A DNA stretch of 64,000 nucleotides from Bacillota bacterium (GTDB lineage Bacteria; Bacillota; UBA4882; UBA8346): positions 1 to 64,000 of the forward strand of contig JAKOTQ010000011.1 of assembly GCA_029776205.1 (NCBI GenBank), written 5' to 3'. Within the stretch, counting starts at the first letter, position 1, and each line of letters starts with the position of its first letter. Below, in pieces: positions 1 to 64,000 of the stretch. A model generated the notes under the pieces. That model did no database searches. It was not told the origin of the DNA and was given only the letters and a program-made list of their open reading frames with translations. The position numbers were made by a program, and so were the translations under genes.

Positions 1-516
1 GATCTGGTTTCGTTCCCGGAAGTCCCCGGACTTAATCGACAACGTGAGCGCTTCGTAATCTTCCGGCGATCCCAAGCCATAGATACAGGAAACGCTGGCA
101 ACGATGATCACGTCTTTCCGTTGCAACAGCGACGACGTTGCTGCATGCCGAAGCCGATCGATTTCATCGTTGATGCTGGCATCTTTTTCGATATATAAAT
201 CAGTCTGCGGCACATAGGCTTCTGGCTGATAATAATCATAGTAACTTACAAAATACTCGACCGCATTTTCCGGAAAAAACTCCTTGAACTCACTATACAA
301 CTGAGCCGCTAACGTTTTGTTATGGGCTAGAACTAAGGTGGGTTTCTGGACGCGTTGAATCACCTGAGCCATGGTAAAAGTTTTCCCGGAACCGGTAACA
401 CCCAATAGCACCTGATCCCGCATGCCGCTTTCTATCCCTTTTACCAATTTTTCAATGGCCTGCGGTTGATCCCCGCACGGTTGATATTCGGAATGCAACC
501 GAAACAGCTGTCCCAT
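1..516 (-). CDS. uvrB: UvrABC system protein B, N-terminal part (runs off the window edge)
   Basis: Minus-strand frame from CAT at 514-516 reads [28 protein letters not shown]...[17 protein letters not shown]...[12 protein letters not shown], matching UvrB with its Walker A motif. Confidence 0.95.
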
Positions 517-643
517 TCTTTTCACTCCACACTATTAAGTATCAAACCGAACATATATTCGATCATATATTCGACGGTCAATGACGAATCCCTCTTATTT
601 AACGAATCATTCATCAAAAGATTAACCTATTTTTTAATTTACA

Positions 644-680
644 TGACTTTCAAAACAAAACCGGGCCAGAGCCCGGTCCT
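644..680 (-). terminator. Rho-independent terminator
   Basis: Minus strand CCGGGCTCTGGCCCGGTTTTGTTTT downstream of the ORF ending at 713. Confidence 0.7.
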
Positions 681-712
681 GATCATGTTTTCATCGTCAT
701 GTATAATGTTCT

Positions 713-2194
713 TCATCGTACCAGCTCCGATACTGGCACGATTTCAACTCCGGCTTTGGTAAATTCCGGGAGCATCTCGATGATCGCCTCCGCCGTCCCT
801 TCCCGGACATGACCGATAGCGATGGCTTCGCCATCCCGGAGAGCAATCCGGATCACATCCTGCAACGCTTTTTTCTTTGCCTCATAATTATCATAATGGT
901 CGATAAAAATATGGCGTTGTCCAAAGGGAACCTGATGTTTCCGGGCAGCCGTTTTTGCCACAGACTGGTTACTGGTATAACTGTCGATGAAATAAAGGTT
1001 TCTTCGCTTAAGTTCTGCCATGATAATATCCATCAACCGCGGATCGCTGGTTCCGGCCGAACCCATATGATTATTAACGCCGCGGGCACTGGGTACTGAT
1101 TTGAGATTAAGATCTAATTGCCGAAGGATCTCCTCTTCCGTCCATTCCCGCTTGATCAGTCCCGGCCCGGGATTTTCCGATGAATCGAAAGGTTCTAGCG
1201 GTAAATGCAGCATAATCTCGAACCCCCGTTTACGGGCAGCCTCTTCATAAAAGTTCCCATAAGGGCTCATCGGTAAAAAGGCCCACGTTAAGGGAGCCGG
1301 CACTTCCAGCATTTTATCTGCAGGGCCTTTAACATATCCTACGTCATCAATGATGATACTGACCCGGGCTTTCCGCTTTACCGTCGGGAGATCCGGAACC
1401 GGAACTTGAGAAGATATCGGCGGCAGTGGCAGAACTTTTGACGCTACCGACAGGATATCCTTCACTTCCGCAGCCAATTCCGATTTTCCATCCGGATCAG
1501 GCGTCTTCGGCTCTTCAGGTTTAGTTTCCGGGAGTTTCGGCGGCGTCTCCGGAATTAGACCTTCCCAATTAAAAGCTTTAGATACCGACTTAGATAATGG
1601 CTGAATCATAGTGATTTCGCCGATCCGAACTGTTCCGGTACGCCCGGCAAATTGATAGGAGCCGCCCACTGTCAATCGCAACCACAGCCGTCGCTCACGA
1701 TATCCCCACTTAATGTCTTGAACTTCCAAACCCCAATTGTGTACTGTCTGCTTCAAACAAAACCCCAAACGAACCAGGGCCTTTTCATCTACAGCTTCGA
1801 TCAAGATAATCTGCTCTGAAAAACCTACCCAGGTCATTGTCTGCGAATCCAAAACTTTTTCGTTAAGTCTCACCGTTTCCCGACGCTCAACAATAACCGG
1901 ATCGTATCCCTGATCGTTCAAGGTTTGCTGCCAGCTTTTTCGAAAATCTTCCGACACTTGCATCATTTGCTCCGGGGTCCACACAGATTCCCCGGCGGCT
2001 GCTGTCTGAACATGAACACCGGTTATCATAGAACAAAGAACCATCAAGACAAAAAATATTCCGTAAAAAAAACAGGCTGAGCGCACCGGAGCAGATAACG
2101 GCTGCATCTTCACACCTGTTTTCGAAAGTTTCCGGCTCATTTTTTGGATTAACCCGCCATCTTCAGATTTTTGACAACCGCTTCTCTTAACCAC
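713..2194 (-). CDS. Divergent polysaccharide deacetylase family protein (DUF610/YibQ-like)
   Basis: RVSIIIDDVGYVKGPADKMLEVPAPLTWAFLPMSPYGNFYEEAARKRGFEIMLHLPLEP; N-terminal TM segment; overlaps the ctpA-like gene. Confidence 0.8.
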   Translation of the reverse strand: MVKRSGCQKSEDGGLIQKMSRKLSKTGVKMQPLSAPVRSACFFYGIFFVLMVLCSMITGVHVQTAAAGESVWTPEQMMQVSEDFRKSWQQTLNDQGYDPVIVERRETVRLNEKVLDSQTMTWVGFSEQIILIEAVDEKALVRLGFCLKQTVHNWGLEVQDIKWGYRERRLWLRLTVGGSYQFAGRTGTVRIGEITMIQPLSKSVSKAFNWEGLIPETPPKLPETKPEEPKTPDPDGKSELAAEVKDILSVASKVLPLPPISSQVPVPDLPTVKRKARVSIIIDDVGYVKGPADKMLEVPAPLTWAFLPMSPYGNFYEEAARKRGFEIMLHLPLEPFDSSENPGPGLIKREWTEEEILRQLDLNLKSVPSARGVNNHMGSAGTSDPRLMDIIMAELKRRNLYFIDSYTSNQSVAKTAARKHQVPFGQRHIFIDHYDNYEAKKKALQDVIRIALRDGEAIAIGHVREGTAEAIIEMLPEFTKAGVEIVPVSELVR

Positions 2195-3399
2195 TTTATC
2201 GCTTCTTTCTCTTGTAATTCTTGCATTTTAAAGAAGGGTTGCGGATCCCCCTTTTTCAGCAATTGATCCATTGCCCCGGGTATTTCGACGACACGATGGG
2301 GTAAAACGCCTTTTTTATGAATATTCACCCGGCCGGATGTCAGATAACTGGCAATGGTAATAGTCACTCCCGTACCACCGGGTAATTCTTTAACTTCCTG
2401 AATCAGGTCTTTCCCAAATGTATGGGTTCCGATCAAGTAAGCCCGCTTCTGATCTTTCAAGGCTCCCGCCACAATTTCGGAAGCACTGGCACTCCAACTG
2501 TCGACCAATACCACCATCGGCATCTCTGTGAACCGAAACCCGGACGGAGCGATTAAGCTTCGTTGAACGTGACCTTTTCTGAGCACATGTAAAATCGGAG
2601 TGCCATCCGGCAAGAAAGTTCCGGCGACTTGCACAGCCGCATTAAGGGCACCCCCGGGATTCGACCGCAAGTCCAAAATAACCCCTTTAGCTGACGACTG
2701 GGAGATTTCCTTCACTTTTTCGGCGAGGTCCTTTGCTGTGGTCTCAGCAAATTGGGAAATTTTCAAGTGAGCATATTTCCCGAGGATCGGATCATCTTTT
2801 AGTTTCAATTCTACCGTTGATATCCGGATATTATCCCGGGTTACAGTCACATCAATTTCCTGACGGTTCATACCTTCCCCACGGACAATCCGTAAAGCCA
2901 CTTTTGTTCCGACTTCCCCCCGAATTCTGGCGATCGCCACGTCCGTTCCCAGCTTTTTCACAGAGTCGTTATCCACGGCAATGATCCGATCACCCTGTTG
3001 CAATCCTGCCCTTTCACTGGGCGAACCGGGAACCACGGAAGAAATCAGCAGTTCTTCCTCTTGCGCTATGAGATAAATCCCAATACCCCCAAAAAACCCC
3101 TTGGTATCCTTTTGCAACTCCGTATACTCCTCTTTCCCCAAAAACCGGGTATAGGGATCACCCAGTGTCTCTAAGGTATCTGAAATATTTCCCTTTTTTA
3201 AATACGTCTCAGTCAGTTGAATCAAACTCACCGGTTGATAATAATGGAGTTTAACTGCTCCAATTACATAGATCGCTGTCCAAATATCTTTATATCGCCC
3301 CTGCCGGAAGTTACTCTGCAGCCACCAGGCCACTCCGGAAGCCACAACAAACAGGAGAACAAAAAAACCTATCCACCTCAGCTGAGGTTTTTTCAACAC
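2149..3399 (-). CDS. S41 family C-terminal processing peptidase with PDZ domain
   Basis: GGIGIYL...SPSERAGLQQGDRIIAVD (PDZ), LDLRSNPGGAL, VDSWSASASEIVAGALKD. Confidence 0.92.
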   Translation of the reverse strand: MLKKPQLRWIGFFVLLFVVASGVAWWLQSNFRQGRYKDIWTAIYVIGAVKLHYYQPVSLIQLTETYLKKGNISDTLETLGDPYTRFLGKEEYTELQKDTKGFFGGIGIYLIAQEEELLISSVVPGSPSERAGLQQGDRIIAVDNDSVKKLGTDVAIARIRGEVGTKVALRIVRGEGMNRQEIDVTVTRDNIRISTVELKLKDDPILGKYAHLKISQFAETTAKDLAEKVKEISQSSAKGVILDLRSNPGGALNAAVQVAGTFLPDGTPILHVLRKGHVQRSLIAPSGFRFTEMPMVVLVDSWSASASEIVAGALKDQKRAYLIGTHTFGKDLIQEVKELPGGTGVTITIASYLTSGRVNIHKKGVLPHRVVEIPGAMDQLLKKGDPQPFFKMQELQEKEAIKWLREAVVKNLKMAG

Positions 3400-3413
3400 A
3401 TAAACCGCTCCTT

Positions 3414-4580
3414 TTACAGATAACTCAAGGGATCGGTGGGCTTTCCGTTTTTCCGGACTTCAAAATGAAGATGAGGCCCTGTACTCAGCCCGGTCGTACC
3501 AACCAACGCAATACGCTGCCCTTTGGTAACCTTTTGATGTACACTGACCAACAATACATCACAATGGGCATATACCGTTGAAATCCCCGCTCCATGGTCA
3601 ATGGTAACCATCTTACCGTATCCGCCGTTGGTGCTGCTGAAGATGACGATCCCGTCATCTGCCGCTAAAATAGGAGTTCCACGAGGGGCTGCAATATCAA
3701 TCCCTGAATGATATTTTTGCTTTTTCAAAATCGGATGAACACGATAGCCAAAATAGGAAGAAATCCGGCCCTTGATCGTTAACGGCCAGGTCATGACGCC
3801 GGTACCTAACTTCTCCCGGCTGTTATGTTGGAGATTTCGAATCTGGGATTCCATCTCCCGGGAGGTCCGTTCCAACTCATCCAAGGCTTCTTCCAGTTTT
3901 TTACGGTCATTTTGAATCGAAGCCAATTGCTCGCGTTGCATTTTAACCCGGGAAGCCCACAAAGAATGCTGATCTTTGGTTTGATTTTGCAATTTGGTAT
4001 AAATCTTCTTCTCCCGCTGCAGCTCCATTTGCTTCTCAGCGATCTCTTTTTTCTTCTCGGCGATTTTCTCCATTTGATGCTGCAACTTCTTAAGCATACT
4101 CAGATCTTTATGTACAATGTTACCAATCAATTCAAACCGGGTGATAAATTCCCCAAAATTTTGGGAACGAAACAAAATCTCCAAATAACTTTGATACCCA
4201 TATTTATATATAGCCACCAATCGCTGATTCAGAACTTCCCGCTGGCCGGAAATTTCATTTTGTATCTCATTCAATTCCTTTTCAGCCTGGTTAAGCTCAT
4301 TTTGAACCATCGCGATTCGCTTTTCCGTGGCACCAACCTGACTGGTTAAACGGTTCAGGTTGGTGCTGATCTTTTCCAATTCCTTCTGTGTCGAAAGCAA
4401 ATTCTTTAGCACAGATTTTTCTTTCTGTTGGATTTGCTTTAACTGCTTTTGCTTTTGAACGATCTTCTTTTGGATATCAGTCTCGGCATAACCTGGCATA
4501 CTGGCTACACCCAGACATAAACTGATCGCCAAAAGAGCGGAAAATAAAGCATTCTTCTTTTCCATGCTCTGCCCCTCCAT
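3414..4580 (-). CDS. Secreted coiled-coil M23/LytM peptidoglycan endopeptidase (EnvC/PcsB-like position next to ftsEX)
   Basis: Signal peptide, long coiled coil, HSGIDIAAPRGTPI and GPHLHFEVRKNG M23 motifs. Confidence 0.9.
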   Translation of the reverse strand: MEGQSMEKKNALFSALLAISLCLGVASMPGYAETDIQKKIVQKQKQLKQIQQKEKSVLKNLLSTQKELEKISTNLNRLTSQVGATEKRIAMVQNELNQAEKELNEIQNEISGQREVLNQRLVAIYKYGYQSYLEILFRSQNFGEFITRFELIGNIVHKDLSMLKKLQHQMEKIAEKKKEIAEKQMELQREKKIYTKLQNQTKDQHSLWASRVKMQREQLASIQNDRKKLEEALDELERTSREMESQIRNLQHNSREKLGTGVMTWPLTIKGRISSYFGYRVHPILKKQKYHSGIDIAAPRGTPILAADDGIVIFSSTNGGYGKMVTIDHGAGISTVYAHCDVLLVSVHQKVTKGQRIALVGTTGLSTGPHLHFEVRKNGKPTDPLSYL

Positions 4581-4636
4581 TGAAACCAGAAAGCAGGATA
4601 AACCGATTATCCCATCACCATCCGATAATCACATTT

Positions 4637-5536
4637 TTATACCTTCAAAAACTTTTTGATCGACATCAAACTGCCAATAGCCCCGAAAGCCAGTCCCACC
4701 AAAGAAACCAACCAAAACAATCCTCCGTTTACCATATGCTCGCTTAAAAGCGGAATAAACGGCGCCAATTCTTTCACATAAGCAATCAACAGATGATATC
4801 CTTTGGAAATGATAATCGTGGCCAAAATAGCGCCGCCCATCCCCAACATAATTCCTTCCAGCATAAACGGCCAACGGATAAACCAATCCGTCGCCCCAAC
4901 CAATTTCATGATCTCGATCTCTTTACGACGGGCAAAAACCGTTAAACGAATGGTATTGACAATAATATACAATACAACCAGCCCGACAATGACGACGAGG
5001 CTCACCCCGATAACCCAAATAACCTGGATCACCAGCAGCATCGACTCGACAAAATCTTTACCATACTCCACCTCATCAATTCCGGGCAAAGATTCCAGCC
5101 GGGCAGTAAGTTCCTTCAATTCCACATTATCTTCCAGTCTGATATTGATCATATCCGGCAAGGGATTATCCGCTGCCAAGTAATTGTGGAGTTCTTTAAT
5201 TCCCAAGGTCTTCCCAAGCCAATTGGCTGCTTCGGTTTTTGACACGAACTTAACTTCTTTAACACCGTCAAAACTCAACATCCGGTTTTGCAAAGAAACC
5301 GCATCAGCGTCTTCCTTTAAATATACCCGAATTTCCAGAACACCTTTTGCCATCTCGGTAAAATGATTCACATTAGTAACAACGATATAAAAACTGCCAA
5401 GGATAATTAAAGCCAAAGTAATAGTGATCACGGCGGTCAGAGACATCAATCCGTTACGGGCCAAACCTGTCGATGCTTCTTTGGTGAAATACCAAAATGT
5501 TTTAATTTTCAAATCCGTAACCTCCCTTTTGCTCAT
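4637..5536 (-). CDS. ftsX: Cell division protein FtsX
   Basis: Four-TM permease-like protein directly after ftsE; RRKEIEIMKLVGATDWFIRWPFMLEG. Confidence 0.93.
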   Translation of the reverse strand: MSKREVTDLKIKTFWYFTKEASTGLARNGLMSLTAVITITLALIILGSFYIVVTNVNHFTEMAKGVLEIRVYLKEDADAVSLQNRMLSFDGVKEVKFVSKTEAANWLGKTLGIKELHNYLAADNPLPDMINIRLEDNVELKELTARLESLPGIDEVEYGKDFVESMLLVIQVIWVIGVSLVVIVGLVVLYIIVNTIRLTVFARRKEIEIMKLVGATDWFIRWPFMLEGIMLGMGGAILATIIISKGYHLLIAYVKELAPFIPLLSEHMVNGGLFWLVSLVGLAFGAIGSLMSIKKFLKV

Positions 5537-6206
5537 CGCGAATCATACGACCGCTGTCGAGAGCAATGACCCGTCGCCGCAATTTATCGACAATATTCTT
5601 ATTATGAGTGGACATGATCACGGTTGTCCCCCGCTTGTTGATCTCCAGCAGCAAGTCCATCAGTCCCCATGAAGTCTCCGGATCCAAATTGCCAGTGGGT
5701 TCATCGGCCAATAATAAATGGGGCCGATTCACAATGGCCCGGGCTAATGAAACCCGTTGCTGTTCCCCGCCGGACAATTCCGACGGAAAAATGTTGGCCT
5801 TATCCTTCAACCCCACCAATTCCAGTACTGCAGGCACCTGACGGTTAATATCCTTTTTAGAAGCCTCAATAACTTCCAAGGCGAATGAAACATTTTCGAA
5901 AACGGTTTTATGCGGAAGCAACTTAAAATCTTGAAAGATAAATCCGATATTTCTCCGTAAAAGAGAAACCTCCCCGGCTTTCATTTTGGCAAGGTTCTTA
6001 TGGCCGACCAGCACCTGCCCGCTGGTCGGAAGCTCCTTACGAATGATCAGTTTCATAAAAGTGGACTTTCCGGCACCGCTCGGTCCCACTAAAAAAGCAA
6101 ACTCACCTTTCTCAATATGAATATTGATATCATGCAAGGCAGCAACGCCATTACTATATATCTTCGATACCCCTTGAAATTGGATCACCCATATCACCCC
6201 AATCAT
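5502..6206 (-). CDS. ftsE: Cell division ATP-binding protein FtsE (start may be GTG at 6188)
   Basis: VGPSGAGKSTFMKLI, LSGGEQQRVSLARAIV, LLADEPTGNLDPETS. Confidence 0.94.
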   Translation of the reverse strand: MIGVIWVIQFQGVSKIYSNGVAALHDINIHIEKGEFAFLVGPSGAGKSTFMKLIIRKELPTSGQVLVGHKNLAKMKAGEVSLLRRNIGFIFQDFKLLPHKTVFENVSFALEVIEASKKDINRQVPAVLELVGLKDKANIFPSELSGGEQQRVSLARAIVNRPHLLLADEPTGNLDPETSWGLMDLLLEINKRGTTVIMSTHNKNIVDKLRRRVIALDSGRMIRDEQKGGYGFEN

Positions 6207-6379
6207 CAGCTACAAATAATACCAGTTGCAATTTAACATCACTTCGACGTCTCCAATGAATATCCTCCCAAAACAGCCGGATCCAAGATCTTGCCAAAAT
6301 ATATTTTCTTCTCGCTGAATATCATCATCTCTCAAACTATTTTCTGCAGGAAAATCTTCAATTTTATCCAAGATATTTC

Positions 6380-6408
6380 TTGACGTTTTTTAGTGGACCC
6401 TATATAAT
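6380..6408 (+). promoter_or_regulatory. Predicted sigma-A promoter for leuCDB
   Basis: TTGACG (6380-6385), 17-bp spacer, TATAAT (6403-6408), upstream of leuC. Confidence 0.65.
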
Positions 6409-6540
6409 ATTTTTAATTCAAGCGTTCTTTATGTCTGACAATAATACCAATTTACCAATCGATTCTTGACAGTTTACAGCCATTGCTGCATAGACATATG
6501 CCGATGAAACATTGAGAAACACTTAAAAATACTAAACGAG

Positions 6541-7818
6541 GTGATTAACATGGGCTTAACGATGACCGAAAAAATCTTGGCAGCCCACGCCGGAAAGACA
6601 GGGGTCGAACCGGGAGAATTAATCAATGCCAAAGTAGATATGGTTTTAGGCAACGATATTACCGCACCTGTTGCCATTAAGGAATTCGCCAAAATTGGAG
6701 TTGACCGGGTCTTCGATAATGAAAAAATCGCATTGGTTCCTGACCATTTTACCCCGAACAAAGATATTAAATCTGCCGAACAAGCGAAAACCCTTCGCGA
6801 ATTCGCACGTAAATACGGTATTGTGAACTATTTTGAAGTCGGCGAAATGGGGGTTGAACATTGCCTGCTGCCGGAGAAAGGTTTGGTACTCCCCGGTGAC
6901 CTGGTCATCGGAGCCGACTCCCACACCTGCACTTATGGTGCTTTGGGCGCCTTCTCCACCGGTGTCGGAAGCACTGACATGGCAGCCGCGATGGCTTCAG
7001 GCGAAGCCTGGTTCAAAGTACCGGAAAGTATGAAGTTTATCTATTACGGGAAACTTCCTCGCTGGGTCGGTGGAAAAGACCTGATTCTCTATACCATTGG
7101 ACAAATCGGTGTCGACGGCGCATTGTACCGCTCCATGGAATTTACCGGAGAAGCCGTTTCCGAACTCTCGATGGATGGCCGCTTCACCATGGCTAATATG
7201 GCCATTGAAGCCGGAGGCAAAAACGGTATCTTCGCCGTTGACGAAAAAACCCTGGAATATGTTAAAGGACGTTCCAAACGAGACTTTACCGTTTATCACA
7301 GCGACCCGGATGCCAAATATGTCCAGACCTACGAATGGGATGTCTCCAAACTCGAACCTCAAGTGGCCTTCCCGCACTTACCGGAGAATACCCGTCCGCT
7401 TTCCCAATGCGGTGACGTATCCATCGACCAGGCGATTATCGGCTCCTGTACCAACGGCCGGATCGAAGACTTACGGGAAGCAGCCTATATCCTTAAAGGC
7501 AAAAGAGTCAATCCCAATGTTCGTTTGATCATCATTCCCGGTACTCAGGCCGTTTGGCGTCAAGCCATGAAAGAAGGGCTTTTTGATATCTTCCTCGATG
7601 CCGGCGCCGCCATCTCCACTCCGACCTGCGGACCTTGTTTGGGCGGACATATGGGAATTTTGGCCAAAGGCGAACGGGCCATTGCGACAACCAACCGTAA
7701 CTTCGTCGGACGGATGGGCCATCCTGAAAGCGAAGTATATCTGGCCGGACCGGCGGTTACCGCTGCTTCGGCTATTCTCGGAAAAATCGGAGGACCAGAG
7801 GAGGTCGGTGTAAAATGA
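6541..7818 (+). CDS. leuC: 3-isopropylmalate dehydratase large subunit
   Basis: Aconitase-family motifs [58 protein letters not shown]; followed by leuD. Confidence 0.95.
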
Positions 7819-8315
7819 GTCAACTCAAAGGCAAGGTATGGCGTTTCGGAAATGATATAGATACGGATCTAATTATTCCGGCACGTTATTTAAACACCAG
7901 CGAACCAAAGGAACTAGCCTTGCATTGCATGGAAGATGCAGATCCTACCTTTGCTAGCAAAGTACAACCTGGCGACATCATCGTCGCCGGAAAAAACTTC
8001 GGCTGCGGCAGCTCTAGAGAACATGCGCCGATTGCTATCAAAGCTGCCGGAGTTAGCTGCGTCATCGCTGCTTCCTTTGCCCGAATCTTCTTTCGGAACG
8101 CTATCAACATCGGTCTGCCCATTTTGGAATCTCCCGAAGCCAGCAGCGCCATTGCCGAAGGCCATGAGGTCCAGGTCGACTTATCGAACGGCCAAATCAC
8201 CGACCTGACCACCGGCCAAACCTTTCAAGCCGTCCCATTTCCGCCCTTCATGCAAGAACTGATTCAATCCGGCGGTTTGATCGAGTATGTGAAGAGAAAG
8301 ATGGGAACGAAATAA
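7815..8315 (+). CDS. leuD: 3-isopropylmalate dehydratase small subunit
   Basis: [42 protein letters not shown]. Confidence 0.95.
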
Positions 8316-8325
8316 TATTGGATCC

Positions 8326-8562
8326 TGGGTACTAGGTACTGGGTACTTGATCAGGAGTCAGGAGATAGGAGACAGGAGTCAGGAGAATTAGAAGACAGAA
8401 TACAGAAGACGGAAGCTTTATAAGGCAAAGGGTAAAAATTCCGGGTACTGGGTACTAGGTGCTAGGTAATGGAAGGAACGCATTCGCGTTCCCTCTTAAA
8501 CCTAGAACCCAGGACCTAGGACCCTTTACATTAACCCAGAACCTAAACCCCGTACCCAAATT
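8326..8562. repeat. Mosaic degenerate intergenic repeat with internal hairpin
   Basis: GGGTACTAGGTACTGGGTACT-type units, AGGAGTCAGGAGATAGGAGACAGGAGTCAGGAG block, hairpin GGAACGCATTCGCGTTCC (8475-8492), then reverse-complement-type units CCTAGAACCCAGGACCTAGGACCC. Confidence 0.8.
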
Positions 8563-8604
8563 ACATATTTTCTGACTATGCTACCGAACGAAAGGAGTCC
8601 TTTC

Positions 8605-9681
8605 ATGTATAAAATTGCCGTATTGCCCGGTGATGGTATCGGCCGGGAGATCGTACCCGAAGCCGTTGCCGTACTGGAGATTATCGCGGAAAAATTTAAT
8701 ACAACCTTCGAGTTCACCCATGGCCTCATCAGCGAAGATGCTTATCAAAAATACGGCCATCCCCTGCCCCAGGCAACTTTGGATCTTTGCAAAAGCTCCC
8801 ACGCAGTTCTCCTGGGAGCCGTGGGCAGCCCGGCTATGGATCAATTACCCCCGGAACTCCGGCCGGAGCGGGCCGCATTACTCCCTCTCCGCAAAGAATT
8901 GGGGCTTTATGCCAACCTTCGTCCGATTACCGTCTACGACAGCTTGATCGACAGCTCAACCCTTAAACCGGAAGTCGTTCAAGGCGTCAACATCTTAACC
9001 TTCCGGGAACTCACCGGCGGACTTTATTTCGGCCCCAAGGAGCGGCGTCAATTGCCAGATGGCGGCTGCGAGGCCATCGACACCTTGGTCTATACCACCC
9101 GGGAGATCGAACGCATTGCCCGCCTGGCCTTTGAAGCCGCTCAAAAGCGTAGCAAACGGCTGACTTCAGTGGATAAAGCCAACGTCCTGGAGAGTTCCAG
9201 GTTATGGCGGGAAACGGTAACGGCTGTCGCCGCTGATTATCCGGATGTGACGTTAACCCATATGTATGTCGACAATTGTGCGATGCAACTGGTCCGTTGG
9301 CCCAAGCAGTTTGATGTCATCGTTACTGAAAATATGTTCGGTGATATTTTAACTGATCAAGCGTCGATGCTCGGCGGTTCCCTCGGAATGCTAGCATCAG
9401 CAAGTTTAGGAGGAGAGGTGGCACTATACGAACCGGCTCATGGTTCCGCCCCGGATATTGCCGGCCAAAATAAAGCCAATCCGTTGGCTACCATTCTCAG
9501 TGCTGCATTGATGCTCCGGTTCAGTTTCAACATGAACGAAGCAGCTGAACAGATTGAAACCGCAGTTCGCCTGGTTCTAGAGGAAGGTTACCGCACCCCG
9601 GATATCGCCTTCTCCGGATGCCACTTGGTGGGAACCAAAGAAATGGGATCCCGAGTCCGGGAAATTCTCAAAACCCTATAA
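8605..9681 (+). CDS. leuB: 3-isopropylmalate dehydrogenase
   Basis: [75 protein letters not shown] upstream of ATG 8605. Confidence 0.96.
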
Positions 9682-9686
9682 AAGCA

Positions 9687-9728
9687 ATGAAAAACCGTCC
9701 AAAAAAACCGGACGGTTTTGCTATTTTT
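9687..9728 (+). terminator. Rho-independent terminator after leuB
   Basis: AAAACCGTCCAAAAAAACCGGACGGTTTTGCTATTTTT. Confidence 0.8.
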
Positions 9729-9754
9729 CCGATAAATTTTACAACATACTTACT

Positions 9755-10093
9755 TCACCATCGAAATAGACGTGTCAACATCCAACCCAAAAGCGCGGCT
9801 CCCAATATGAACATCATAAATGGCAACGTCACCACAATGAGTCCGGCAATAACCAAACCCAAAATAATCCGTTGTAGAAGATTACCGGTTCCGAGTTGAA
9901 TATGTTTAACGTAAACTCTCCGTCCCGTGTCCGAGTATTCCTGTTCCCTATCATTTCGAAAATCCGTATCTTCAATCGTAATGCCTTGAAAATTTTCCCG
10001 CTCTTCCGGACTGAGTACCCTCACCGCCGGCCGACAGTTCGGACAAAACGTTCCATCCCCTTCAAATTGGGCACCGCACTTACTGCATTGCAT
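9755..10093 (-). CDS. Zinc-ribbon domain membrane protein
   Basis: MQCSKCGAQFEGDGTFCPNCRP at N-terminus; C-terminal hydrophobic hairpin. Confidence 0.7.
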   Translation of the reverse strand: MQCSKCGAQFEGDGTFCPNCRPAVRVLSPEERENFQGITIEDTDFRNDREQEYSDTGRRVYVKHIQLGTGNLLQRIILGLVIAGLIVVTLPFMMFILGAALLGWMLTRLFRW

Positions 10094-10215
10094 GTTCTTC
10101 CTCCTGTTACGTTCATATTTAGTATACCCTAAACTGTCGGCCGGAAAATTCCCTAGAATCCGGCCTTAGAATCCATTACAATATTTAAGTAAACTATATA
10201 CCAAGGAGTGTATTC

Positions 10216-10836
10216 ATGACTGGAGTCTCTCTTGAAGTCGAAACGCGAATCCAATTCCCAACGGTTGAGGATGCTTTCACCGGAATCCCCTTCCTAAAAG
10301 AGTCCCTCACCCGGGAAAATTCATGGACAACCATTCATTACGGCCATTCTTTATTTGAAAAAGACCAAATCCTCCGCATCGGCACCATCCGGCGAAATAG
10401 CGGAACGGTCCAAACCTTTCTCGGTTGGAAAGGACCCGATCAGGGACAGTTTGCCAATATCCGCGAAGAGCTTGATGAGGAGATTACCAACGGAATCGAT
10501 GACAGCCAAATCCTGCGATTATTGGGTGGAATACCGCGTCATGCTGATCCGGCCTCGGTCATCAATGAACTGGCCCGTTTAAACTTTCTGCCCTTTATGG
10601 AGTTCAGCGGTAACAATCGCACCGGTTTTTATGAACCCCTCCAGATTCATTTGAAACTCATGCATTGTCCGATTCTTCGATGGCCGCTCTTGGTTGAATT
10701 GGAAAAAACCGCATCCACCCTTGAGGAAGCTATGATTTACCAGTCCGAGCTGGAACAGCTCATCGCAGACTTGGGATTAACGGCTTCCGTCATTCGGGAG
10801 GAACCTCCCGCTTTGCTTTATCAAACACGTTTCTGA
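10216..10836 (+). CDS. CYTH-domain-like protein (CyaB/ThTPase superfamily)
   Basis: LEVETRIQF (ExExK/R-type N-terminus), LRIGTIRRN, FLGWKGP, REELDEEI, LLVELEKTA. Confidence 0.6.
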   Translation: MTGVSLEVETRIQFPTVEDAFTGIPFLKESLTRENSWTTIHYGHSLFEKDQILRIGTIRRNSGTVQTFLGWKGPDQGQFANIREELDEEITNGIDDSQILRLLGGIPRHADPASVINELARLNFLPFMEFSGNNRTGFYEPLQIHLKLMHCPILRWPLLVELEKTASTLEEAMIYQSELEQLIADLGLTASVIREEPPALLYQTRF

Positions 10837-10860
10837 CACTCTTTCTTAAGGAGACCCCTT

Positions 10861-11361
10861 ATGATTACTGTTGCCAATGTAATCCTGATCCATCCTGAAA
10901 ACAGAAGTATATTGCTGGGTTGGAAAAAAACAGGTTTTGGACAAAGCAAATTAATTACCATCGGCGGCAAGGCCCAACCCGGCGAAACCCTTCAGGATGC
11001 TGCCGCCCGGGAACTTTTCGAAGAAACCGGTATAAAAGTAGACCCGTCCCAATTACATTCTGTGGGTCATATTGCCTTTTTCTTTACCGGTAAACCCGAA
11101 AGTAACCTTTCGGTTCATCTCTTTACAGCGTTCCACTGGGAAGGAGAAGCCCGGGAAACTGCTGAAATCAACCCTGTCTGGTTCGCTATGGACCAATTGC
11201 CTCTTGAAGATATGTGGCCGGACGCCCGTCACTGGCTTGTCTACATCCTTCAAGGCAAGTCCATCCAAGCCCAATTTACCTACGATGCCTCCGGCGAGAA
11301 TCTTCACACCTTCACAGTAACGATCAATCCTAACGGCATTACCAAAAATACCGCTTTTTAG
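10861..11361 (+). CDS. NUDIX hydrolase (8-oxo-dGTP diphosphatase-like)
   Basis: Nudix box GGKAQPGETLQDAAARELFEETGI. Confidence 0.85.
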   Translation: MITVANVILIHPENRSILLGWKKTGFGQSKLITIGGKAQPGETLQDAAARELFEETGIKVDPSQLHSVGHIAFFFTGKPESNLSVHLFTAFHWEGEARETAEINPVWFAMDQLPLEDMWPDARHWLVYILQGKSIQAQFTYDASGENLHTFTVTINPNGITKNTAF

Positions 11362-11371
11362 CGGTATTTTG
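11345..11371 (+). terminator. Probable terminator overlapping the NUDIX stop codon
   Basis: AAAATACCGCTTTTTAGCGGTATTTTGA. Confidence 0.6.
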
Positions 11372-11469
11372 ACAAAGCTGTATATATATCGAAAAAGGAG
11401 GAGGTTGTATTATCTTGTTAAACGGCATATGCCGCAAAAAGTTCCAACCCCCGTCGAATAATTTAATGT

Positions 11470-11709
11470 TTAATGATGATGTCCGTCGTTGCACCCACAG
11501 GTACAACCCTCATGATGCACATGTTCGTCGGCATTTTCCGGATCGACAATCTTTATCCGGTCCAACTGCGCTTTTACCTGCCCCCGGATGGCATCCAAAT
11601 AAATTCGGCGCAACCGGTCCCGTTCTTCCAGTTCAACCTCTGATAACGGTGAAATCTTAGATTGATGGTAAAGCTCGTTTAAACGGGCAATAACTTTATT
11701 TAGCTCCAT
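11470..11709 (-). CDS. DUF896/YnzC-like protein with Cys/His-rich C-terminal tail
   Basis: MELNKVIARLNELYHQSKISPLSEVELEERDRLRRIYLDAIRGQVKAQLDRIKIVDPE; tail HVHHEGCTCGCNDGHHH; GGAGGAAAAC before ATG 11709. Confidence 0.8.
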   Translation of the reverse strand: MELNKVIARLNELYHQSKISPLSEVELEERDRLRRIYLDAIRGQVKAQLDRIKIVDPENADEHVHHEGCTCGCNDGHHH

Positions 11710-12844
11710 GTTTTCCTCCAATACCCCAACGTTCATGAATATACTCCAAAATGTCCCTGGCCGCCTCAGGACGCCCTAACCGTTTCGCGTTTTCTTTTAC
11801 CGTCCTAAGCTGTTCGGGTTGTTCCAGTAGAGTTTCAATATGCTCCCGAGCTTCCTGCGGATTTTTGACCTGCCAACCCGCTCCCTGCCCGACAACAAAC
11901 CGACAGTTGCTCAATTCCTGACCGGGAATAGGATAGAGCACGATCATCGGCAAATGTTTAGCCATCGCTTCCGTCGTTGTCAGCCCGCCGGATTTGGTAA
12001 TCATAATATCAGCAACTTCCATCAATTCATGCATATTATCGACAAAACCGTAAACCCTAACATGATGGGCTGTGCCCTCCACCCGCCGAGATACTGCTGC
12101 CTGTAATTGAGGATTATTACCGCAAACCACCAACAGCTGACAGGGTTGTCCGATCTTCAAAACCTCATCGACCATCTCTTCCACCGGACCCACTCCAAAT
12201 CCGCCGCTGGCAATCAGCACCGTAAAACGATCCGGCAATAAGCCAAGGCGATTCCGGATGTCAGCCCGGTCAAGTTCCTTAGCGAACACCGGATCAATCG
12301 GAATCCCAAAAGGCCGAATCTTCTCAGAGGAAACTCCAAGCCGGTTTAAATAAGGCGTCAACAAAGGATCCGGCGTAATATAGAGATCAACGCCTGAATC
12401 CACCCACATGGCATGAGGATAGTAATCGGTAATACACGTCACCAGAACCGAACGGATGTGATCTTTCTTTTTCAAGTTGGAAATAATTTCATTGGGGAGA
12501 AAGTGAGTGGTTAACACTAAATCCGGTTTTTCTTTTAAAATCAACTCTTCAAAGGACTTGCAATGATACCCATTGGTGATACGGCGAAAATATCGGGAAA
12601 CCCTATCAACAAGCCGCACATCGGTCAAATGGTACATCAAACCCCACAACCAGGGAACCCGATTCACCATGGTTAAATAAGTTTGGGGATAGGTTTTCCG
12701 AAAAACAGGTGTCGCATAATCCAGTGTATCGATAATCTTGACATCCGCTTCGGGAAAAACCTGGCCAGTCATCCGATATAAGGCTTCAGCGGCCCGCCGA
12801 TGGCCGGCACCGCTATTAGTATACACAATGAAAATCTTGCTCAG
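11696..12844 (-). CDS. MGDG synthase/UgtP-like diacylglycerol glycosyltransferase; probable CTG start at 12842-12844
   Basis: (M)SKIFIVYTNSGAGHRRAAEAL...TKSGGLTTTEAMAKHLPMIVLYPIPGQE; GAGGAGG upstream of CTG; the track's GTG start (12826) truncates the first Rossmann strand. Confidence 0.8.
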   Translation of the reverse strand: MSKIFIVYTNSGAGHRRAAEALYRMTGQVFPEADVKIIDTLDYATPVFRKTYPQTYLTMVNRVPWLWGLMYHLTDVRLVDRVSRYFRRITNGYHCKSFEELILKEKPDLVLTTHFLPNEIISNLKKKDHIRSVLVTCITDYYPHAMWVDSGVDLYITPDPLLTPYLNRLGVSSEKIRPFGIPIDPVFAKELDRADIRNRLGLLPDRFTVLIASGGFGVGPVEEMVDEVLKIGQPCQLLVVCGNNPQLQAAVSRRVEGTAHHVRVYGFVDNMHELMEVADIMITKSGGLTTTEAMAKHLPMIVLYPIPGQELSNCRFVVGQGAGWQVKNPQEAREHIETLLEQPEQLRTVKENAKRLGRPEAARDILEYIHERWGIGGKHGAK

Positions 12845-13048
12845 TGGTTCAAACCTCCTCGCCCCAATACCGACACTTCATTTTGCGTCTTAATTATAAA
12901 GCTTTCCTATATATCCGGCAAGGACAAAATGAGCTCTCGGTATATGGTTAAACCTTTTTTAAAACCCTCTTTTCCTGCATTTCAATAAAGGAAATTCTTT
13001 TTTGCAGAGCGAATAAAAGGAAGAACTTCAAGATACAGGGTGATTAAT

Positions 13049-14236
13049 ATGAAAAAACAATGGCTATTAATTCCGCTCCCATTTCTTATTCTCATTTTCT
13101 TGTTCGCATGGATTATTTACGCCAAACAACCGTCTCAAGAAACCGCTACCACGCAACCTGTTGACTCCAGTGAAACAACAGTTGCCGATACCCCTTTGCA
13201 ACCGGCTCCTGCCGTAACCGAACCAACCGAATCTACAGAACCAACCATCACCAAGGTCCCTTGGACCAAGCCTGAATATGTAAAAGGGGTTTACGCCACC
13301 GGATGGATGGCCGGTTCGGACAAGTGGTTTCCCCGCATTATTCAATTTATTAATGAAACCGAAGTCAATGCTTTAGTGATCGATGTTAAAGATGATACCG
13401 GGACCTTAAGCTATAGTTCATCCATTCCTTTGGTGAACCAAACCAAGGCTTTTGAACGGAAAATCCGGGATCCCCAAAAGATGTTCGCTTTATTGAAAGA
13501 AAATCAAATCTATCCCATTGCCCGGATCGTGGTATTTAAAGATCCTTTTATGGCCAATCAAAAACCGGAATGGGCAGTTAAAAATAAAAACGGCGGACTG
13601 TGGACTGACCGGAAAGGACTCCATTGGGTCGACCCATATAACAAGGAATACTGGGATTATATCATTGACATCTCCAAAGAGGCTATCGCCTTAGGTTTCC
13701 AAGAGATTCAATACGACTATGTCCGTTTCACCAGCGATGGCAATGTGAAAGAATGCGTGTATCCTTTCAATAACGGCAACGCACCAGAAGATGTTATCAA
13801 AGAGTTTCTCCAATATGCCCGAAAACAGTTGGAGCCTTACCAAGTTCCTGTCTCAGCCGATATCTTCGGCTTGACAACCAGTGCCGATGCAGACCTGGGC
13901 ATCGGGCAACGCTTTGAGAAAATTGCCGAAAGCGTGGATATCGTCTGCCCAATGGTCTACCCGTCCCACTATATCCCCGGGAATTTTGGGTTGAAAAACC
14001 CGGATTTACAGCCATATGAAACGGTTTACCGCAGTCTGGTCGACGCTAAAAATCGATTGGAACAGGCCGGTATTACAACCACCCTGTTACGCCCCTGGCT
14101 TCAGGACTTCAGCTTAGGCAACCCGTACGGCCGGGCTCAGATTCAAGCCCAAATCAAAGCAGTCCACGATGCCGGGCTGAAAGAATGGATCTTCTGGAAT
14201 CCAAGTTGCAAATATCAAGTTGAAAAATACCGGTAA
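13049..14236 (+). CDS. Putative glycoside hydrolase (DUF4015-like), membrane-anchored/secreted
   Basis: KGVYATGWMAGSDKWFPRIIQFINETEVNALVIDVKDDTG...IQYDYVRFTSDG...VCPMVYPSHY...RPWLQDFSLG. Confidence 0.85.
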   Translation: MKKQWLLIPLPFLILIFLFAWIIYAKQPSQETATTQPVDSSETTVADTPLQPAPAVTEPTESTEPTITKVPWTKPEYVKGVYATGWMAGSDKWFPRIIQFINETEVNALVIDVKDDTGTLSYSSSIPLVNQTKAFERKIRDPQKMFALLKENQIYPIARIVVFKDPFMANQKPEWAVKNKNGGLWTDRKGLHWVDPYNKEYWDYIIDISKEAIALGFQEIQYDYVRFTSDGNVKECVYPFNNGNAPEDVIKEFLQYARKQLEPYQVPVSADIFGLTTSADADLGIGQRFEKIAESVDIVCPMVYPSHYIPGNFGLKNPDLQPYETVYRSLVDAKNRLEQAGITTTLLRPWLQDFSLGNPYGRAQIQAQIKAVHDAGLKEWIFWNPSCKYQVEKYR

Positions 14237-14326
14237 TAACAAAGAGGAGGCATTCTGCCTCCTTTCTCGTTGCCGTCATGTAAATAATCCGGACAGTCTG
14301 AAAAACCGATTGAATCTAATTTATCT

Positions 14327-15007
14327 TTACAAGTTTTCCCGGGATGTTTCAAAGGATTTAACGATATGTTCCTTGGCCCGGAGTAAATCCCGGTCATAAA
14401 TGGCCCGGAATAAGGCACGATGGTTCTCTAAAACATATTCCGGCCCGACCTGCATCACCGTCTTTTTAATAGGATATGCAAAAAGATGCATCACCATTTT
14501 GCCGATTCGAATAAACGTCGGGTTTTTGGTTAACTCCAATAACCGCAGGTGAAATTGGAAATCCAACTCTCCCAGCAACTCCAGATCGCCTTCGGCCATC
14601 TTTTGTTCGAACTCATCCAGTTCCTTGGCTAATACATTTAACTCAGCCTGAGTTGCTTTCTTGATCACCAGTTCCACAGAGTCCACTTCCAGCAGAACCC
14701 GAAGTTCAAACAACTCATCTTTGGACCCCTTCTCGATAATCAAGCCGAAGATCAACGGATCCAACATGAATTGGGAAGCCGACGTCGCCACAAAGGTCCC
14801 TCCCCGTTTCTTGGCAACCAGAACCCCAAGCCCTCCCAGAGTTTTCAGGGCTTCCCGCAACGACGTGCGGCTTACTCCCAACTGCACTGCCAGCTCCGGT
14901 TCAGGAGGCAGCCGGTCCCCCGGCTTGAGCTCGCCCTTTATCAACGACTGGGTTATTTTATCGATAATCTGCTGTACCACTGTACTCGATTGAATCGGCT
15001 GAAACAC
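14327..15007 (-). CDS. GntR/FadR-family transcriptional regulator
   Basis: LIKGELKPGDRLPPEPELAVQLGVSRTSLREALKTLGGLGVLVAKKRGGTFV; FCD-type C-terminal domain. Confidence 0.9.
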   Translation of the reverse strand: MFQPIQSSTVVQQIIDKITQSLIKGELKPGDRLPPEPELAVQLGVSRTSLREALKTLGGLGVLVAKKRGGTFVATSASQFMLDPLIFGLIIEKGSKDELFELRVLLEVDSVELVIKKATQAELNVLAKELDEFEQKMAEGDLELLGELDFQFHLRLLELTKNPTFIRIGKMVMHLFAYPIKKTVMQVGPEYVLENHRALFRAIYDRDLLRAKEHIVKSFETSRENL

Positions 15008-15395
15008 ACAATCACCTCATTAAAGTATGGCCAAATGACGGCCTAAAAAAACACGTATTCACCCGGCGGTTTCATCCGCTCCGGAATCAATTTCGCCGTC
15101 CCACCGGTTAAATTAGCATAAGAAACAGTCCCAGTGAAAGCTTAACCTCAGTTAACCAACTACATCATCCAATCATGGGACCATCCATCATTTCATGAAT
15201 TCGTTTTTAAACCGAAAAGGGCTTTCGGCTGAACCCAAATTCCAAACCTAAAAATTATAACATAAAAATTACTTATTTTGATTTACTTCTCTATTAATTT
15301 TAGTTTTCCTGCTAATGGGGAACTCATTCAGGCAATAACAAAGTTGGAAATTTTTAATCTGATCTTTTTATCTTTCACGGCAAATCGAAATAATC

Positions 15396-15735
15396 TTAAA
15401 TTTTATCCTTGGAACGCCAATACGTATAGACTCCACATAAAATGGCAAACCCCATCTTGATGGCATTTGGGGCAATACATGGATATCACTCCCCAGAGAG
15501 ATATTTAATTAAACGTCGATTGTTCAAGGCATTAAATGTATTTCTGCTAATAACATCACTTTATATTTCTGGTATGCCTCCAAAAGAAAGCCTACCCTGG
15601 AAAGACCATTGGATTGGGTATCAATCATCGAAGAGCCTATCACTAAGGCCTTAACGATTATATAGCGAACCAAATAATTTTACATTTTTTTGAAATTTCC
15701 TTCGTGTTTTCAAAAGATTCATTTATAAACTCCAT
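15396..15735 (-). pseudogene. Possible decayed gene remnant in AT-rich island
   Basis: ATG at 15735 preceded by GGGAGG gives a 25-aa frame MEFINESFENTKEISKKCKIIWFAI*; the +1 frame has protein-like stretches interrupted by stops (YPIQWSFQGRLSFGGIPEI*SDVISRNTFNALNNRRLIKYLSGE*YPCIAPNAIKMGFAILCGVYTYWRSKDKI*). Not proven. Confidence 0.25.
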
Positions 15736-15860
15736 ACTTTTTACCTCCCAATGCAATCAGTTTACGTTTAACTTACTACCCTACATAATTCGAGCAACAC
15801 CCACATCACTCCAATTCTCAAACACAAAACCCTCACTGAAATGAGGAGTTTATCAAAATA

Positions 15861-15890
15861 AAAAAACCCGCCTTAGCGGGTTTAATTTTT
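15861..15890. terminator. Terminator hairpin downstream of TolB-like gene
   Basis: AAAAAAACCCGCCTTAGCGGGTTTAATTTTT. Confidence 0.7.
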
Positions 15891-15933
15891 ACTTTCATGA
15901 TCTGCCGGATTAATCCGGCGATTAATTTTTTCA

Positions 15934-16965
15934 TCATGTTTCCGGAACATTTATCACCCATACCGCCGGGCGAATACTTCGGAATGTAAAAAACGCCAGT
16001 TTTTTCCCGTCCGGGCTCCAGCTTAACGAGCCACCATTGAGGCCCACCTTATTGACGAGATAGGTCACTTGTCCGGTCGCTAAATCCATGATATAAAGGC
16101 TTCCCCGATCAAACTTGCCATTACCCTCTTTGGAGATGATCCGATCTGAGATAAAAGCCAATTTCGTGCCATCCGGCGACAACACCGGCGAACGATTGTC
16201 ATAACGGTCTTGAACCACCGGTTCCATCGCCTGGGTCACCGGATCAATCGCCCAAATACTTCCCGGGCCATAATCCATCACTTGATAGGTTTGTCCGTTC
16301 ACCGTTACGTTTTTAGGCCGGGGAGTAAAACGGGTAAAATAGATTTTCCCGTCAGCACTCCACCAGGGCGACTGCAATATTTCTTGACCGTTTCCGGCCA
16401 GGACTTTGACATCCTTCTCGTTCACCCCGACGATCATCAACTGGGATTGATAGGGCCCCTGATCCCGGGTGAACACAATTTGGCTGCCATCCGGCGACCA
16501 GGCCGGATCCCGATCCTGAGGCCCGGTGGTCAATTGCCGGCCGGCACCGCTTCGCATATCCTTCAACCAAATCGCTGAAGATAAATTGCTGCTGCTATTG
16601 AACGTCCGCCGCGTCATGACCACCTGGCTGCCATCCGGCGACCAGCGGGGCGAACTGTCGATCAACCCTTCGGTATTCGTCAACAAAGACGGCATTTGAG
16701 CCGGCTCCAACTGCCAATACCAAATACGCATCTTGGACGCAGGCTCGCCTTGCATCTTGCCTGAAAAAACTACAGTTTTCCCATCGGGAGACCAATCCAA
16801 CGTCCAAACATCCATATTGGCCGGCAACATTCGGCTTTCAGTTCCTGCCGCGTTGGAAAGAACCACAGGAGATTCCTGCTGGGTACTACCTGTTTCCCCG
16901 GCCAAACCGGCAGTAGAAACCGCCAACAGAAATAAACAGGCTAAAGTAAATCGGATCCATTTCAT
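15934..16965 (-). CDS. TolB-like PD40 beta-propeller protein, exported
   Basis: Repeated WSPDGKTVVFSG / WSPDGSQVVMTR / WSPDGSQIVFTRD / LSPDGTKLAFISD / WSPDGKKLAFFT; signal peptide. Confidence 0.85.
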   Translation of the reverse strand: MKWIRFTLACLFLLAVSTAGLAGETGSTQQESPVVLSNAAGTESRMLPANMDVWTLDWSPDGKTVVFSGKMQGEPASKMRIWYWQLEPAQMPSLLTNTEGLIDSSPRWSPDGSQVVMTRRTFNSSSNLSSAIWLKDMRSGAGRQLTTGPQDRDPAWSPDGSQIVFTRDQGPYQSQLMIVGVNEKDVKVLAGNGQEILQSPWWSADGKIYFTRFTPRPKNVTVNGQTYQVMDYGPGSIWAIDPVTQAMEPVVQDRYDNRSPVLSPDGTKLAFISDRIISKEGNGKFDRGSLYIMDLATGQVTYLVNKVGLNGGSLSWSPDGKKLAFFTFRSIRPAVWVINVPET

Positions 16966-17041
16966 GCTGAATCTTCCTTATGTTTTTTCTTCCTAATTTC
17001 GCCTTATTTCGGCATATCCCTTTAAAAACCTTCTCGGAAAA

Positions 17042-17953
17042 CTATTCCTCTCCGACCACCTTGACTTCCGGAACCAACTCAACCCCATACCTGGATTTGA
17101 TTTCATGTTGAATATGGGCGATCAAGCGAAGCACATCATCAGCCGTAGCTCCGCCGGTATTCACGATAAACCCGGCATGTTTCAACGACACCTGGGCTCC
17201 GCCGATAGCATACCCTTTTAAACCGGCCTTTTCAATCAGAGGGCCCACATAATAACCTTCCGGCCGGCGAAAGACGCTGCCGGCACTAGGAAGTTCCAAC
17301 GGTTGCTTACTCTCCCGCCGTTCGGTAAGATCCGCAATTTTATCGAGGCATGTCTGGGCGTCAGCAGAAGTTAGATGCAATTCAGCCATTACAATAATCT
17401 CCGGCCGGAATTGAAACCGGCTCTTTCTATACCCAAGCTCCAGTTCGTCTTTAGAATACCAACTTAGTCCCTGATCCAAACTGTATGCTTGAACCCGCTG
17501 AAGCACCTGGCTCATCTCGCCATCGTAAGCACCGGCATTCATATATACGGCTCCGCCCACGGTTCCCGGTATGCCACAGGCAAACTCCAGGCCGGAAAGG
17601 CCTGCTCTAGCCGTTTCCCGGGATAAGTCCCCCAATGTCATACCGGCTCCAGCACGAACCGTATTGCCATCTCTCTCCCACGTTAAAAAATCGCCCGTCA
17701 ACTTGATGACGATGCCGCGAATGCCTTTATCTCTGACAAGCAAGTTGGACCCGAGACCCAACAACATCCATGGCACCGAAAACTCCCGGCAAAATTCCAT
17801 CACCCGTGCCAATTGACCGACATCCTCCGGCTCCACCAATAAATCTGCCGGGCCTCCGATCTTAAATGTGGTCAGCTCTGCCATAGGATAATTCCGTTGT
17901 TGCTTAATTCCTGCTAAAATACTACCGGCCTTTTGTTGCCAATCTGCTTTCAT
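17042..17953 (-). CDS. murB: UDP-N-acetylmuramate dehydrogenase
   Basis: LTTFKIGGPADLLVEPED, LGLGSNLLVRDKGIRGIVIKL, GIPGTVGGAVYMNAGAYDGEM, PSAGSVFRRPEG. Confidence 0.96.
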   Translation of the reverse strand: MKADWQQKAGSILAGIKQQRNYPMAELTTFKIGGPADLLVEPEDVGQLARVMEFCREFSVPWMLLGLGSNLLVRDKGIRGIVIKLTGDFLTWERDGNTVRAGAGMTLGDLSRETARAGLSGLEFACGIPGTVGGAVYMNAGAYDGEMSQVLQRVQAYSLDQGLSWYSKDELELGYRKSRFQFRPEIIVMAELHLTSADAQTCLDKIADLTERRESKQPLELPSAGSVFRRPEGYYVGPLIEKAGLKGYAIGGAQVSLKHAGFIVNTGGATADDVLRLIAHIQHEIKSRYGVELVPEVKVVGEE

Positions 17954-18118
17954 GTTTCCTCCATCGACGCATTACTTTCCATAATATTATTAAAAGAAGC
18001 GGAAAATATATTACCGGGTCACGTTCCTAAGGCCTAATCCCGGCTGCCAACAGCATTATGAATAACGTACCGTTTCCACTATTATAATTCCTGTATATTC
18101 TCAAGGAAGGCAAATTCC

Positions 18119-19141
18119 ATGAAAATATTCCAACCCAAACGGGTTTTCTTTGAAGAAGAGGCACTAAAATACCCTCTCGGCGAAAAAATCTTAAACCACT
18201 TTCAATCTCAGGATGTAGAGATTCGGACCATCGGTTCCCACAACCGGGTTACCGGTATCCCCGGTGACAATCCGCAACAAAGCTACAGAGAAGCCAAGCA
18301 AACCCTGGTCGTAGGGGTCAAACGAAGCCTGAAGTTTGATACCTGTAAACCATCGGCCGATTTCGAGTTTTCACTGAGTACCGGTTGCCCCGGAGGATGC
18401 GAATATTGTTATCTCCAAACTCATCTCGGCAGAAAACCTTATATTCGGGTTTATGTTAATGTCGACGAAATCCTCGAAAAGGTTGAGGATACGATCAACG
18501 CCAGGCTTCCTGAAACCACCACTTTCGAAGCAGCTAGTACTTCAGACCCCTTGGCCGTTGAACATCTTACCGGTTCTCTCGCCAAAGCCATCACTTTCTT
18601 CGGTACACAACCTGCCGGAAAACTGCGTGTCGTGACCAAATTCGCTTTTGTCGAACCCTTACTCCATCTGGACCATAAAAGACGAACCAAATTCCGGTTG
18701 AGCTTAAATACAGAAGAAATCATTCGCCGCTTCGAACATAATACCTCCTCCTTTGAGGAACGGATTATGGCTGCCGGGAAACTCTCCAAAGCCGGTTATC
18801 CTTTGGGATTCATCATTGCTCCTCTATTTGCCTATCCAGGTTATCAGGAAGGATACGACCATTTATTTTCCAAACTGGCTGAAAATCTCCATCCTATCCC
18901 TCCGGATCTCAGTTTTGAGTTAATCACCCATCGGTTTACGCAACGGGCTAAAAATGTCATTTTGGAGCGTTTCCCTGGGACTGGACTGGATCTGGATGAG
19001 ACGAAACGCCGCCGAAAATACGGACAATACGGACTGGTCAAGTATTTTTACAATGAAACGGATTATTCCGCACTCAAAGAACTTCTCTTTAACCTGATCG
19101 GAACATATTTCCCACAAGCATCTATCGAATATTTTACCTAA
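18119..19141 (+). CDS. splB: Spore photoproduct lyase (radical SAM)
   Basis: STGCPGGCEYCYLQTHLGRKPYIRVYVN; CxxxCxxC cluster; length 340 aa. Confidence 0.93.
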   Translation: MKIFQPKRVFFEEEALKYPLGEKILNHFQSQDVEIRTIGSHNRVTGIPGDNPQQSYREAKQTLVVGVKRSLKFDTCKPSADFEFSLSTGCPGGCEYCYLQTHLGRKPYIRVYVNVDEILEKVEDTINARLPETTTFEAASTSDPLAVEHLTGSLAKAITFFGTQPAGKLRVVTKFAFVEPLLHLDHKRRTKFRLSLNTEEIIRRFEHNTSSFEERIMAAGKLSKAGYPLGFIIAPLFAYPGYQEGYDHLFSKLAENLHPIPPDLSFELITHRFTQRAKNVILERFPGTGLDLDETKRRRKYGQYGLVKYFYNETDYSALKELLFNLIGTYFPQASIEYFT

Positions 19142-19166
19142 AAACGATCCTTCCTTAAAGAATAAA

Positions 19167-19197
19167 AAAAACCCGTCATTCACTGATGACGGGTTCA
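19167..19197. terminator. Bidirectional terminator between splB and veg
   Basis: AAAAAAAACCCGTCATTCACTGATGACGGGTT. Confidence 0.75.
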
Positions 19198-19199
19198 AC

Positions 19200-19475
19200 T
19201 CATCCAGTTGTCTCCGGGCTATCGAATCCAATTCGATTATTCCCGACGGAAAGTTCAACGGCTTGAGTTAGTAAATCGGCATAGCTGTATGATATTCTCC
19301 GTTCAATCTGCCGTTCCTTAAAAGAAACAACAAAAACTTTCGGATATGTTTGTTCCAGGATCCCTTCAACTTCAAAGACCTTTTTCCGACCCCGATTGGC
19401 TTTTATTTTAATGGGTTTACCAACAAACAAATCCAAATCCTCACGGATCCGTTCCAGAGCCCCGACCTCTCTCAC
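19200..19475 (-). CDS. veg: Veg family protein
   Basis: ALERIREDLDLFVGKPIKIKANRGRKKVFEVEGILEQTYPKVFVVSFKERQIERRISYSYADLLTQAVEL. Confidence 0.9.
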   Translation of the reverse strand: MREVGALERIREDLDLFVGKPIKIKANRGRKKVFEVEGILEQTYPKVFVVSFKERQIERRISYSYADLLTQAVELSVGNNRIGFDSPETTG

Positions 19476-19508
19476 AGCCTCACCTTCTTTCTTCTCTCAA
19501 TGGATAAA

Positions 19509-19574
19509 ATTATACCATTCTTGTCCGAAAATGTCAAGCTTTCTATTATACTCGAGACCCGCTTGTCTTGTCAA
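19509..19574 (-). promoter_or_regulatory. Tandem sigma-A promoters upstream of veg
   Basis: Minus strand: TTGACA-17-TATAAT (19532-19537/19509-19514) and TTGACA-18-TATAAT (19569-19574/19545-19550). Confidence 0.75.
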
Positions 19575-19585
19575 TATGTTTTATT

Positions 19586-20056
19586 TTATTTGGTATATTT
19601 ATCTGCAACTTTAGATGCACCGTACGCCATCGGTTTAATTTTTGCCCCAAAGCCGCTCCCGGTCACCATGCCAACCACTTCTCTAATGATTTCCTTGGTC
19701 TTACCATGGACTCCGACGTCCAGATGAATCTCTACATCCAAACAGGTTATATCAGTATCAGACAGATACCGAGTGAGCTCAGCAGCAACATGCAAACTCT
19801 TCGAAGCCTCATAAAAAATTCGTTCTTTCAAACTGGGCTTCGTTCTTTCATACTCTTTTGCATAATAAAAACGGCCACCCTTACCCTCGCGAAGGATAAT
19901 AATGGCCGTAACATAACATACTTCTTCCCTTAATTGAGAATCGGTTCCGACAATCAATTTAAAACTGGACTCTGGATTTGCCGCAACAAACCCAGCCAAA
20001 TCACGACTGACTTGATAAAGTGTTAACTTCCCCTTAGTCGGACTGATAAAGATCAT
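19586..20056 (-). CDS. Ribonuclease H-like YkuK/DUF458 family protein
   Basis: FKLIVGTDSQLREEVCYVTAIIILREGKGGRFYYAKEYE...DVEIHLDVGVHGKTKEIIREVVGMVTGSGF. Confidence 0.85.
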   Translation of the reverse strand: MIFISPTKGKLTLYQVSRDLAGFVAANPESSFKLIVGTDSQLREEVCYVTAIIILREGKGGRFYYAKEYERTKPSLKERIFYEASKSLHVAAELTRYLSDTDITCLDVEIHLDVGVHGKTKEIIREVVGMVTGSGFGAKIKPMAYGASKVADKYTK

Positions 20057-20937
20057 CGCATATCCCTTTGCTTTCGAGAACGTAAGCCTTCCGCTACCGT
20101 CAAAAATTCATTCACCGACAACGTTTCGCCGCGGCGTTTAGGATCAATGCCTGACGATTCCAGAAAGCCTGCCAAAGCTTCCTTTCCACCAAAATCTTCT
20201 ATCAACACCCCAAAAGCATTTAACAAGGTTTTCCGGCGCTGTCCGAAGGCAGCCTGCACCACCCGTTGCAAACACGCATAAACTTCGGGATCGAATCTCT
20301 CCCAATCCGGAGTAATTCTAACTATAGCCGAATTCACCTGCGGGGCTGGATAAAATACATTTTTCGATACCGTTCCAATTTGCTCCGCATATCCATAATA
20401 ATTGAGCATCACGGAGAGGGTTCCGTATTCCTTACCGCCAGGTTTCGCACAAATCCGATCCGCCACTTCTTTTTGGACCAAAAAAACCATGGTTTCCCAG
20501 CGGACGCCGGACTCCACCAGTTTAAAGATAAGCGGTGTAGTGATATAATACGGAAGATTGGCAACAACTTTAAAACGTTGGGCACTTTCATTCCACGGTT
20601 GAAACAGATGATCCAAATCAACCTGCAAAAAATCGGCATTAATTAATGCCACATTCGGTTTATCAGCAAATAAATCTTGCAAAATCCCAAATAAACCCCG
20701 GTCGTATTCAACCGCCACCACTTGACGGGCTTTCTCTGCCAAGCGCCAAGTCAAAGCACCCAACCCCGGACCGATCTCCAACACCAGATCATCATCAGAC
20801 ACTGATCCGGCATTCACGATTTTTTCCAACGTATTATGGTCAAATAAAAAGTTTTGCCCCAGGCTTTTTAAAGGGGCCAATTTATGTTTGGCAAGAACCG
20901 ATTTAATCGCTGTTAACGTCACTGGATAATCGGGCAT
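20053..20937 (-). CDS. rsmA: 16S rRNA (adenine1518-N6/adenine1519-N6)-dimethyltransferase
   Basis: LKSLGQNFLFDHNTLEKIV, VLEIGPGLGALTWRLAE, VVANLPYYITTPLIFKL. Confidence 0.95.
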   Translation of the reverse strand: MPDYPVTLTAIKSVLAKHKLAPLKSLGQNFLFDHNTLEKIVNAGSVSDDDLVLEIGPGLGALTWRLAEKARQVVAVEYDRGLFGILQDLFADKPNVALINADFLQVDLDHLFQPWNESAQRFKVVANLPYYITTPLIFKLVESGVRWETMVFLVQKEVADRICAKPGGKEYGTLSVMLNYYGYAEQIGTVSKNVFYPAPQVNSAIVRITPDWERFDPEVYACLQRVVQAAFGQRRKTLLNAFGVLIEDFGGKEALAGFLESSGIDPKRRGETLSVNEFLTVAEGLRSRKQRDMR

Positions 20938-20982
20938 ATATTCTCTCCTGATTCTAGGTTTCCCGAAATTTGTAAAATTACA

Positions 20983-21927
20983 CTATCCTGCCCGCCGGTC
21001 TTTCACCCAATGGCAACCAGGGAGGGTTTTCGCATATTTCAACAATTCTTCCCCGACCGCTTCAACCTCCAACCAATCTCCAAAATGGCGTTTAAAATTG
21101 CCAACCACCCCAAGATCAATGGTCATCAACGGACTTTGTTCCAACATCCCCCGGCGGTTAGTATACACGATCCCGCCACGCAGCCGGTCTTCCTCAGTAT
21201 AATATTCTCCTATTCCTTGGCGGAAGAGCTCGATTAATTCGTGATAGAAAATCTCAGGAATGATTTCCTTTGATAAAATCGCAAAATCATCGCCGCCCAG
21301 ATGGAAAAGTTCTAACCCCGGGACACCGCCTTCAGCAATCATCCGTTTCAAGATATTCACCATATAAAGGATGATCCGATCTCCCGCTTCGAATCCATAG
21401 ATCTTATTATAAACTCCAAACTCTTTTAAATCCACAAAAACTACTTCAAAATGTTCGCCGCAATCAATGAGCATATTGACCTTATTTTTCAAATGAATTT
21501 TCCCAGGAAGCATTGTCAACGGATTGATCTGTTTTAACAACCGATAATTGACTAAATGCTCATTGACTTTTGCCAAAAGTACTTTCGGAGCAAACGGCTT
21601 AGTTAATACATCATCAACTCTCACCCGGCCAGCTTCAAGCACGCTCCGATCAAACCCGGCATCTGCCATCAGAATAACCGGAACCGCCTCAAACATCGGA
21701 TTGCTTTTTATCCTATAGCAAACTTCCATACCGTCCATATCTGGAAGGCCCAGACCCACCAGAAATAAACTGGGAAGATTGGCTTCCGCTTTTTCAAGAG
21801 CCTGCTTGCCTTCGGAAGCCGTGAACATGACATATCCCGCATTGGACAATTTAATCGATGCCAATTCTGCCGTTCTGGAATCCGCTTCAGCAATTAAAAT
21901 TTTTTCAGCCTCCATGGAAACCTCCAT
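20983..21927 (-). CDS. Response regulator receiver domain with GGDEF-like output domain (GGDDF variant); start may be 21912
   Basis: ILIAEADSRTAELASIKLSNAG...GLGLPDMDGMEVCYRIK...; FVDLKEFGVYNKIYGFEAGDRII...LGGDDFAIL. Confidence 0.8.
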   Translation of the reverse strand: MEVSMEAEKILIAEADSRTAELASIKLSNAGYVMFTASEGKQALEKAEANLPSLFLVGLGLPDMDGMEVCYRIKSNPMFEAVPVILMADAGFDRSVLEAGRVRVDDVLTKPFAPKVLLAKVNEHLVNYRLLKQINPLTMLPGKIHLKNKVNMLIDCGEHFEVVFVDLKEFGVYNKIYGFEAGDRIILYMVNILKRMIAEGGVPGLELFHLGGDDFAILSKEIIPEIFYHELIELFRQGIGEYYTEEDRLRGGIVYTNRRGMLEQSPLMTIDLGVVGNFKRHFGDWLEVEAVGEELLKYAKTLPGCHWVKDRRAG

Positions 21928-22059
21928 CCGATTAATAAATATTCATTTCGACAAAATACCGTCCTTTTCCTTCCGTTTTCCCCCAACAGATTACCATAAA
22001 GGCAGTGTAAAGAAAAACCAGCAATTAAGCTGGTTAAAAATATGTTTTAAATTAGAGAT

Positions 22060-23331
22060 TTATAAATTCATCCCCTCAATGACGGCATCTACGGATCTTT
22101 TCCCTTCAAACAGATCTTTCATAAGCTCAGAAGATGTTTCATTTCCCTGTCGTTTCAGTAGTCGAGACCGCTGTAACACTCCATCCATTACCGCTGCAAG
22201 ATCCTCCGCAACCCCATCAGAGCGGGGAAAAGTTGCTACGCCCAATGTAAGCCACGGTCCCACATCCTGATACGTGCTTAAAAAATACCCCAATGCCATT
22301 GCCGCCGCAATATGATCATCTCCCCGGGTATACCGATTGCGATAGACATTGATAACCCCGCCGTCCACCACCTGAATCTCCTCAAATCCCGGTAATCTGG
22401 GAACTGGCAGCACCACCGGATCAACCTGCACCTCCCGCCGATGATCGGCTAGGATCTCCACAATTTTCCGATAGGTTAAAGGGCGGATACCTGCCAAACA
22501 GGCAACTTTACCTTCGATGAAACCAGTGATTGCCTGATGTTCCAGTTTCACCGAAATTTTACCGTTTTTCGCCATACCGGCCACCAGATCCAATATGGCT
22601 TTAACTTCCGAAGTACGTTTTCCGGATTCCCGCAGCGTCTGCAAGAAACCATCAGTTATCGGATAACCGGCCAATGCAAAGATCCCTTTCGGCAGCCGGC
22701 TCCCTATCTTTTGCACGTCATTCCAATCCCACCCTTGTTGTTGCACCTTGGCAATATCAATACCACTGACTTCCAGCCATTTTCGGTTCCCTACCCAAAC
22801 GTTCACCGAAGCCCAGCGCGGAAAAGAACACAAGGTCCCATCGATCGAGTACAACTCTTCGATCCATTCCGGATAACTTTTTTTCTCCTCCTTTGTCAAA
22901 AAAGGCCCCACCGGAATCTGACGCAAATAATAAAAATCGGGCATGGAATAAAAGGACGCATAGACATCCGGAGCTTCATTGCGGACAAGAGCCTGTCGCA
23001 ACTCTTCTTCACCGTCCAAGAGATTCAAGAACTTAATCTCCACCTGAATATTGGGAAACTGCTTTTGGAAATCCCGGACAGCTCTCCGTAGATAGCGGGC
23101 ATATGTACCTTCAGAATCCAACGGAAGCCGATAATCCCATAAGCGCAACCGATATTGCTTATTCGGATTAATTTTCGCTGTGGGATTCACCCGAATATAA
23201 TATTCTCCAATTTTAACCCGGGACCGCTGATAAAGATAAGCACTCCAAAATCCGGTAATGAATAAGATGACAAACAAGAGAATTATCCATCTCCGCCGAT
23301 AAATGACAATCATTGACCCACCCCGTTTCAA
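22060..23331 (-). CDS. Membrane-anchored extracellular solute-binding-like protein (start may be ATG at 23313)
   Basis: N-terminal TM, no lipobox Cys; RLWDYRLPLDSEGTYARYLRRAVRDFQKQFPNIQVEIKFLN...RNEAPDVYASFYSMPDFYYLRQI resembles family 1 SBPs. Confidence 0.75.
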   Translation of the reverse strand: MKRGGSMIVIYRRRWIILLFVILFITGFWSAYLYQRSRVKIGEYYIRVNPTAKINPNKQYRLRLWDYRLPLDSEGTYARYLRRAVRDFQKQFPNIQVEIKFLNLLDGEEELRQALVRNEAPDVYASFYSMPDFYYLRQIPVGPFLTKEEKKSYPEWIEELYSIDGTLCSFPRWASVNVWVGNRKWLEVSGIDIAKVQQQGWDWNDVQKIGSRLPKGIFALAGYPITDGFLQTLRESGKRTSEVKAILDLVAGMAKNGKISVKLEHQAITGFIEGKVACLAGIRPLTYRKIVEILADHRREVQVDPVVLPVPRLPGFEEIQVVDGGVINVYRNRYTRGDDHIAAAMALGYFLSTYQDVGPWLTLGVATFPRSDGVAEDLAAVMDGVLQRSRLLKRQGNETSSELMKDLFEGKRSVDAVIEGMNL

Positions 23332-24089
23332 CGCAGCCCCAAAATGTACTGTTCATCCAGACCAAGAATACCATCCATTGGCAAACCGTAGTATTTCTCC
23401 ATCCGTTTTACCGCCTCTTCCATCGCCGGACCGAAGCGACCATCCGCTGCTCCTTGATCAAATCCTGCAGCCCGCATGGCAAATTGGATCTTTACCACAT
23501 CTTTCCCTGTATGGTTACGGCGGTATTCTTTACGCAAGGCAACCTTCGGCAGCGGACCAATAATATGAACCGGCGTCCCCACCTTAATCAAACTGTAAAG
23601 CTCTTTCACCTGACGATTATACATACGGATACATCCGTGACTGCTTCGGGAGCCGATAGAACCGGGTTTATCGGTTCCATGAATTCCATAAATACCCCAG
23701 GGAACATTGATACCGATCCACCGGTCGCCAAATCCGCCGCCCCATTTACCCCCTTTATGAATCACTTTCCATTCCCCTACCGGACTGGGCGTTTTCGGCG
23801 CACCCACTGCTACCGGATATCGTTTAAAAACTTCGCCATTTCGGTATAAGGTCAGTCGAAAGCGATTGAGTTCAACAATGATTAAATCAGCGGATTCCTT
23901 TGGGACTGCCTGGGAAGTCTCCAACGTATTCTCAATGACAAACCGCTCACCATCTTCGCAGCAAACCGTCGAACCTTCATCATTCGCTCTAGCCATCACC
24001 GATGCGCTAATCAATATACCCACCAGTGCGATTTTCATCAATACGGATTTCATCGCCACAGGCACTCTCCATCCAACCCCTCGATACAT
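23328..24089 (-). CDS. L,D-transpeptidase (YkuD domain) with C-terminal peptidoglycan-binding domain
   Basis: IYGIHGTDKPGSIGSRSSHGCIRMYNRQVKELYSLI; KIQFAMRAAGFDQGAADGRFGPAMEEAVKRMEKYYGLPMDGIL. Confidence 0.92.
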   Translation of the reverse strand: MYRGVGWRVPVAMKSVLMKIALVGILISASVMARANDEGSTVCCEDGERFVIENTLETSQAVPKESADLIIVELNRFRLTLYRNGEVFKRYPVAVGAPKTPSPVGEWKVIHKGGKWGGGFGDRWIGINVPWGIYGIHGTDKPGSIGSRSSHGCIRMYNRQVKELYSLIKVGTPVHIIGPLPKVALRKEYRRNHTGKDVVKIQFAMRAAGFDQGAADGRFGPAMEEAVKRMEKYYGLPMDGILGLDEQYILGLR

Positions 24090-24159
24090 TAAGTACTGCT
24101 AATGTGTATGAATCCTACGCTATGATTATACCTGGACACACACTTACTGCGGGTCGGAA

Positions 24160-24190
24160 CAAAAAAAGAAGCCTTACGGCTTCTTTGTGG
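24160..24190 (-). terminator. Terminator after phoU
   Basis: Minus strand AAAGAAGCCGTAAGGCTTCTTTTTTTG. Confidence 0.75.
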
Positions 24191-24212
24191 TTCTCCATTC
24201 GTATCGTTAATA

Positions 24213-24887
24213 TTAATATTTAACCCGTTTTCCAGTAATGATATAAATCGTCTCTTCGCCGATATTCGTCGCATGATCAGCAGTCCGCTCCAACCATTCG
24301 GCAATGAGCAAAAACCGTGAGGCTTGGAAAGCCATCTGAGGGGAAAGATCCTCTGCTAGGATCCCAATCAATTCATCCTGAATTTCTTCATAAATGTTAT
24401 CGACTTCTTCATCTTTCCGGCAAACCGCCTCGGCAAGATCCGCATTTCTCTCTACAAAAGCTTTTAAAACTGTTGAGACCATATTCATGGCAAGTACAGC
24501 CAACTTCGGAATATGGACCAACGGTTTTATGTATTTATCATTCTTCAATTCTAGAACCACTTGGGCAATATTGGTTGCATAATCGCCAATCCGCTCCAGA
24601 TCATTCACAATCTTAATCGTTGTAAAATCGCGCCGCAAGTCAAACCCGACCTGAGGGGTTTTCGATACCATCCGTTCGATTTCTTCCTCAATGACAATTT
24701 GGAGATTATCGATTAAATCATCTTTCTCAATCACCAATCTGGCCAAATCGGCATTCTGTTCACGCAAGGCTTTAATGGCATTACGCATCGTTTCTTCAAC
24801 CAGATTTCCCATTTTAAGCAAGTCTTGTTCCACCATGCTCATGGCTTTCGCAGTTGAGGATTCTATCATCTCGTCACCCCTTATCAT
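24213..24887 (-). CDS. phoU: Phosphate transport system accessory protein PhoU
   Basis: Paired helical repeats: ERMVSKTPQVGFDLRRDFTTIKIVNDLERIGDYATNIAQ ... LLIAEWLERTADHATNIGEETIYIITG. Confidence 0.92.
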   Translation of the reverse strand: MIRGDEMIESSTAKAMSMVEQDLLKMGNLVEETMRNAIKALREQNADLARLVIEKDDLIDNLQIVIEEEIERMVSKTPQVGFDLRRDFTTIKIVNDLERIGDYATNIAQVVLELKNDKYIKPLVHIPKLAVLAMNMVSTVLKAFVERNADLAEAVCRKDEEVDNIYEEIQDELIGILAEDLSPQMAFQASRFLLIAEWLERTADHATNIGEETIYIITGKRVKY

Positions 24888-25022
24888 TTATGTCTGTAAC
24901 TAAAACTTAGTAGTATATATAATTGAACAACCCCTTGTCCAATTCCTACTGTTTTGAAAAAATTTTTTTAAAAATTTTTAACGTTAAAGATACAAATTAA
25001 TCGCTTATTCCATATCCCGGGA

Positions 25023-25475
25023 TTAAAGTGGACCTTTCCACATGATAAAGGCATCTTCATTGTTATCCAGATAATATTTACGACGAATCCCCACCTGCAC
25101 AAATCCCATTTTTTCATACAATTGTTGAGCCGGGCGGTTGGAAACCCGAACTTCCAAGGTCAGATGTTGGACCCCCATAGGGCGGACCGTCTCGATCAAA
25201 CCCTGTATTAATGCTTGAGCCACACCTTGACGCCGATATAAAGGATGTACAGCCAGATTGGTGATATGCCCTTCATCAAATACTATCCACAGGCCAACAT
25301 ACCCTATCACCCGTTCATACCCATCCTTGGCAACCAAATAGACAGCCCGTTCATTCTCAAGCAATTCATATAAAAAGGAATTCCTGGACCAAGGAATTGG
25401 AAAAGAACGCTCCTCTATTTCAACGACCGATTCCACATCCTCCAGTGTCATCGGCATGATTTGAATTTTTACCAT
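25023..25475 (-). CDS. rimI: Ribosomal protein bS18 alanine N-acetyltransferase
   Basis: VVEIEERSFPIPWSRNSFLYELLEN, NLAVHPLYRRQGVAQALI, LEVRVSNRPAQQLYEKMGFVQVGIRRKYY. Confidence 0.92.
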   Translation of the reverse strand: MVKIQIMPMTLEDVESVVEIEERSFPIPWSRNSFLYELLENERAVYLVAKDGYERVIGYVGLWIVFDEGHITNLAVHPLYRRQGVAQALIQGLIETVRPMGVQHLTLEVRVSNRPAQQLYEKMGFVQVGIRRKYYLDNNEDAFIMWKGPL

Positions 25476-26160
25476 CCTTCGCTTCCTCCAATCGGATTTC
25501 GGCTTCAACGCGTTTAAGGTAGGATGGTTTCAGAAGATTTCCCTGTTGGGAATCGGGCTTCCAGTCCCTCCGGGCACATTGGGCCGCCAAACTTCCCAAT
25601 GGCCGATCCCAATACGCCGGAGCGATCGTAATATTAGTATACCCGTTCCAAATGTCAAAATATTCCTTACTTCCATCCCCACATACCATGATTTCTGGAA
25701 AATCCGATAATGATTGAGCCCACTCCGCCACCGGACGGGCAGCCGGAGGCCGGACTTCCCTCAGGCCTTCCGGTGTCGACTCATATAAAGCGGTATAAAC
25801 TTCCGCCCTCCGGGCATCAATGGCAGGCACCACCCATCGGGAAGCCCTCCGACAATTTTCAGCGATGATCTCCAGCGTACTCAGAGGGTAAACCGGCACT
25901 TGCAAACCTTCGGCCAACCCCGATACAGCCGCAAGTCCAACCCGAATGCCAGTGTAGGAACCAGGGCCGGTGCCGACTGCAATCAAATCGATCTCTTTGA
26001 AGCCAATCCCGGCCGTATCCATCAGTTGCTCCAGCAAAGCCAATAAATATTCTCCGCCACCTTTTAATTTACAAAGAGTAACTTCAAAAAGAACTTCTTC
26101 ATCCCTGCATAGAGCCATGGTTCCCCATGGCGTTGCCGTATCGATCCCTAAAATCAACAT
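25420..26160 (-). CDS. tsaB: tRNA threonylcarbamoyladenosine biosynthesis protein TsaB
   Basis: MLILGIDTATPWGTMALC, VGTGPGSYTGIRVGLAAVSGLAEG. Confidence 0.93.
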   Translation of the reverse strand: MLILGIDTATPWGTMALCRDEEVLFEVTLCKLKGGGEYLLALLEQLMDTAGIGFKEIDLIAVGTGPGSYTGIRVGLAAVSGLAEGLQVPVYPLSTLEIIAENCRRASRWVVPAIDARRAEVYTALYESTPEGLREVRPPAARPVAEWAQSLSDFPEIMVCGDGSKEYFDIWNGYTNITIAPAYWDRPLGSLAAQCARRDWKPDSQQGNLLKPSYLKRVEAEIRLEEAKDGKNSNHADDTGGCGIGR

Positions 26161-26609
26161 AATTTCAATTCCTCCAGCAATCGGCAATAACGGTCCCCGA
26201 AAGGCATCAACGTCACTTTTCTGCCGCCTGACTCCATCTCTATATCTATCCTAATCTCCAAATAGTCCGTTTGGAGCCTATCCTTTAATAGTTCTCCCCA
26301 TTCGACCACCGTAACCCCTTCGTCGAGCAATTCATCAGGATCCAGAATTTCCAGTTCCATAGGGTTATCTAACCGATATAAATCCAGATGATTAAGAGTA
26401 ATATTCCCATCATACGTTTTTTTCAGCTGAAATGTCGGGCTGGTCACCGGTTCCTCCACGCCCAGGCCGGTAGCAATTCCTTTGGTTAAGGTGGTTTTTC
26501 CGGCTCCCAAATCACCAAATAAAAAAAGGAGATCTCCCGTTTTCAGCTTACTCCCCAGGCGTTCTCCCAACCGGATCATTTCCTTATCAGTAGCTATGTA
26601 CAGTTCCAT
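26154..26609 (-). CDS. tsaE: tRNA threonylcarbamoyladenosine biosynthesis protein TsaE
   Basis: LFGDLGAGKTTLTKGIATGLGVEEPVTSPTF, LNHLDLYRL, VVEWGELL. Confidence 0.93.
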   Translation of the reverse strand: MELYIATDKEMIRLGERLGSKLKTGDLLFLFGDLGAGKTTLTKGIATGLGVEEPVTSPTFQLKKTYDGNITLNHLDLYRLDNPMELEILDPDELLDEGVTVVEWGELLKDRLQTDYLEIRIDIEMESGGRKVTLMPFGDRYCRLLEELKLC

Positions 26610-26776
26610 CATCGAATCCAATCCTTATTTTACTTCATTGACTACAGATTATCATAATTACCGGAATACGGTCAAGGCATCGGGCAGTACCGTTCATAAT
26701 TCCGCACCCGCTAATCATCTCGCTATCTTTAAGATCCCCTAGAAATAACCAGTTAAACCAAGGAACGGGAACTAAT

Positions 26777-26815
26777 ATTAAAAAAACCGGTCCTGTCCAT
26801 TTTTTCACAGGCCCG
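26777..26815 (-). terminator. Terminator after endoA
   Basis: Minus strand GAACCGGGCCTGTGAAAAAATGGACAGGACCGGTTTTTTT. Confidence 0.7.
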
Positions 26816-26817
26816 GT

Positions 26818-27168
26818 TCAATGAAGATCTTTCAAACCCACACTGATTTCGATGGCTTCATTAATTTTAGCCATAATTTCATCATCCAAATGATCAATTT
26901 TCTCTTTTAACCGTTGTTTATCAATAGTCCGTAGCTGTTCCAAGAGGATTACCGAATCTTTCTCCAATCGGTAACGAGCAGCACTGATCTCGATGTGAGT
27001 GGGTAATTTGGCGCGTTTAATTTTAGAAGTAATCGCTGCAACGATTGTGGTTGGACTGTACGTATTGCCGATATCATTTTGAATGACCAGCACCGGTCTT
27101 TGACCGCCTTGTTCGGAGCCGACAACCGGATTTAAATTGGCGTAATAAATGTCACCTCGACGGATCAC
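26818..27168 (-). CDS. Type II toxin MazF/EndoA family endoribonuclease
   Basis: [50 protein letters not shown]. Confidence 0.94.
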
Positions 27169-27172
27169 ACTC

Positions 27173-27448
27173 TTATTCCCTCTCCATCAAATAATCTTCA
27201 TAGATTTCAAGGTCGGAGGAATCTTCGACAAATCCATCTTCCGCCAATTCCAAATTTAATTTTCCGGTTTTTTCGTATCCGATTCGGCAACGTTCCAGGC
27301 GTTCTTTTCGAAGCCGTTCATCGATTAACAACAAAACTGCTTCACGAACGAACGCACTGCGGTTTCCCGTTTCCCGGCGGACAAATCGATCCACCTCTTG
27401 GAGGAGACTGTCAGGCATACTCACCATTATTCGTCTGGCCTGCGCCAT
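27173..27448 (-). CDS. Ribbon-helix-helix antitoxin (EndoAI/MazE-like)
   Basis: [39 protein letters not shown], directly upstream of the MazF gene. Confidence 0.88.
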
Positions 27449-27575
27449 TCATCCACCCCCAAAAACTTTTCGAAAAAGCCATAAACTGCTCTAGCAATTC
27501 TCTATTATTATATACAGTTTCTCCGATTTCAGTCAAATGGGAGTACCTCTTTTTAAAGTGACAAAAAAGAATGGA

Positions 27576-28262
27576 TTAAGGCATTGACCCTCCCGTTTGA
27601 TCCAATACTTCCGCGAAACAAACCAGCAGTAACGTTCCCTCCTCCACAAACACCTCCGCTTCTTCGGCAACAAACGAATTATGAAGTCCCCGACCTTCAT
27701 TAAAATGAAGGGTTTCCCGGTTTAACGGATACTTAAGCCCTCGCGTTAAAACCCCTTTCGCCGTGAACAACGGAATCAACGACACTGCCCATCCGGGCTT
27801 GGCCGTTAAGTGCAAGTAATTTTCAAAGACCCGAATCTCATGATGGGGATCAACCAACCATACCGTAAGCCCCAACTGAGCCCCTTTCAATAACAACCCA
27901 ATGTTAGCCAGGGTATGATCGAGACGGCCCCCCAAAGCTCCCCAAACACGAAGCTCCCTCACTCCCTGTTTGGCGGCCCACTCAAGCGCCAACTCCAGAT
28001 CGGTCTGATCCTTTTCCGCCGGAAAACGGAGGAACTCGACCCCATCCCGAAGCAATATCTCCAGATCTGTCGCAGGTAAAGAATCAAAATCCCCTAATAA
28101 CACATCAGGTTTAATGCCCATTCTTAACAAAGTAGCCGCACCGGAGTCAATAGCCATAATACGGCTAGAATAATCCTTTATCTCCTGATATAAATGGTCG
28201 GGCGACAACGGCCCCCCGGCAACCATGAGCATCCGTTCCACAATCAATCCCCCTATATGCAA
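27576..28262 (-). CDS. Thiamine diphosphokinase (start may be 28232)
   Basis: MAIDSGAATLLRMGIKPDVLLGDFDSLPATDLEIL, FPAEKDQTDLELALEWA, GALGGRLDHTLANIGLL. Confidence 0.92.
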   Translation of the reverse strand: MHIGGLIVERMLMVAGGPLSPDHLYQEIKDYSSRIMAIDSGAATLLRMGIKPDVLLGDFDSLPATDLEILLRDGVEFLRFPAEKDQTDLELALEWAAKQGVRELRVWGALGGRLDHTLANIGLLLKGAQLGLTVWLVDPHHEIRVFENYLHLTAKPGWAVSLIPLFTAKGVLTRGLKYPLNRETLHFNEGRGLHNSFVAEEAEVFVEEGTLLLVCFAEVLDQTGGSMP

Positions 28263-28290
28263 AAAACACGGCCAATGGCCGTGTTTCGAA
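28256..28290 (-). terminator. Terminator after rpsI
   Basis: Minus strand AAACACGGCCATTGGCCGTGTTTTTTG. Confidence 0.75.
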
Positions 28291-28293
28291 AAA

Positions 28294-28704
28294 TTAACGT
28301 TTTGAGAATTGCGGAGCTTTACGGGCTTTCTTCAAACCGTATTTACGCCGTTCTTTCATCCGCGGATCCCGGGTGAGATATCCGGCTTTCTTCAACGGAG
28401 AGCGGAACTCTTCGTCTACTTTAAGTAATGCCCGGGCGATCCCATGCCGAATGGCTCCGGCCTGTCCGGATTTACCACCGCCATGGACACTGGCTAAAAC
28501 ATCATATTTATCTTCACCGTTGATAAGAGCCAGCGGCTGTCTTACAGTCAGTTCCAATACTTTTCGACCGAAATAATCAGCAACCGGTTTTCCGTTCACC
28601 AATACATTGCCTTGACCGGCAATCAATCTTACCTTAGCCACAGAACACTTTCTGCGACCGGTTCCATAATATACTGACTTCGTCGTCTTCTTAGCTCTCG
28701 GCAT
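28294..28704 (-). CDS. rpsI: 30S ribosomal protein S9
   Basis: [15 protein letters not shown]...[20 protein letters not shown]...[27 protein letters not shown]. Confidence 0.97.
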
Positions 28705-28721
28705 CTTTATATCCTCCTTTC

Positions 28722-29156
28722 TTAGGCCTCAATCTCAAGTTTTTCAGGGCGTTGAGCCGCATGCGGATGTTCACTGCCCCTATAAACTCTTAATTTGGTA
28801 ATCATTTTGCGACCTAAGCGATTATGAGGAAGCATACCCCAAATGGTTCTGGAGATCGCATACTCCGGTTTGGTCTTTAACAAATGGCTGTACTTGATCT
28901 CTTTCAATCCGCCGGGATAGAGTGAATGTCTGTAATGAATCTTGTTTTCATCTTTTTTACCGGTCAAAATAACTTTGTCGGCATTGATGATGATAACATG
29001 ATCACCACAGTCAACATTCGGCGTAAATTCAGGTTTGTGTTTACCGCGCAAAATGGCGGCGACCTGCGAGGCTAAACGGCCTAATACTTTGCCTTCAGCA
29101 TCAATGACATACCATTTACGCTGAACCTCACCAGGTTTGGCTAAATACGTTTTCAT
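28722..29156 (-). CDS. rplM: 50S ribosomal protein L13
   Basis: [62 protein letters not shown] before ATG 29156. Confidence 0.97.
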
Positions 29157-29174
29157 GAGTTTCCCTCCCTGCAT

Positions 29175-29240
29175 GAATGCTGCTAATTCCTCAATCGGAA
29201 ACCGTTTGAGGAAAAAGAGGCCGTAATTTTTACGGACTAA
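29175..29240 (-). promoter_or_regulatory. 5' leader of rplM with hairpins (possible r-protein leader)
   Basis: Minus strand: TTGTAT-17-TATAAT promoter, then CCGTAAAAATTACGG and CCTCAAACGGTTTCCGATTGAGG hairpins before the rplM SD. Confidence 0.4.
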
Positions 29241-29329
29241 ATTATTATATCAGACTATTTTCGGAAATACAAACAATTTTTCCAAAAAAATAAAAAAAAA
29301 TTGATCACCCGCCCTCAATCCCGCGCTTT

Positions 29330-30509
29330 CTAAGGTTGATATTTCTCAATCCGGTAATTGTTCGAAGGATTCCAAAAAATCCATTCAGTTAAACCCGCAT
29401 CCTCAACTGCTCGGATTTGTGCCTGAATCTCTTTCCGATCATACCTGCTTTTTAGCGAAAAATCCTGAAGCCAAGGACGGATAATCGTTGGAAGGTTAGA
29501 GGCCTCCAACCGTTTTTTTTGCATCCTCCAGACTGCGGCGGACCGTCTGATAAGGCGCCCGGTCGGGATCAGCGATTTGATACTGGCCAGCATAAAAGTG
29601 GGAAGGATAGACCATTGGACAGATCACATCCACCTCAGCCCCTATCTCTTCCAATCGCTGCCCGATCCCCAAATCATCCGTCACTGAGCAAGTAAGCCCA
29701 AAAACATCCGCAGAAATCTTGACCCCCAGCGGCCGGAGTTCCCGTCCGGCCTGCTCCAGAAAACCGCGAATCACTTCCGTTTTGGTCCGTCCATCCTGGG
29801 AAGGATAGCGGCATTCGGCAATGGGGCCGTCACTGGTAAACCGCACATAGTCGAATTGAATCTCGGCAAAACCCAGCCGGGCTGCTTCTTTGGCAATGGC
29901 AATATTATAATCCCAAACCCTGGCATTATAGGGATCAACCCAATAAAGGCCCTTCCGATCTTGCCACAGGCCGCCTCGGATATTCTTAACCGCCAGCTCC
30001 GGACAGTGCTTCGCCAAAAAAGGATCTTTAAAAACAACGATCCGGGCAATTGGATAAATCCCCTTTTCTCTGAATCGCTCCAGAAGCTTTCGGGGATCAA
30101 ATTTCACCAGGGACGCCGGGCCGCCTGCTTCACTGATATAACTGACGTGGCCGCTGTCATCCTTTACATCAACGACAACGGCATTGATCCCGGCCATTTC
30201 AGCGAACCGGAGCAGTTCATCAACAAAGTGGCTATTCCCGGCCTTCCAAGACGTCAGATAAACTCCTCTGACTTCAGGGGCAACTATTCGCCGGGAAGTT
30301 TGCAACTGTTCCTGCGCAACCGGCAAGGACAGATCCGGAATCTCCACCAATGTCGGACGCCGAATCGTTTTCGGCATAATCCGAAACCGTTCCATCCATT
30401 CCATCCGGTTTTTAGGAAAAACCGCACCGCCAGAGGGGGTACTGACTAAAAATAGGAATATTAACGCCAGACCAATCAAAATGATGCTTCCCCGTGCCGC
30501 GCCCGACAT
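29330..30509 (-). pseudogene. DUF4015-like putative glycoside hydrolase, split by +1 frameshift at an A8 run (29513-29520)
   Basis: ORF 29496..30509 ends ...YQTVRRSLEDAKK then goes out of frame; ORF 29330..29593 continues AKKRLEASNLPTIIRPWLQDFSLKSRYDRKEIQAQIRAVEDAGLTEWIFWNPSNNYRIEKYQP, collinear with the paralog at 13049..14236. Confidence 0.85.
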
Positions 30510-30594
30510 TGGCCAAACCTCCTGTGTATCGATGGGCTAATGATGGATACGCCTAATGTTTATGATTGGTCCGGTTTCAATTAGAACTCAAAGC

Positions 30595-31242
30595 TTAAGC
30601 CCAAGTGGCCACATGAACCACTTTATATCCCTTATGGTTTAATAAATCCACCAAGGAGCCGCAATCTTTCCGATCTAATCGCAATACCAGTTCACCGTTT
30701 TTATTCTCCCGGTGGAATAATGCCATGGAAATAATATTGATTCCTTGCTCCTTAATGATTTCAGTCACTTCGGCAATAACGCCAATCCGGTTTTCCAAAT
30801 CCAATGTCAACCTGGTTCCGGTTTCTTTTAATCCCATCAAATCAATGAAGGCATCAAAAATATCCGATTCCGTGATAATACCGACTAATTTCCCATCCTT
30901 GACTACAGGCAGAGCTCCGATGCTCTTTGACCGCATCAATAACGCTGCCTCTTCCAGGGTTGCTTCAGGTTCGATCGTGACAACCTCTTTCGTCATGGCC
31001 TCTTTCACAAGCAATTTCGATAGGACATAATTCAGCTCCCAGACACTTAAGGTTGTTGCTGCCGACGGACTGACCTTCAGGAGGTCTTCTTGGGTGATAA
31101 TTCCCACCACTTTACCATCCCGGACCACCGGCAGGCGGGCGAAATTATGTTTCCGCATCAACTCTCCGGCTTCCAAAATAGGGGTGGTTTCCGTAATCGT
31201 TATCGGATTACGGGACATCCGATCTTGTACAATCACGTTCAT
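30595..31242 (-). CDS. CBS-pair plus ACT domain protein (AcuB-like)
   Basis: Two CBS motifs (DRMSRNPITITETTPILEAGELMRKHNFARLPVV; EAMTKEVVTIEPEATLEEAALLMRSKSIGALPVV) then NRIGVIAEVTEIIKEQGINI. Confidence 0.88.
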   Translation of the reverse strand: MNVIVQDRMSRNPITITETTPILEAGELMRKHNFARLPVVRDGKVVGIITQEDLLKVSPSAATTLSVWELNYVLSKLLVKEAMTKEVVTIEPEATLEEAALLMRSKSIGALPVVKDGKLVGIITESDIFDAFIDLMGLKETGTRLTLDLENRIGVIAEVTEIIKEQGINIISMALFHRENKNGELVLRLDRKDCGSLVDLLNHKGYKVVHVATWA

Positions 31243-31359
31243 CCCTCCATATCCATTTTGATCTACTGAATACCAACCTCTCGGTGTTCCCTAATTATTA
31301 TTTCGGCACAACTCCTTTTTTTACCTATAGAAGAAAAAAATATTTCTTTATTGACAAAG

Positions 31360-31395
31360 TAAAAAGCTGCCTCAACAGGCAGCCTTATACTACAC
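31360..31395 (-). terminator. Terminator after thrS
   Basis: Minus strand GGCTGCCTGTTGAGGCAGCTTTTTACTTTG. Confidence 0.75.
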
Positions 31396-31430
31396 CAAAG
31401 TAACTATCGATGTCGGATATTTTCATATCG

Positions 31431-33350
31431 TTACTGATAATTCTTCACTTCATCCAGGATTCTTTGGATAAACGCGTCTACATTTTCCACGCCCAAATCC
31501 CCTTCTTTACGAGAGCGTACAGCCACTGCTTTCGCTTGGACTTCTTTCTCTCCAACCACCAACATATAGGGTATTTTTTGAAGTTGGGCTTCGCGAATCC
31601 GGTAGCCGATCTTCTCATTTCGGCCATCCACTTCCACCCGAAGGCCAGCCTCCTCCATTTGCTTTTGAATCTCCTGGACAAAAGGCAATTGATCCTCGCT
31701 AATCGGCATCAATCGAACCTGCACCGGCGCGAGCCACGTGGGAAATGCGCCGGCATAATGTTCAGTCAAGATAGCGATAAAACGTTCGATACTCCCGAAG
31801 ACCACCCTATGCACCATAACCGGCCGATGTTTTTCACCGTCCGGACCGATATAGTTCAGATCAAACCGTTCCGGCATTTGAAAATCCAACTGAATGGTTC
31901 CGCATTGCCAGGTCCGCCCGATAGAATCTTCCAGATGGAAGTCGATCTTCGGTCCATAGAACGCCCCGTCACCTTCATTGACCTTATAATCCATCCCTTT
32001 AACTTCCAAGGCATTCCGCAGAGCTTCGGTGGCAGTTTCCCACTGCTCATCGGTACCCATCGAATTCTCCGGCCGGGTAGAGAGTTCCACATGGTATTTA
32101 AAGCCGAATACCTTATAGAAATCATCGATTAAGTTAATGACTCCTAATATCTCGTCCTTGATCTGTTCCGGCGTCATAACGATATGGGCATCATCCTGGG
32201 TGAAACAGCGAACCCGCATCAACCCATGCAAGGCACCGGACAACTCGTGCCGGTGAACTAAACCCAATTCCGCCATCCGCTGTGGAAGATCCCGATAGGA
32301 ATGGAGTTTACGCTTATACACCAACATACCGCCGGGGCAGTTCATGGGCTTAATCGCGAAATTGCCCTCATCAATTTTGACAAAATACATATTCTCCTGA
32401 TAATGATCCCAATGCCCCGACCGGTGCCACAATTCTTCATTGAGAATAATCGGCGTTTTAATCTCCTGATATCCTCGTTTTCTATGCTCCTGCCGCCAGA
32501 AATCTTCGAGAATATTGCGGAGAACCATTCCCTTCGGCATAAAGAACGGGAATCCCGGCCCCTCATCCAAAATATCGAATAAATCCAGCTCTTTGCCAAG
32601 TTTGCGATGGTCCCGTTTTTTCGCCTCTTCCAGACGGTGCAGGTATTCATCTAACTCTTTCTTACTGAAGAAAGCAGTTCCGTATATCCGTTGCAGCATT
32701 TCCCGGTTGGAATCTCCCCGCCAATAAGCCCCAGCGACAGACATCAGTTTGAATGCTTTTAACCGTCCGGTGCTCGGAAGATGAGGCCCGCGGCAAAGAT
32801 CGATAAATTCACCCTGTTGATAGAAGGAGATGGAGCCGTCTTCTAAGCCTTCCACCAATTCAACTTTGTATTTTTCGCCTTTCTGCCGGTAATGCTCCAA
32901 CGCATCCTGTTTACTCATATTAAACCGTTTAAACGGCAAATCTTCTTTGACGATCTTAGCCATCTCCGCTTCGATCTTTTCCAGATCTTCCGGCTTCAGG
33001 CTTTCCGGCAGCTCAAAATCATAGTAATATCCTGTATCAATCGCCGGCCCTATCGCAAGCTTCGCTCCAGGATACAACCGCAGCACAGCTTGGGCCATAA
33101 TATGGGATGCCGAATGCCGAAGGATCTCTAGGGCCTCGGGACTTTCCGGTTTAATCAATTCCAAGGCAATATCACCGGACAACGGTGTGGTTAAGTCCTT
33201 TAATTCGCCGTTCACTTTGGCGGCGATTGCTTCTTTGGCAAGACGCGGACCAATAGACTCCGCTATCTGCAAAGCCGTATATCCATCAGGATATTCTCTG
33301 ATACTTTGGTCCGGAAATGTTACTTTCATCTTTCTTCCTCCCAATTCCAT
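31431..33350 (-). CDS. thrS: Threonyl-tRNA synthetase (start possibly 33329)
   Basis: TGS domain; HSASHIMAQAVLRLYPGAKLAIGPAIDTGYYYDF; KPMNCPGGMLVYK; HRHELSGALHGLMRVRCFTQDDAHI. Confidence 0.97.
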   Translation of the reverse strand: MELGGRKMKVTFPDQSIREYPDGYTALQIAESIGPRLAKEAIAAKVNGELKDLTTPLSGDIALELIKPESPEALEILRHSASHIMAQAVLRLYPGAKLAIGPAIDTGYYYDFELPESLKPEDLEKIEAEMAKIVKEDLPFKRFNMSKQDALEHYRQKGEKYKVELVEGLEDGSISFYQQGEFIDLCRGPHLPSTGRLKAFKLMSVAGAYWRGDSNREMLQRIYGTAFFSKKELDEYLHRLEEAKKRDHRKLGKELDLFDILDEGPGFPFFMPKGMVLRNILEDFWRQEHRKRGYQEIKTPIILNEELWHRSGHWDHYQENMYFVKIDEGNFAIKPMNCPGGMLVYKRKLHSYRDLPQRMAELGLVHRHELSGALHGLMRVRCFTQDDAHIVMTPEQIKDEILGVINLIDDFYKVFGFKYHVELSTRPENSMGTDEQWETATEALRNALEVKGMDYKVNEGDGAFYGPKIDFHLEDSIGRTWQCGTIQLDFQMPERFDLNYIGPDGEKHRPVMVHRVVFGSIERFIAILTEHYAGAFPTWLAPVQVRLMPISEDQLPFVQEIQKQMEEAGLRVEVDGRNEKIGYRIREAQLQKIPYMLVVGEKEVQAKAVAVRSRKEGDLGVENVDAFIQRILDEVKNYQ

Positions 33351-33354
33351 ATAC

Positions 33355-33625
33355 TAAAAATAAAACCGCCCCTCAAAAAGGGGCGGTATTAACCGCGGTT
33401 CCACCCTTGTTGACATCCATCCATGGGATGCCCGCTCGGATCGGCATTATCGCTGCCATACGCTGACTTATGCGAATTGCCATTCGCTTTCGCCAGAGCG
33501 TCCAAGGTGGTCCATTGTTGGTTTTAATCCAACGTTAATCCGTTCACGAACTGGAGAGCTTTCAGCAGATGCCCTCCTCTCTTTTGCAGTCGTTTACGGT
33601 CGTTCCTTTTCATCCGCAACAACAT
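33355..33625 (-). ncRNA. T-box leader of thrS (probable ACC/Thr specifier)
   Basis: Minus strand GGGTGGAACCGCGG T-box, terminator ACCGCCCCTTTTTGAGGGGCGGTTTT, ACC within AATGGACCACCTTGGACG; promoter TTGACG-17-TATAAT at 33641-33669. Confidence 0.9.
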
Positions 33626-33736
33626 ATTTAGTTAAATTAAATTATATAACTACTTATCTTCTGCGTCAATTGGATTATGACCTGTTCATGATAATTTCAT
33701 AACTTCCATCCAATTGAGCCATAAGGACTTTCATTT

Positions 33737-34276
33737 TTAGGGTTTAAACCGAAAACGATCCACCAGCCCGACCGCTTTATCATCGATTCGCTGATAGACG
33801 GCAAAAGAATCCACCCAAAATGAACCGGTAATCCTTTGACGCATCATCTCCGCCTCTTGCTCGGGCTCAACCTTTCCCCAAATATGCAACGAACAATGGG
33901 GAAAAAAAGGATTTATACTGGATGCAAAAGCGATGGAAGAACCCAAAAGCCAGTGATAGATAGTTTCAAAAGGCTCTCGGGGCAAGACTTCAAATACAAA
34001 GATATCCGTTCCGGGAAAACGGGTAACCGATCCCAATCGGGCCTCAAAGGGCTTCAACTGCTTGGCAATACGGGCTAATTCGTCTAAAATAGCTGCTCCA
34101 TCCTGTCCAAAAGCAATGGTCCCGATGCCCGAAGACCCTGCCACTGTTATTTCCACCGGTATATCGTTGGCCAATACCGGATCAAATTTTTCCCGAAGCC
34201 GCTGAACTTGCTCTTTCACAGTGCCTTGGACTTCACACACAATGGCGGAACCCCCCAGTTCCAGACGATCCAACAT
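33737..34276 (-). CDS. 2H phosphoesterase / 2'-5' RNA ligase-like protein (start uncertain)
   Basis: IVCEVQGTVKEQVQRLREKFDPVLANDIPVEITVAGS...FPGTDIFVFEV...NPFFPHCSLHIW. Confidence 0.55.
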   Translation of the reverse strand: MLDRLELGGSAIVCEVQGTVKEQVQRLREKFDPVLANDIPVEITVAGSSGIGTIAFGQDGAAILDELARIAKQLKPFEARLGSVTRFPGTDIFVFEVLPREPFETIYHWLLGSSIAFASSINPFFPHCSLHIWGKVEPEQEAEMMRQRITGSFWVDSFAVYQRIDDKAVGLVDRFRFKP

Positions 34277-34302
34277 CCTCACCAGGCTTTCTTTTTGAAA
34301 AA

Positions 34303-35916
34303 TCAATCCAGCAACGCTCTCAAACGCCCATTCAAAAATTGTGATTCCAAACCGCCTCTTACCTCCGAAGCAAAAGCCTCCCACAAATCCCGGCTTTCAT
34401 TTTCTAAACAAAGTCTTTTATAAGCGGCTACTAACCGAAGCACTGACTTTCCTTGACGCCCTGGCCTTTGTTTTAACAACGGCAACAGAACAGTTGGATA
34501 GACGGGATACTCGAGAATAGCCGGATCCTTCCAATTGGCCAACATTTCAAGTACACCAACGCTCCCTTCCCTTTCTGCCAATATTCCAGATATAACATCC
34601 ATGAAATCCCGATACTGGCCGGCATCCAACAAGATTTGGCCAAGCAAACGCCACATCTTCTTTTCCCGAAGTTCAATCACCAGTCTCCGGTAATAATTCT
34701 GAAAATCATCGGGGAACTTTTCAAGCAATCTTTTAAGTCGTATATACTCCTCAAACTCGCATGTTTCAGTCAATTGAATATAACTCAAAGCTGCAGCCTG
34801 CTTAAACTCTAAACGCCGCCGATGGATCTCGATGAGACGATCGCGAAACATATTACGTTCTTCGCCACTGCACTTAACCAGACTTCTTTTGGCTAAACGA
34901 TAGGCTTCCTCCGGACATTCGGTCATCCAGCGGTCTATCAACCATAACCGGCCTTCGCGAACAGAAAGTAACCGTTCGGTAATGTTCGGCAACCGATGAT
35001 GAAGAGCAGGAATAGCCTCCAAAAGTTCAAAAATGCGAATCCACTGAAGATATCCGTCACAACTTTCCACCGTCGCTAAGATCGTAGAGAACCATTGGGG
35101 ATTTGATTCAATATATTCCCGTAATACCGGTCGAATTTCCTCCCCCAAATCCCAGAGAAGCACATCAAAATAACTGGAGACTAAACTGTCATAAAACAAT
35201 TGAAGCTTTTCTTTTGAAAAAAATCGAAGCAACGAACGTTGTAATTGAAGTTGTTGTACAAGCAGCTCTTTCAATTCAGGAGCCGGCACACTCCGATATG
35301 CATTCAATAACCCTTCCCAAACTTCATTTAGGGGCAAAAGAATCCCGATTTCTCCTTTTTCAATCTCCGACTCAATCACAGGAGTAATCCCCTGTAGACG
35401 TTCCCACAAACTTTCAACATCCGCCAGTTTTAGCTGAGGATATTTAAACAACTGGCGAACAATATTTAAAATCGCCCGACCTGAAACAAAATCGCGCCCT
35501 GACTGTCTCTGACAAAGTTCGAGGAAATCAAAGGGATTCTTGGCAACAAGGTCGTGAGTAATTCGTTCCCGAAGAGTAACATCGTCCATCACCCGGCGGT
35601 ATAAGCTGTCTACCTCTTCAAAGAGAGACCGGTTATTCAGCCATGCATAGCCTAAAGCAGCCAGATGCTTGCAAAAATCGGGATAGGGACAGCTGCACTT
35701 CCAAAGGAGCTTTCCATCCTCCATCCAAAGCAATGCCTTATAAATTCCGCCTCCGCCCCGGAATTTCCCGGCCAATACATTTTCAAAACGGCACGCTTTC
35801 ACTAAGTGCCCCTCGTGATAGTAGACTTGTCCCCGTTGGAAAATCCGAGGCTGACACCAACGAACCAAATCAGCCTGGGAGAAGTTTTCCCAATTCATTC
35901 GTATCGCTCCCAACAA
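34303..35916 (-). CDS. SWIM zinc-finger domain protein (start possibly 35898)
   Basis: YKALLWMEDGKLLWKCSCPYPDFCKHLAALGYAWL (CxCx(n)CxH). Confidence 0.8.
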   Translation of the reverse strand: MLGAIRMNWENFSQADLVRWCQPRIFQRGQVYYHEGHLVKACRFENVLAGKFRGGGGIYKALLWMEDGKLLWKCSCPYPDFCKHLAALGYAWLNNRSLFEEVDSLYRRVMDDVTLRERITHDLVAKNPFDFLELCQRQSGRDFVSGRAILNIVRQLFKYPQLKLADVESLWERLQGITPVIESEIEKGEIGILLPLNEVWEGLLNAYRSVPAPELKELLVQQLQLQRSLLRFFSKEKLQLFYDSLVSSYFDVLLWDLGEEIRPVLREYIESNPQWFSTILATVESCDGYLQWIRIFELLEAIPALHHRLPNITERLLSVREGRLWLIDRWMTECPEEAYRLAKRSLVKCSGEERNMFRDRLIEIHRRRLEFKQAAALSYIQLTETCEFEEYIRLKRLLEKFPDDFQNYYRRLVIELREKKMWRLLGQILLDAGQYRDFMDVISGILAEREGSVGVLEMLANWKDPAILEYPVYPTVLLPLLKQRPGRQGKSVLRLVAAYKRLCLENESRDLWEAFASEVRGGLESQFLNGRLRALLD

Positions 35917-36075
35917 GTTTCCACATTATTCACAAGTTTTCCACAAGAAAGAATGCCTATTTTTCAAAATGTTCCCGAATTCTTCACAAATTCCACAATT
36001 TATCCACAAATTAACCTGTATATAACCGTCCTCTTCATCTCAATGGTTTCCCGACATCCGTCAAAGTTATCCACA
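35917..36075 (+). promoter_or_regulatory. Cluster of DnaA-box-like 9-mers
   Basis: TTATTCACA 35926, TTTTCCACA 35937, TTATCCACA 36000, TTATCCACA 36067 (all fit TTWTNCACA) plus near matches GTTTCCACA 35917, TTCTTCACA 35980, AATTCCACA 35989, all on the same strand. Confidence 0.65.
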
Positions 36076-36077
36076 AT

Positions 36078-37091
36078 TTATAGTTTGAGATTGGGGTCAG
36101 CAGTGATCCGAAGAGAACTTTTGCCCCGGGAATGATAATTATAATACCCCGCGGCAGCAATCATTGCAGCATTATCAGTACATAGCCGCGGACTCGGGTA
36201 GTACAATGCCAGTCCCTCTTTATGGGTTAGCTCCGCACAACGTTGACGTAGCAAAGAATTAGAGGCAACACCGCCGGAGAGCAACACCGCCCGAACCGGA
36301 AATGCCCGAATAGCTTTTTCCAACTGGCGGACCAGCTGATTTACAAGATTGGCCTGAAAACTGGCTGCAACCTGAGGCACATCCACCGGCTCCCCGGTCT
36401 GCTTATGCCGGTGAATCCAGTTGATTACCGCAGTTTTTAATCCACTAAAGGAAAAATGATACGAATCGGGATCTGCCAAACTTTTTACCTGAGGAAACTC
36501 AATATCTGGCTTACCTTCTCTCGCCAGCCGGTCAATGACCGGACCTCCGGGATAGCCCAAACCCAATACCCGGGCAACTTTATCGAAAGCTTCTCCGGCT
36601 GCATCATCCAACGTCCGGCCTAAAATCCTGTACCTTCCCCATGCTTCGATATAAAGCAAATCCGTATGTCCTCCGGATACCGTCAGACACAACAAGGGCG
36701 GTTCAATCTCTGGATGTTCCAGCAAATTTGCATAAATATGACCTTCGATGTGATTTACGCCTACCAGAGGTAATCCCCTGGAGAGAGCCAATCCCTTAGC
36801 AAAGGAGAGCCCGACCAGCAGACTCCCTACCAGGCCGGGCCCATACGTCACAGCTACCAAATCAACCTGATCCAACGTAATACCCGCTTCCTCCATGGCC
36901 CGCCGGTACAACGGCACCAGGCTTTCCAAATGGCAGCGGGCTGCCAGCTCAGGTACTACCCCGCCAAACCTGGCATGCTCATCAAGTTGAGATGATATTT
37001 GATTACTCAGGATTTTCGTACCGTTGGCAACTACTGCCACTGAGGTATCATCACATGATGATTCAATTCCTAATGTAATAAAGTCACTCAT
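36078..37091 (-). CDS. tsaD: tRNA N6-adenosine threonylcarbamoyltransferase
   Basis: LGIESSCDDTSVAVVANG, LVAVTYGPGLVGSLLVGLSFAKGLA, GVNHIEGHIYANLL, VSGGHTDLL. Confidence 0.97.
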   Translation of the reverse strand: MSDFITLGIESSCDDTSVAVVANGTKILSNQISSQLDEHARFGGVVPELAARCHLESLVPLYRRAMEEAGITLDQVDLVAVTYGPGLVGSLLVGLSFAKGLALSRGLPLVGVNHIEGHIYANLLEHPEIEPPLLCLTVSGGHTDLLYIEAWGRYRILGRTLDDAAGEAFDKVARVLGLGYPGGPVIDRLAREGKPDIEFPQVKSLADPDSYHFSFSGLKTAVINWIHRHKQTGEPVDVPQVAASFQANLVNQLVRQLEKAIRAFPVRAVLLSGGVASNSLLRQRCAELTHKEGLALYYPSPRLCTDNAAMIAAAGYYNYHSRGKSSLRITADPNLKL

Positions 37092-37126
37092 AGCTATTAT
37101 CCATTCATCTTAAAATTATCTCATTT

Positions 37127-38011
37127 TTACTGCCAAGGCGGTGTCTCCGGCAGCAATCTTTCAAACTCCCGAATCAGGCCTGTCTCATAGGCTCCCCGAT
37201 ATTCTCCGCCTAAAAACTTATTTGAGGCTTCTTCATAAAAACGTTGCCAGGACTCTTCCTCATGTCCGGGATTAATCGGATAAAAGGAGACCCCTGCTTT
37301 TTTGGCAGCCTGCAAATCCCCTAAAGCATCTCCGACCAATAAAATACGGTCCAATGGATACTTCCCAACGGCAGCTAGTTTCAAATGATCCACCTTACTG
37401 CCATATTCCTGCCCGGCAATGATCCGCACATATTTATCCAAATCATGTTCTTTCCATTCCCGTTCCAGAGCTTCCGCCGGAGTCTGAGAAACACAGATTA
37501 AATCAGCCTGTGGATACAGCTTCTCCAAACTTTCACGCACATAGGGGAAGGGTGGGATCCCAAAGACCAGATCGGCGATAGCCTGATTAACAGCATAACT
37601 CCATGCCAATGTCTGTTTCATTACCGGATCCCCGGTTTGACGAACGGCCTCTTCCAGAGAGGCATTGCCCAAGGGAACACCGGACTCGACCCAGCGTCGC
37701 AAAGGTTCCAAATCCGGAAGCTTAAAGCCCCGGGCCTTTACTTCTTCCCGCTCTGCCAATAGATCAAACACTTTAATCAAGGCCACAAACCGGTTGGAGC
37801 CCCTCCATTTGGAATGGAGATTCACAAACTCCACCGTTTCCCGGGCATATTTTGCAATGGCCTGTAAGCCCCAGAATTTGATATTGACCGGACAAAAGCA
37901 TTCCTTCTGCTTAATGTCCATCGTATCGAAGATACAGCCATCCGAATCAAAACCAATAAAGAAAGGATGCTCCGGTTGGAGCGATTGAAGTACATCCGGA
38001 GTATATTTCAT
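37127..38011 (-). CDS. HAD-superfamily hydrolase
   Basis: FFIGFDSDGCIFDTMDIKQKECF (DxD motif I), ICVSQTPAEAL, ILLVGDALGDLQAAKKAG. Confidence 0.8.
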   Translation of the reverse strand: MKYTPDVLQSLQPEHPFFIGFDSDGCIFDTMDIKQKECFCPVNIKFWGLQAIAKYARETVEFVNLHSKWRGSNRFVALIKVFDLLAEREEVKARGFKLPDLEPLRRWVESGVPLGNASLEEAVRQTGDPVMKQTLAWSYAVNQAIADLVFGIPPFPYVRESLEKLYPQADLICVSQTPAEALEREWKEHDLDKYVRIIAGQEYGSKVDHLKLAAVGKYPLDRILLVGDALGDLQAAKKAGVSFYPINPGHEEESWQRFYEEASNKFLGGEYRGAYETGLIREFERLLPETPPWQ

Positions 38012-38029
38012 AACTATCTCCCATTATGA

Positions 38030-39307
38030 TTATTGAAACTTAGCTTTATCAGCCCATAAACCGATGGCCGGATTGCTGATAAAGAAGACCTCTTCTCCGT
38101 CGGGAAGCGTATTAAATCCGTCCTTTAACTTGGCCGGATCATATTTTCGATACGCTTCTTCAAGAGGCATATAATTGAAATTAACCCCTTCCACTTCCTC
38201 ACGGGTCAATTTTTCAACAGCATACGTAATCTTAAACCGTCCATCCGAGGAGCCATGGATCAAATGGGCGGCAGCTGACAGGTTTTCTTGCAGATCCTGG
38301 TTCTGCTTGTAATATTCCAAAATCTTCATCTTTCCGACATAACCATACTTCCGGATCAACCGGTCGATTCCCTCATCTTCGCCGAATTTTCTGACCCCCG
38401 GCCCTAATACGATGAGTTCGCCCCCATCGGCGATGGCCATCCGGGTCCGGTAAACCGATTTATTACCAAGCCAAGTACTTTTAAATTCTCTTTCATCCAA
38501 ATAAACCACGACCTTTTTCAAGGGCTTATCTAAAAAGGTTAAATTCTTTTGCTGGCTTAGTTTAACTGCTTCCTCAAAAAGACGGTACTCCCGGCCGATG
38601 AATAGGCCTTCCAGATTTACCTCTCCGCCTTTCACCGTAGTAACCGTCAGAACATACATCAAGGGAATGTCCTGCAAATAATGTTGTTCAGCATAATTAA
38701 ACACCTTACGGACCGGAGTATCCGCCCGTCCCATAATCTGTTCCATTCCATACACTGCACCTAAAAAGTGAGACTTATTAATGGTATCTTTACCGCCGCA
38801 ACCAACGAAGATATTTTTGTTATAATTGGCCATCCCGATCACTTCATGAGGTACGATCTGGCCGACGGATATAATCAAATCATAGGAACGGTCAAGCAAC
38901 CGCTTGTTCACTTCAGCATTGATACTGTAATCCAGCAGACCCCCGGAAACTTCGCGAACATAGTCCCCCGGAACCTCCCCGATTTTAACCACATCATTAC
39001 GCCAATTGTGAACCACAATGGACTCATACGGAACCTCAGGCCCGAAAAACTCTAGACATTCTTCCCGGGTCATCGGATCATGCGTCCCCAAAGCTGGCAT
39101 AATATCCACCTGACAGGAAGGACTTAAAAGTTTATAATACATCGCCGTAATCCGGCCGGCATACGAATGCATCCGAGTAAAATCCGGCGGCAAAAGCAAC
39201 ACTTTTTTTAACGTTCCCCGTTTCTCTTCCAGCGACGCTTCCAGCATCGCCATGACTTCACTATCTTGAATACCCTGTCCCGTGCCTACTTTGGTTAACG
39301 AAACCAT
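38030..39307 (-). CDS. LarA-type nickel-dependent racemase/epimerase family protein (DUF2088)
   Basis: LLLPPDFTRMHSYAGRITAMYYKLL, PALGTHDPMTREECLEFFG, HNWRNDVVKIGEV, IISVGQIVPHEVIGMANYNKNIFVGCGG; AAAGGAGGAAGTAAA before ATG 39307. Confidence 0.75.
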   Translation of the reverse strand: MVSLTKVGTGQGIQDSEVMAMLEASLEEKRGTLKKVLLLPPDFTRMHSYAGRITAMYYKLLSPSCQVDIMPALGTHDPMTREECLEFFGPEVPYESIVVHNWRNDVVKIGEVPGDYVREVSGGLLDYSINAEVNKRLLDRSYDLIISVGQIVPHEVIGMANYNKNIFVGCGGKDTINKSHFLGAVYGMEQIMGRADTPVRKVFNYAEQHYLQDIPLMYVLTVTTVKGGEVNLEGLFIGREYRLFEEAVKLSQQKNLTFLDKPLKKVVVYLDEREFKSTWLGNKSVYRTRMAIADGGELIVLGPGVRKFGEDEGIDRLIRKYGYVGKMKILEYYKQNQDLQENLSAAAHLIHGSSDGRFKITYAVEKLTREEVEGVNFNYMPLEEAYRKYDPAKLKDGFNTLPDGEEVFFISNPAIGLWADKAKFQ

Positions 39308-39502
39308 TTTACTTCCTCCTTTGAATATCAAATCAAGTCTGCCGATAACACCAATCCCTTGAGAACCAATGGTCGCCGCCATCATCTGCTAAAACTAGTT
39401 TTAACTTATCACAAGCCGCTTGGATTGTCAATTTGCCGGAACACTACGCTTTTCTTCATTATTTACGCTTTACGCCTTTTCTAATCTGTGCATTCGCCAA
39501 TA

Positions 39503-39535
39503 AAAAAATGAGGCAAATGTATTGCCTCATTCATC
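39503..39535 (-). terminator. Terminator after the ACT-domain gene
   Basis: Minus strand GAATGAGGCAATACATTTGCCTCATTTTTTT. Confidence 0.75.
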
Positions 39536-39544
39536 ACGTTGGGT

Positions 39545-39976
39545 TTAAAAGGAATAGACTGACTCAGCGCATAGCAATTTCACTCCGGCCTTCTGAAGTA
39601 AATCTACAGCTCGATCAATATCTTCGACCCTGAACACCACAACAGCATCGGTATCTGTGCGGCCAACAAAGGCATACATATACTCGATATTGATCTGGAT
39701 ATCCTCCAGTACTTTCAAGACAGCCGCCAAGCCGCCGGGTTTGTCACTCATCTGAACAGCGATAACATCCGTTTCACTGACCGTAAAGTCATTCTCCTTC
39801 AAAAACCGGCTGGCTTTCTCAGGCTGATCCACAATCAATCGCAAAATACCGAAATCCGTCGTATCAGCGATGGAAAGCGCCCGAATATTGATAAGATTGT
39901 CTCCCAAAACCTTTGTTACCGTCGCTAAACGGCCTGATTTATTTTCAAGAAAAACGGATAACTGTTTAACCTTCAT
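39545..39976 (-). CDS. Tandem ACT-domain protein
   Basis: MKVKQLSVFLENKSGRLATVTKVLGDNLINIRALSI... and QMSDKPGGLAAVLKVLEDIQINIEYMYAFVGR. Confidence 0.9.
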   Translation of the reverse strand: MKVKQLSVFLENKSGRLATVTKVLGDNLINIRALSIADTTDFGILRLIVDQPEKASRFLKENDFTVSETDVIAVQMSDKPGGLAAVLKVLEDIQINIEYMYAFVGRTDTDAVVVFRVEDIDRAVDLLQKAGVKLLCAESVYSF

Positions 39977-40151
39977 CCCGCTTCCTCCCATCTATTCCCT
40001 TATCTTTTGTTAAGGTTTTCGTGTGAACATTTCGAAAATCCTGCTTCCTTAGGCAACATTGCGCAACAATTTTCAACGGCTATCATCTGCATTTCGTTTG
40101 GATAACGTTCAATAATGATGATACCAGCCACCTTCACTATCATTATATAAT

Positions 40152-41459
40152 TTATGATTGTCGATATACATCACGGCGGTCAATGATCCGTTTCGCCTTA
40201 CCTTCGCTACGGGCAATGGTCTTCGGCTCCACCAGTTTCACCTTGGCCGAAATCCCCAGAGTGCTTTGAATTTCTCTCCGGATATAGCTTTCAAGCTGTT
40301 CCAGTTTTCGGACTTCATCCGAGAATAACCGTTCGGAAACTTCCACCCAGATCTCCAAATCATCCAAATTTCCTTCCCGGTCAACGATCAGTTGATAATG
40401 AGGTTCGGTCTCACCGATTTCCAAAAGCACGCTTTCAATCTGGGAGGGGAATACATTGACGCCACGAATGATCAACATATCATCGGTCCTGCCCATCACT
40501 CGATGCATCCGGGCATGAGTCCGACCACAGGCACAAGGTTCATGGGTAATGATACTGATATCTCGGGTCCGATAACGAATAAGCGGCAAGGCTTCCTTGG
40601 TGATACAGGTGAATACCAGCTCGCCTTTTTCACCGTCCGGCAGCACCTCACCGGTATTCGGATCAATCACTTCAACCAAGAAATGATCCTCACAAACATG
40701 GAGCCCATCCTGTTGCATACACTCACTGGCTACTCCAGGCCCGATAATCTCGCTTAACCCGTAAATATCAAAAGCTTTGATATTCCACTTGGCCTCGATC
40801 TCCTTCCGCATATTGTTGGACCAAGGCTCTGCGCCGAAAAAGCCAACCCGCAGCTTCAAATCGGATAGGTCTATCCCTTCTTCAGCTGCCGATTCTGCCA
40901 TATACAACGCATAAGAAGGCGTACAGGCCAATACCGTGGTCCCGAAATCAGCCATAATTTGCAATTGGCGTTTGGTATTCCCTCCGGAAATGGGAACTAC
41001 TGTCGCTCCTAACTTCTCAGCTCCGTAATGGGCACCCAGGCCTCCGGTGAATAAACCATAACCATAAGCCACCTGAATGATGTCTTTATGGTTTACCCCG
41101 CCGCAGCCAAAGGTCCGGGCCATGACTTCAGCCCAAATATTAATATCATGTTTAGTATAACCGACCACTGTCATTTTACCGGTGGTCCCGGACGAAGCAT
41201 GAATCCGAACCACCTCATCCTGAGGTACGGCAAAGAGTTTAAACGGATAATTATCCCGTAAATCCTGTTTTGTGGTAAACGGCAGCCGGGCCAGATCTTT
41301 CACGCTTTGAATCTGCTCCGGTTTAATCCCGGCTTCATCAAACTTTTTCTTATAAAAAGGAACATTATGATAAACGCGCTCCACTGTATTTTTCAAACGT
41401 TGACTTTGAATTTTTTCAAGTTCACTCCGAGACATCATTTCCATTTCCGGATTCCACAT
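40152..41459 (-). CDS. paaK: Phenylacetate-CoA ligase
   Basis: [65 protein letters not shown]. Confidence 0.95.
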
Positions 41460-41554
41460 GGTTTTTTCCTCCTTTACTCGCTATGGTGGCGGATATATTC
41501 CGCCGTTTTACACTATTCACTCGGCTAAAGAAGTCATCCGCCCCCTTTCAAAAC

Positions 41555-41825
41555 AAAAAACCTTTCGCCTCGTATGAGACGAAAGGTTACTTCCGTGGTA
41601 CCACTCAAATTGACCTTACGGTCCACTTTTCAGCCGCGACCTGTTTTTCAACAAGTGAGGGCTGCTCCCTGGATAACGGAGGGAGAATCCGGCCATACCT
41701 AATGCCGTCATCAAACGGGTTCAGCAGGCAACTCCGAGGCGAACTTCCAATACAACTCCGTAAACCCGCTTTCACCATCCCGGGCTCGCTATCATTACAT
41801 CGTTGCATGTACTTTTCCTCTTCAA
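41555..41825 (-). ncRNA. T-box leader upstream of paaK/ACT operon (probable TTC/Phe specifier)
   Basis: Minus strand TGGTACCACGGAAG T-box followed by terminator AACCTTTCGTCTCATACGAGGCGAAAGGTTTTTTG; Stem I AGCGAGCCCGGGATGGTGAAAGCGGG...GAAGTTCGCCTCGGAG; promoter TTGACC-18-TATAAT at 41855-41884. Confidence 0.88.
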
Positions 41826-41880
41826 CGTTATTGATCGTACTGTTAATTTCTTGTATTATATCATACAAATTTTTATCCGG

Positions 41881-42645
41881 TCAATCCCTTGCCCGACTTT
41901 CCGGCGGCCAAAGTTCCATTGGCCTACCCTCGCGAATTGCTGAAGCCAGATTATTGAAAACCCGCCGATCCGTCCTGGATAAGTTCCGAATAAGCTCCTT
42001 CATCTCCGCCCGTTTCGTATACCCGTCGATCGGGCACGGACTGGGCAACGGTTGATAATTGATAAGAGATAAGGCTTTTCGTACCTCATATTCCCGCACA
42101 TACACCAAAGGTCGAATCACCCGCAATCCGGAACGGGAAAGATCCGTACGGGGCAAAAAGGTTTTAATCTGTCCGGAGTAAATAATGCTCATCAAAAAGG
42201 TTTCCACCGCATCATCTTGATGATGGGCCAAAGCCACCACGTTATATCCGTTTTCTTTGGCAAAACGGTTCATCGCTCCCCTTCGCAAAAAGGAGCAGGT
42301 GGCACACGGCGGTTCCGGATTATCATCACCGAATGCGTACTTGGCGATCTCCGTTTTAACGATATGCAATGGAACACCCAACTGTTCGGCATATTGCCGG
42401 AGAGACCCCACATCCATCGGACGTTCAAAACCCATATCTAAGGTAAGAGCGGCCAGTTCAAAAGGGATGATCCGGTGTTTTTGAAATATGGATAAAGCGT
42501 ACAACAGAAACGCACTGTCCTTACCCCCGGAAAAACCAACCAACACCCGGTCACCGGGTCGGATTAAATCAAATTCCCGAATCGCCCGTAATATTTTACG
42601 ATTCAACGTTCGTGGCAAACGAATTCGGCTATTATTATCCATCAT
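41881..42645 (-). CDS. TtcA-like PP-loop tRNA thiolation ATPase family protein
   Basis: DRVLVGFSGGKDSAFLLYAL, CATCSFLRRGAMNRFAKENGYNVVALAHHQDDAVETFLM. Confidence 0.88.
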   Translation of the reverse strand: MMDNNSRIRLPRTLNRKILRAIREFDLIRPGDRVLVGFSGGKDSAFLLYALSIFQKHRIIPFELAALTLDMGFERPMDVGSLRQYAEQLGVPLHIVKTEIAKYAFGDDNPEPPCATCSFLRRGAMNRFAKENGYNVVALAHHQDDAVETFLMSIIYSGQIKTFLPRTDLSRSGLRVIRPLVYVREYEVRKALSLINYQPLPSPCPIDGYTKRAEMKELIRNLSRTDRRVFNNLASAIREGRPMELWPPESRARD

Positions 42646-42700
42646 AACCCCTTTTAATCATTTTCTAAATAATGTTATACTGTAATCAGGAGGCGATTTA

Positions 42701-42883
42701 ATGAAACGACTTTACCGTTCCCGGGAACGAATCATCGCTGGCATTTGCGGAGGCATTGCCGAATATCTGAATATCGATCCCGTCGTCGTTCGGCTGGTTG
42801 CCGCAGTAAGCATTCTTTTTTCATTTTTTACAGTCATTATAGCATATTTTATCGCCTGGATGATCATCCCGGAACGTCCTTAG
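42701..42883 (+). CDS. PspC-domain protein
   Basis: MKRLYRSRERIIAGICGGIAEYLNIDPVVVRLVAAVSILFSFFTVIIAYFIAWMIIPERP. Confidence 0.92.
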   Translation: MKRLYRSRERIIAGICGGIAEYLNIDPVVVRLVAAVSILFSFFTVIIAYFIAWMIIPERP

Positions 42884-42919
42884 TTCATCTTTTATAACCA
42901 TTTCTTCATCTCAGTTTAC

Positions 42920-42958
42920 TTCAAAAACATAAACCGGTCATCTGACCGGTTTTAGTTT
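42920..42958. terminator. Terminator after the pspC-like gene
   Basis: AAACCGGTCATCTGACCGGTTTTAGTTTA. Confidence 0.65.
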
Positions 42959-42986
42959 ATTTACTCTTTTTTAAAACTTTCATACA

Positions 42987-44021
42987 TTACATTGAACGGC
43001 TGCCAACGATCAAATTATGTTTTATGCCGCTCAAACCTTCATCATCCAAGATTTTACCCGTTCCCAATGCGATACAGGACAAGGGATCCTCTGCCAGATG
43101 GATGGGGATTCCCGTCTCTTCGGCCAACAAACGGGTAAAACCATGAAGCAATGACCCTCCGCCGGTTAACACGATACCTTTATCGACAATATCCGAGGCC
43201 AATTCAGGAGGCGTTCTTTCAAGTACTGATTTAATCCCGTCCACAATCGCTGTAATCGGTTCCGATAAAGCCTGAAAAGTGTCGAGCGACGTAAACTTAA
43301 TCGTCCGCGGTAGACCGGTAACCAAATCCCTGCCCCGAATCTCCATGGATTTACCTTCGCCATCAGGATAAGCCGAACCGATCTGAATTTTAATATCTTC
43401 CGCAGTCCGTTCGCCGACCATCATATTGTACATTTTTTTGATATAGCGGATAATCGCTTCGTCAAACTTGTCCCCGCCAACGCGAAGAGACTCACTGACG
43501 ACAATACCTCCCAAGGAAATAATGGCGATATCCGTCGTTCCACCGCCGATATCCACCACCATATTGCCACTGGCTTCAGTAATATTTAAACCTGCCCCGA
43601 TAGCGGCTGCCATGGGTTCTTCCACCAGATAGGTTTTCTTCGCTCCGGCCTGCATCGCTGCTTCCAAAACTGCTCTCTTTTCCACACTGGTGACTCCGGA
43701 AGGGACACAAACCACGATCTGCGGCCTAAATAAACGGGGTTTCGGAGATACTCGTTCAATAAAGTATTTCAACATAATTTCAGTTACATCATAGTCGGCA
43801 ATAACTCCATCCTTCAAGGGACGCACTGCAACGATATTACCGGGAGTACGCCCGATCATTTGACGCGCTTCTTCTCCGACTGCCAACACCTTATTACTAT
43901 CTTTCTGAAGAGCAACAACGGAGGGCTCCCGAATTACAATCCCTTTATTTTTCACATAAACCAATACACTTGCTGTGCCAAGATCGATCCCGATATCGGT
44001 AACAAAATTATGCCAACTCAA
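42987..44021 (-). CDS. MreB/Mbl rod-shape-determining actin homolog
   Basis: [66 protein letters not shown]; adjacent to spoIIID as mbl is in B. subtilis. Confidence 0.95.
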
Positions 44022-44071
44022 GCCTCCGCCCCCCTGACAAACCCAGTATTTTCCTCGTATCTACTATTTTT

Positions 44072-44362
44072 CTATGCTTTTTTGGAATATCCTCCTTTTT
44101 TGGCATGAAATCCTTTCTTAATTTGATACTTTTTACGGGTCGCTTCTCCACCTCGAATATGTCGTTCCGCTTTATTAATCTCTAAGACCCGTTTTACCAG
44201 TTCAGCCAGATCCCGGTTAAGATCCGGCAGCCTCTCGGTAACATCTTTATGAACTGTACTTTTGCTCACCCCAAAATGTTTGGCAGCTTGCCTGACCGTC
44301 GCATTATGATCGGCAATAAAATGACTTAAATCCAATACACGTTTTTGAATATAATCCTTCAT
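44072..44362 (-). CDS. spoIIID: Stage III sporulation transcriptional regulator SpoIIID
   Basis: MKDYIQKRVLDLSHFIADHNATVRQAAKHFGVSKSTVHKDVTERLPDLN. Confidence 0.96.
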   Translation of the reverse strand: MKDYIQKRVLDLSHFIADHNATVRQAAKHFGVSKSTVHKDVTERLPDLNRDLAELVKRVLEINKAERHIRGGEATRKKYQIKKGFHAKKGGYSKKA

Positions 44363-44455
44363 CCCCCCGCCCCCCGGTTTTTTTATTACATATATATGGC
44401 TTGGGCAGGGGGATTATGTTTATTATTACAACCGTAAATGCTGCTGATCTTCGGA

Positions 44456-45220
44456 TTATTCCATACTGACCGACAATCCCGAAATCAGTTCTTCCGGATT
44501 CACTGCCTGATTATCCCGGTAAACGGCAAAATGAATACTGGGCTCTTCGGAAGCACATCCGGCAACACCGCTTGTCCCCAGGACAAAGCCCCGTATCACC
44601 TTTTCACCTTCCTGAACCGTAACCCGGGACAAATTGGAATACCGACTTTCCCATCCATTACCATGCTCGATACGAACGCTAAAACTGCCGTCAATTAACT
44701 CGTCCACATTTACTACCATACCGTCAGCGGCTGACAAAACTTTACTCCCGGGTGGAGCCGCGATATCCACTCCGGCATGGAGTTTCCATGAACCACCGGA
44801 ATTAACCCATTCAAAGGGTTTAATAACCGCTCCGGTCAAAGGACTCCGAAAGTCTTCAGGATTAAAATTAGGTTTTTCAATTTCTGTGGATTGAATTTTA
44901 CGAAGGTCCTTTTTAAGCAAATCGATCTCTTTCTTTAAGGCTTCGATACTTTCGACTCCAGTTCGGTTGTTTAAATCGGACCGCCATTGTTTTAACTGCT
45001 CATAGCCTCGACTTGGCCCGAACAAGTAGAAACCCAGAATAAAAGAGAGGATATAAACTATCCAATATCTGCCTTTCAGTAAAGGTGCTGTGCCTCTCCA
45101 AATTTGGCTGGCCATTTTTTTAATTCCCAACCATCGCTTTTGCATACTGACTTTCATATTCAACCAGACTCGCTGAGTTCTCTTTTTCAATTCGATCACC
45201 CCGAGTCTAGTCTTCACCAT
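44456..45220 (-). CDS. SpoIIQ-like membrane-anchored M23 (LytM) protein
   Basis: Single TM, HAGVDIAAPPGSKVLSAADGMVV, terminal PSIHFAVYRDNQ; located between spoIID and spoIIID. Confidence 0.85.
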   Translation of the reverse strand: MVKTRLGVIELKKRTQRVWLNMKVSMQKRWLGIKKMASQIWRGTAPLLKGRYWIVYILSFILGFYLFGPSRGYEQLKQWRSDLNNRTGVESIEALKKEIDLLKKDLRKIQSTEIEKPNFNPEDFRSPLTGAVIKPFEWVNSGGSWKLHAGVDIAAPPGSKVLSAADGMVVNVDELIDGSFSVRIEHGNGWESRYSNLSRVTVQEGEKVIRGFVLGTSGVAGCASEEPSIHFAVYRDNQAVNPEELISGLSVSME

Positions 45221-45241
45221 TTTAGGAAATTTTATCCGATC

Positions 45242-46213
45242 TCAGTATTTAATTTTACGAAAACCAATTCCCCGATAATAATGGCTCAGTATCTGTTGAT
45301 ACTTCCATCCCCGTTTGGCTAAACCATCAGCTCCATATTGGCACATCCCAACGCCATGCCCATACCCGGTTACTTTCATCTGTAACCCGGCCGGAGTTTT
45401 TTCAAGCTGAACCGCATTAGAGTTTAATTGAAATGCTCTTCGAAACTCCTGTCCATCGATTTGACGGGAACCGCAACTAAGGCGGATAACCCGGCCGCTT
45501 TGGGTTATTTCATCAACTTTAAGATTGCGAGCCTCATTGACCGAAAGCCGTAATCGTTTGGCCACCTCGTCCCATCCAAAAAAAAGATGTTGATGATAAC
45601 GAGGGGAATGGCTGTCCATTCCGCAGGAAACCTGCTGCAAATAAGGAACATCATGTTTCCACACATTAACAGCTGCCTCTGTACCTACTCCACAAGTGGA
45701 ATGAAATACTGCGTCGATGGGTTTCCCGTTGTAGACCATGACAATTCCCCGGGTTTCTTCCACTGCCCTCTTGATCTTGCGATAAAACCCGCCATACTCC
45801 CAATAACTCCACTTCGATTTAAGCTGTTTTGGGCTGAGCCATGCCTGACTTTCATTGGGATCATCGGAAAAATCGGCACTCTGATGATACCGGCTTCCTC
45901 TTCCCCCGAACCGTTTCATTCGGCCGACCGCCAACGTCCGCGCCGCTACTGCTTGAGCTTTTAAGGCTTCCAAGTCAAAACGGGCAGGCATTTCAGCCGC
46001 TAAAACCCCTACGAGATAATCCTCCAAGTCGAGCCGATACACTTTCTGCTCGGTTTGAGACACTAAAACCACAGGTAACGTCCTGACCAGTTCCGGCCTA
46101 TCGCTCATATACCGCATTAAAACGACAGGGCCCAGTCCCATCAACGTAAACAAAAGGAAATAAATAACGGATTTCGTAGACAGTGAAATCCCCTCCTCGC
46201 CTTTGATCACCAT
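45242..46213 (-). CDS. spoIID: Stage II sporulation protein D; alternative CTG start at 46183
   Basis: LEDYLVGVLAAEMPARFDLEALKAQAVAARTLAVGRM, VFHSTCGVGTEAAVNVW, VTGYGHGVGMCQYGADGLAKRG. Confidence 0.95.
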   Translation of the reverse strand: MVIKGEEGISLSTKSVIYFLLFTLMGLGPVVLMRYMSDRPELVRTLPVVLVSQTEQKVYRLDLEDYLVGVLAAEMPARFDLEALKAQAVAARTLAVGRMKRFGGRGSRYHQSADFSDDPNESQAWLSPKQLKSKWSYWEYGGFYRKIKRAVEETRGIVMVYNGKPIDAVFHSTCGVGTEAAVNVWKHDVPYLQQVSCGMDSHSPRYHQHLFFGWDEVAKRLRLSVNEARNLKVDEITQSGRVIRLSCGSRQIDGQEFRRAFQLNSNAVQLEKTPAGLQMKVTGYGHGVGMCQYGADGLAKRGWKYQQILSHYYRGIGFRKIKY

Positions 46214-46284
46214 ATGCTTAATAAATAAAAAAAATTCCCCGGTTAATCCAGAGAATCACAGAACTATGATAAAATAAAGCCATA

Positions 46285-47751
46285 ATGAAGCATTCAGGGA
46301 GTGATACGGTGAAATCCGGAAATTATCAAAGACCGCTAAACACAACTGAAACCTTAAACTTTAAAGAAATACCCCAATGGCTTATGGAATGTGCTCATAC
46401 TCTCCTCAGTCATGGTTTTCAAGCTTATTTAGTCGGAGGAGCGGTCCGCGATCTGTCGCTGGGGCTCACCCCCCAAGACTGGGATTTAACCACAGATGCC
46501 CTACCGGAAACTGTAGAAACCCTTTTTTCAGAAAGCTATCCTTCGGGGAAAAATTTTGGTACAATCACCGTTGTCCATCAAGGCCATCATGTGGAGATTA
46601 CGACGATGCGCCAAGACATCGGCTACAGTGACGGCCGGAGGCCGGATCATATCCTATTCACTCATGATATTCTCACCGACCTATCCCGGCGCGATTTTAC
46701 CATCAATGCAATGGCTTATGATTTCCGCTCCCAATTGCTCATCGATCCTTACAACGGACGCAAGGATCTCTACCACCGCCGACTTCAGACTGTCGGAGAA
46801 CCTAAGGAACGTTTTAAAGAAGACGGCCTTCGAATGTTCCGCTTCTTCCGGTTTTTAGCCACCATGGACCTTCGGCCTGATCCCAAAGCCCTCAAGGCGA
46901 TTCATCCCGATTTTGCCCAATGGCTCAGCGCCGAACGAATCCGCGATGAGTTGAGCAGGCTGTTAGTTGGGACTAATGTCCGATCAGCATTGGACCTCAT
47001 GGAGCAATCGGGCCTACTTACTCAGGTCATCCCGGAACTGAAAGTCCGTCAATTTAATCAAAGTTCCCTCTATCCCAGTCTGTGGCATCATCTTTTAGAA
47101 ACAACAGCTGCCATTCAACCCCGTTTAGAACTCCGTTGGGCTGCATTACTCCACGATGTGGCCAAACCCCTCACTTTTCAGCATGACGAAACCGGAGTTC
47201 ATCATTATCATCATGACCGCCTGGGAGCCGAACTGAGTCAGAAAATTCTCAGCCGATTGCGTTACTCTAAAGCCTTCATCCAATCGGTCAGCCATTTGAT
47301 CCAGTGGCATATGTTTCAACTCCCTTCCAACGCCACTGACGCTGCCATCCGCCGTCTGATCTATAGCGTTGGGCCTCAAGTTATTCCCGATCTGTTGGAA
47401 TTGAGACGGGCGGATATCGTAGCCACCGGACGTATTACACGTCAAACTTGGCACATCTGGAATGAACTCTCTGAACGAATTACTCTATTAGCAGCTGAAG
47501 CGCAATCCCCCCACACACAAAAACTGGCCGTAAACGGCCAGGATTTGATCGAACAGTTTCAGTTAAAGCCAGGCCCCCTCATCGGGAAGCTCCTGGCATA
47601 CTTAACGGATATCGTCATCGAAAACCCGGAATCCAATGAAAAAACTCAACTGCTCCACTTTGTAAATGATTATCTCCAAAAAAACCAGGGGCTTAATCTT
47701 CCATCTTCACATAATCCGCAGGATTCGGCTGGCTATCATCAATCTGATTAA
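46285..47751 (+). CDS. CCA tRNA nucleotidyltransferase / poly(A) polymerase family with HD domain (GTG start at 46309 possible)
   Basis: AYLVGGAVRDLSLGLTPQDWDLTTDALPE, RRDFTINAMAYDF, LHDVAKPLTF (HD). Confidence 0.92.
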   Translation: MKHSGSDTVKSGNYQRPLNTTETLNFKEIPQWLMECAHTLLSHGFQAYLVGGAVRDLSLGLTPQDWDLTTDALPETVETLFSESYPSGKNFGTITVVHQGHHVEITTMRQDIGYSDGRRPDHILFTHDILTDLSRRDFTINAMAYDFRSQLLIDPYNGRKDLYHRRLQTVGEPKERFKEDGLRMFRFFRFLATMDLRPDPKALKAIHPDFAQWLSAERIRDELSRLLVGTNVRSALDLMEQSGLLTQVIPELKVRQFNQSSLYPSLWHHLLETTAAIQPRLELRWAALLHDVAKPLTFQHDETGVHHYHHDRLGAELSQKILSRLRYSKAFIQSVSHLIQWHMFQLPSNATDAAIRRLIYSVGPQVIPDLLELRRADIVATGRITRQTWHIWNELSERITLLAAEAQSPHTQKLAVNGQDLIEQFQLKPGPLIGKLLAYLTDIVIENPESNEKTQLLHFVNDYLQKNQGLNLPSSHNPQDSAGYHQSD

Positions 47752-48373
47752 CCACACGTTTAACACCTGTCACACTTCCGGCGATATCCACCGCCTCCAA
47801 AGCCACTTCTTTCGGAGTATTTCCGGACAGAGTGACTACCCCGTCATCCACCTTAACCCGGATTCGGCCTGGTATGATTGCCAATTCATCGGTTAAAACA
47901 GATTGAACCTGATTGGTAAGAGTCACATCATCAACGGTCTCGGCTACCTTCAGTAAACTACTGATTTCTCTGACCCCCCGGGCTTTGGCCGCTGTTTCCA
48001 GAGCTTCCTCCACTTCATTACAATTGGACACACTGCCAACCAACTGCACTTCACCGCCGACGACCCGGACTCCTACCGAATCGGGAACCTCAGGATTGGC
48101 CCGCAGCTCTTCACTGACTTCAAATGCCACGTCTTCATCGTCAATACCGCCATCCGTACAAACAGTAATATCGTTCTCAATCTTTTTAACCTCTGGAAAA
48201 CTGCTGATCAACTGTTCAGCACGGAGTTTTTCTTCCAACACATCTACAATACCCTGGACTTGAACCACCCCGTCCTGATATACCCTCACTTTTAAATCAT
48301 AAACCCCTAAGCCTTGATCTTCCTGTAGCTTCTGACAAATTTGCTCTGAAAGCATGTCGTGCTTAGCCGTCAA
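47693..48373 (-). CDS. Three-BON-domain protein
   Basis: Three repeats ending VKKIENDITV, REISSLLKV, VKRVVNQI with GxVxLxGxV-type cores. Confidence 0.85.
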   Translation of the reverse strand: MTAKHDMLSEQICQKLQEDQGLGVYDLKVRVYQDGVVQVQGIVDVLEEKLRAEQLISSFPEVKKIENDITVCTDGGIDDEDVAFEVSEELRANPEVPDSVGVRVVGGEVQLVGSVSNCNEVEEALETAAKARGVREISSLLKVAETVDDVTLTNQVQSVLTDELAIIPGRIRVKVDDGVVTLSGNTPKEVALEAVDIAGSVTGVKRVVNQIDDSQPNPADYVKMED

Positions 48374-48431
48374 CCCTTTCCCCTCCTTTACCTTAGTTTT
48401 GAACGATCACCCCCTAAATTATGAATTTTTT

Positions 48432-48466
48432 AAAATAAAAAGAGGCTGTGTCAGCCTCTTCGAAAA
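48432..48466 (-). terminator. Terminator after serC
   Basis: Minus strand GAAGAGGCTGACACAGCCTCTTTTTATTTT. Confidence 0.75.
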
Positions 48467-48483
48467 ATTCATCCCTATTTGGA

Positions 48484-49572
48484 TTATCCGTTTTTCTTCA
48501 CAAATTCTTTCATAAACTCCGCCAACGCTTTACAGCCTTCCACCGGCATGGCATTATAAATCGATGCCCGGATACCGCCGACGGAGCGATGGCCTTTCAA
48601 ACCGACCAATCCGTTTTTCGAACCTTCCGCCACAAAAGAGGCTTCCAACTCCTCGCTGGGCAGACGGAAGGTGACGTTCATCAATGAACGGTAATCTTTT
48701 TTAGCATGGCCTTTATAAAAATCAGGATATTCATCGATCACATCATAAATATACTTGGCTTTTTCCTGATTTCTCTGCTCCATCGCAGCCACGCCGCCAT
48801 TTTTCTTAATCCATTTCAATACCAGATTAACCATATACACAGCATAAGCAGGCGGAGTATTGTAAAGCGAATCATTCTCCACGAAAGTTTTATATTGCAA
48901 AATCGCCGGTAAGTCCGTATTGGCCTTCTCTAAAAAGTCAGGGTTGATAACAACGACCGTAACGCCAGCCGGACCAAGATTTTTCTGAGCACCGGCATAA
49001 ATCAGAGAAAATTGGCTGACATCAAATCGCCGTGACATAATATCGCTGGACATATCCGCAACCAGCGGCACTCCGCCAAAGGACGGCAATACCGGCCATT
49101 GAGTTCCGTAAATCGTATTATTGGAAGTCAAATGGACATACGCCGGAGAATCACTGAGTTTAATCTCATCCATCGTCGGTAACCGGTCAAAATTGCTCCC
49201 TTTTGTGCTGGCCGCAATATTTACCTTACCGACTTTAGATGCTTCTTCATAAGCTTTCTTTGCAAAACTACCAGTAACGATGTAATCGGCTTCCACGCCC
49301 GGTTTTAAAAAATTCAGGGGCAGAAGAGCAAATTGCAAACTGGCACCGCCACCCATAAACAACACCCGATAGTTGGCGGGCATATCGAGCAGCTCTTTCA
49401 TTAAGCTTTCCGTTTCAATTTGGATCGCTTCATAATCCTTGCCCCGATGACTCATCTCCAATAAGGACATTCCCTTTTGATTAAAATCTAAAAAACTCTG
49501 ACTAGCCTCTTCCAATACTTCCAGCGGTAACGTTGCTGGACCGGGGTAAAAATTGTAAACCCGTTCACCCAT
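48484..49572 (-). CDS. serC: Phosphoserine transaminase
   Basis: MGERVYNFYPGPATLPLEVLEEASQ, GMSLLEMSHRGKDYEAI, LIYAGAQKNLGPAGVTVVVI; GGAGGATTGGAA before ATG 49572. Confidence 0.95.
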   Translation of the reverse strand: MGERVYNFYPGPATLPLEVLEEASQSFLDFNQKGMSLLEMSHRGKDYEAIQIETESLMKELLDMPANYRVLFMGGGASLQFALLPLNFLKPGVEADYIVTGSFAKKAYEEASKVGKVNIAASTKGSNFDRLPTMDEIKLSDSPAYVHLTSNNTIYGTQWPVLPSFGGVPLVADMSSDIMSRRFDVSQFSLIYAGAQKNLGPAGVTVVVINPDFLEKANTDLPAILQYKTFVENDSLYNTPPAYAVYMVNLVLKWIKKNGGVAAMEQRNQEKAKYIYDVIDEYPDFYKGHAKKDYRSLMNVTFRLPSEELEASFVAEGSKNGLVGLKGHRSVGGIRASIYNAMPVEGCKALAEFMKEFVKKNG

Positions 49573-49822
49573 TTCCAATCCTCCTCCAAATCTGTGGCGT
49601 CTGCGTTCATTATATCTTTTTACAATCTTTTCTTCAAGAAATCCTTTACAATTCCTCCAATAAGTCACCCATGTAACCATTTGTTCACTAAACCGTAACC
49701 CAAACTCTGTTTATTTTGGGCTTTTATTTACTTATACTAAGATTATAGGAATTTACTAAAAGAAACAACTCTCTTTTTCATTGAAAATTCCTTCCCTTCT
49801 AACCACTTTTCCTTTCCAACCG

Positions 49823-49850
49823 GCCGCTCTCAGCGGCTGTTTTTTTATTC
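49823..49850 (+). terminator. Orphan plus-strand intrinsic terminator
   Basis: GGCCGCTCTCAGCGGCTGTTTTTTTA with no plus-strand CDS upstream. Confidence 0.5.
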
Positions 49851-49871
49851 CCGTAACAGCCGACTTAAAAA

Positions 49872-49905
49872 TAAAAATCCCTGGATAAATCCAGGGATTT
49901 ACTTA
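49872..49905 (-). terminator. Terminator after livF
   Basis: Minus strand AAATCCCTGGATTTATCCAGGGATTTTTATTTTT. Confidence 0.8.
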
Positions 49906-49931
49906 TCTTCCTATAGTCATCTTGTATCCAA

Positions 49932-50636
49932 TCAACCGCCCAAATAGGCCTTTCGTACTGCTTCACTGGCAGCCAGTTCTTTGGCATCTCCGGATGAAAC
50001 AATTTTCCCGGTTTCCAGCACATAGGCCCGATTGGCAATAGCCAAGGCCATATTGGCGTTTTGTTCAACCAGCAAAATCGTAGTTCCAGTCCGGTTAATC
50101 TCCTGAATGATGGTGAATATCTCTTTAACCAACAGCGGTGCCAATCCCATGGACGGCTCATCAAGCAGCATCAGCTTAGGACGGGACATCAGTGTCCGGG
50201 CCATCGCCAACATCTGCTGTTCTCCTCCGCTCAATGTACCGGCCACCTGCCGATAGCGTTCCTTTAATCGGGGAAATTTCGCAAAAATCATCTCATAATC
50301 TTGCTTTACACCTTGTTTATCGCGGCGGATATAAGCACCCATCTCCAAATTTTCCATAACCGTCAAATTCGCAAAGATCCGGCGTCCTTCCGGAACTTGG
50401 GCCAAACCCATCTCCACGATTTTATTGGCAGGGACCTCCCGTAACGACTTCCCTAAAAACTCAATCTCTCCTGAATGAATGGGAATCAACCCCGAAACAC
50501 TATGCAACGTCGTCGTCTTTCCGGCACCATTGGCCCCGATTAAGGTCACGATCTCTCCTTCATTTACTTCAAAACTACAGTCATGAAGAGCATGGATGTT
50601 TCCATAGTAGACATTAAGCCCGCGAACTTTAAGCAT
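49932..50636 (-). CDS. livF: Branched-chain amino acid ABC transporter ATP-binding protein
   Basis: MLKVRGLNVYYGNIHALHDCSFEVNEGEIVTLIGANGAGKTTTLHSVSGL. Confidence 0.95.
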   Translation of the reverse strand: MLKVRGLNVYYGNIHALHDCSFEVNEGEIVTLIGANGAGKTTTLHSVSGLIPIHSGEIEFLGKSLREVPANKIVEMGLAQVPEGRRIFANLTVMENLEMGAYIRRDKQGVKQDYEMIFAKFPRLKERYRQVAGTLSGGEQQMLAMARTLMSRPKLMLLDEPSMGLAPLLVKEIFTIIQEINRTGTTILLVEQNANMALAIANRAYVLETGKIVSSGDAKELAASEAVRKAYLGG

Positions 50637-51420
50637 GAAGGCCGACCTCCTCTCCAAGATATGCTTTGATCACTCGGGGGTCTTGACTGATTTGGGCCGG
50701 AGTGCCTTCGGCAATGGTCTGGCCGTAGTCCAATACGATAATTCGCTCACAAATCCCCATAACCAGACTCACATCATGTTCAATCAGTAAAATCGTCAGA
50801 TTAAACTTCTCTCGGATAAAACGAATCAGTTGGGTCAAATCCTGGGTTTCCTGAGGATTCATGCCGGCAGCTGGCTCATCGAGGAGTAGTAATTTAGGTT
50901 GGGTTGCTAAAGCTCGGGCAATCTCAAGTTTCCGTTGTTCACCATAAGGAAGGTTCTTAGCCAACTCTGCCTGTTTATGCCCTAAATTGAAAATTTCCAA
51001 AAGCTCAATCGCCTTTTTGGTAATCTCTGCTTCTTCCTTGAAAAAGGCCGGTGTTCGGAAAACAGCATCGAAGGTTTTATATTTCACATTAGAGTGATAG
51101 GCGATCCGAATGTTATCCAGAACCGTCAAATCTTTAAATAAGCGAATATTTTGAAAGGTCCGGGCCATCCCCATTTGTGTAATTTGAAAGGGTTTCATAT
51201 GCGTGGTGTTTTGAAATTTTCCGTTCTTATCGGCAAATTCTATTTCTCCGCTGGTCGGATGATAAACTCCGGTAATCATGTTAAATACGGTGGTTTTACC
51301 GGCGCCGTTTGGACCTATCAAACCCAGCAGTTCCCCTTCTTCCAGAGTCATATTAAAATTTGAAACCGCTTTCAATCCGCCAAATAGAATTGAAATATCC
51401 TTTACCCGTAATACTGTCAT
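50629..51420 (-). CDS. livG: Branched-chain amino acid ABC transporter ATP-binding protein
   Basis: ISILFGGLKAVSNFNMTLEEGELLGLIGPNGAGKTTVFNMITGVYHPTSGEI, DEPAAGMNPQE. Confidence 0.95.
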   Translation of the reverse strand: MTVLRVKDISILFGGLKAVSNFNMTLEEGELLGLIGPNGAGKTTVFNMITGVYHPTSGEIEFADKNGKFQNTTHMKPFQITQMGMARTFQNIRLFKDLTVLDNIRIAYHSNVKYKTFDAVFRTPAFFKEEAEITKKAIELLEIFNLGHKQAELAKNLPYGEQRKLEIARALATQPKLLLLDEPAAGMNPQETQDLTQLIRFIREKFNLTILLIEHDVSLVMGICERIIVLDYGQTIAEGTPAQISQDPRVIKAYLGEEVGLHA

Positions 51421-52454
51421 TACCTTTCACCTGCCTTATCAACCTTTGACTGGCTTTGATTCTTTGATTTAAACAACCGTTGCCACAAGCCCAAAATCGA
51501 TATCTCCCGATTCCCCATCAATCCACTCGGACGGAATAACATGATGAAAATCAGCAATAATGGATAGATGACCAGACGGTAATCCTGTAAAAACCGTAAA
51601 AACTCTTGCAGGTAGGTGAGTACAAACCCGGCAATGACCGTTCCGGTAATGCTTCCCATACCGCCTAAAACCACAATAACCAAGAAGTCGACGGATTTCA
51701 AAAAGTTAAACATCGTCGGATTGAGATATCCAAAGAAAGGAGCATATAAACCACCACCGACGCCGGCAATAAAGGCCGAAATTGTAAAAGCATACATTTT
51801 ATAATAAAACACATTAATTCCCATAGCATTAGCAGCAATTTCATCTTCCCGCACCGAGAGTATCGCCCGGCCGTAAGAAGATTTGATCAAGTTACTCACC
51901 AGAATAATCGTAATGATCATCACGGAAAAAACCCACAGCAAAGAAAGAGCCGGCGCAAGTAATATATCCTCCGTAAAGGAAGGAATCCCTTTCAGGCCGG
52001 CCGCCCCTCCTGTAATTTGCTCTAGATTAATCATAATGACCCGGATAATCTCACCAAATCCCAAAGTAACAATAGCTAAATAATCTCCACGAAGCCGCAA
52101 GGTCGGAAATCCGATAACCAACCCAAACACTGCCGTCACCAAGCCACCGATCAAAATCGCCAAAAACATTGGGAGATTCAGCTTCATGATACAATAGGCT
52201 GTAGTATAAGCGCCAACCGCCATAAAACCAGCATGCCCCAGCGCCAATTGACCGGTAAATCCGGAAATTAAATTCAGGCTCAGAGCTACAATGACATTGA
52301 TCCCTGCCAAAGATAAAATCTGCGCAGTATATTCATCAATTACACCAAAGAATACCAGAGCCGTCATGATACCGGTGAATACCACAGCAATAGCCGCAAG
52401 CGTTAACCCATTTGCAATATTCTTCTTCATGCAATTACACCTTCTCACTGACAT
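51420..52454 (-). CDS. livM: Branched-chain amino acid ABC transporter permease
   Basis: NLISGFTGQLALGHAGFMAVGAYTTAYCI, RGDYLAIVTLGFGEIIRVI, VVLGGMGSITGTVIAG. Confidence 0.94.
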   Translation of the reverse strand: MSVRRCNCMKKNIANGLTLAAIAVVFTGIMTALVFFGVIDEYTAQILSLAGINVIVALSLNLISGFTGQLALGHAGFMAVGAYTTAYCIMKLNLPMFLAILIGGLVTAVFGLVIGFPTLRLRGDYLAIVTLGFGEIIRVIMINLEQITGGAAGLKGIPSFTEDILLAPALSLLWVFSVMIITIILVSNLIKSSYGRAILSVREDEIAANAMGINVFYYKMYAFTISAFIAGVGGGLYAPFFGYLNPTMFNFLKSVDFLVIVVLGGMGSITGTVIAGFVLTYLQEFLRFLQDYRLVIYPLLLIFIMLFRPSGLMGNREISILGLWQRLFKSKNQSQSKVDKAGER

Positions 52455-53334
52455 TTTTACCGAGAATACCTGAAGGCTTCACAACCAATATCAAAATAAG
52501 AATCCCGAACGCAATGGCATCCGCCAGCTGCGATGAGATAAACCCTTTCGTCAAGGTTTCGGCAATTCCCATAATAAACCCGCCTACCATAGCTCCGGGG
52601 ATACTGCCAATGCCTCCAAGCACCGCAGCAACAAACGCTTTCAAACCGGGAATAATTCCCATATACGGTTCAACCTGCGGATAAGCGCTGGCAAAAAGTA
52701 TTCCAGCCGCTGCTGCCAAAGCTGAACCCAAAGCAAAAGTAAAGGATATAATCCAGTCCACATTGATCCCCATAAGGTATGCTGCCTGCCGGTCAAAAGA
52801 AACTGCCCGCATGGCTTTTCCGAGTTTAGTATAATTTACGATATAAGTCAATAAAAACATTAAAAGGATAGACACTACAAACACAATGATCTGAATCTGA
52901 CTGATATTGATATCTCCAATCGGAAAGTTCACTGTTTTAAAAGTCGGAAATTGCTTGGGATTGGGGCCAATCGCTTTAACCACCCGGGCTCCGTTTTCAA
53001 TAAAAATCGATACACCGATGGCAGTGATTAACGCATTGATCCGAGGCGCACTCCGTAACGGTTTATAACAGGTCTTCTCAATCACGATACCCACAGTCGC
53101 ACAGACAAGCATCCCCACCAACAAAGCAAGGATAAATGTTAGAGGGGTGACGCCATAGGCAGCCAAAACAAAGAAACCGCCAAACGCTCCCAGCATCAAA
53201 ATATCTCCATGGGCAAAATTAATCAACTTCACAATCCCGTAAACCATGGTATACCCCAATGCGAGTAGGGCATAAATACTTCCCAGGGAGATCCCGTTCA
53301 CCATTTGTTGTAAAAATTCATGTAAAAATCCCAT
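52435..53334 (-). CDS. livH: Branched-chain amino acid ABC transporter permease
   Basis: LQQMVNGISLGSIYALLALGYTMVYGIVKLINFAHGDILMLGAF; AAVLGGIGSIPGAMVGGFIMG. Confidence 0.95.
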   Translation of the reverse strand: MGFLHEFLQQMVNGISLGSIYALLALGYTMVYGIVKLINFAHGDILMLGAFGGFFVLAAYGVTPLTFILALLVGMLVCATVGIVIEKTCYKPLRSAPRINALITAIGVSIFIENGARVVKAIGPNPKQFPTFKTVNFPIGDINISQIQIIVFVVSILLMFLLTYIVNYTKLGKAMRAVSFDRQAAYLMGINVDWIISFTFALGSALAAAAGILFASAYPQVEPYMGIIPGLKAFVAAVLGGIGSIPGAMVGGFIMGIAETLTKGFISSQLADAIAFGILILILVVKPSGILGKNVSEKV

Positions 53335-53394
53335 AAACCCACCTCATTTATTCAACATCATTATCCGGATCTGGGGGCCCAATCCATTTTAACA

Positions 53395-53426
53395 ATAATG
53401 GGAGAATAGCTAGATTCTCCCATTAT
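53395..53426. promoter_or_regulatory. Perfect 13-bp inverted repeat between livK and livH
   Basis: ATAATGGGAGAAT-AGCTAG-ATTCTCCCATTAT. Confidence 0.7.
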
Positions 53427-53482
53427 CGTTCTATTCCAATTATACCATCACTTTGACATCCAATAAAGTTCGATTCTTTTGG

Positions 53483-54622
53483 TTAGGGATTAACCGTTCC
53501 AGCATATTCAGTGGTTAATTTCCCATCGGAGCCTTTCACCACTTTGAGCATAACCGCTGATTTGATAGGATTCCGTTTTTCATTGAACCGGATTTGCCCA
53601 GTCACCATCTTCTTATCGGTTTCCATCATCGCCTGTTGAATCTTGACCGGATCTAAGCTGCCAGCTTTGGCAATGGCATCAACCAAAATGTAAGCAGCAT
53701 CATAGCCAAGGGCTGCCAATGCATTTGGAGTGATTTTATGTTTTTCACGGAACTTTTGAACAAAGGCTTGAACATCTGCATCGTCCGAATCCGGCGAATA
53801 ATGGTTGCTGTAATAGCAGCCAATCACTTCATCTCCGGCATTATTGGTAATTTCATCCCAACCGTCGCCACCCATCATCGGGATGGTCATCCCTTGGCCT
53901 CGAACCTGTTTCGCAATAAGCGAAATGGTGTTGTAATAATCAGGGATAAACAACACTTCCGGTTGGCTCGCTTTAATTTTGGTTAATTGAGCATTGAAAT
54001 CTTTATCACCGGTGCTATAAGATTCGATCGCTACAATCTGGCCGCCAAGCTCTTCAAATTTGGACTTAAAGTTGCTCATCAACCCTTTAGAATAGTCATT
54101 AGTAATATCATAAAGAATAGCTGCTTTTCTGGCTTTCAGGGTTTCATAGGCAAACTTAGCATTTACCTGACCTTGGAACGAATCGTTGTAACACGCTCTG
54201 AAAATGAATTCACCGGCATCCGTCACCGTATCATTGGTGGATGACGAGGTGATCAAGACCACCTTTTTCGCCTGAGCCTCTTTGGTAATCGCCAAGGTAC
54301 ATTTGCTGGTCAATGCCCCGATAATCGCCACCACTTTATCTTTGGCCGTCAGTTTCTTAAAAGCGTTGGTTGTTTTTTCCGGGCTGTTTTCATCATCTTC
54401 AACGATAAGTTCAATTTGTTTACCAAGAACTCCGCCGTTGGCATTAATCTCCTCAATGGCCAAGGCAATAGCATCCCGGGTTTGAATCCCGTAGGCGGAA
54501 ACCTGGCCGCTAATAGGTTGAATGGTGCCGATCTTAATTGTTTTACTTTCGTTACATCCGCTAATCAAAGAAAAGACGAGTACTAAAATTATTCCTGCTA
54601 AAAATAACCGATTCTTAAGCAT
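53483..54622 (-). CDS. Branched-chain amino acid ABC transporter substrate-binding lipoprotein
   Basis: Lipobox LISGC; IKIGTIQPISGQVSAYGIQTRDAIALAIEEINANGGVLGKQIELIVEDDENSPEKTTNAFKKL. Confidence 0.94.
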   Translation of the reverse strand: MLKNRLFLAGIILVLVFSLISGCNESKTIKIGTIQPISGQVSAYGIQTRDAIALAIEEINANGGVLGKQIELIVEDDENSPEKTTNAFKKLTAKDKVVAIIGALTSKCTLAITKEAQAKKVVLITSSSTNDTVTDAGEFIFRACYNDSFQGQVNAKFAYETLKARKAAILYDITNDYSKGLMSNFKSKFEELGGQIVAIESYSTGDKDFNAQLTKIKASQPEVLFIPDYYNTISLIAKQVRGQGMTIPMMGGDGWDEITNNAGDEVIGCYYSNHYSPDSDDADVQAFVQKFREKHKITPNALAALGYDAAYILVDAIAKAGSLDPVKIQQAMMETDKKMVTGQIRFNEKRNPIKSAVMLKVVKGSDGKLTTEYAGTVNP

Positions 54623-54849
54623 ACAATCCTCCTCCCTTAATCCATAATCGATCAGTAAAATACTTTTTAATACTCAAAATATTATCAAAATCACCAATCC
54701 ATGTCAACAATGTTGCCATTGTATATTGCATTCATGTAAAAACGTTCATAACCTTCCAAATTTATTCGGATAATTATACATGTTTCGTTACTTTTTAACG
54801 TAAAAAACCAATTTTCTTGTAAGGTTTATGTCAACTTATTAAATATAAA

Positions 54850-54872
54850 AGCGCCCTTCGGCGCTTCTACAT
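54850..54872. terminator. Hairpin between livK and the GGDEF gene
   Basis: AAGCGCCCTTCGGCGCTT. Confidence 0.5.
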
Positions 54873-54941
54873 CACGATTTTTCCTTTATTTAAGTATTAC
54901 TTGCTTTCTCCGTGGTGTATAAATATCCGATTTATTCCGTT

Positions 54942-56192
54942 TTATCCTTTAGCTGTTTTTTCGGCACGGCATATCCGGTTACGTCCGCTGTTCTTGGCAT
55001 TATATAGCGCTTCATCCGCTTTTTGTAACAAACCTTCAAATGAATCCGAGCTCTCCGGATAACCGGCCAATCCACCACTTAGCGTCACCACGATCCATCT
55101 GCCGTCATCGGTTTGATACGGATGCTCGAAGACAGCGTAACGCAGTTTTTCGGCAAAATCGAATGCCTCGTCCGCAGATACCTCCGGTAGAACCACCACA
55201 AACTCTTCTCCACCATATCGTGCCAAAATGCCGGTTGGCAACATTTCACTGGCCAACTGTGCTGTTTCCTTGAGAACCATATCTCCGACCAAATGTCCGT
55301 ACCGATCATTGATCGCTTTGAAATGATCCAAATCAAAGATAATCACCGAAACGATTTGAGGTCTTGAAGCAAACAATTCCGAAATATAATTCATCAAATA
55401 CATCCGGTTATAAACACCGGTCAAGGCATCATGGGTAGCCATCCGCCGCATTTTATCGTATAAGTACGCATTTTCCAACGACAAGCTTAATTCCTGTGCG
55501 ATCAATTTAGCAAAATCAATTAAATCTTGGTTAATGATACGGACTAGTTCATTCTCCATTACCATCACACCCAGGCAATTATGACGTCCGCTCAGAGGGA
55601 TGGCAATATTACCGCTGGTCTTTCCTTGGGCCATGGCTTCATCAGCATCGGTAAAAACCATCCGTTCCCGACAAGCCCGGGCCACCAAATGATCGGCATC
55701 TACCGGAATAATCTTGTCATATACAGGAGCAGCTGCAAATCCCGAGTTAGCTTTGAGTTCCAGCACCGACTTTTGTTCATTGACCATATAAATGGTACAC
55801 CACTTACTGCCAAATACTCCAAGTAGAATATCCAACGTTTTTTTCATCAGCTGATTACTGTCGAGTTCACGGGCAATTTCTTCTTGAATCAGCTGCAACG
55901 TATAGGCCTGAGCATATTTCTCCTCCAAAGTAAGGCTGGAAAGCTGCAGCTTTTGATAGTTCATTTCCATGTCACGCCGGCTCTCTTCCATCCGGGTATA
56001 CATGGTAACGAAGGATTGCCGAAGTTCAGCCAAATCGTCATGGTGCGGATCAGGCGGTAACTCCAGAGATGATCCACTTAAAATTTTATTTACCCAATTT
56101 TTCAGCTCCACAATCCGAACCACAAATGAGCGGTTGCGGATAAACAAAACGATGTTCAATACTCCAAGTAAAATTAATATGATATAGACCAT
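54942..56192 (-). CDS. GAF-GGDEF diguanylate cyclase, membrane-anchored
   Basis: N-terminal TM, GAF region, FDLDHFKAINDRYGHLVGDMVLKETAQL...ARYGGEEFVVVLPE. Confidence 0.92.
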   Translation of the reverse strand: MVYIILILLGVLNIVLFIRNRSFVVRIVELKNWVNKILSGSSLELPPDPHHDDLAELRQSFVTMYTRMEESRRDMEMNYQKLQLSSLTLEEKYAQAYTLQLIQEEIARELDSNQLMKKTLDILLGVFGSKWCTIYMVNEQKSVLELKANSGFAAAPVYDKIIPVDADHLVARACRERMVFTDADEAMAQGKTSGNIAIPLSGRHNCLGVMVMENELVRIINQDLIDFAKLIAQELSLSLENAYLYDKMRRMATHDALTGVYNRMYLMNYISELFASRPQIVSVIIFDLDHFKAINDRYGHLVGDMVLKETAQLASEMLPTGILARYGGEEFVVVLPEVSADEAFDFAEKLRYAVFEHPYQTDDGRWIVVTLSGGLAGYPESSDSFEGLLQKADEALYNAKNSGRNRICRAEKTAKG

Positions 56193-56279
56193 CCGGTCGT
56201 CCTCCCGCCAAAAACATTTATCGATTTATAAAATGAATTTGGTTAGATTGGAACATCTGACATCAATGCTGCCACCCTA

Positions 56280-56771
56280 TCAAATATAAATCACAATATA
56301 ATCAAAATAGACACTGTGTATATCTATTATATCGGATTTTAAAACATTGTATATTAGATTTTTTTCGATAGATAGTACCAAAGACTGCCGGGAACGATAA
56401 TCATTCCAAAACCGCTGATCGGCAGGGGGTTTGGCAAGACCATCGATGTCATCAGGCGCCCACCATGATACTGCCTGACACTCGATGGGTTTGGGTTCCC
56501 CTTCGATAATCCGGCACGCAAAATAAAGCAGTATCAAATGCATATTCCCTTTAACTTCTGAAATCACATCGAGCAAAGGCCCAACTTCAGCCCTAATCCC
56601 CAGCTCTTCCTGTAACTCTCGGCATAGACTCTGCCGCGGCTCCTCTCCCCATTCAATTTTTCCGCCGGGAAATTCCCACTTTCCGCCTTCTGAATCCTGC
56701 GGCCGCCGTTGGGCCATGAATAATCGACCCTCTTTTTCGATTACAGCAGCTGTAACGACAATTTGCTTCAT
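56280..56771 (-). CDS. NUDIX (MutT-type) nucleoside triphosphate pyrophosphohydrolase
   Basis: MKQIVVTAAVIEKEGRLFMAQR; GGKIEWGEEPRQSLCRELQEELGI. Confidence 0.9.
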   Translation of the reverse strand: MKQIVVTAAVIEKEGRLFMAQRRPQDSEGGKWEFPGGKIEWGEEPRQSLCRELQEELGIRAEVGPLLDVISEVKGNMHLILLYFACRIIEGEPKPIECQAVSWWAPDDIDGLAKPPADQRFWNDYRSRQSLVLSIEKNLIYNVLKSDIIDIHSVYFDYIVIYI

Positions 56772-56825
56772 ATCATCACCTTGTTTGTCTTCATTCATTT
56801 ATATATCCTAACACATACATATCTA

Positions 56826-56858
56826 ACCAAAAACAGCGAAGAAGAATTTCTCCGCTGT
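56826..56858 (-). terminator. Terminator after tyrS
   Basis: Minus strand AAAACAGCGGAGAAATTCTTCTTCGCTGTTTTTGG. Confidence 0.65.
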
Positions 56859-56871
56859 TTTGAATGACATT

Positions 56872-58095
56872 TTATTGCAAGATGATCCGTTGGAATTGCT
56901 TCTTCCCTTTTTTAATCAACGCCTCATCCCCCGGAAAATCATCCATGGTCACCGTTTGATTGGTATCCGTCACTTTTTGATCATTTAACGTAATGCCGCC
57001 TTGCGCTATTAACCGCCGGGCTTCGCTTTTAGAAGGAGCTAACTTGGCAACAACCAGCAGATCGGCAATAGGTAACCCTGATACCACGGCATTCCGATCG
57101 AGAGGAATCGCCGGTACCGCACTTTCATCTCCGGCGTTTCCAAACAAAGCTTCAGCGGCTTTTTGAGCCTCTTTTGCCGCTTCCTCGCCATGAGTCAACC
57201 GGGTCACTTCATAAGCCAACACTTTTTTGGCTTCATTAATCTCCCGATCTTTTAATGAACCTAAGCGACGAACCTCATCCATAGGCAAGAAAGTATATAG
57301 AGCCAAAAAGCGTTCCACATCCCGGTCATCCGTATTCCGCCAATATTGATAAAAATCATACGGGCTGGTTTTTTGAGCATCAAGCCAAACCGCACCGGCC
57401 TCCGTTTTCCCCATCTTCTTTCCGGAACTGGTAGTCAAGAGGGGGAACGTAATACCGTAAGCCTCACCTCTCTCCAACCGACGGATCAAGTCAGCACCCG
57501 AAAGAATATTAGACCACTGATCATCTCCGCCCATTTGCAACTTACACCCATATTTCCGGTAAAGCATCAGAAAATCATAGGATTGCAATAACATGTAGTT
57601 AAACTCAATAAATGTCAATCCTCTTTCCATCCGGGACTTATAGCACTCAGCTGTCAGCATCCGGTTAACCGAAAATTGGGACCCGACTTCCCGAAGAAAA
57701 GCAATGTAATTTAGATCACGCAGCCATTCCGCATTGTTGATCATTAACGCCTTACCATCGCTAAAATCGATGAAGCGGGAGAGTTGTTCTTTGAAACAGG
57801 ACGCATTATGATCAATCTGTTCTTCAGTTAACATTTTCCGCATATCTGTGCGTCCACTGGGATCTCCAATCATCGCCGTACCGCCCCCCAAAATGGCAAT
57901 AGGCCGGTGTCCAGCTTCCTGCATATGATGCATAGCCATAATCGGGAGCATATGGCCAATATGTAAACTGTCAGCCGTTGGATCAAACCCTACATAAAAG
58001 GTGACTTTTTCCCTTTCTAACAGTTCGTACAGAGGTTCTTGGTGAGTCGTCTGTTGAATAAATCCCCGTTCCCTCAAGACATCGATAACCGACAT
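56872..58095 (-). CDS. tyrS: Tyrosyl-tRNA synthetase
   Basis: [52 protein letters not shown]-terminal S4 domain. Confidence 0.97.
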
Positions 58096-58137
58096 CGTAT
58101 CCTCCTCCTTATCTTAATCTAAAACTTAAAATAATAA

Positions 58138-58400
58138 AAAAAGACTTTTATCCCGTATAAGGACGAAAGTCTCGTGGTACCACCTTACTTTAAGTGCCGT
58201 AAAACGCCACAGCACTCCTCTTCACGCGTTAACGGGCGTACCCGAACCAGCGTACTAAAGATTCCGCCGCCAGCTCCGGAGAGTAATTCGCTATTACCGG
58301 ATTCGACAGGTTTACACCGCCACCTGCTCTCTTATGTCACCCCGGCAAAACTACTCTGAAAACCGCTGGAAAACCAACTGTCTTCAATCTCCTTCATTGC
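58138..58400 (-). ncRNA. T-box leader of tyrS (probable TAC/Tyr specifier)
   Basis: Minus strand AAGGTGGTACCACGAGACTTTCGTCCTTATACGGGATAAAAGTCTT; specifier region GCGAATTACTCTCCGGAGC; promoter TTGCTG-17-TATAAT at 58423-58451. Confidence 0.9.
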
Positions 58401-58551
58401 CTTTTATTTTTTTTATTTACAAATTATATCATGTCCAAAACTCTTCAGCAATATGAACTTATATTATTATTGGCATCCGAAAAATGATGTTATATAATTG
58501 TAATATCTCTAGCCCATTGGTATATGAGACAAATTATTGGAGGTGTCATAA

Positions 58552-59292
58552 TTGAAGAAGTATTTAATGTTTCTCATATCCTTAGCCCTGCTTATCACCG
58601 TTGGAGTGGGCTGTAACAAGTCCCAATCCGTATTAAAAGTCGGTACCGATGCAGCCTATGCTCCTTTCGAGTACATCGATAAAGATGGAAATTTTGCCGG
58701 TTTTGACGTTGAACTGATGCAAATGATCGCCGATGAACTCGGAATGAAACTGGAAATGCAAAATGTCGGATGGGACGGGCTCATCCCCGGCCTGATGAAC
58801 GGCAACTATGACTGTTTAATTTCCGCCATGACGATTACCGAAGAACGGTTAAAACAAATTGACTTTTCTCAACCCTATTTTTCTACCCACCAAGCCATCG
58901 TCATTAAAGAAGACAATACCACCATCAACAGTGCAGCGGATCTCATCGGTAAAACCATCGCCGTACTTAACGGAACCACCGGTGATCTTTATGCCAGTAC
59001 GATTAAAGATGTAAAAATGAAACGTTTTGACAACAATCCTTTGGCTGTCCAAGACTTGATCAATAACAACTCCGATGCAGTGGTTATGGATGATCTGGTC
59101 GCTTATGACACCATTAAAAATATTTCCGGGTTAAAAGTTATTGAGATTGACGGAGCTGAATCCGAAAACTACGGAATTGGCATTAAAAAAGGCAATGATA
59201 AACTGTTAGAGAAGATCAATAACGCCATCGATACCCTCAAAAATAACGGAAAATATGATGAATTAGTTGCCAAATACAAATCCGTTAATTAA
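58552..59292 (+). CDS. Polar amino acid ABC transporter substrate-binding lipoprotein (TTG start)
   Basis: Lipobox VGVGC; LKVGTDAAYAPFEYIDKDGNFAGFDVELMQMIADELGMKLEMQNVGWDGLIPGL; GGAGGTGTCATAA before TTG. Confidence 0.94.
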   Translation: MKKYLMFLISLALLITVGVGCNKSQSVLKVGTDAAYAPFEYIDKDGNFAGFDVELMQMIADELGMKLEMQNVGWDGLIPGLMNGNYDCLISAMTITEERLKQIDFSQPYFSTHQAIVIKEDNTTINSAADLIGKTIAVLNGTTGDLYASTIKDVKMKRFDNNPLAVQDLINNNSDAVVMDDLVAYDTIKNISGLKVIEIDGAESENYGIGIKKGNDKLLEKINNAIDTLKNNGKYDELVAKYKSVN

Positions 59293-59330
59293 TTCGTTCT
59301 CTATTTTTACTGATGTTTTATGATGTTTCC

Positions 59331-59382
59331 ATTCCCCCTCTTGATGATCAAGAGGGGGAATCCTTGATTATCAAGTTTTTTA
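59331..59382 (+). promoter_or_regulatory. Two consecutive hairpins between SBP and permease genes (attenuator/terminator-like)
   Basis: ATTCCCCCTCTTGATGATCAAGAGGGGGAAT followed by CCTTGATTATCAAGTTTTTT. Confidence 0.7.
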
Positions 59383-59425
59383 CTACAACGTTTAGCATCA
59401 ATTTTTATTGCAAAGAGGTAACACC

Positions 59426-60409
59426 GTGAAACTTAAAGTTACGCTTATTCTTATAACATCCTTGCTTTTATGTTTAGCCGTTTCCGGGATAGTCCTAGGC
59501 GAACCGGATGTCGAGAAAACGACATTAACCATTACTTCCGATCCATCCGGTGCTGATATTATCATCAACGGCAAGGAAATCGGCAAACAAACACCTCATA
59601 CATTGGAAAATCTCCAACCCGGTCAACAACTAGAGCTGGTTTTGAAAAAGCCGCCTCTGTTTAAAAAATCGGTTCCGAAAAAAGTTACGATTAAGCCCGG
59701 CAAAAATGATGTATTTGTCGCCATCCCCGAGACTTGGTATTATTACATGTGGCTATACCTGCCCACTCTGTTAAAAGCAGCAGGGATGACTCTATTTTTA
59801 ACCATTATTGCCGTATTCAACGGAATTATTATCGGAACTCTTACCGGTATTGCCCGGGTGGTTCACAATAAAATACTCAATACCATAGCCGGTATCTATG
59901 TGGATTTTACCCGCGGGACTCCGCTCTTGGTCCAAATCTTTATGATTCATTTCGGTACCCCACCGATCATCGGCCACTTGATGGGAACTGGCAACCCAAT
60001 CCCCATCAACCCCTTCGTCTCTGCCCTGTTGGCACTGAGCATTAACAGCGGCGCTTATGTGGCTGAAATTATTCGGGCTGGGATCCAATCGATAGATATT
60101 GGCCAAATGGAAGCTGCCCGTTCTCTTGGCATGACTTACCGTCAGGCGATGCGGTTCGTTATTCTACCGCAAGCATTAAAACGGGTTATTCCTCCTTTGG
60201 GCAATGAATTCATCGCCATGCTCAAAGATTCATCACTGGTCTCCGTTATCGGTATGGAAGAATTGGTCCGAAGAGCCCAAGTCATTGTCACCCGTACCTA
60301 CCGGCCTACCGAAACCTGGATCGAAGTCGGCCTCATCTTTTTGATCATGACCATTCCCTTTACCCGACTCGTCGCGTATCTTGAAAGGAGACTGAAGACC
60401 AGTGATTAA
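59426..60409 (+). CDS. Amino acid ABC transporter permease with N-terminal signal peptide and PEGA domain
   Basis: [71 protein letters not shown] (PEGA) followed by HisM/GlnP-type TM domain ([16 protein letters not shown]...[43 protein letters not shown]). Confidence 0.9.
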
Positions 60410-61127
60410 AGTTGTTAATTTGCATAAACGTTTCCGGCATCTCCATGTATTAAAAGGAATCAGTACTGAAATTGCCCAGGGTGAAGTGGTCTGTATTATC
60501 GGTCCCAGCGGTTCCGGAAAAAGCACTTTCTTGCGTTGCATCAATCTACTGGAGAAACCCTCGGAAGGACACATCTATATTGAGAATATCGATGTCACCG
60601 ATCATAGCCGGATCAATGTCAACGAAGTTCGCGCCGAAGTCGGCATGGTTTTTCAACGGTTCAATCTCTTTCCCCACTTGACCGCTTTGGAAAACATCAC
60701 CATTGCGCCAATTAAAGTTCGGGGCCTTTCTGCAGAAGAAGCCCATGACCGGGCTTTCAAGTTACTGGATCGGGTGGGACTGCGCCATAAGGCGGATGCC
60801 TATCCCGAACAACTCTCCGGAGGCCAACAACAACGGATTGCCATCGCCAGAGCCTTAGCGATGAAACCGAAAGCCCTCCTTTTCGACGAACCGACCTCTG
60901 CGTTAGATCCGGAGATGATCCAGGAAGTTCTGGATGTTATGAAAGACTTAGCCCTCGAAGGCATGACCATGATCGTCGTTACCCACGAAATGGGGTTTGC
61001 ACGGGAAGTTGCCAAACGGGTATTGTTTATGGATGAAGGCCATATTTTAGAAGAAGGCTCTCCCCAAGCCATATTTAACAACCCTCAAAACGAACGGACG
61101 AAACAGTTTTTAAGTAAGATACTATAA
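60402..61127 (+). CDS. Polar amino acid ABC transporter ATP-binding protein (GlnQ-like)
   Basis: [89 protein letters not shown]. Confidence 0.95.
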
Positions 61128-61159
61128 ATTTCTAAGGCACACAGTTCACCGTACACAAA

Positions 61160-61203
61160 ATGCCCCACGGATGTTTACCAAACTATCCATGGGGCATTTT
61201 TCT
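61160..61203 (+). terminator. Terminator after the glnQ-like gene
   Basis: AAAATGCCCCACGGATGTTTACCAAACTATCCATGGGGCATTTTTC. Confidence 0.75.
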
Positions 61204-61399
61204 GTCCGCTCTTTGAAATGGGGCTCTTTTACCTTACCCTCCCCAGACTTAGGATATTGTCCACTGTTAAATGTTATTAAATTCCCGAATACTGTTTCCT
61301 ATGTTTGTAAAATAACTGTGCGTCATGTACTGTGTACCGCGGACCAACCCCGATTCCATTCACACAACTTTCACCGTACACTGTCAACTGACAATTGGT

Positions 61400-62749
61400 T
61401 TAAAGCCTCTGTTCTAATCTTGCTTTCTCCGCTTCATACCCCGGTTTTCCCAACAGGGCAAACATATTTTTCTTATATGCTTCAACGCCCGGCTGGTCAA
61501 AGGGATTGACCGCATTGAGATACCCGCTTAAACCACAGGCAAGTTCAAAGAAGTATACCATTTTACCAAAATAGTATGGCGTAATCTCCGGAATCCGAAT
61601 CACTAAATTCGGCACCTGTCCGTCATGATGGGCTAGTAATGTCCCTTCGAACGCTTTCTCGTTGACAAACTCCATCGTCCGGCCGGATAAGAAGTTTAAC
61701 CCGTCTACATTGTCCGGATCGTTGGGAATAACAACGGAACGCCGGCTTTGTTCCACCCAGAGAACGCTTTCAAAGATGTCGCGCCGTCCTTCCTGTATGT
61801 ATTGACCCATCGAATGCAAATCCGTTGAAAAATCAACAGACGCCGGGAAAATCCCTTTATGATCCTTACCTTCGCTTTCGCCAAATAACTGTTTCCACCA
61901 CTCGGCAAAGTAATGCAAACCCAGTTCATAATTGACCAAAATTTCAACCAGCTTCCCTTTCCGGTACAAAATATTTCGGACAACTGCATATTGATATGCG
62001 GAATTGCTATCCATCCGGGACACCCGATATTCCTGACAGGCCTCGGCTGCCCCCGTCATCATCGCCTCAATATCGACCCCGCCGGCTGCAATGGGCAATA
62101 GCCCCACTGCTGTCAATACCGAATAACGCCCTCCCACATCATCCGGGATCACAAATTGAGGATACCCTTCGGCGATAGCAATTTGCTTCAATGCCCCTTT
62201 CGCCCGATCCGTGGTTACATAGATCCGTTTCTTAGCCCCTTCAGGCCCGTATTTCTTAATCAACAACTGTTTGAGCAAACGGAAAGCAATGGCTGGCTCC
62301 GTGGTGGTCCCCGACTTGGAAATGACATTAACGGCAAAATCTTTCTCTTCCAACAGCTCTAAAAGCTCTGCCGTATACGTCGGGCTAATGGTTTGGCCTA
62401 AGTAGTAAATTTCAGGCCCTTTCCGTTTCTCCGAAGACAATTGATTATAAAATGAATGATTTAAAAGCTCTAACGCAGCCCGGGCTCCCAAGTAGGAACC
62501 ACCGATACCAATAACGACCAACGCCTGATACTTTTCTCTAATCTCTTTAGCCGCGGCTTGAATTCGGCTGAATTCTTCCCGATCATAGTTTAACGGAAGA
62601 TCGACCCACCCCAAAAAATCGTTACCGGCGCCGCTTTTTTCTAATAACATCCGGTGAGCACTGATGACCTGGGGCTCAATCAGCTGCATCTCATTTTCCC
62701 CGACGAACGGTGCCGTTTTGGCCAGATCTAATGTGATTGTACGTGCCAA
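61400..62749 (-). CDS. pgi: Glucose-6-phosphate isomerase (probable TTG start at 62749)
   Basis: [66 protein letters not shown] upstream of TTG. Confidence 0.95.
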
Positions 62750-62829
62750 TGTGCACCCTCCTTTACGTAAACATTTTCCATTTATTATTCGGCACCGGTC
62801 GGCGATTTCCTTGTTATCTTCCATTAATT

Positions 62830-63885
62830 TCAAACCAACGCAAATCGGGGAACCCGATCCACCATGACTACATCCTGATTCGTGATGGACTGCAAAATAG
62901 CAAAGACCGTCTTCACATCTCCAATTTCTACATCCGGTGTGACTTTCAGTTCTTCCTGCCGATGATAGGCCCGGTAAAAATTGAGCAACTCATTGTAATA
63001 ACCGCGCATCGGGCGGAAAGATATCATTTCGTGCCGGCCATCGTTATAAAACACATTTACGACGCCGCATTCCGTATTCTCCAAATAAATCATGCCTTGG
63101 GTCCCGAAGATTCGTAGGCCAATCAAGGGATGCTGCGGTTCCTGGCCGGCAGGGTAGTAAGAAAATGTTCCAACCACTCCGTTAATAAAATTTATATTGA
63201 CTGTAACCACTGCATACGGACTAAACTCATCCTTCTGGGGCACACCAAAGGCTTGTAAATACTTAATTCCCCCAAATATATGCCTTAAACCCGCTAGATC
63301 ATGAATGGCCGCATCCAATATATCTCCACCGGGATACTTGGGATGTTGTCGCCATTCAGTGGCTGAAAAGGTATCTTTACGCATATCACAAGGAAAGCAG
63401 CTGGTGCTGTGATTGATGAAAAACACCGGATCGCCAATCTTCTTTTGGAGAACTAACTCCCGTAATATGTTATACTCTTCGCTGTATCGAAAATTCTCAG
63501 CAATCATCATTTGGATCCCATATTGTTTGGGTAGATCCAAGGTAGCTTGAGCCTGCTCCAAGGTGGCTCCCATCGGTTTTTCCAGAATAATGGCTTTTCG
63601 TGAACGGGCCACTGCTTCGGCTACCGGATGATTTAAGGAAATCGGCACCATAATATCGATCACATCCAAATCATCCCGTTCCACCATCGCTTGAAAATCA
63701 GTAAAAACATCCCGTTCTGGATCCAATCCTAACCGATTGGCCCAGCGGACTGCCTTTGCCCGATCAATATCGCACAAAGCAGCAATCCTGTATTCAGCGG
63801 ATAGCTCTGCAAATGCCGGATAGTGAAGACGCTCCCAAGCTAAACCGGTTCCTATGACGCCCACATTCAATTGACTCATTATCAT
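62830..63885 (-). CDS. Gfo/Idh/MocA family oxidoreductase
   Basis: [55 protein letters not shown]. Confidence 0.92.
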
Positions 63886-64000
63886 CCCTCCTCATCATTA
63901 AACATAGGGTTCCAAAATTCAAGCGATCATATCCCTTGGGCAGATCCATTAAAAATTCAAAAAATTCAGATAAATTTCATAGTTTTTTTGATTTTTTTTT

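Follow-up and report, generated by a model that had tools for sequence, protein, structure and literature searches.

A phased DnaA-box cluster downstream of tsaD, conserved across Bacillota and a probable counterpart of the Bacillus subtilis gcp/ydiF region

In Bacillus subtilis, the gcp (= tsaD)/ydiF region is among the eight strongest DnaA-binding regions, with 10 sites, a Kd of 0.15 µM for ATP-DnaA and a 16-fold preference for the ATP form at 55 nM (PMC4447404). Joint deletion of six clusters outside oriC leads to early initiation, which has been read as the loss of DnaA sequestration (PMC5295017, PMC13220808, PMC11019786). The species lacks IHF, Hda, datA and DARS, and no regulator of the DnaA nucleotide state is known there (PMC13220808, PMC5295017). 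Individually these clusters look weak, and one review grades their role as minor. They were reportedly the subject of Ishikawa 2007 and Okumura 2012, and Smith & Grossman 2015 are said to treat them with gcp/ydiF included. The ywlC gene is a Sua5/TsaC homologue. Two of the top extra-oriC DnaA regions of B. subtilis adjoin the t6A genes gcp and ywlC, and a third strong region adjoins trmE (PMC4447404, Table 1).

The locus described here lies in a 64,000-nucleotide stretch of Bacillota DNA (the window), where a gap of about 180 bp (37% GC) separates the stop of tsaD (36078, minus strand) from the likely ATG of a SWIM zinc-finger gene at 35898. The gap holds four boxes matching TTWTNCACA, all on the plus strand, and three degenerate ones (Table 1). 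A first-pass annotation had placed the four 9-mers at 35926, 35937, 36000 and 36067, with the last two both TTATCCACA, and had noted three near matches, which were found at 35917, 35980 and 35989; all hold at these coordinates. The 11-bp pairs that it described, 35926/35937 and 35989/36000, are likewise correct, each forming the last two boxes of a triplet spaced 9 + 11 bp. Triplet D-E-F is offset by exactly 63 bp from A-B-C, and box G follows 67 bp further on. The seven same-strand box columns are kept in most of nine same-family gaps when aligned. Runs of invariant columns in a six-sequence gap alignment fall mostly within boxes, the main run outside them being TGTATATAA at 36017–36025. The minus-strand element at this position, TTATATACA, is missing from both family members whose neighbour is not SWIM, and just four of 99 other cluster loci have it. 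Given this tie to the SWIM neighbour and its rarity elsewhere, the element is probably a piece of the SWIM promoter (−10-like), or else an inverted weak box, and not part of the cluster.

Table 1. Boxes, neighbouring genes and multi-box groups of three other genomes; positions refer to the window unless a genome and contig are given
Feature	Position	Strand	Remarks
Box A, GTTTCCACA, degenerate	35917..35925	+	TTCTCCACA in most family members
Box B, TTATTCACA	35926..35934	+	TTWTNCACA match
Box C, TTTTCCACA	35937..35945	+	TTATCCACA in most family members
Box D, TTCTTCACA, degenerate	35980..35988	+	
Box E, AATTCCACA, degenerate	35989..35997	+	
Box F, TTATCCACA	36000..36008	+	TTWTNCACA match
Box G, TTATCCACA	36067..36075	+	abuts tsaD stop codon
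TTATATACA element, between boxes F and G	36017..36025	-	6/9 family members
tsaD (gcp/ydiE), gene preceding cluster	36078..37091	-	PF00814 324 bits; TIGR03723 421 bits
SWIM zinc-finger protein gene	34303..35898	-	PF04434 20.1 bits, cut-off 19.6
Multi-box group	G165:C1 5108857-5108980		loci L273-L276 cover all three genomes (G165, G157, G180)
Multi-box groups	G157:C1 210648-210757 and 2374646-2374951		
Multi-box group	G180:C1 1037658-1037792		

The clustering of these boxes is exceptional, their number in the window is not (8 motifs in 64 kb against 6.1 expected). Dinucleotide-preserving shuffles of the 179-bp gap (n = 20,000) gave at most two TTWTNCACA boxes, compared with the four observed. 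Poisson expectations across the genome are also low: some 2e-4 for groups of four or more TTNTNCACA within 150 bp, and some 6e-4 for groups of three or more TTATNCACA. A pattern search of the 2.73-Mb genome gave, among the matches listed, 75 copies of TTATNCACA versus 23 of the reversed control, and the sole other tight grouping among them was oriC, around dnaA/dnaN (contig C71, 66.6–68.2 kb). Among the matches listed, the tsaD cluster is second only to oriC for clustering in this genome, and the genome-wide count proposed in the first-pass annotation came out beyond chance, with oriC alone comparable.

One genome of the same family (G006; e.g. loci L158–L167) carries TTATCCACA 318 times in 6 Mb, among the matches listed, the reversed control occurring 14 times. 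The copies lie largely in dispersed intergenic arrays spaced at multiples of 21 bp, with a unit like GCAAGCTCTTTTTGTGGATAA, and many arrays end in a similar flank. They could be copies of a scattered repeat with DnaA boxes in it, which might in turn affect DnaA titration.

Conservation was followed at approximately 235 tsaD loci, comprising 60 relatives, 80 named genomes and class samples around a Paenibacillus-like genome (G049) and a Selenomonas-like genome of a Negativicutes-like class (G056), with classes assigned by tsaD similarity. The B. subtilis counterpart was placed from the literature, and the sequence comparison used other Bacilli, named and unnamed. Around and just past the tsaD stop (−30 to 150 bp), the relatives had 9.6 boxes/kb, a density that fell to 3.1/kb at 150–300 bp, 0.44/kb at 300–600 bp and 0.06–0.16/kb elsewhere. 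Two or more boxes within 600 bp of the stop were present at all 9 own-family loci and at 43 of 58 class and phylum relatives, in line with the spacer conservation that had been suggested as a check. The same was found for 38 of 66 Bacilli (46 of 66 counting displaced copies) and for 7 of 34 loci of the G056 class. Mononucleotide shuffles predict 0.3 such loci in 158, and an interval inside tsaD, taken as a control, had none (0 of 158). Paenibacillus-like genomes have the cluster displaced 2.5–3.5 kb downstream of tsaD. A four-box group in a further genome (G041; L282, C1 2138000–2141000) lies 20 kb downstream on the expected strand, with the usual spacings of 88, 44 and 9 bp. It is flanked by genes for a 5-formyl-THF cyclo-ligase and a phage-integrase-like protein, an arrangement that looks like the outcome of an insertion pushing tsaD and its cluster apart.

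Several Bacillota lineages have no tsaD cluster, and three genomes (G081, G036, G122) are without it despite an origin-proximal tsaD. It is also absent from Lachnospiraceae-type loci, where an IspD-like gene (identified by sequence inspection) usually follows close after tsaD. The 19 named outgroup loci (18 non-Bacillota and one Mollicutes) all lacked a pair of TTWTNCACA boxes after tsaD; under a looser consensus, two boxes were detected at one of these loci only, in a Streptomyces and on the tsaD strand. Where few other clusters exist, the tsaD cluster stands out together with oriC, among the matches listed. Its position downstream of tsaD (gcp) matches that of the B. subtilis member, and intermediate lineages share it. 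The best reading is that the cluster would be ancestral in Bacillota and usually origin-proximal, and its persistence at one gene in Bacilli and in several further Bacillota lineages, with strand bias and helical phasing, points to long-term selection. A search of open-licence full texts found no published account of such phylum-wide conservation at one gene with fixed strand and phasing, and no paper joining tsaD and DnaA boxes; gcp, ydiF and DnaA together gave only PMC4447404.

Both strand and spacing are constrained. Boxes ran antisense to tsaD in 133 of 140 cases among the relatives, 131 of 169 among Bacilli and 24 of 24 in the G056 class. Spacings between same-strand boxes were periodic at 10.8 bp: over 440 pairs R was 0.56, against at most 0.17 in position-jittered controls. 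Since pairs from one locus, and loci that are related, do not count as independent, the period is given without a p-value. Spacing peaks occurred at 9, 12, 20–22, 42–44, 51–54 and 63–65 bp, most of which are distances within the double triplet. A fixed strand and helical phasing are not obviously explained by titration and suggest that a specific complex may form on the boxes.

The window and oriC are on separate, unjoined contigs of the draft genome; 210 kb separate the tsaD cluster from oriC in the same-family genome G006, and we infer a place near the origin for the window's cluster. The distance from tsaD to dnaA had a median of 14% of the chromosome (range 7–27%) in 16 near-complete genomes with the cluster and of 29% in 12 without it (one-sided p = 0.014 over 28 genomes, uncorrected for ancestry and with some genome lengths rounded). 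Three genomes with a distant, cluster-less tsaD have other multi-box groups approximately 5–15% from dnaA (Table 1), as would be expected if selection acted on having a cluster near the origin and not on tsaD itself, in what is a small, hand-picked set. The genes adjoining these groups are unrelated, namely polyphosphate kinase, ferritin, DegS and a mechanosensitive channel.

The gene beyond the cluster changes from family to family, and includes SWIM, radical-SAM activase-like, lgt-like, MurC-like and sensor-like genes, with an ABC-F gene in convergent orientation in Bacilli (all labels but SWIM come from sequence inspection). SWIM is the downstream neighbour in the window's family only, where it follows tsaD in most members, and the cluster is kept at two loci without it (L034 and L038). 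Because the neighbour changes between families, the cluster follows the 3′ end of tsaD and not one promoter. In the window, the SWIM gene overlaps a 2′-5′ RNA ligase-like (2H phosphoesterase) gene (33737–35898).

On balance we favour, with moderate confidence, a tsaD-associated Bacillota DnaA-box cluster that is the counterpart of B. subtilis gcp/ydiF and sequesters DnaA from oriC. By analogy with that species, we infer DnaA binding and titration in the window's organism as well. DnaA, probably mainly as ATP-DnaA, would bind the phased same-strand boxes cooperatively and thereby be kept away from oriC. As tsaD is usually located near the origin, such a sink would be copied soon after initiation, which would lower free DnaA just after each start and discourage early re-initiation. 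Such a site bears on how Firmicutes restrain DnaA without Hda, datA, DARS and SeqA, and it names a single position with a predicted geometry that is testable in any Firmicute.

Several other explanations were weighed against sequestration. The phased boxes could organise DnaA into an oligomer in which either ATP hydrolysis, as at datA, or nucleotide exchange, as at DARS, is stimulated, instead of merely holding the protein. Strand, spacing and helical phase are fixed across families and suggest a defined complex, and the B. subtilis counterpart strongly prefers ATP-DnaA (PMC4447404), but that species has no IHF, Hda, datA, DARS or known nucleotide-state regulator (PMC13220808, PMC5295017) and same-direction triplets are not the datA/DARS context, so that an active switch of this kind seems unlikely. 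No less tentative is the broader proposal of an ancestral Bacillota locus where a phased DnaA complex would actively lower DnaA activity, datA-like and separately evolved, kept near the origin and replaced near oriC when tsaD moves. Control of expression by DnaA, with the boxes either regulating the SWIM and 2H-phosphoesterase genes or blocking read-through from tsaD, is less probable again. The SWIM gene begins right after the gap, which in six of nine family members carries a candidate −10 (TTATATACA) that is missing from the two without that neighbour; the boxes run antisense to tsaD, the orientation that a roadblock might need, and a search of the gap found no intrinsic terminator. A consensus sigma-70 promoter was looked for in the gap and not found either, however, and the cluster persists beside unrelated or convergent neighbours and lies 2.5–20 kb from tsaD in some lineages, so that a general explanation cannot lie in a SWIM promoter or in read-through. 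Neighbour turnover rules out the promoter role put forward in the first-pass annotation as the main one, and a secondary effect on SWIM in the window's family is possible.

We consider it very improbable that the cluster is a nucleoid or segregation landmark using DnaA boxes, or a site for an unrelated factor with a similar motif, and not a part of initiation control. Position and strand are conserved near the origin and helical phasing would suit any multi-subunit DNA complex, but the motif is the exact DnaA-box consensus of this genome's own oriC, and it is DnaA itself that binds the counterpart in B. subtilis. A secondary or former replication origin, the third role raised for the locus in the first-pass annotation, would explain why one intergenic gap holds several DnaA boxes, yet hardly any credence can be given to it. 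The genome's oriC, with dnaA/dnaN, is on contig C71; GC skew keeps its negative sign throughout the 64 kb without switching at the cluster, and tsaD is on the expected leading strand. The lowest GC per 40 bp is 25% in the gap versus 15–17.5% at oriC, and the B. subtilis clusters are described as inhibitory and the use of a second origin there as unlikely (PMC11019786). Skew, gene context and AT content together led to the rejection of this reading. The earlier remark that no dnaA or dnaN is nearby holds for this contig, and the suggestion to place the site by the skew switch and dnaA gave nothing within the window, which has no switch and from which dnaA is absent. Chance clustering, for which the AT-rich gap (37% GC) might speak, has a negligible probability and is refuted, as none of the 20,000 shuffles reached three boxes and conservation of the cluster extends over the phylum.

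Like a bacterial oriC, the locus is a DnaA-box cluster in an intergenic gap, but it lacks dnaA/dnaN, a skew switch and a strongly AT-rich unwinding region. Escherichia coli DARS1 and DARS2 are also small non-coding groups of DnaA boxes, in a different gene context; they reactivate DnaA, a positive effect involving IHF/Fis at DARS2, whereas the Bacillota clusters are negative according to the B. subtilis data. E. coli datA is closer, by analogy, as a non-coding multi-box locus off oriC that restrains initiation, yet it has another gene context, uses IHF and promotes DnaA-ATP hydrolysis (PMC5295017). Of the datA/DARS-like titration locus first suggested, the titration type therefore stands, given that the positional counterpart in B. 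subtilis binds DnaA, and identity with E. coli datA or DARS proper does not. The window's genome apparently has one extra-oriC cluster, among the matches listed, as opposed to six in B. subtilis, where DnaA binding has been measured at gcp/ydiF. The neighbour is SWIM and the boxes form two 9 + 11 bp triplets 63 bp apart, while the Bacilli version has a convergent ABC-F (YdiF-like) gene beyond. The feature common to the window and gcp/ydiF is a group of several boxes away from oriC, placed directly after the 3′ end of tsaD.
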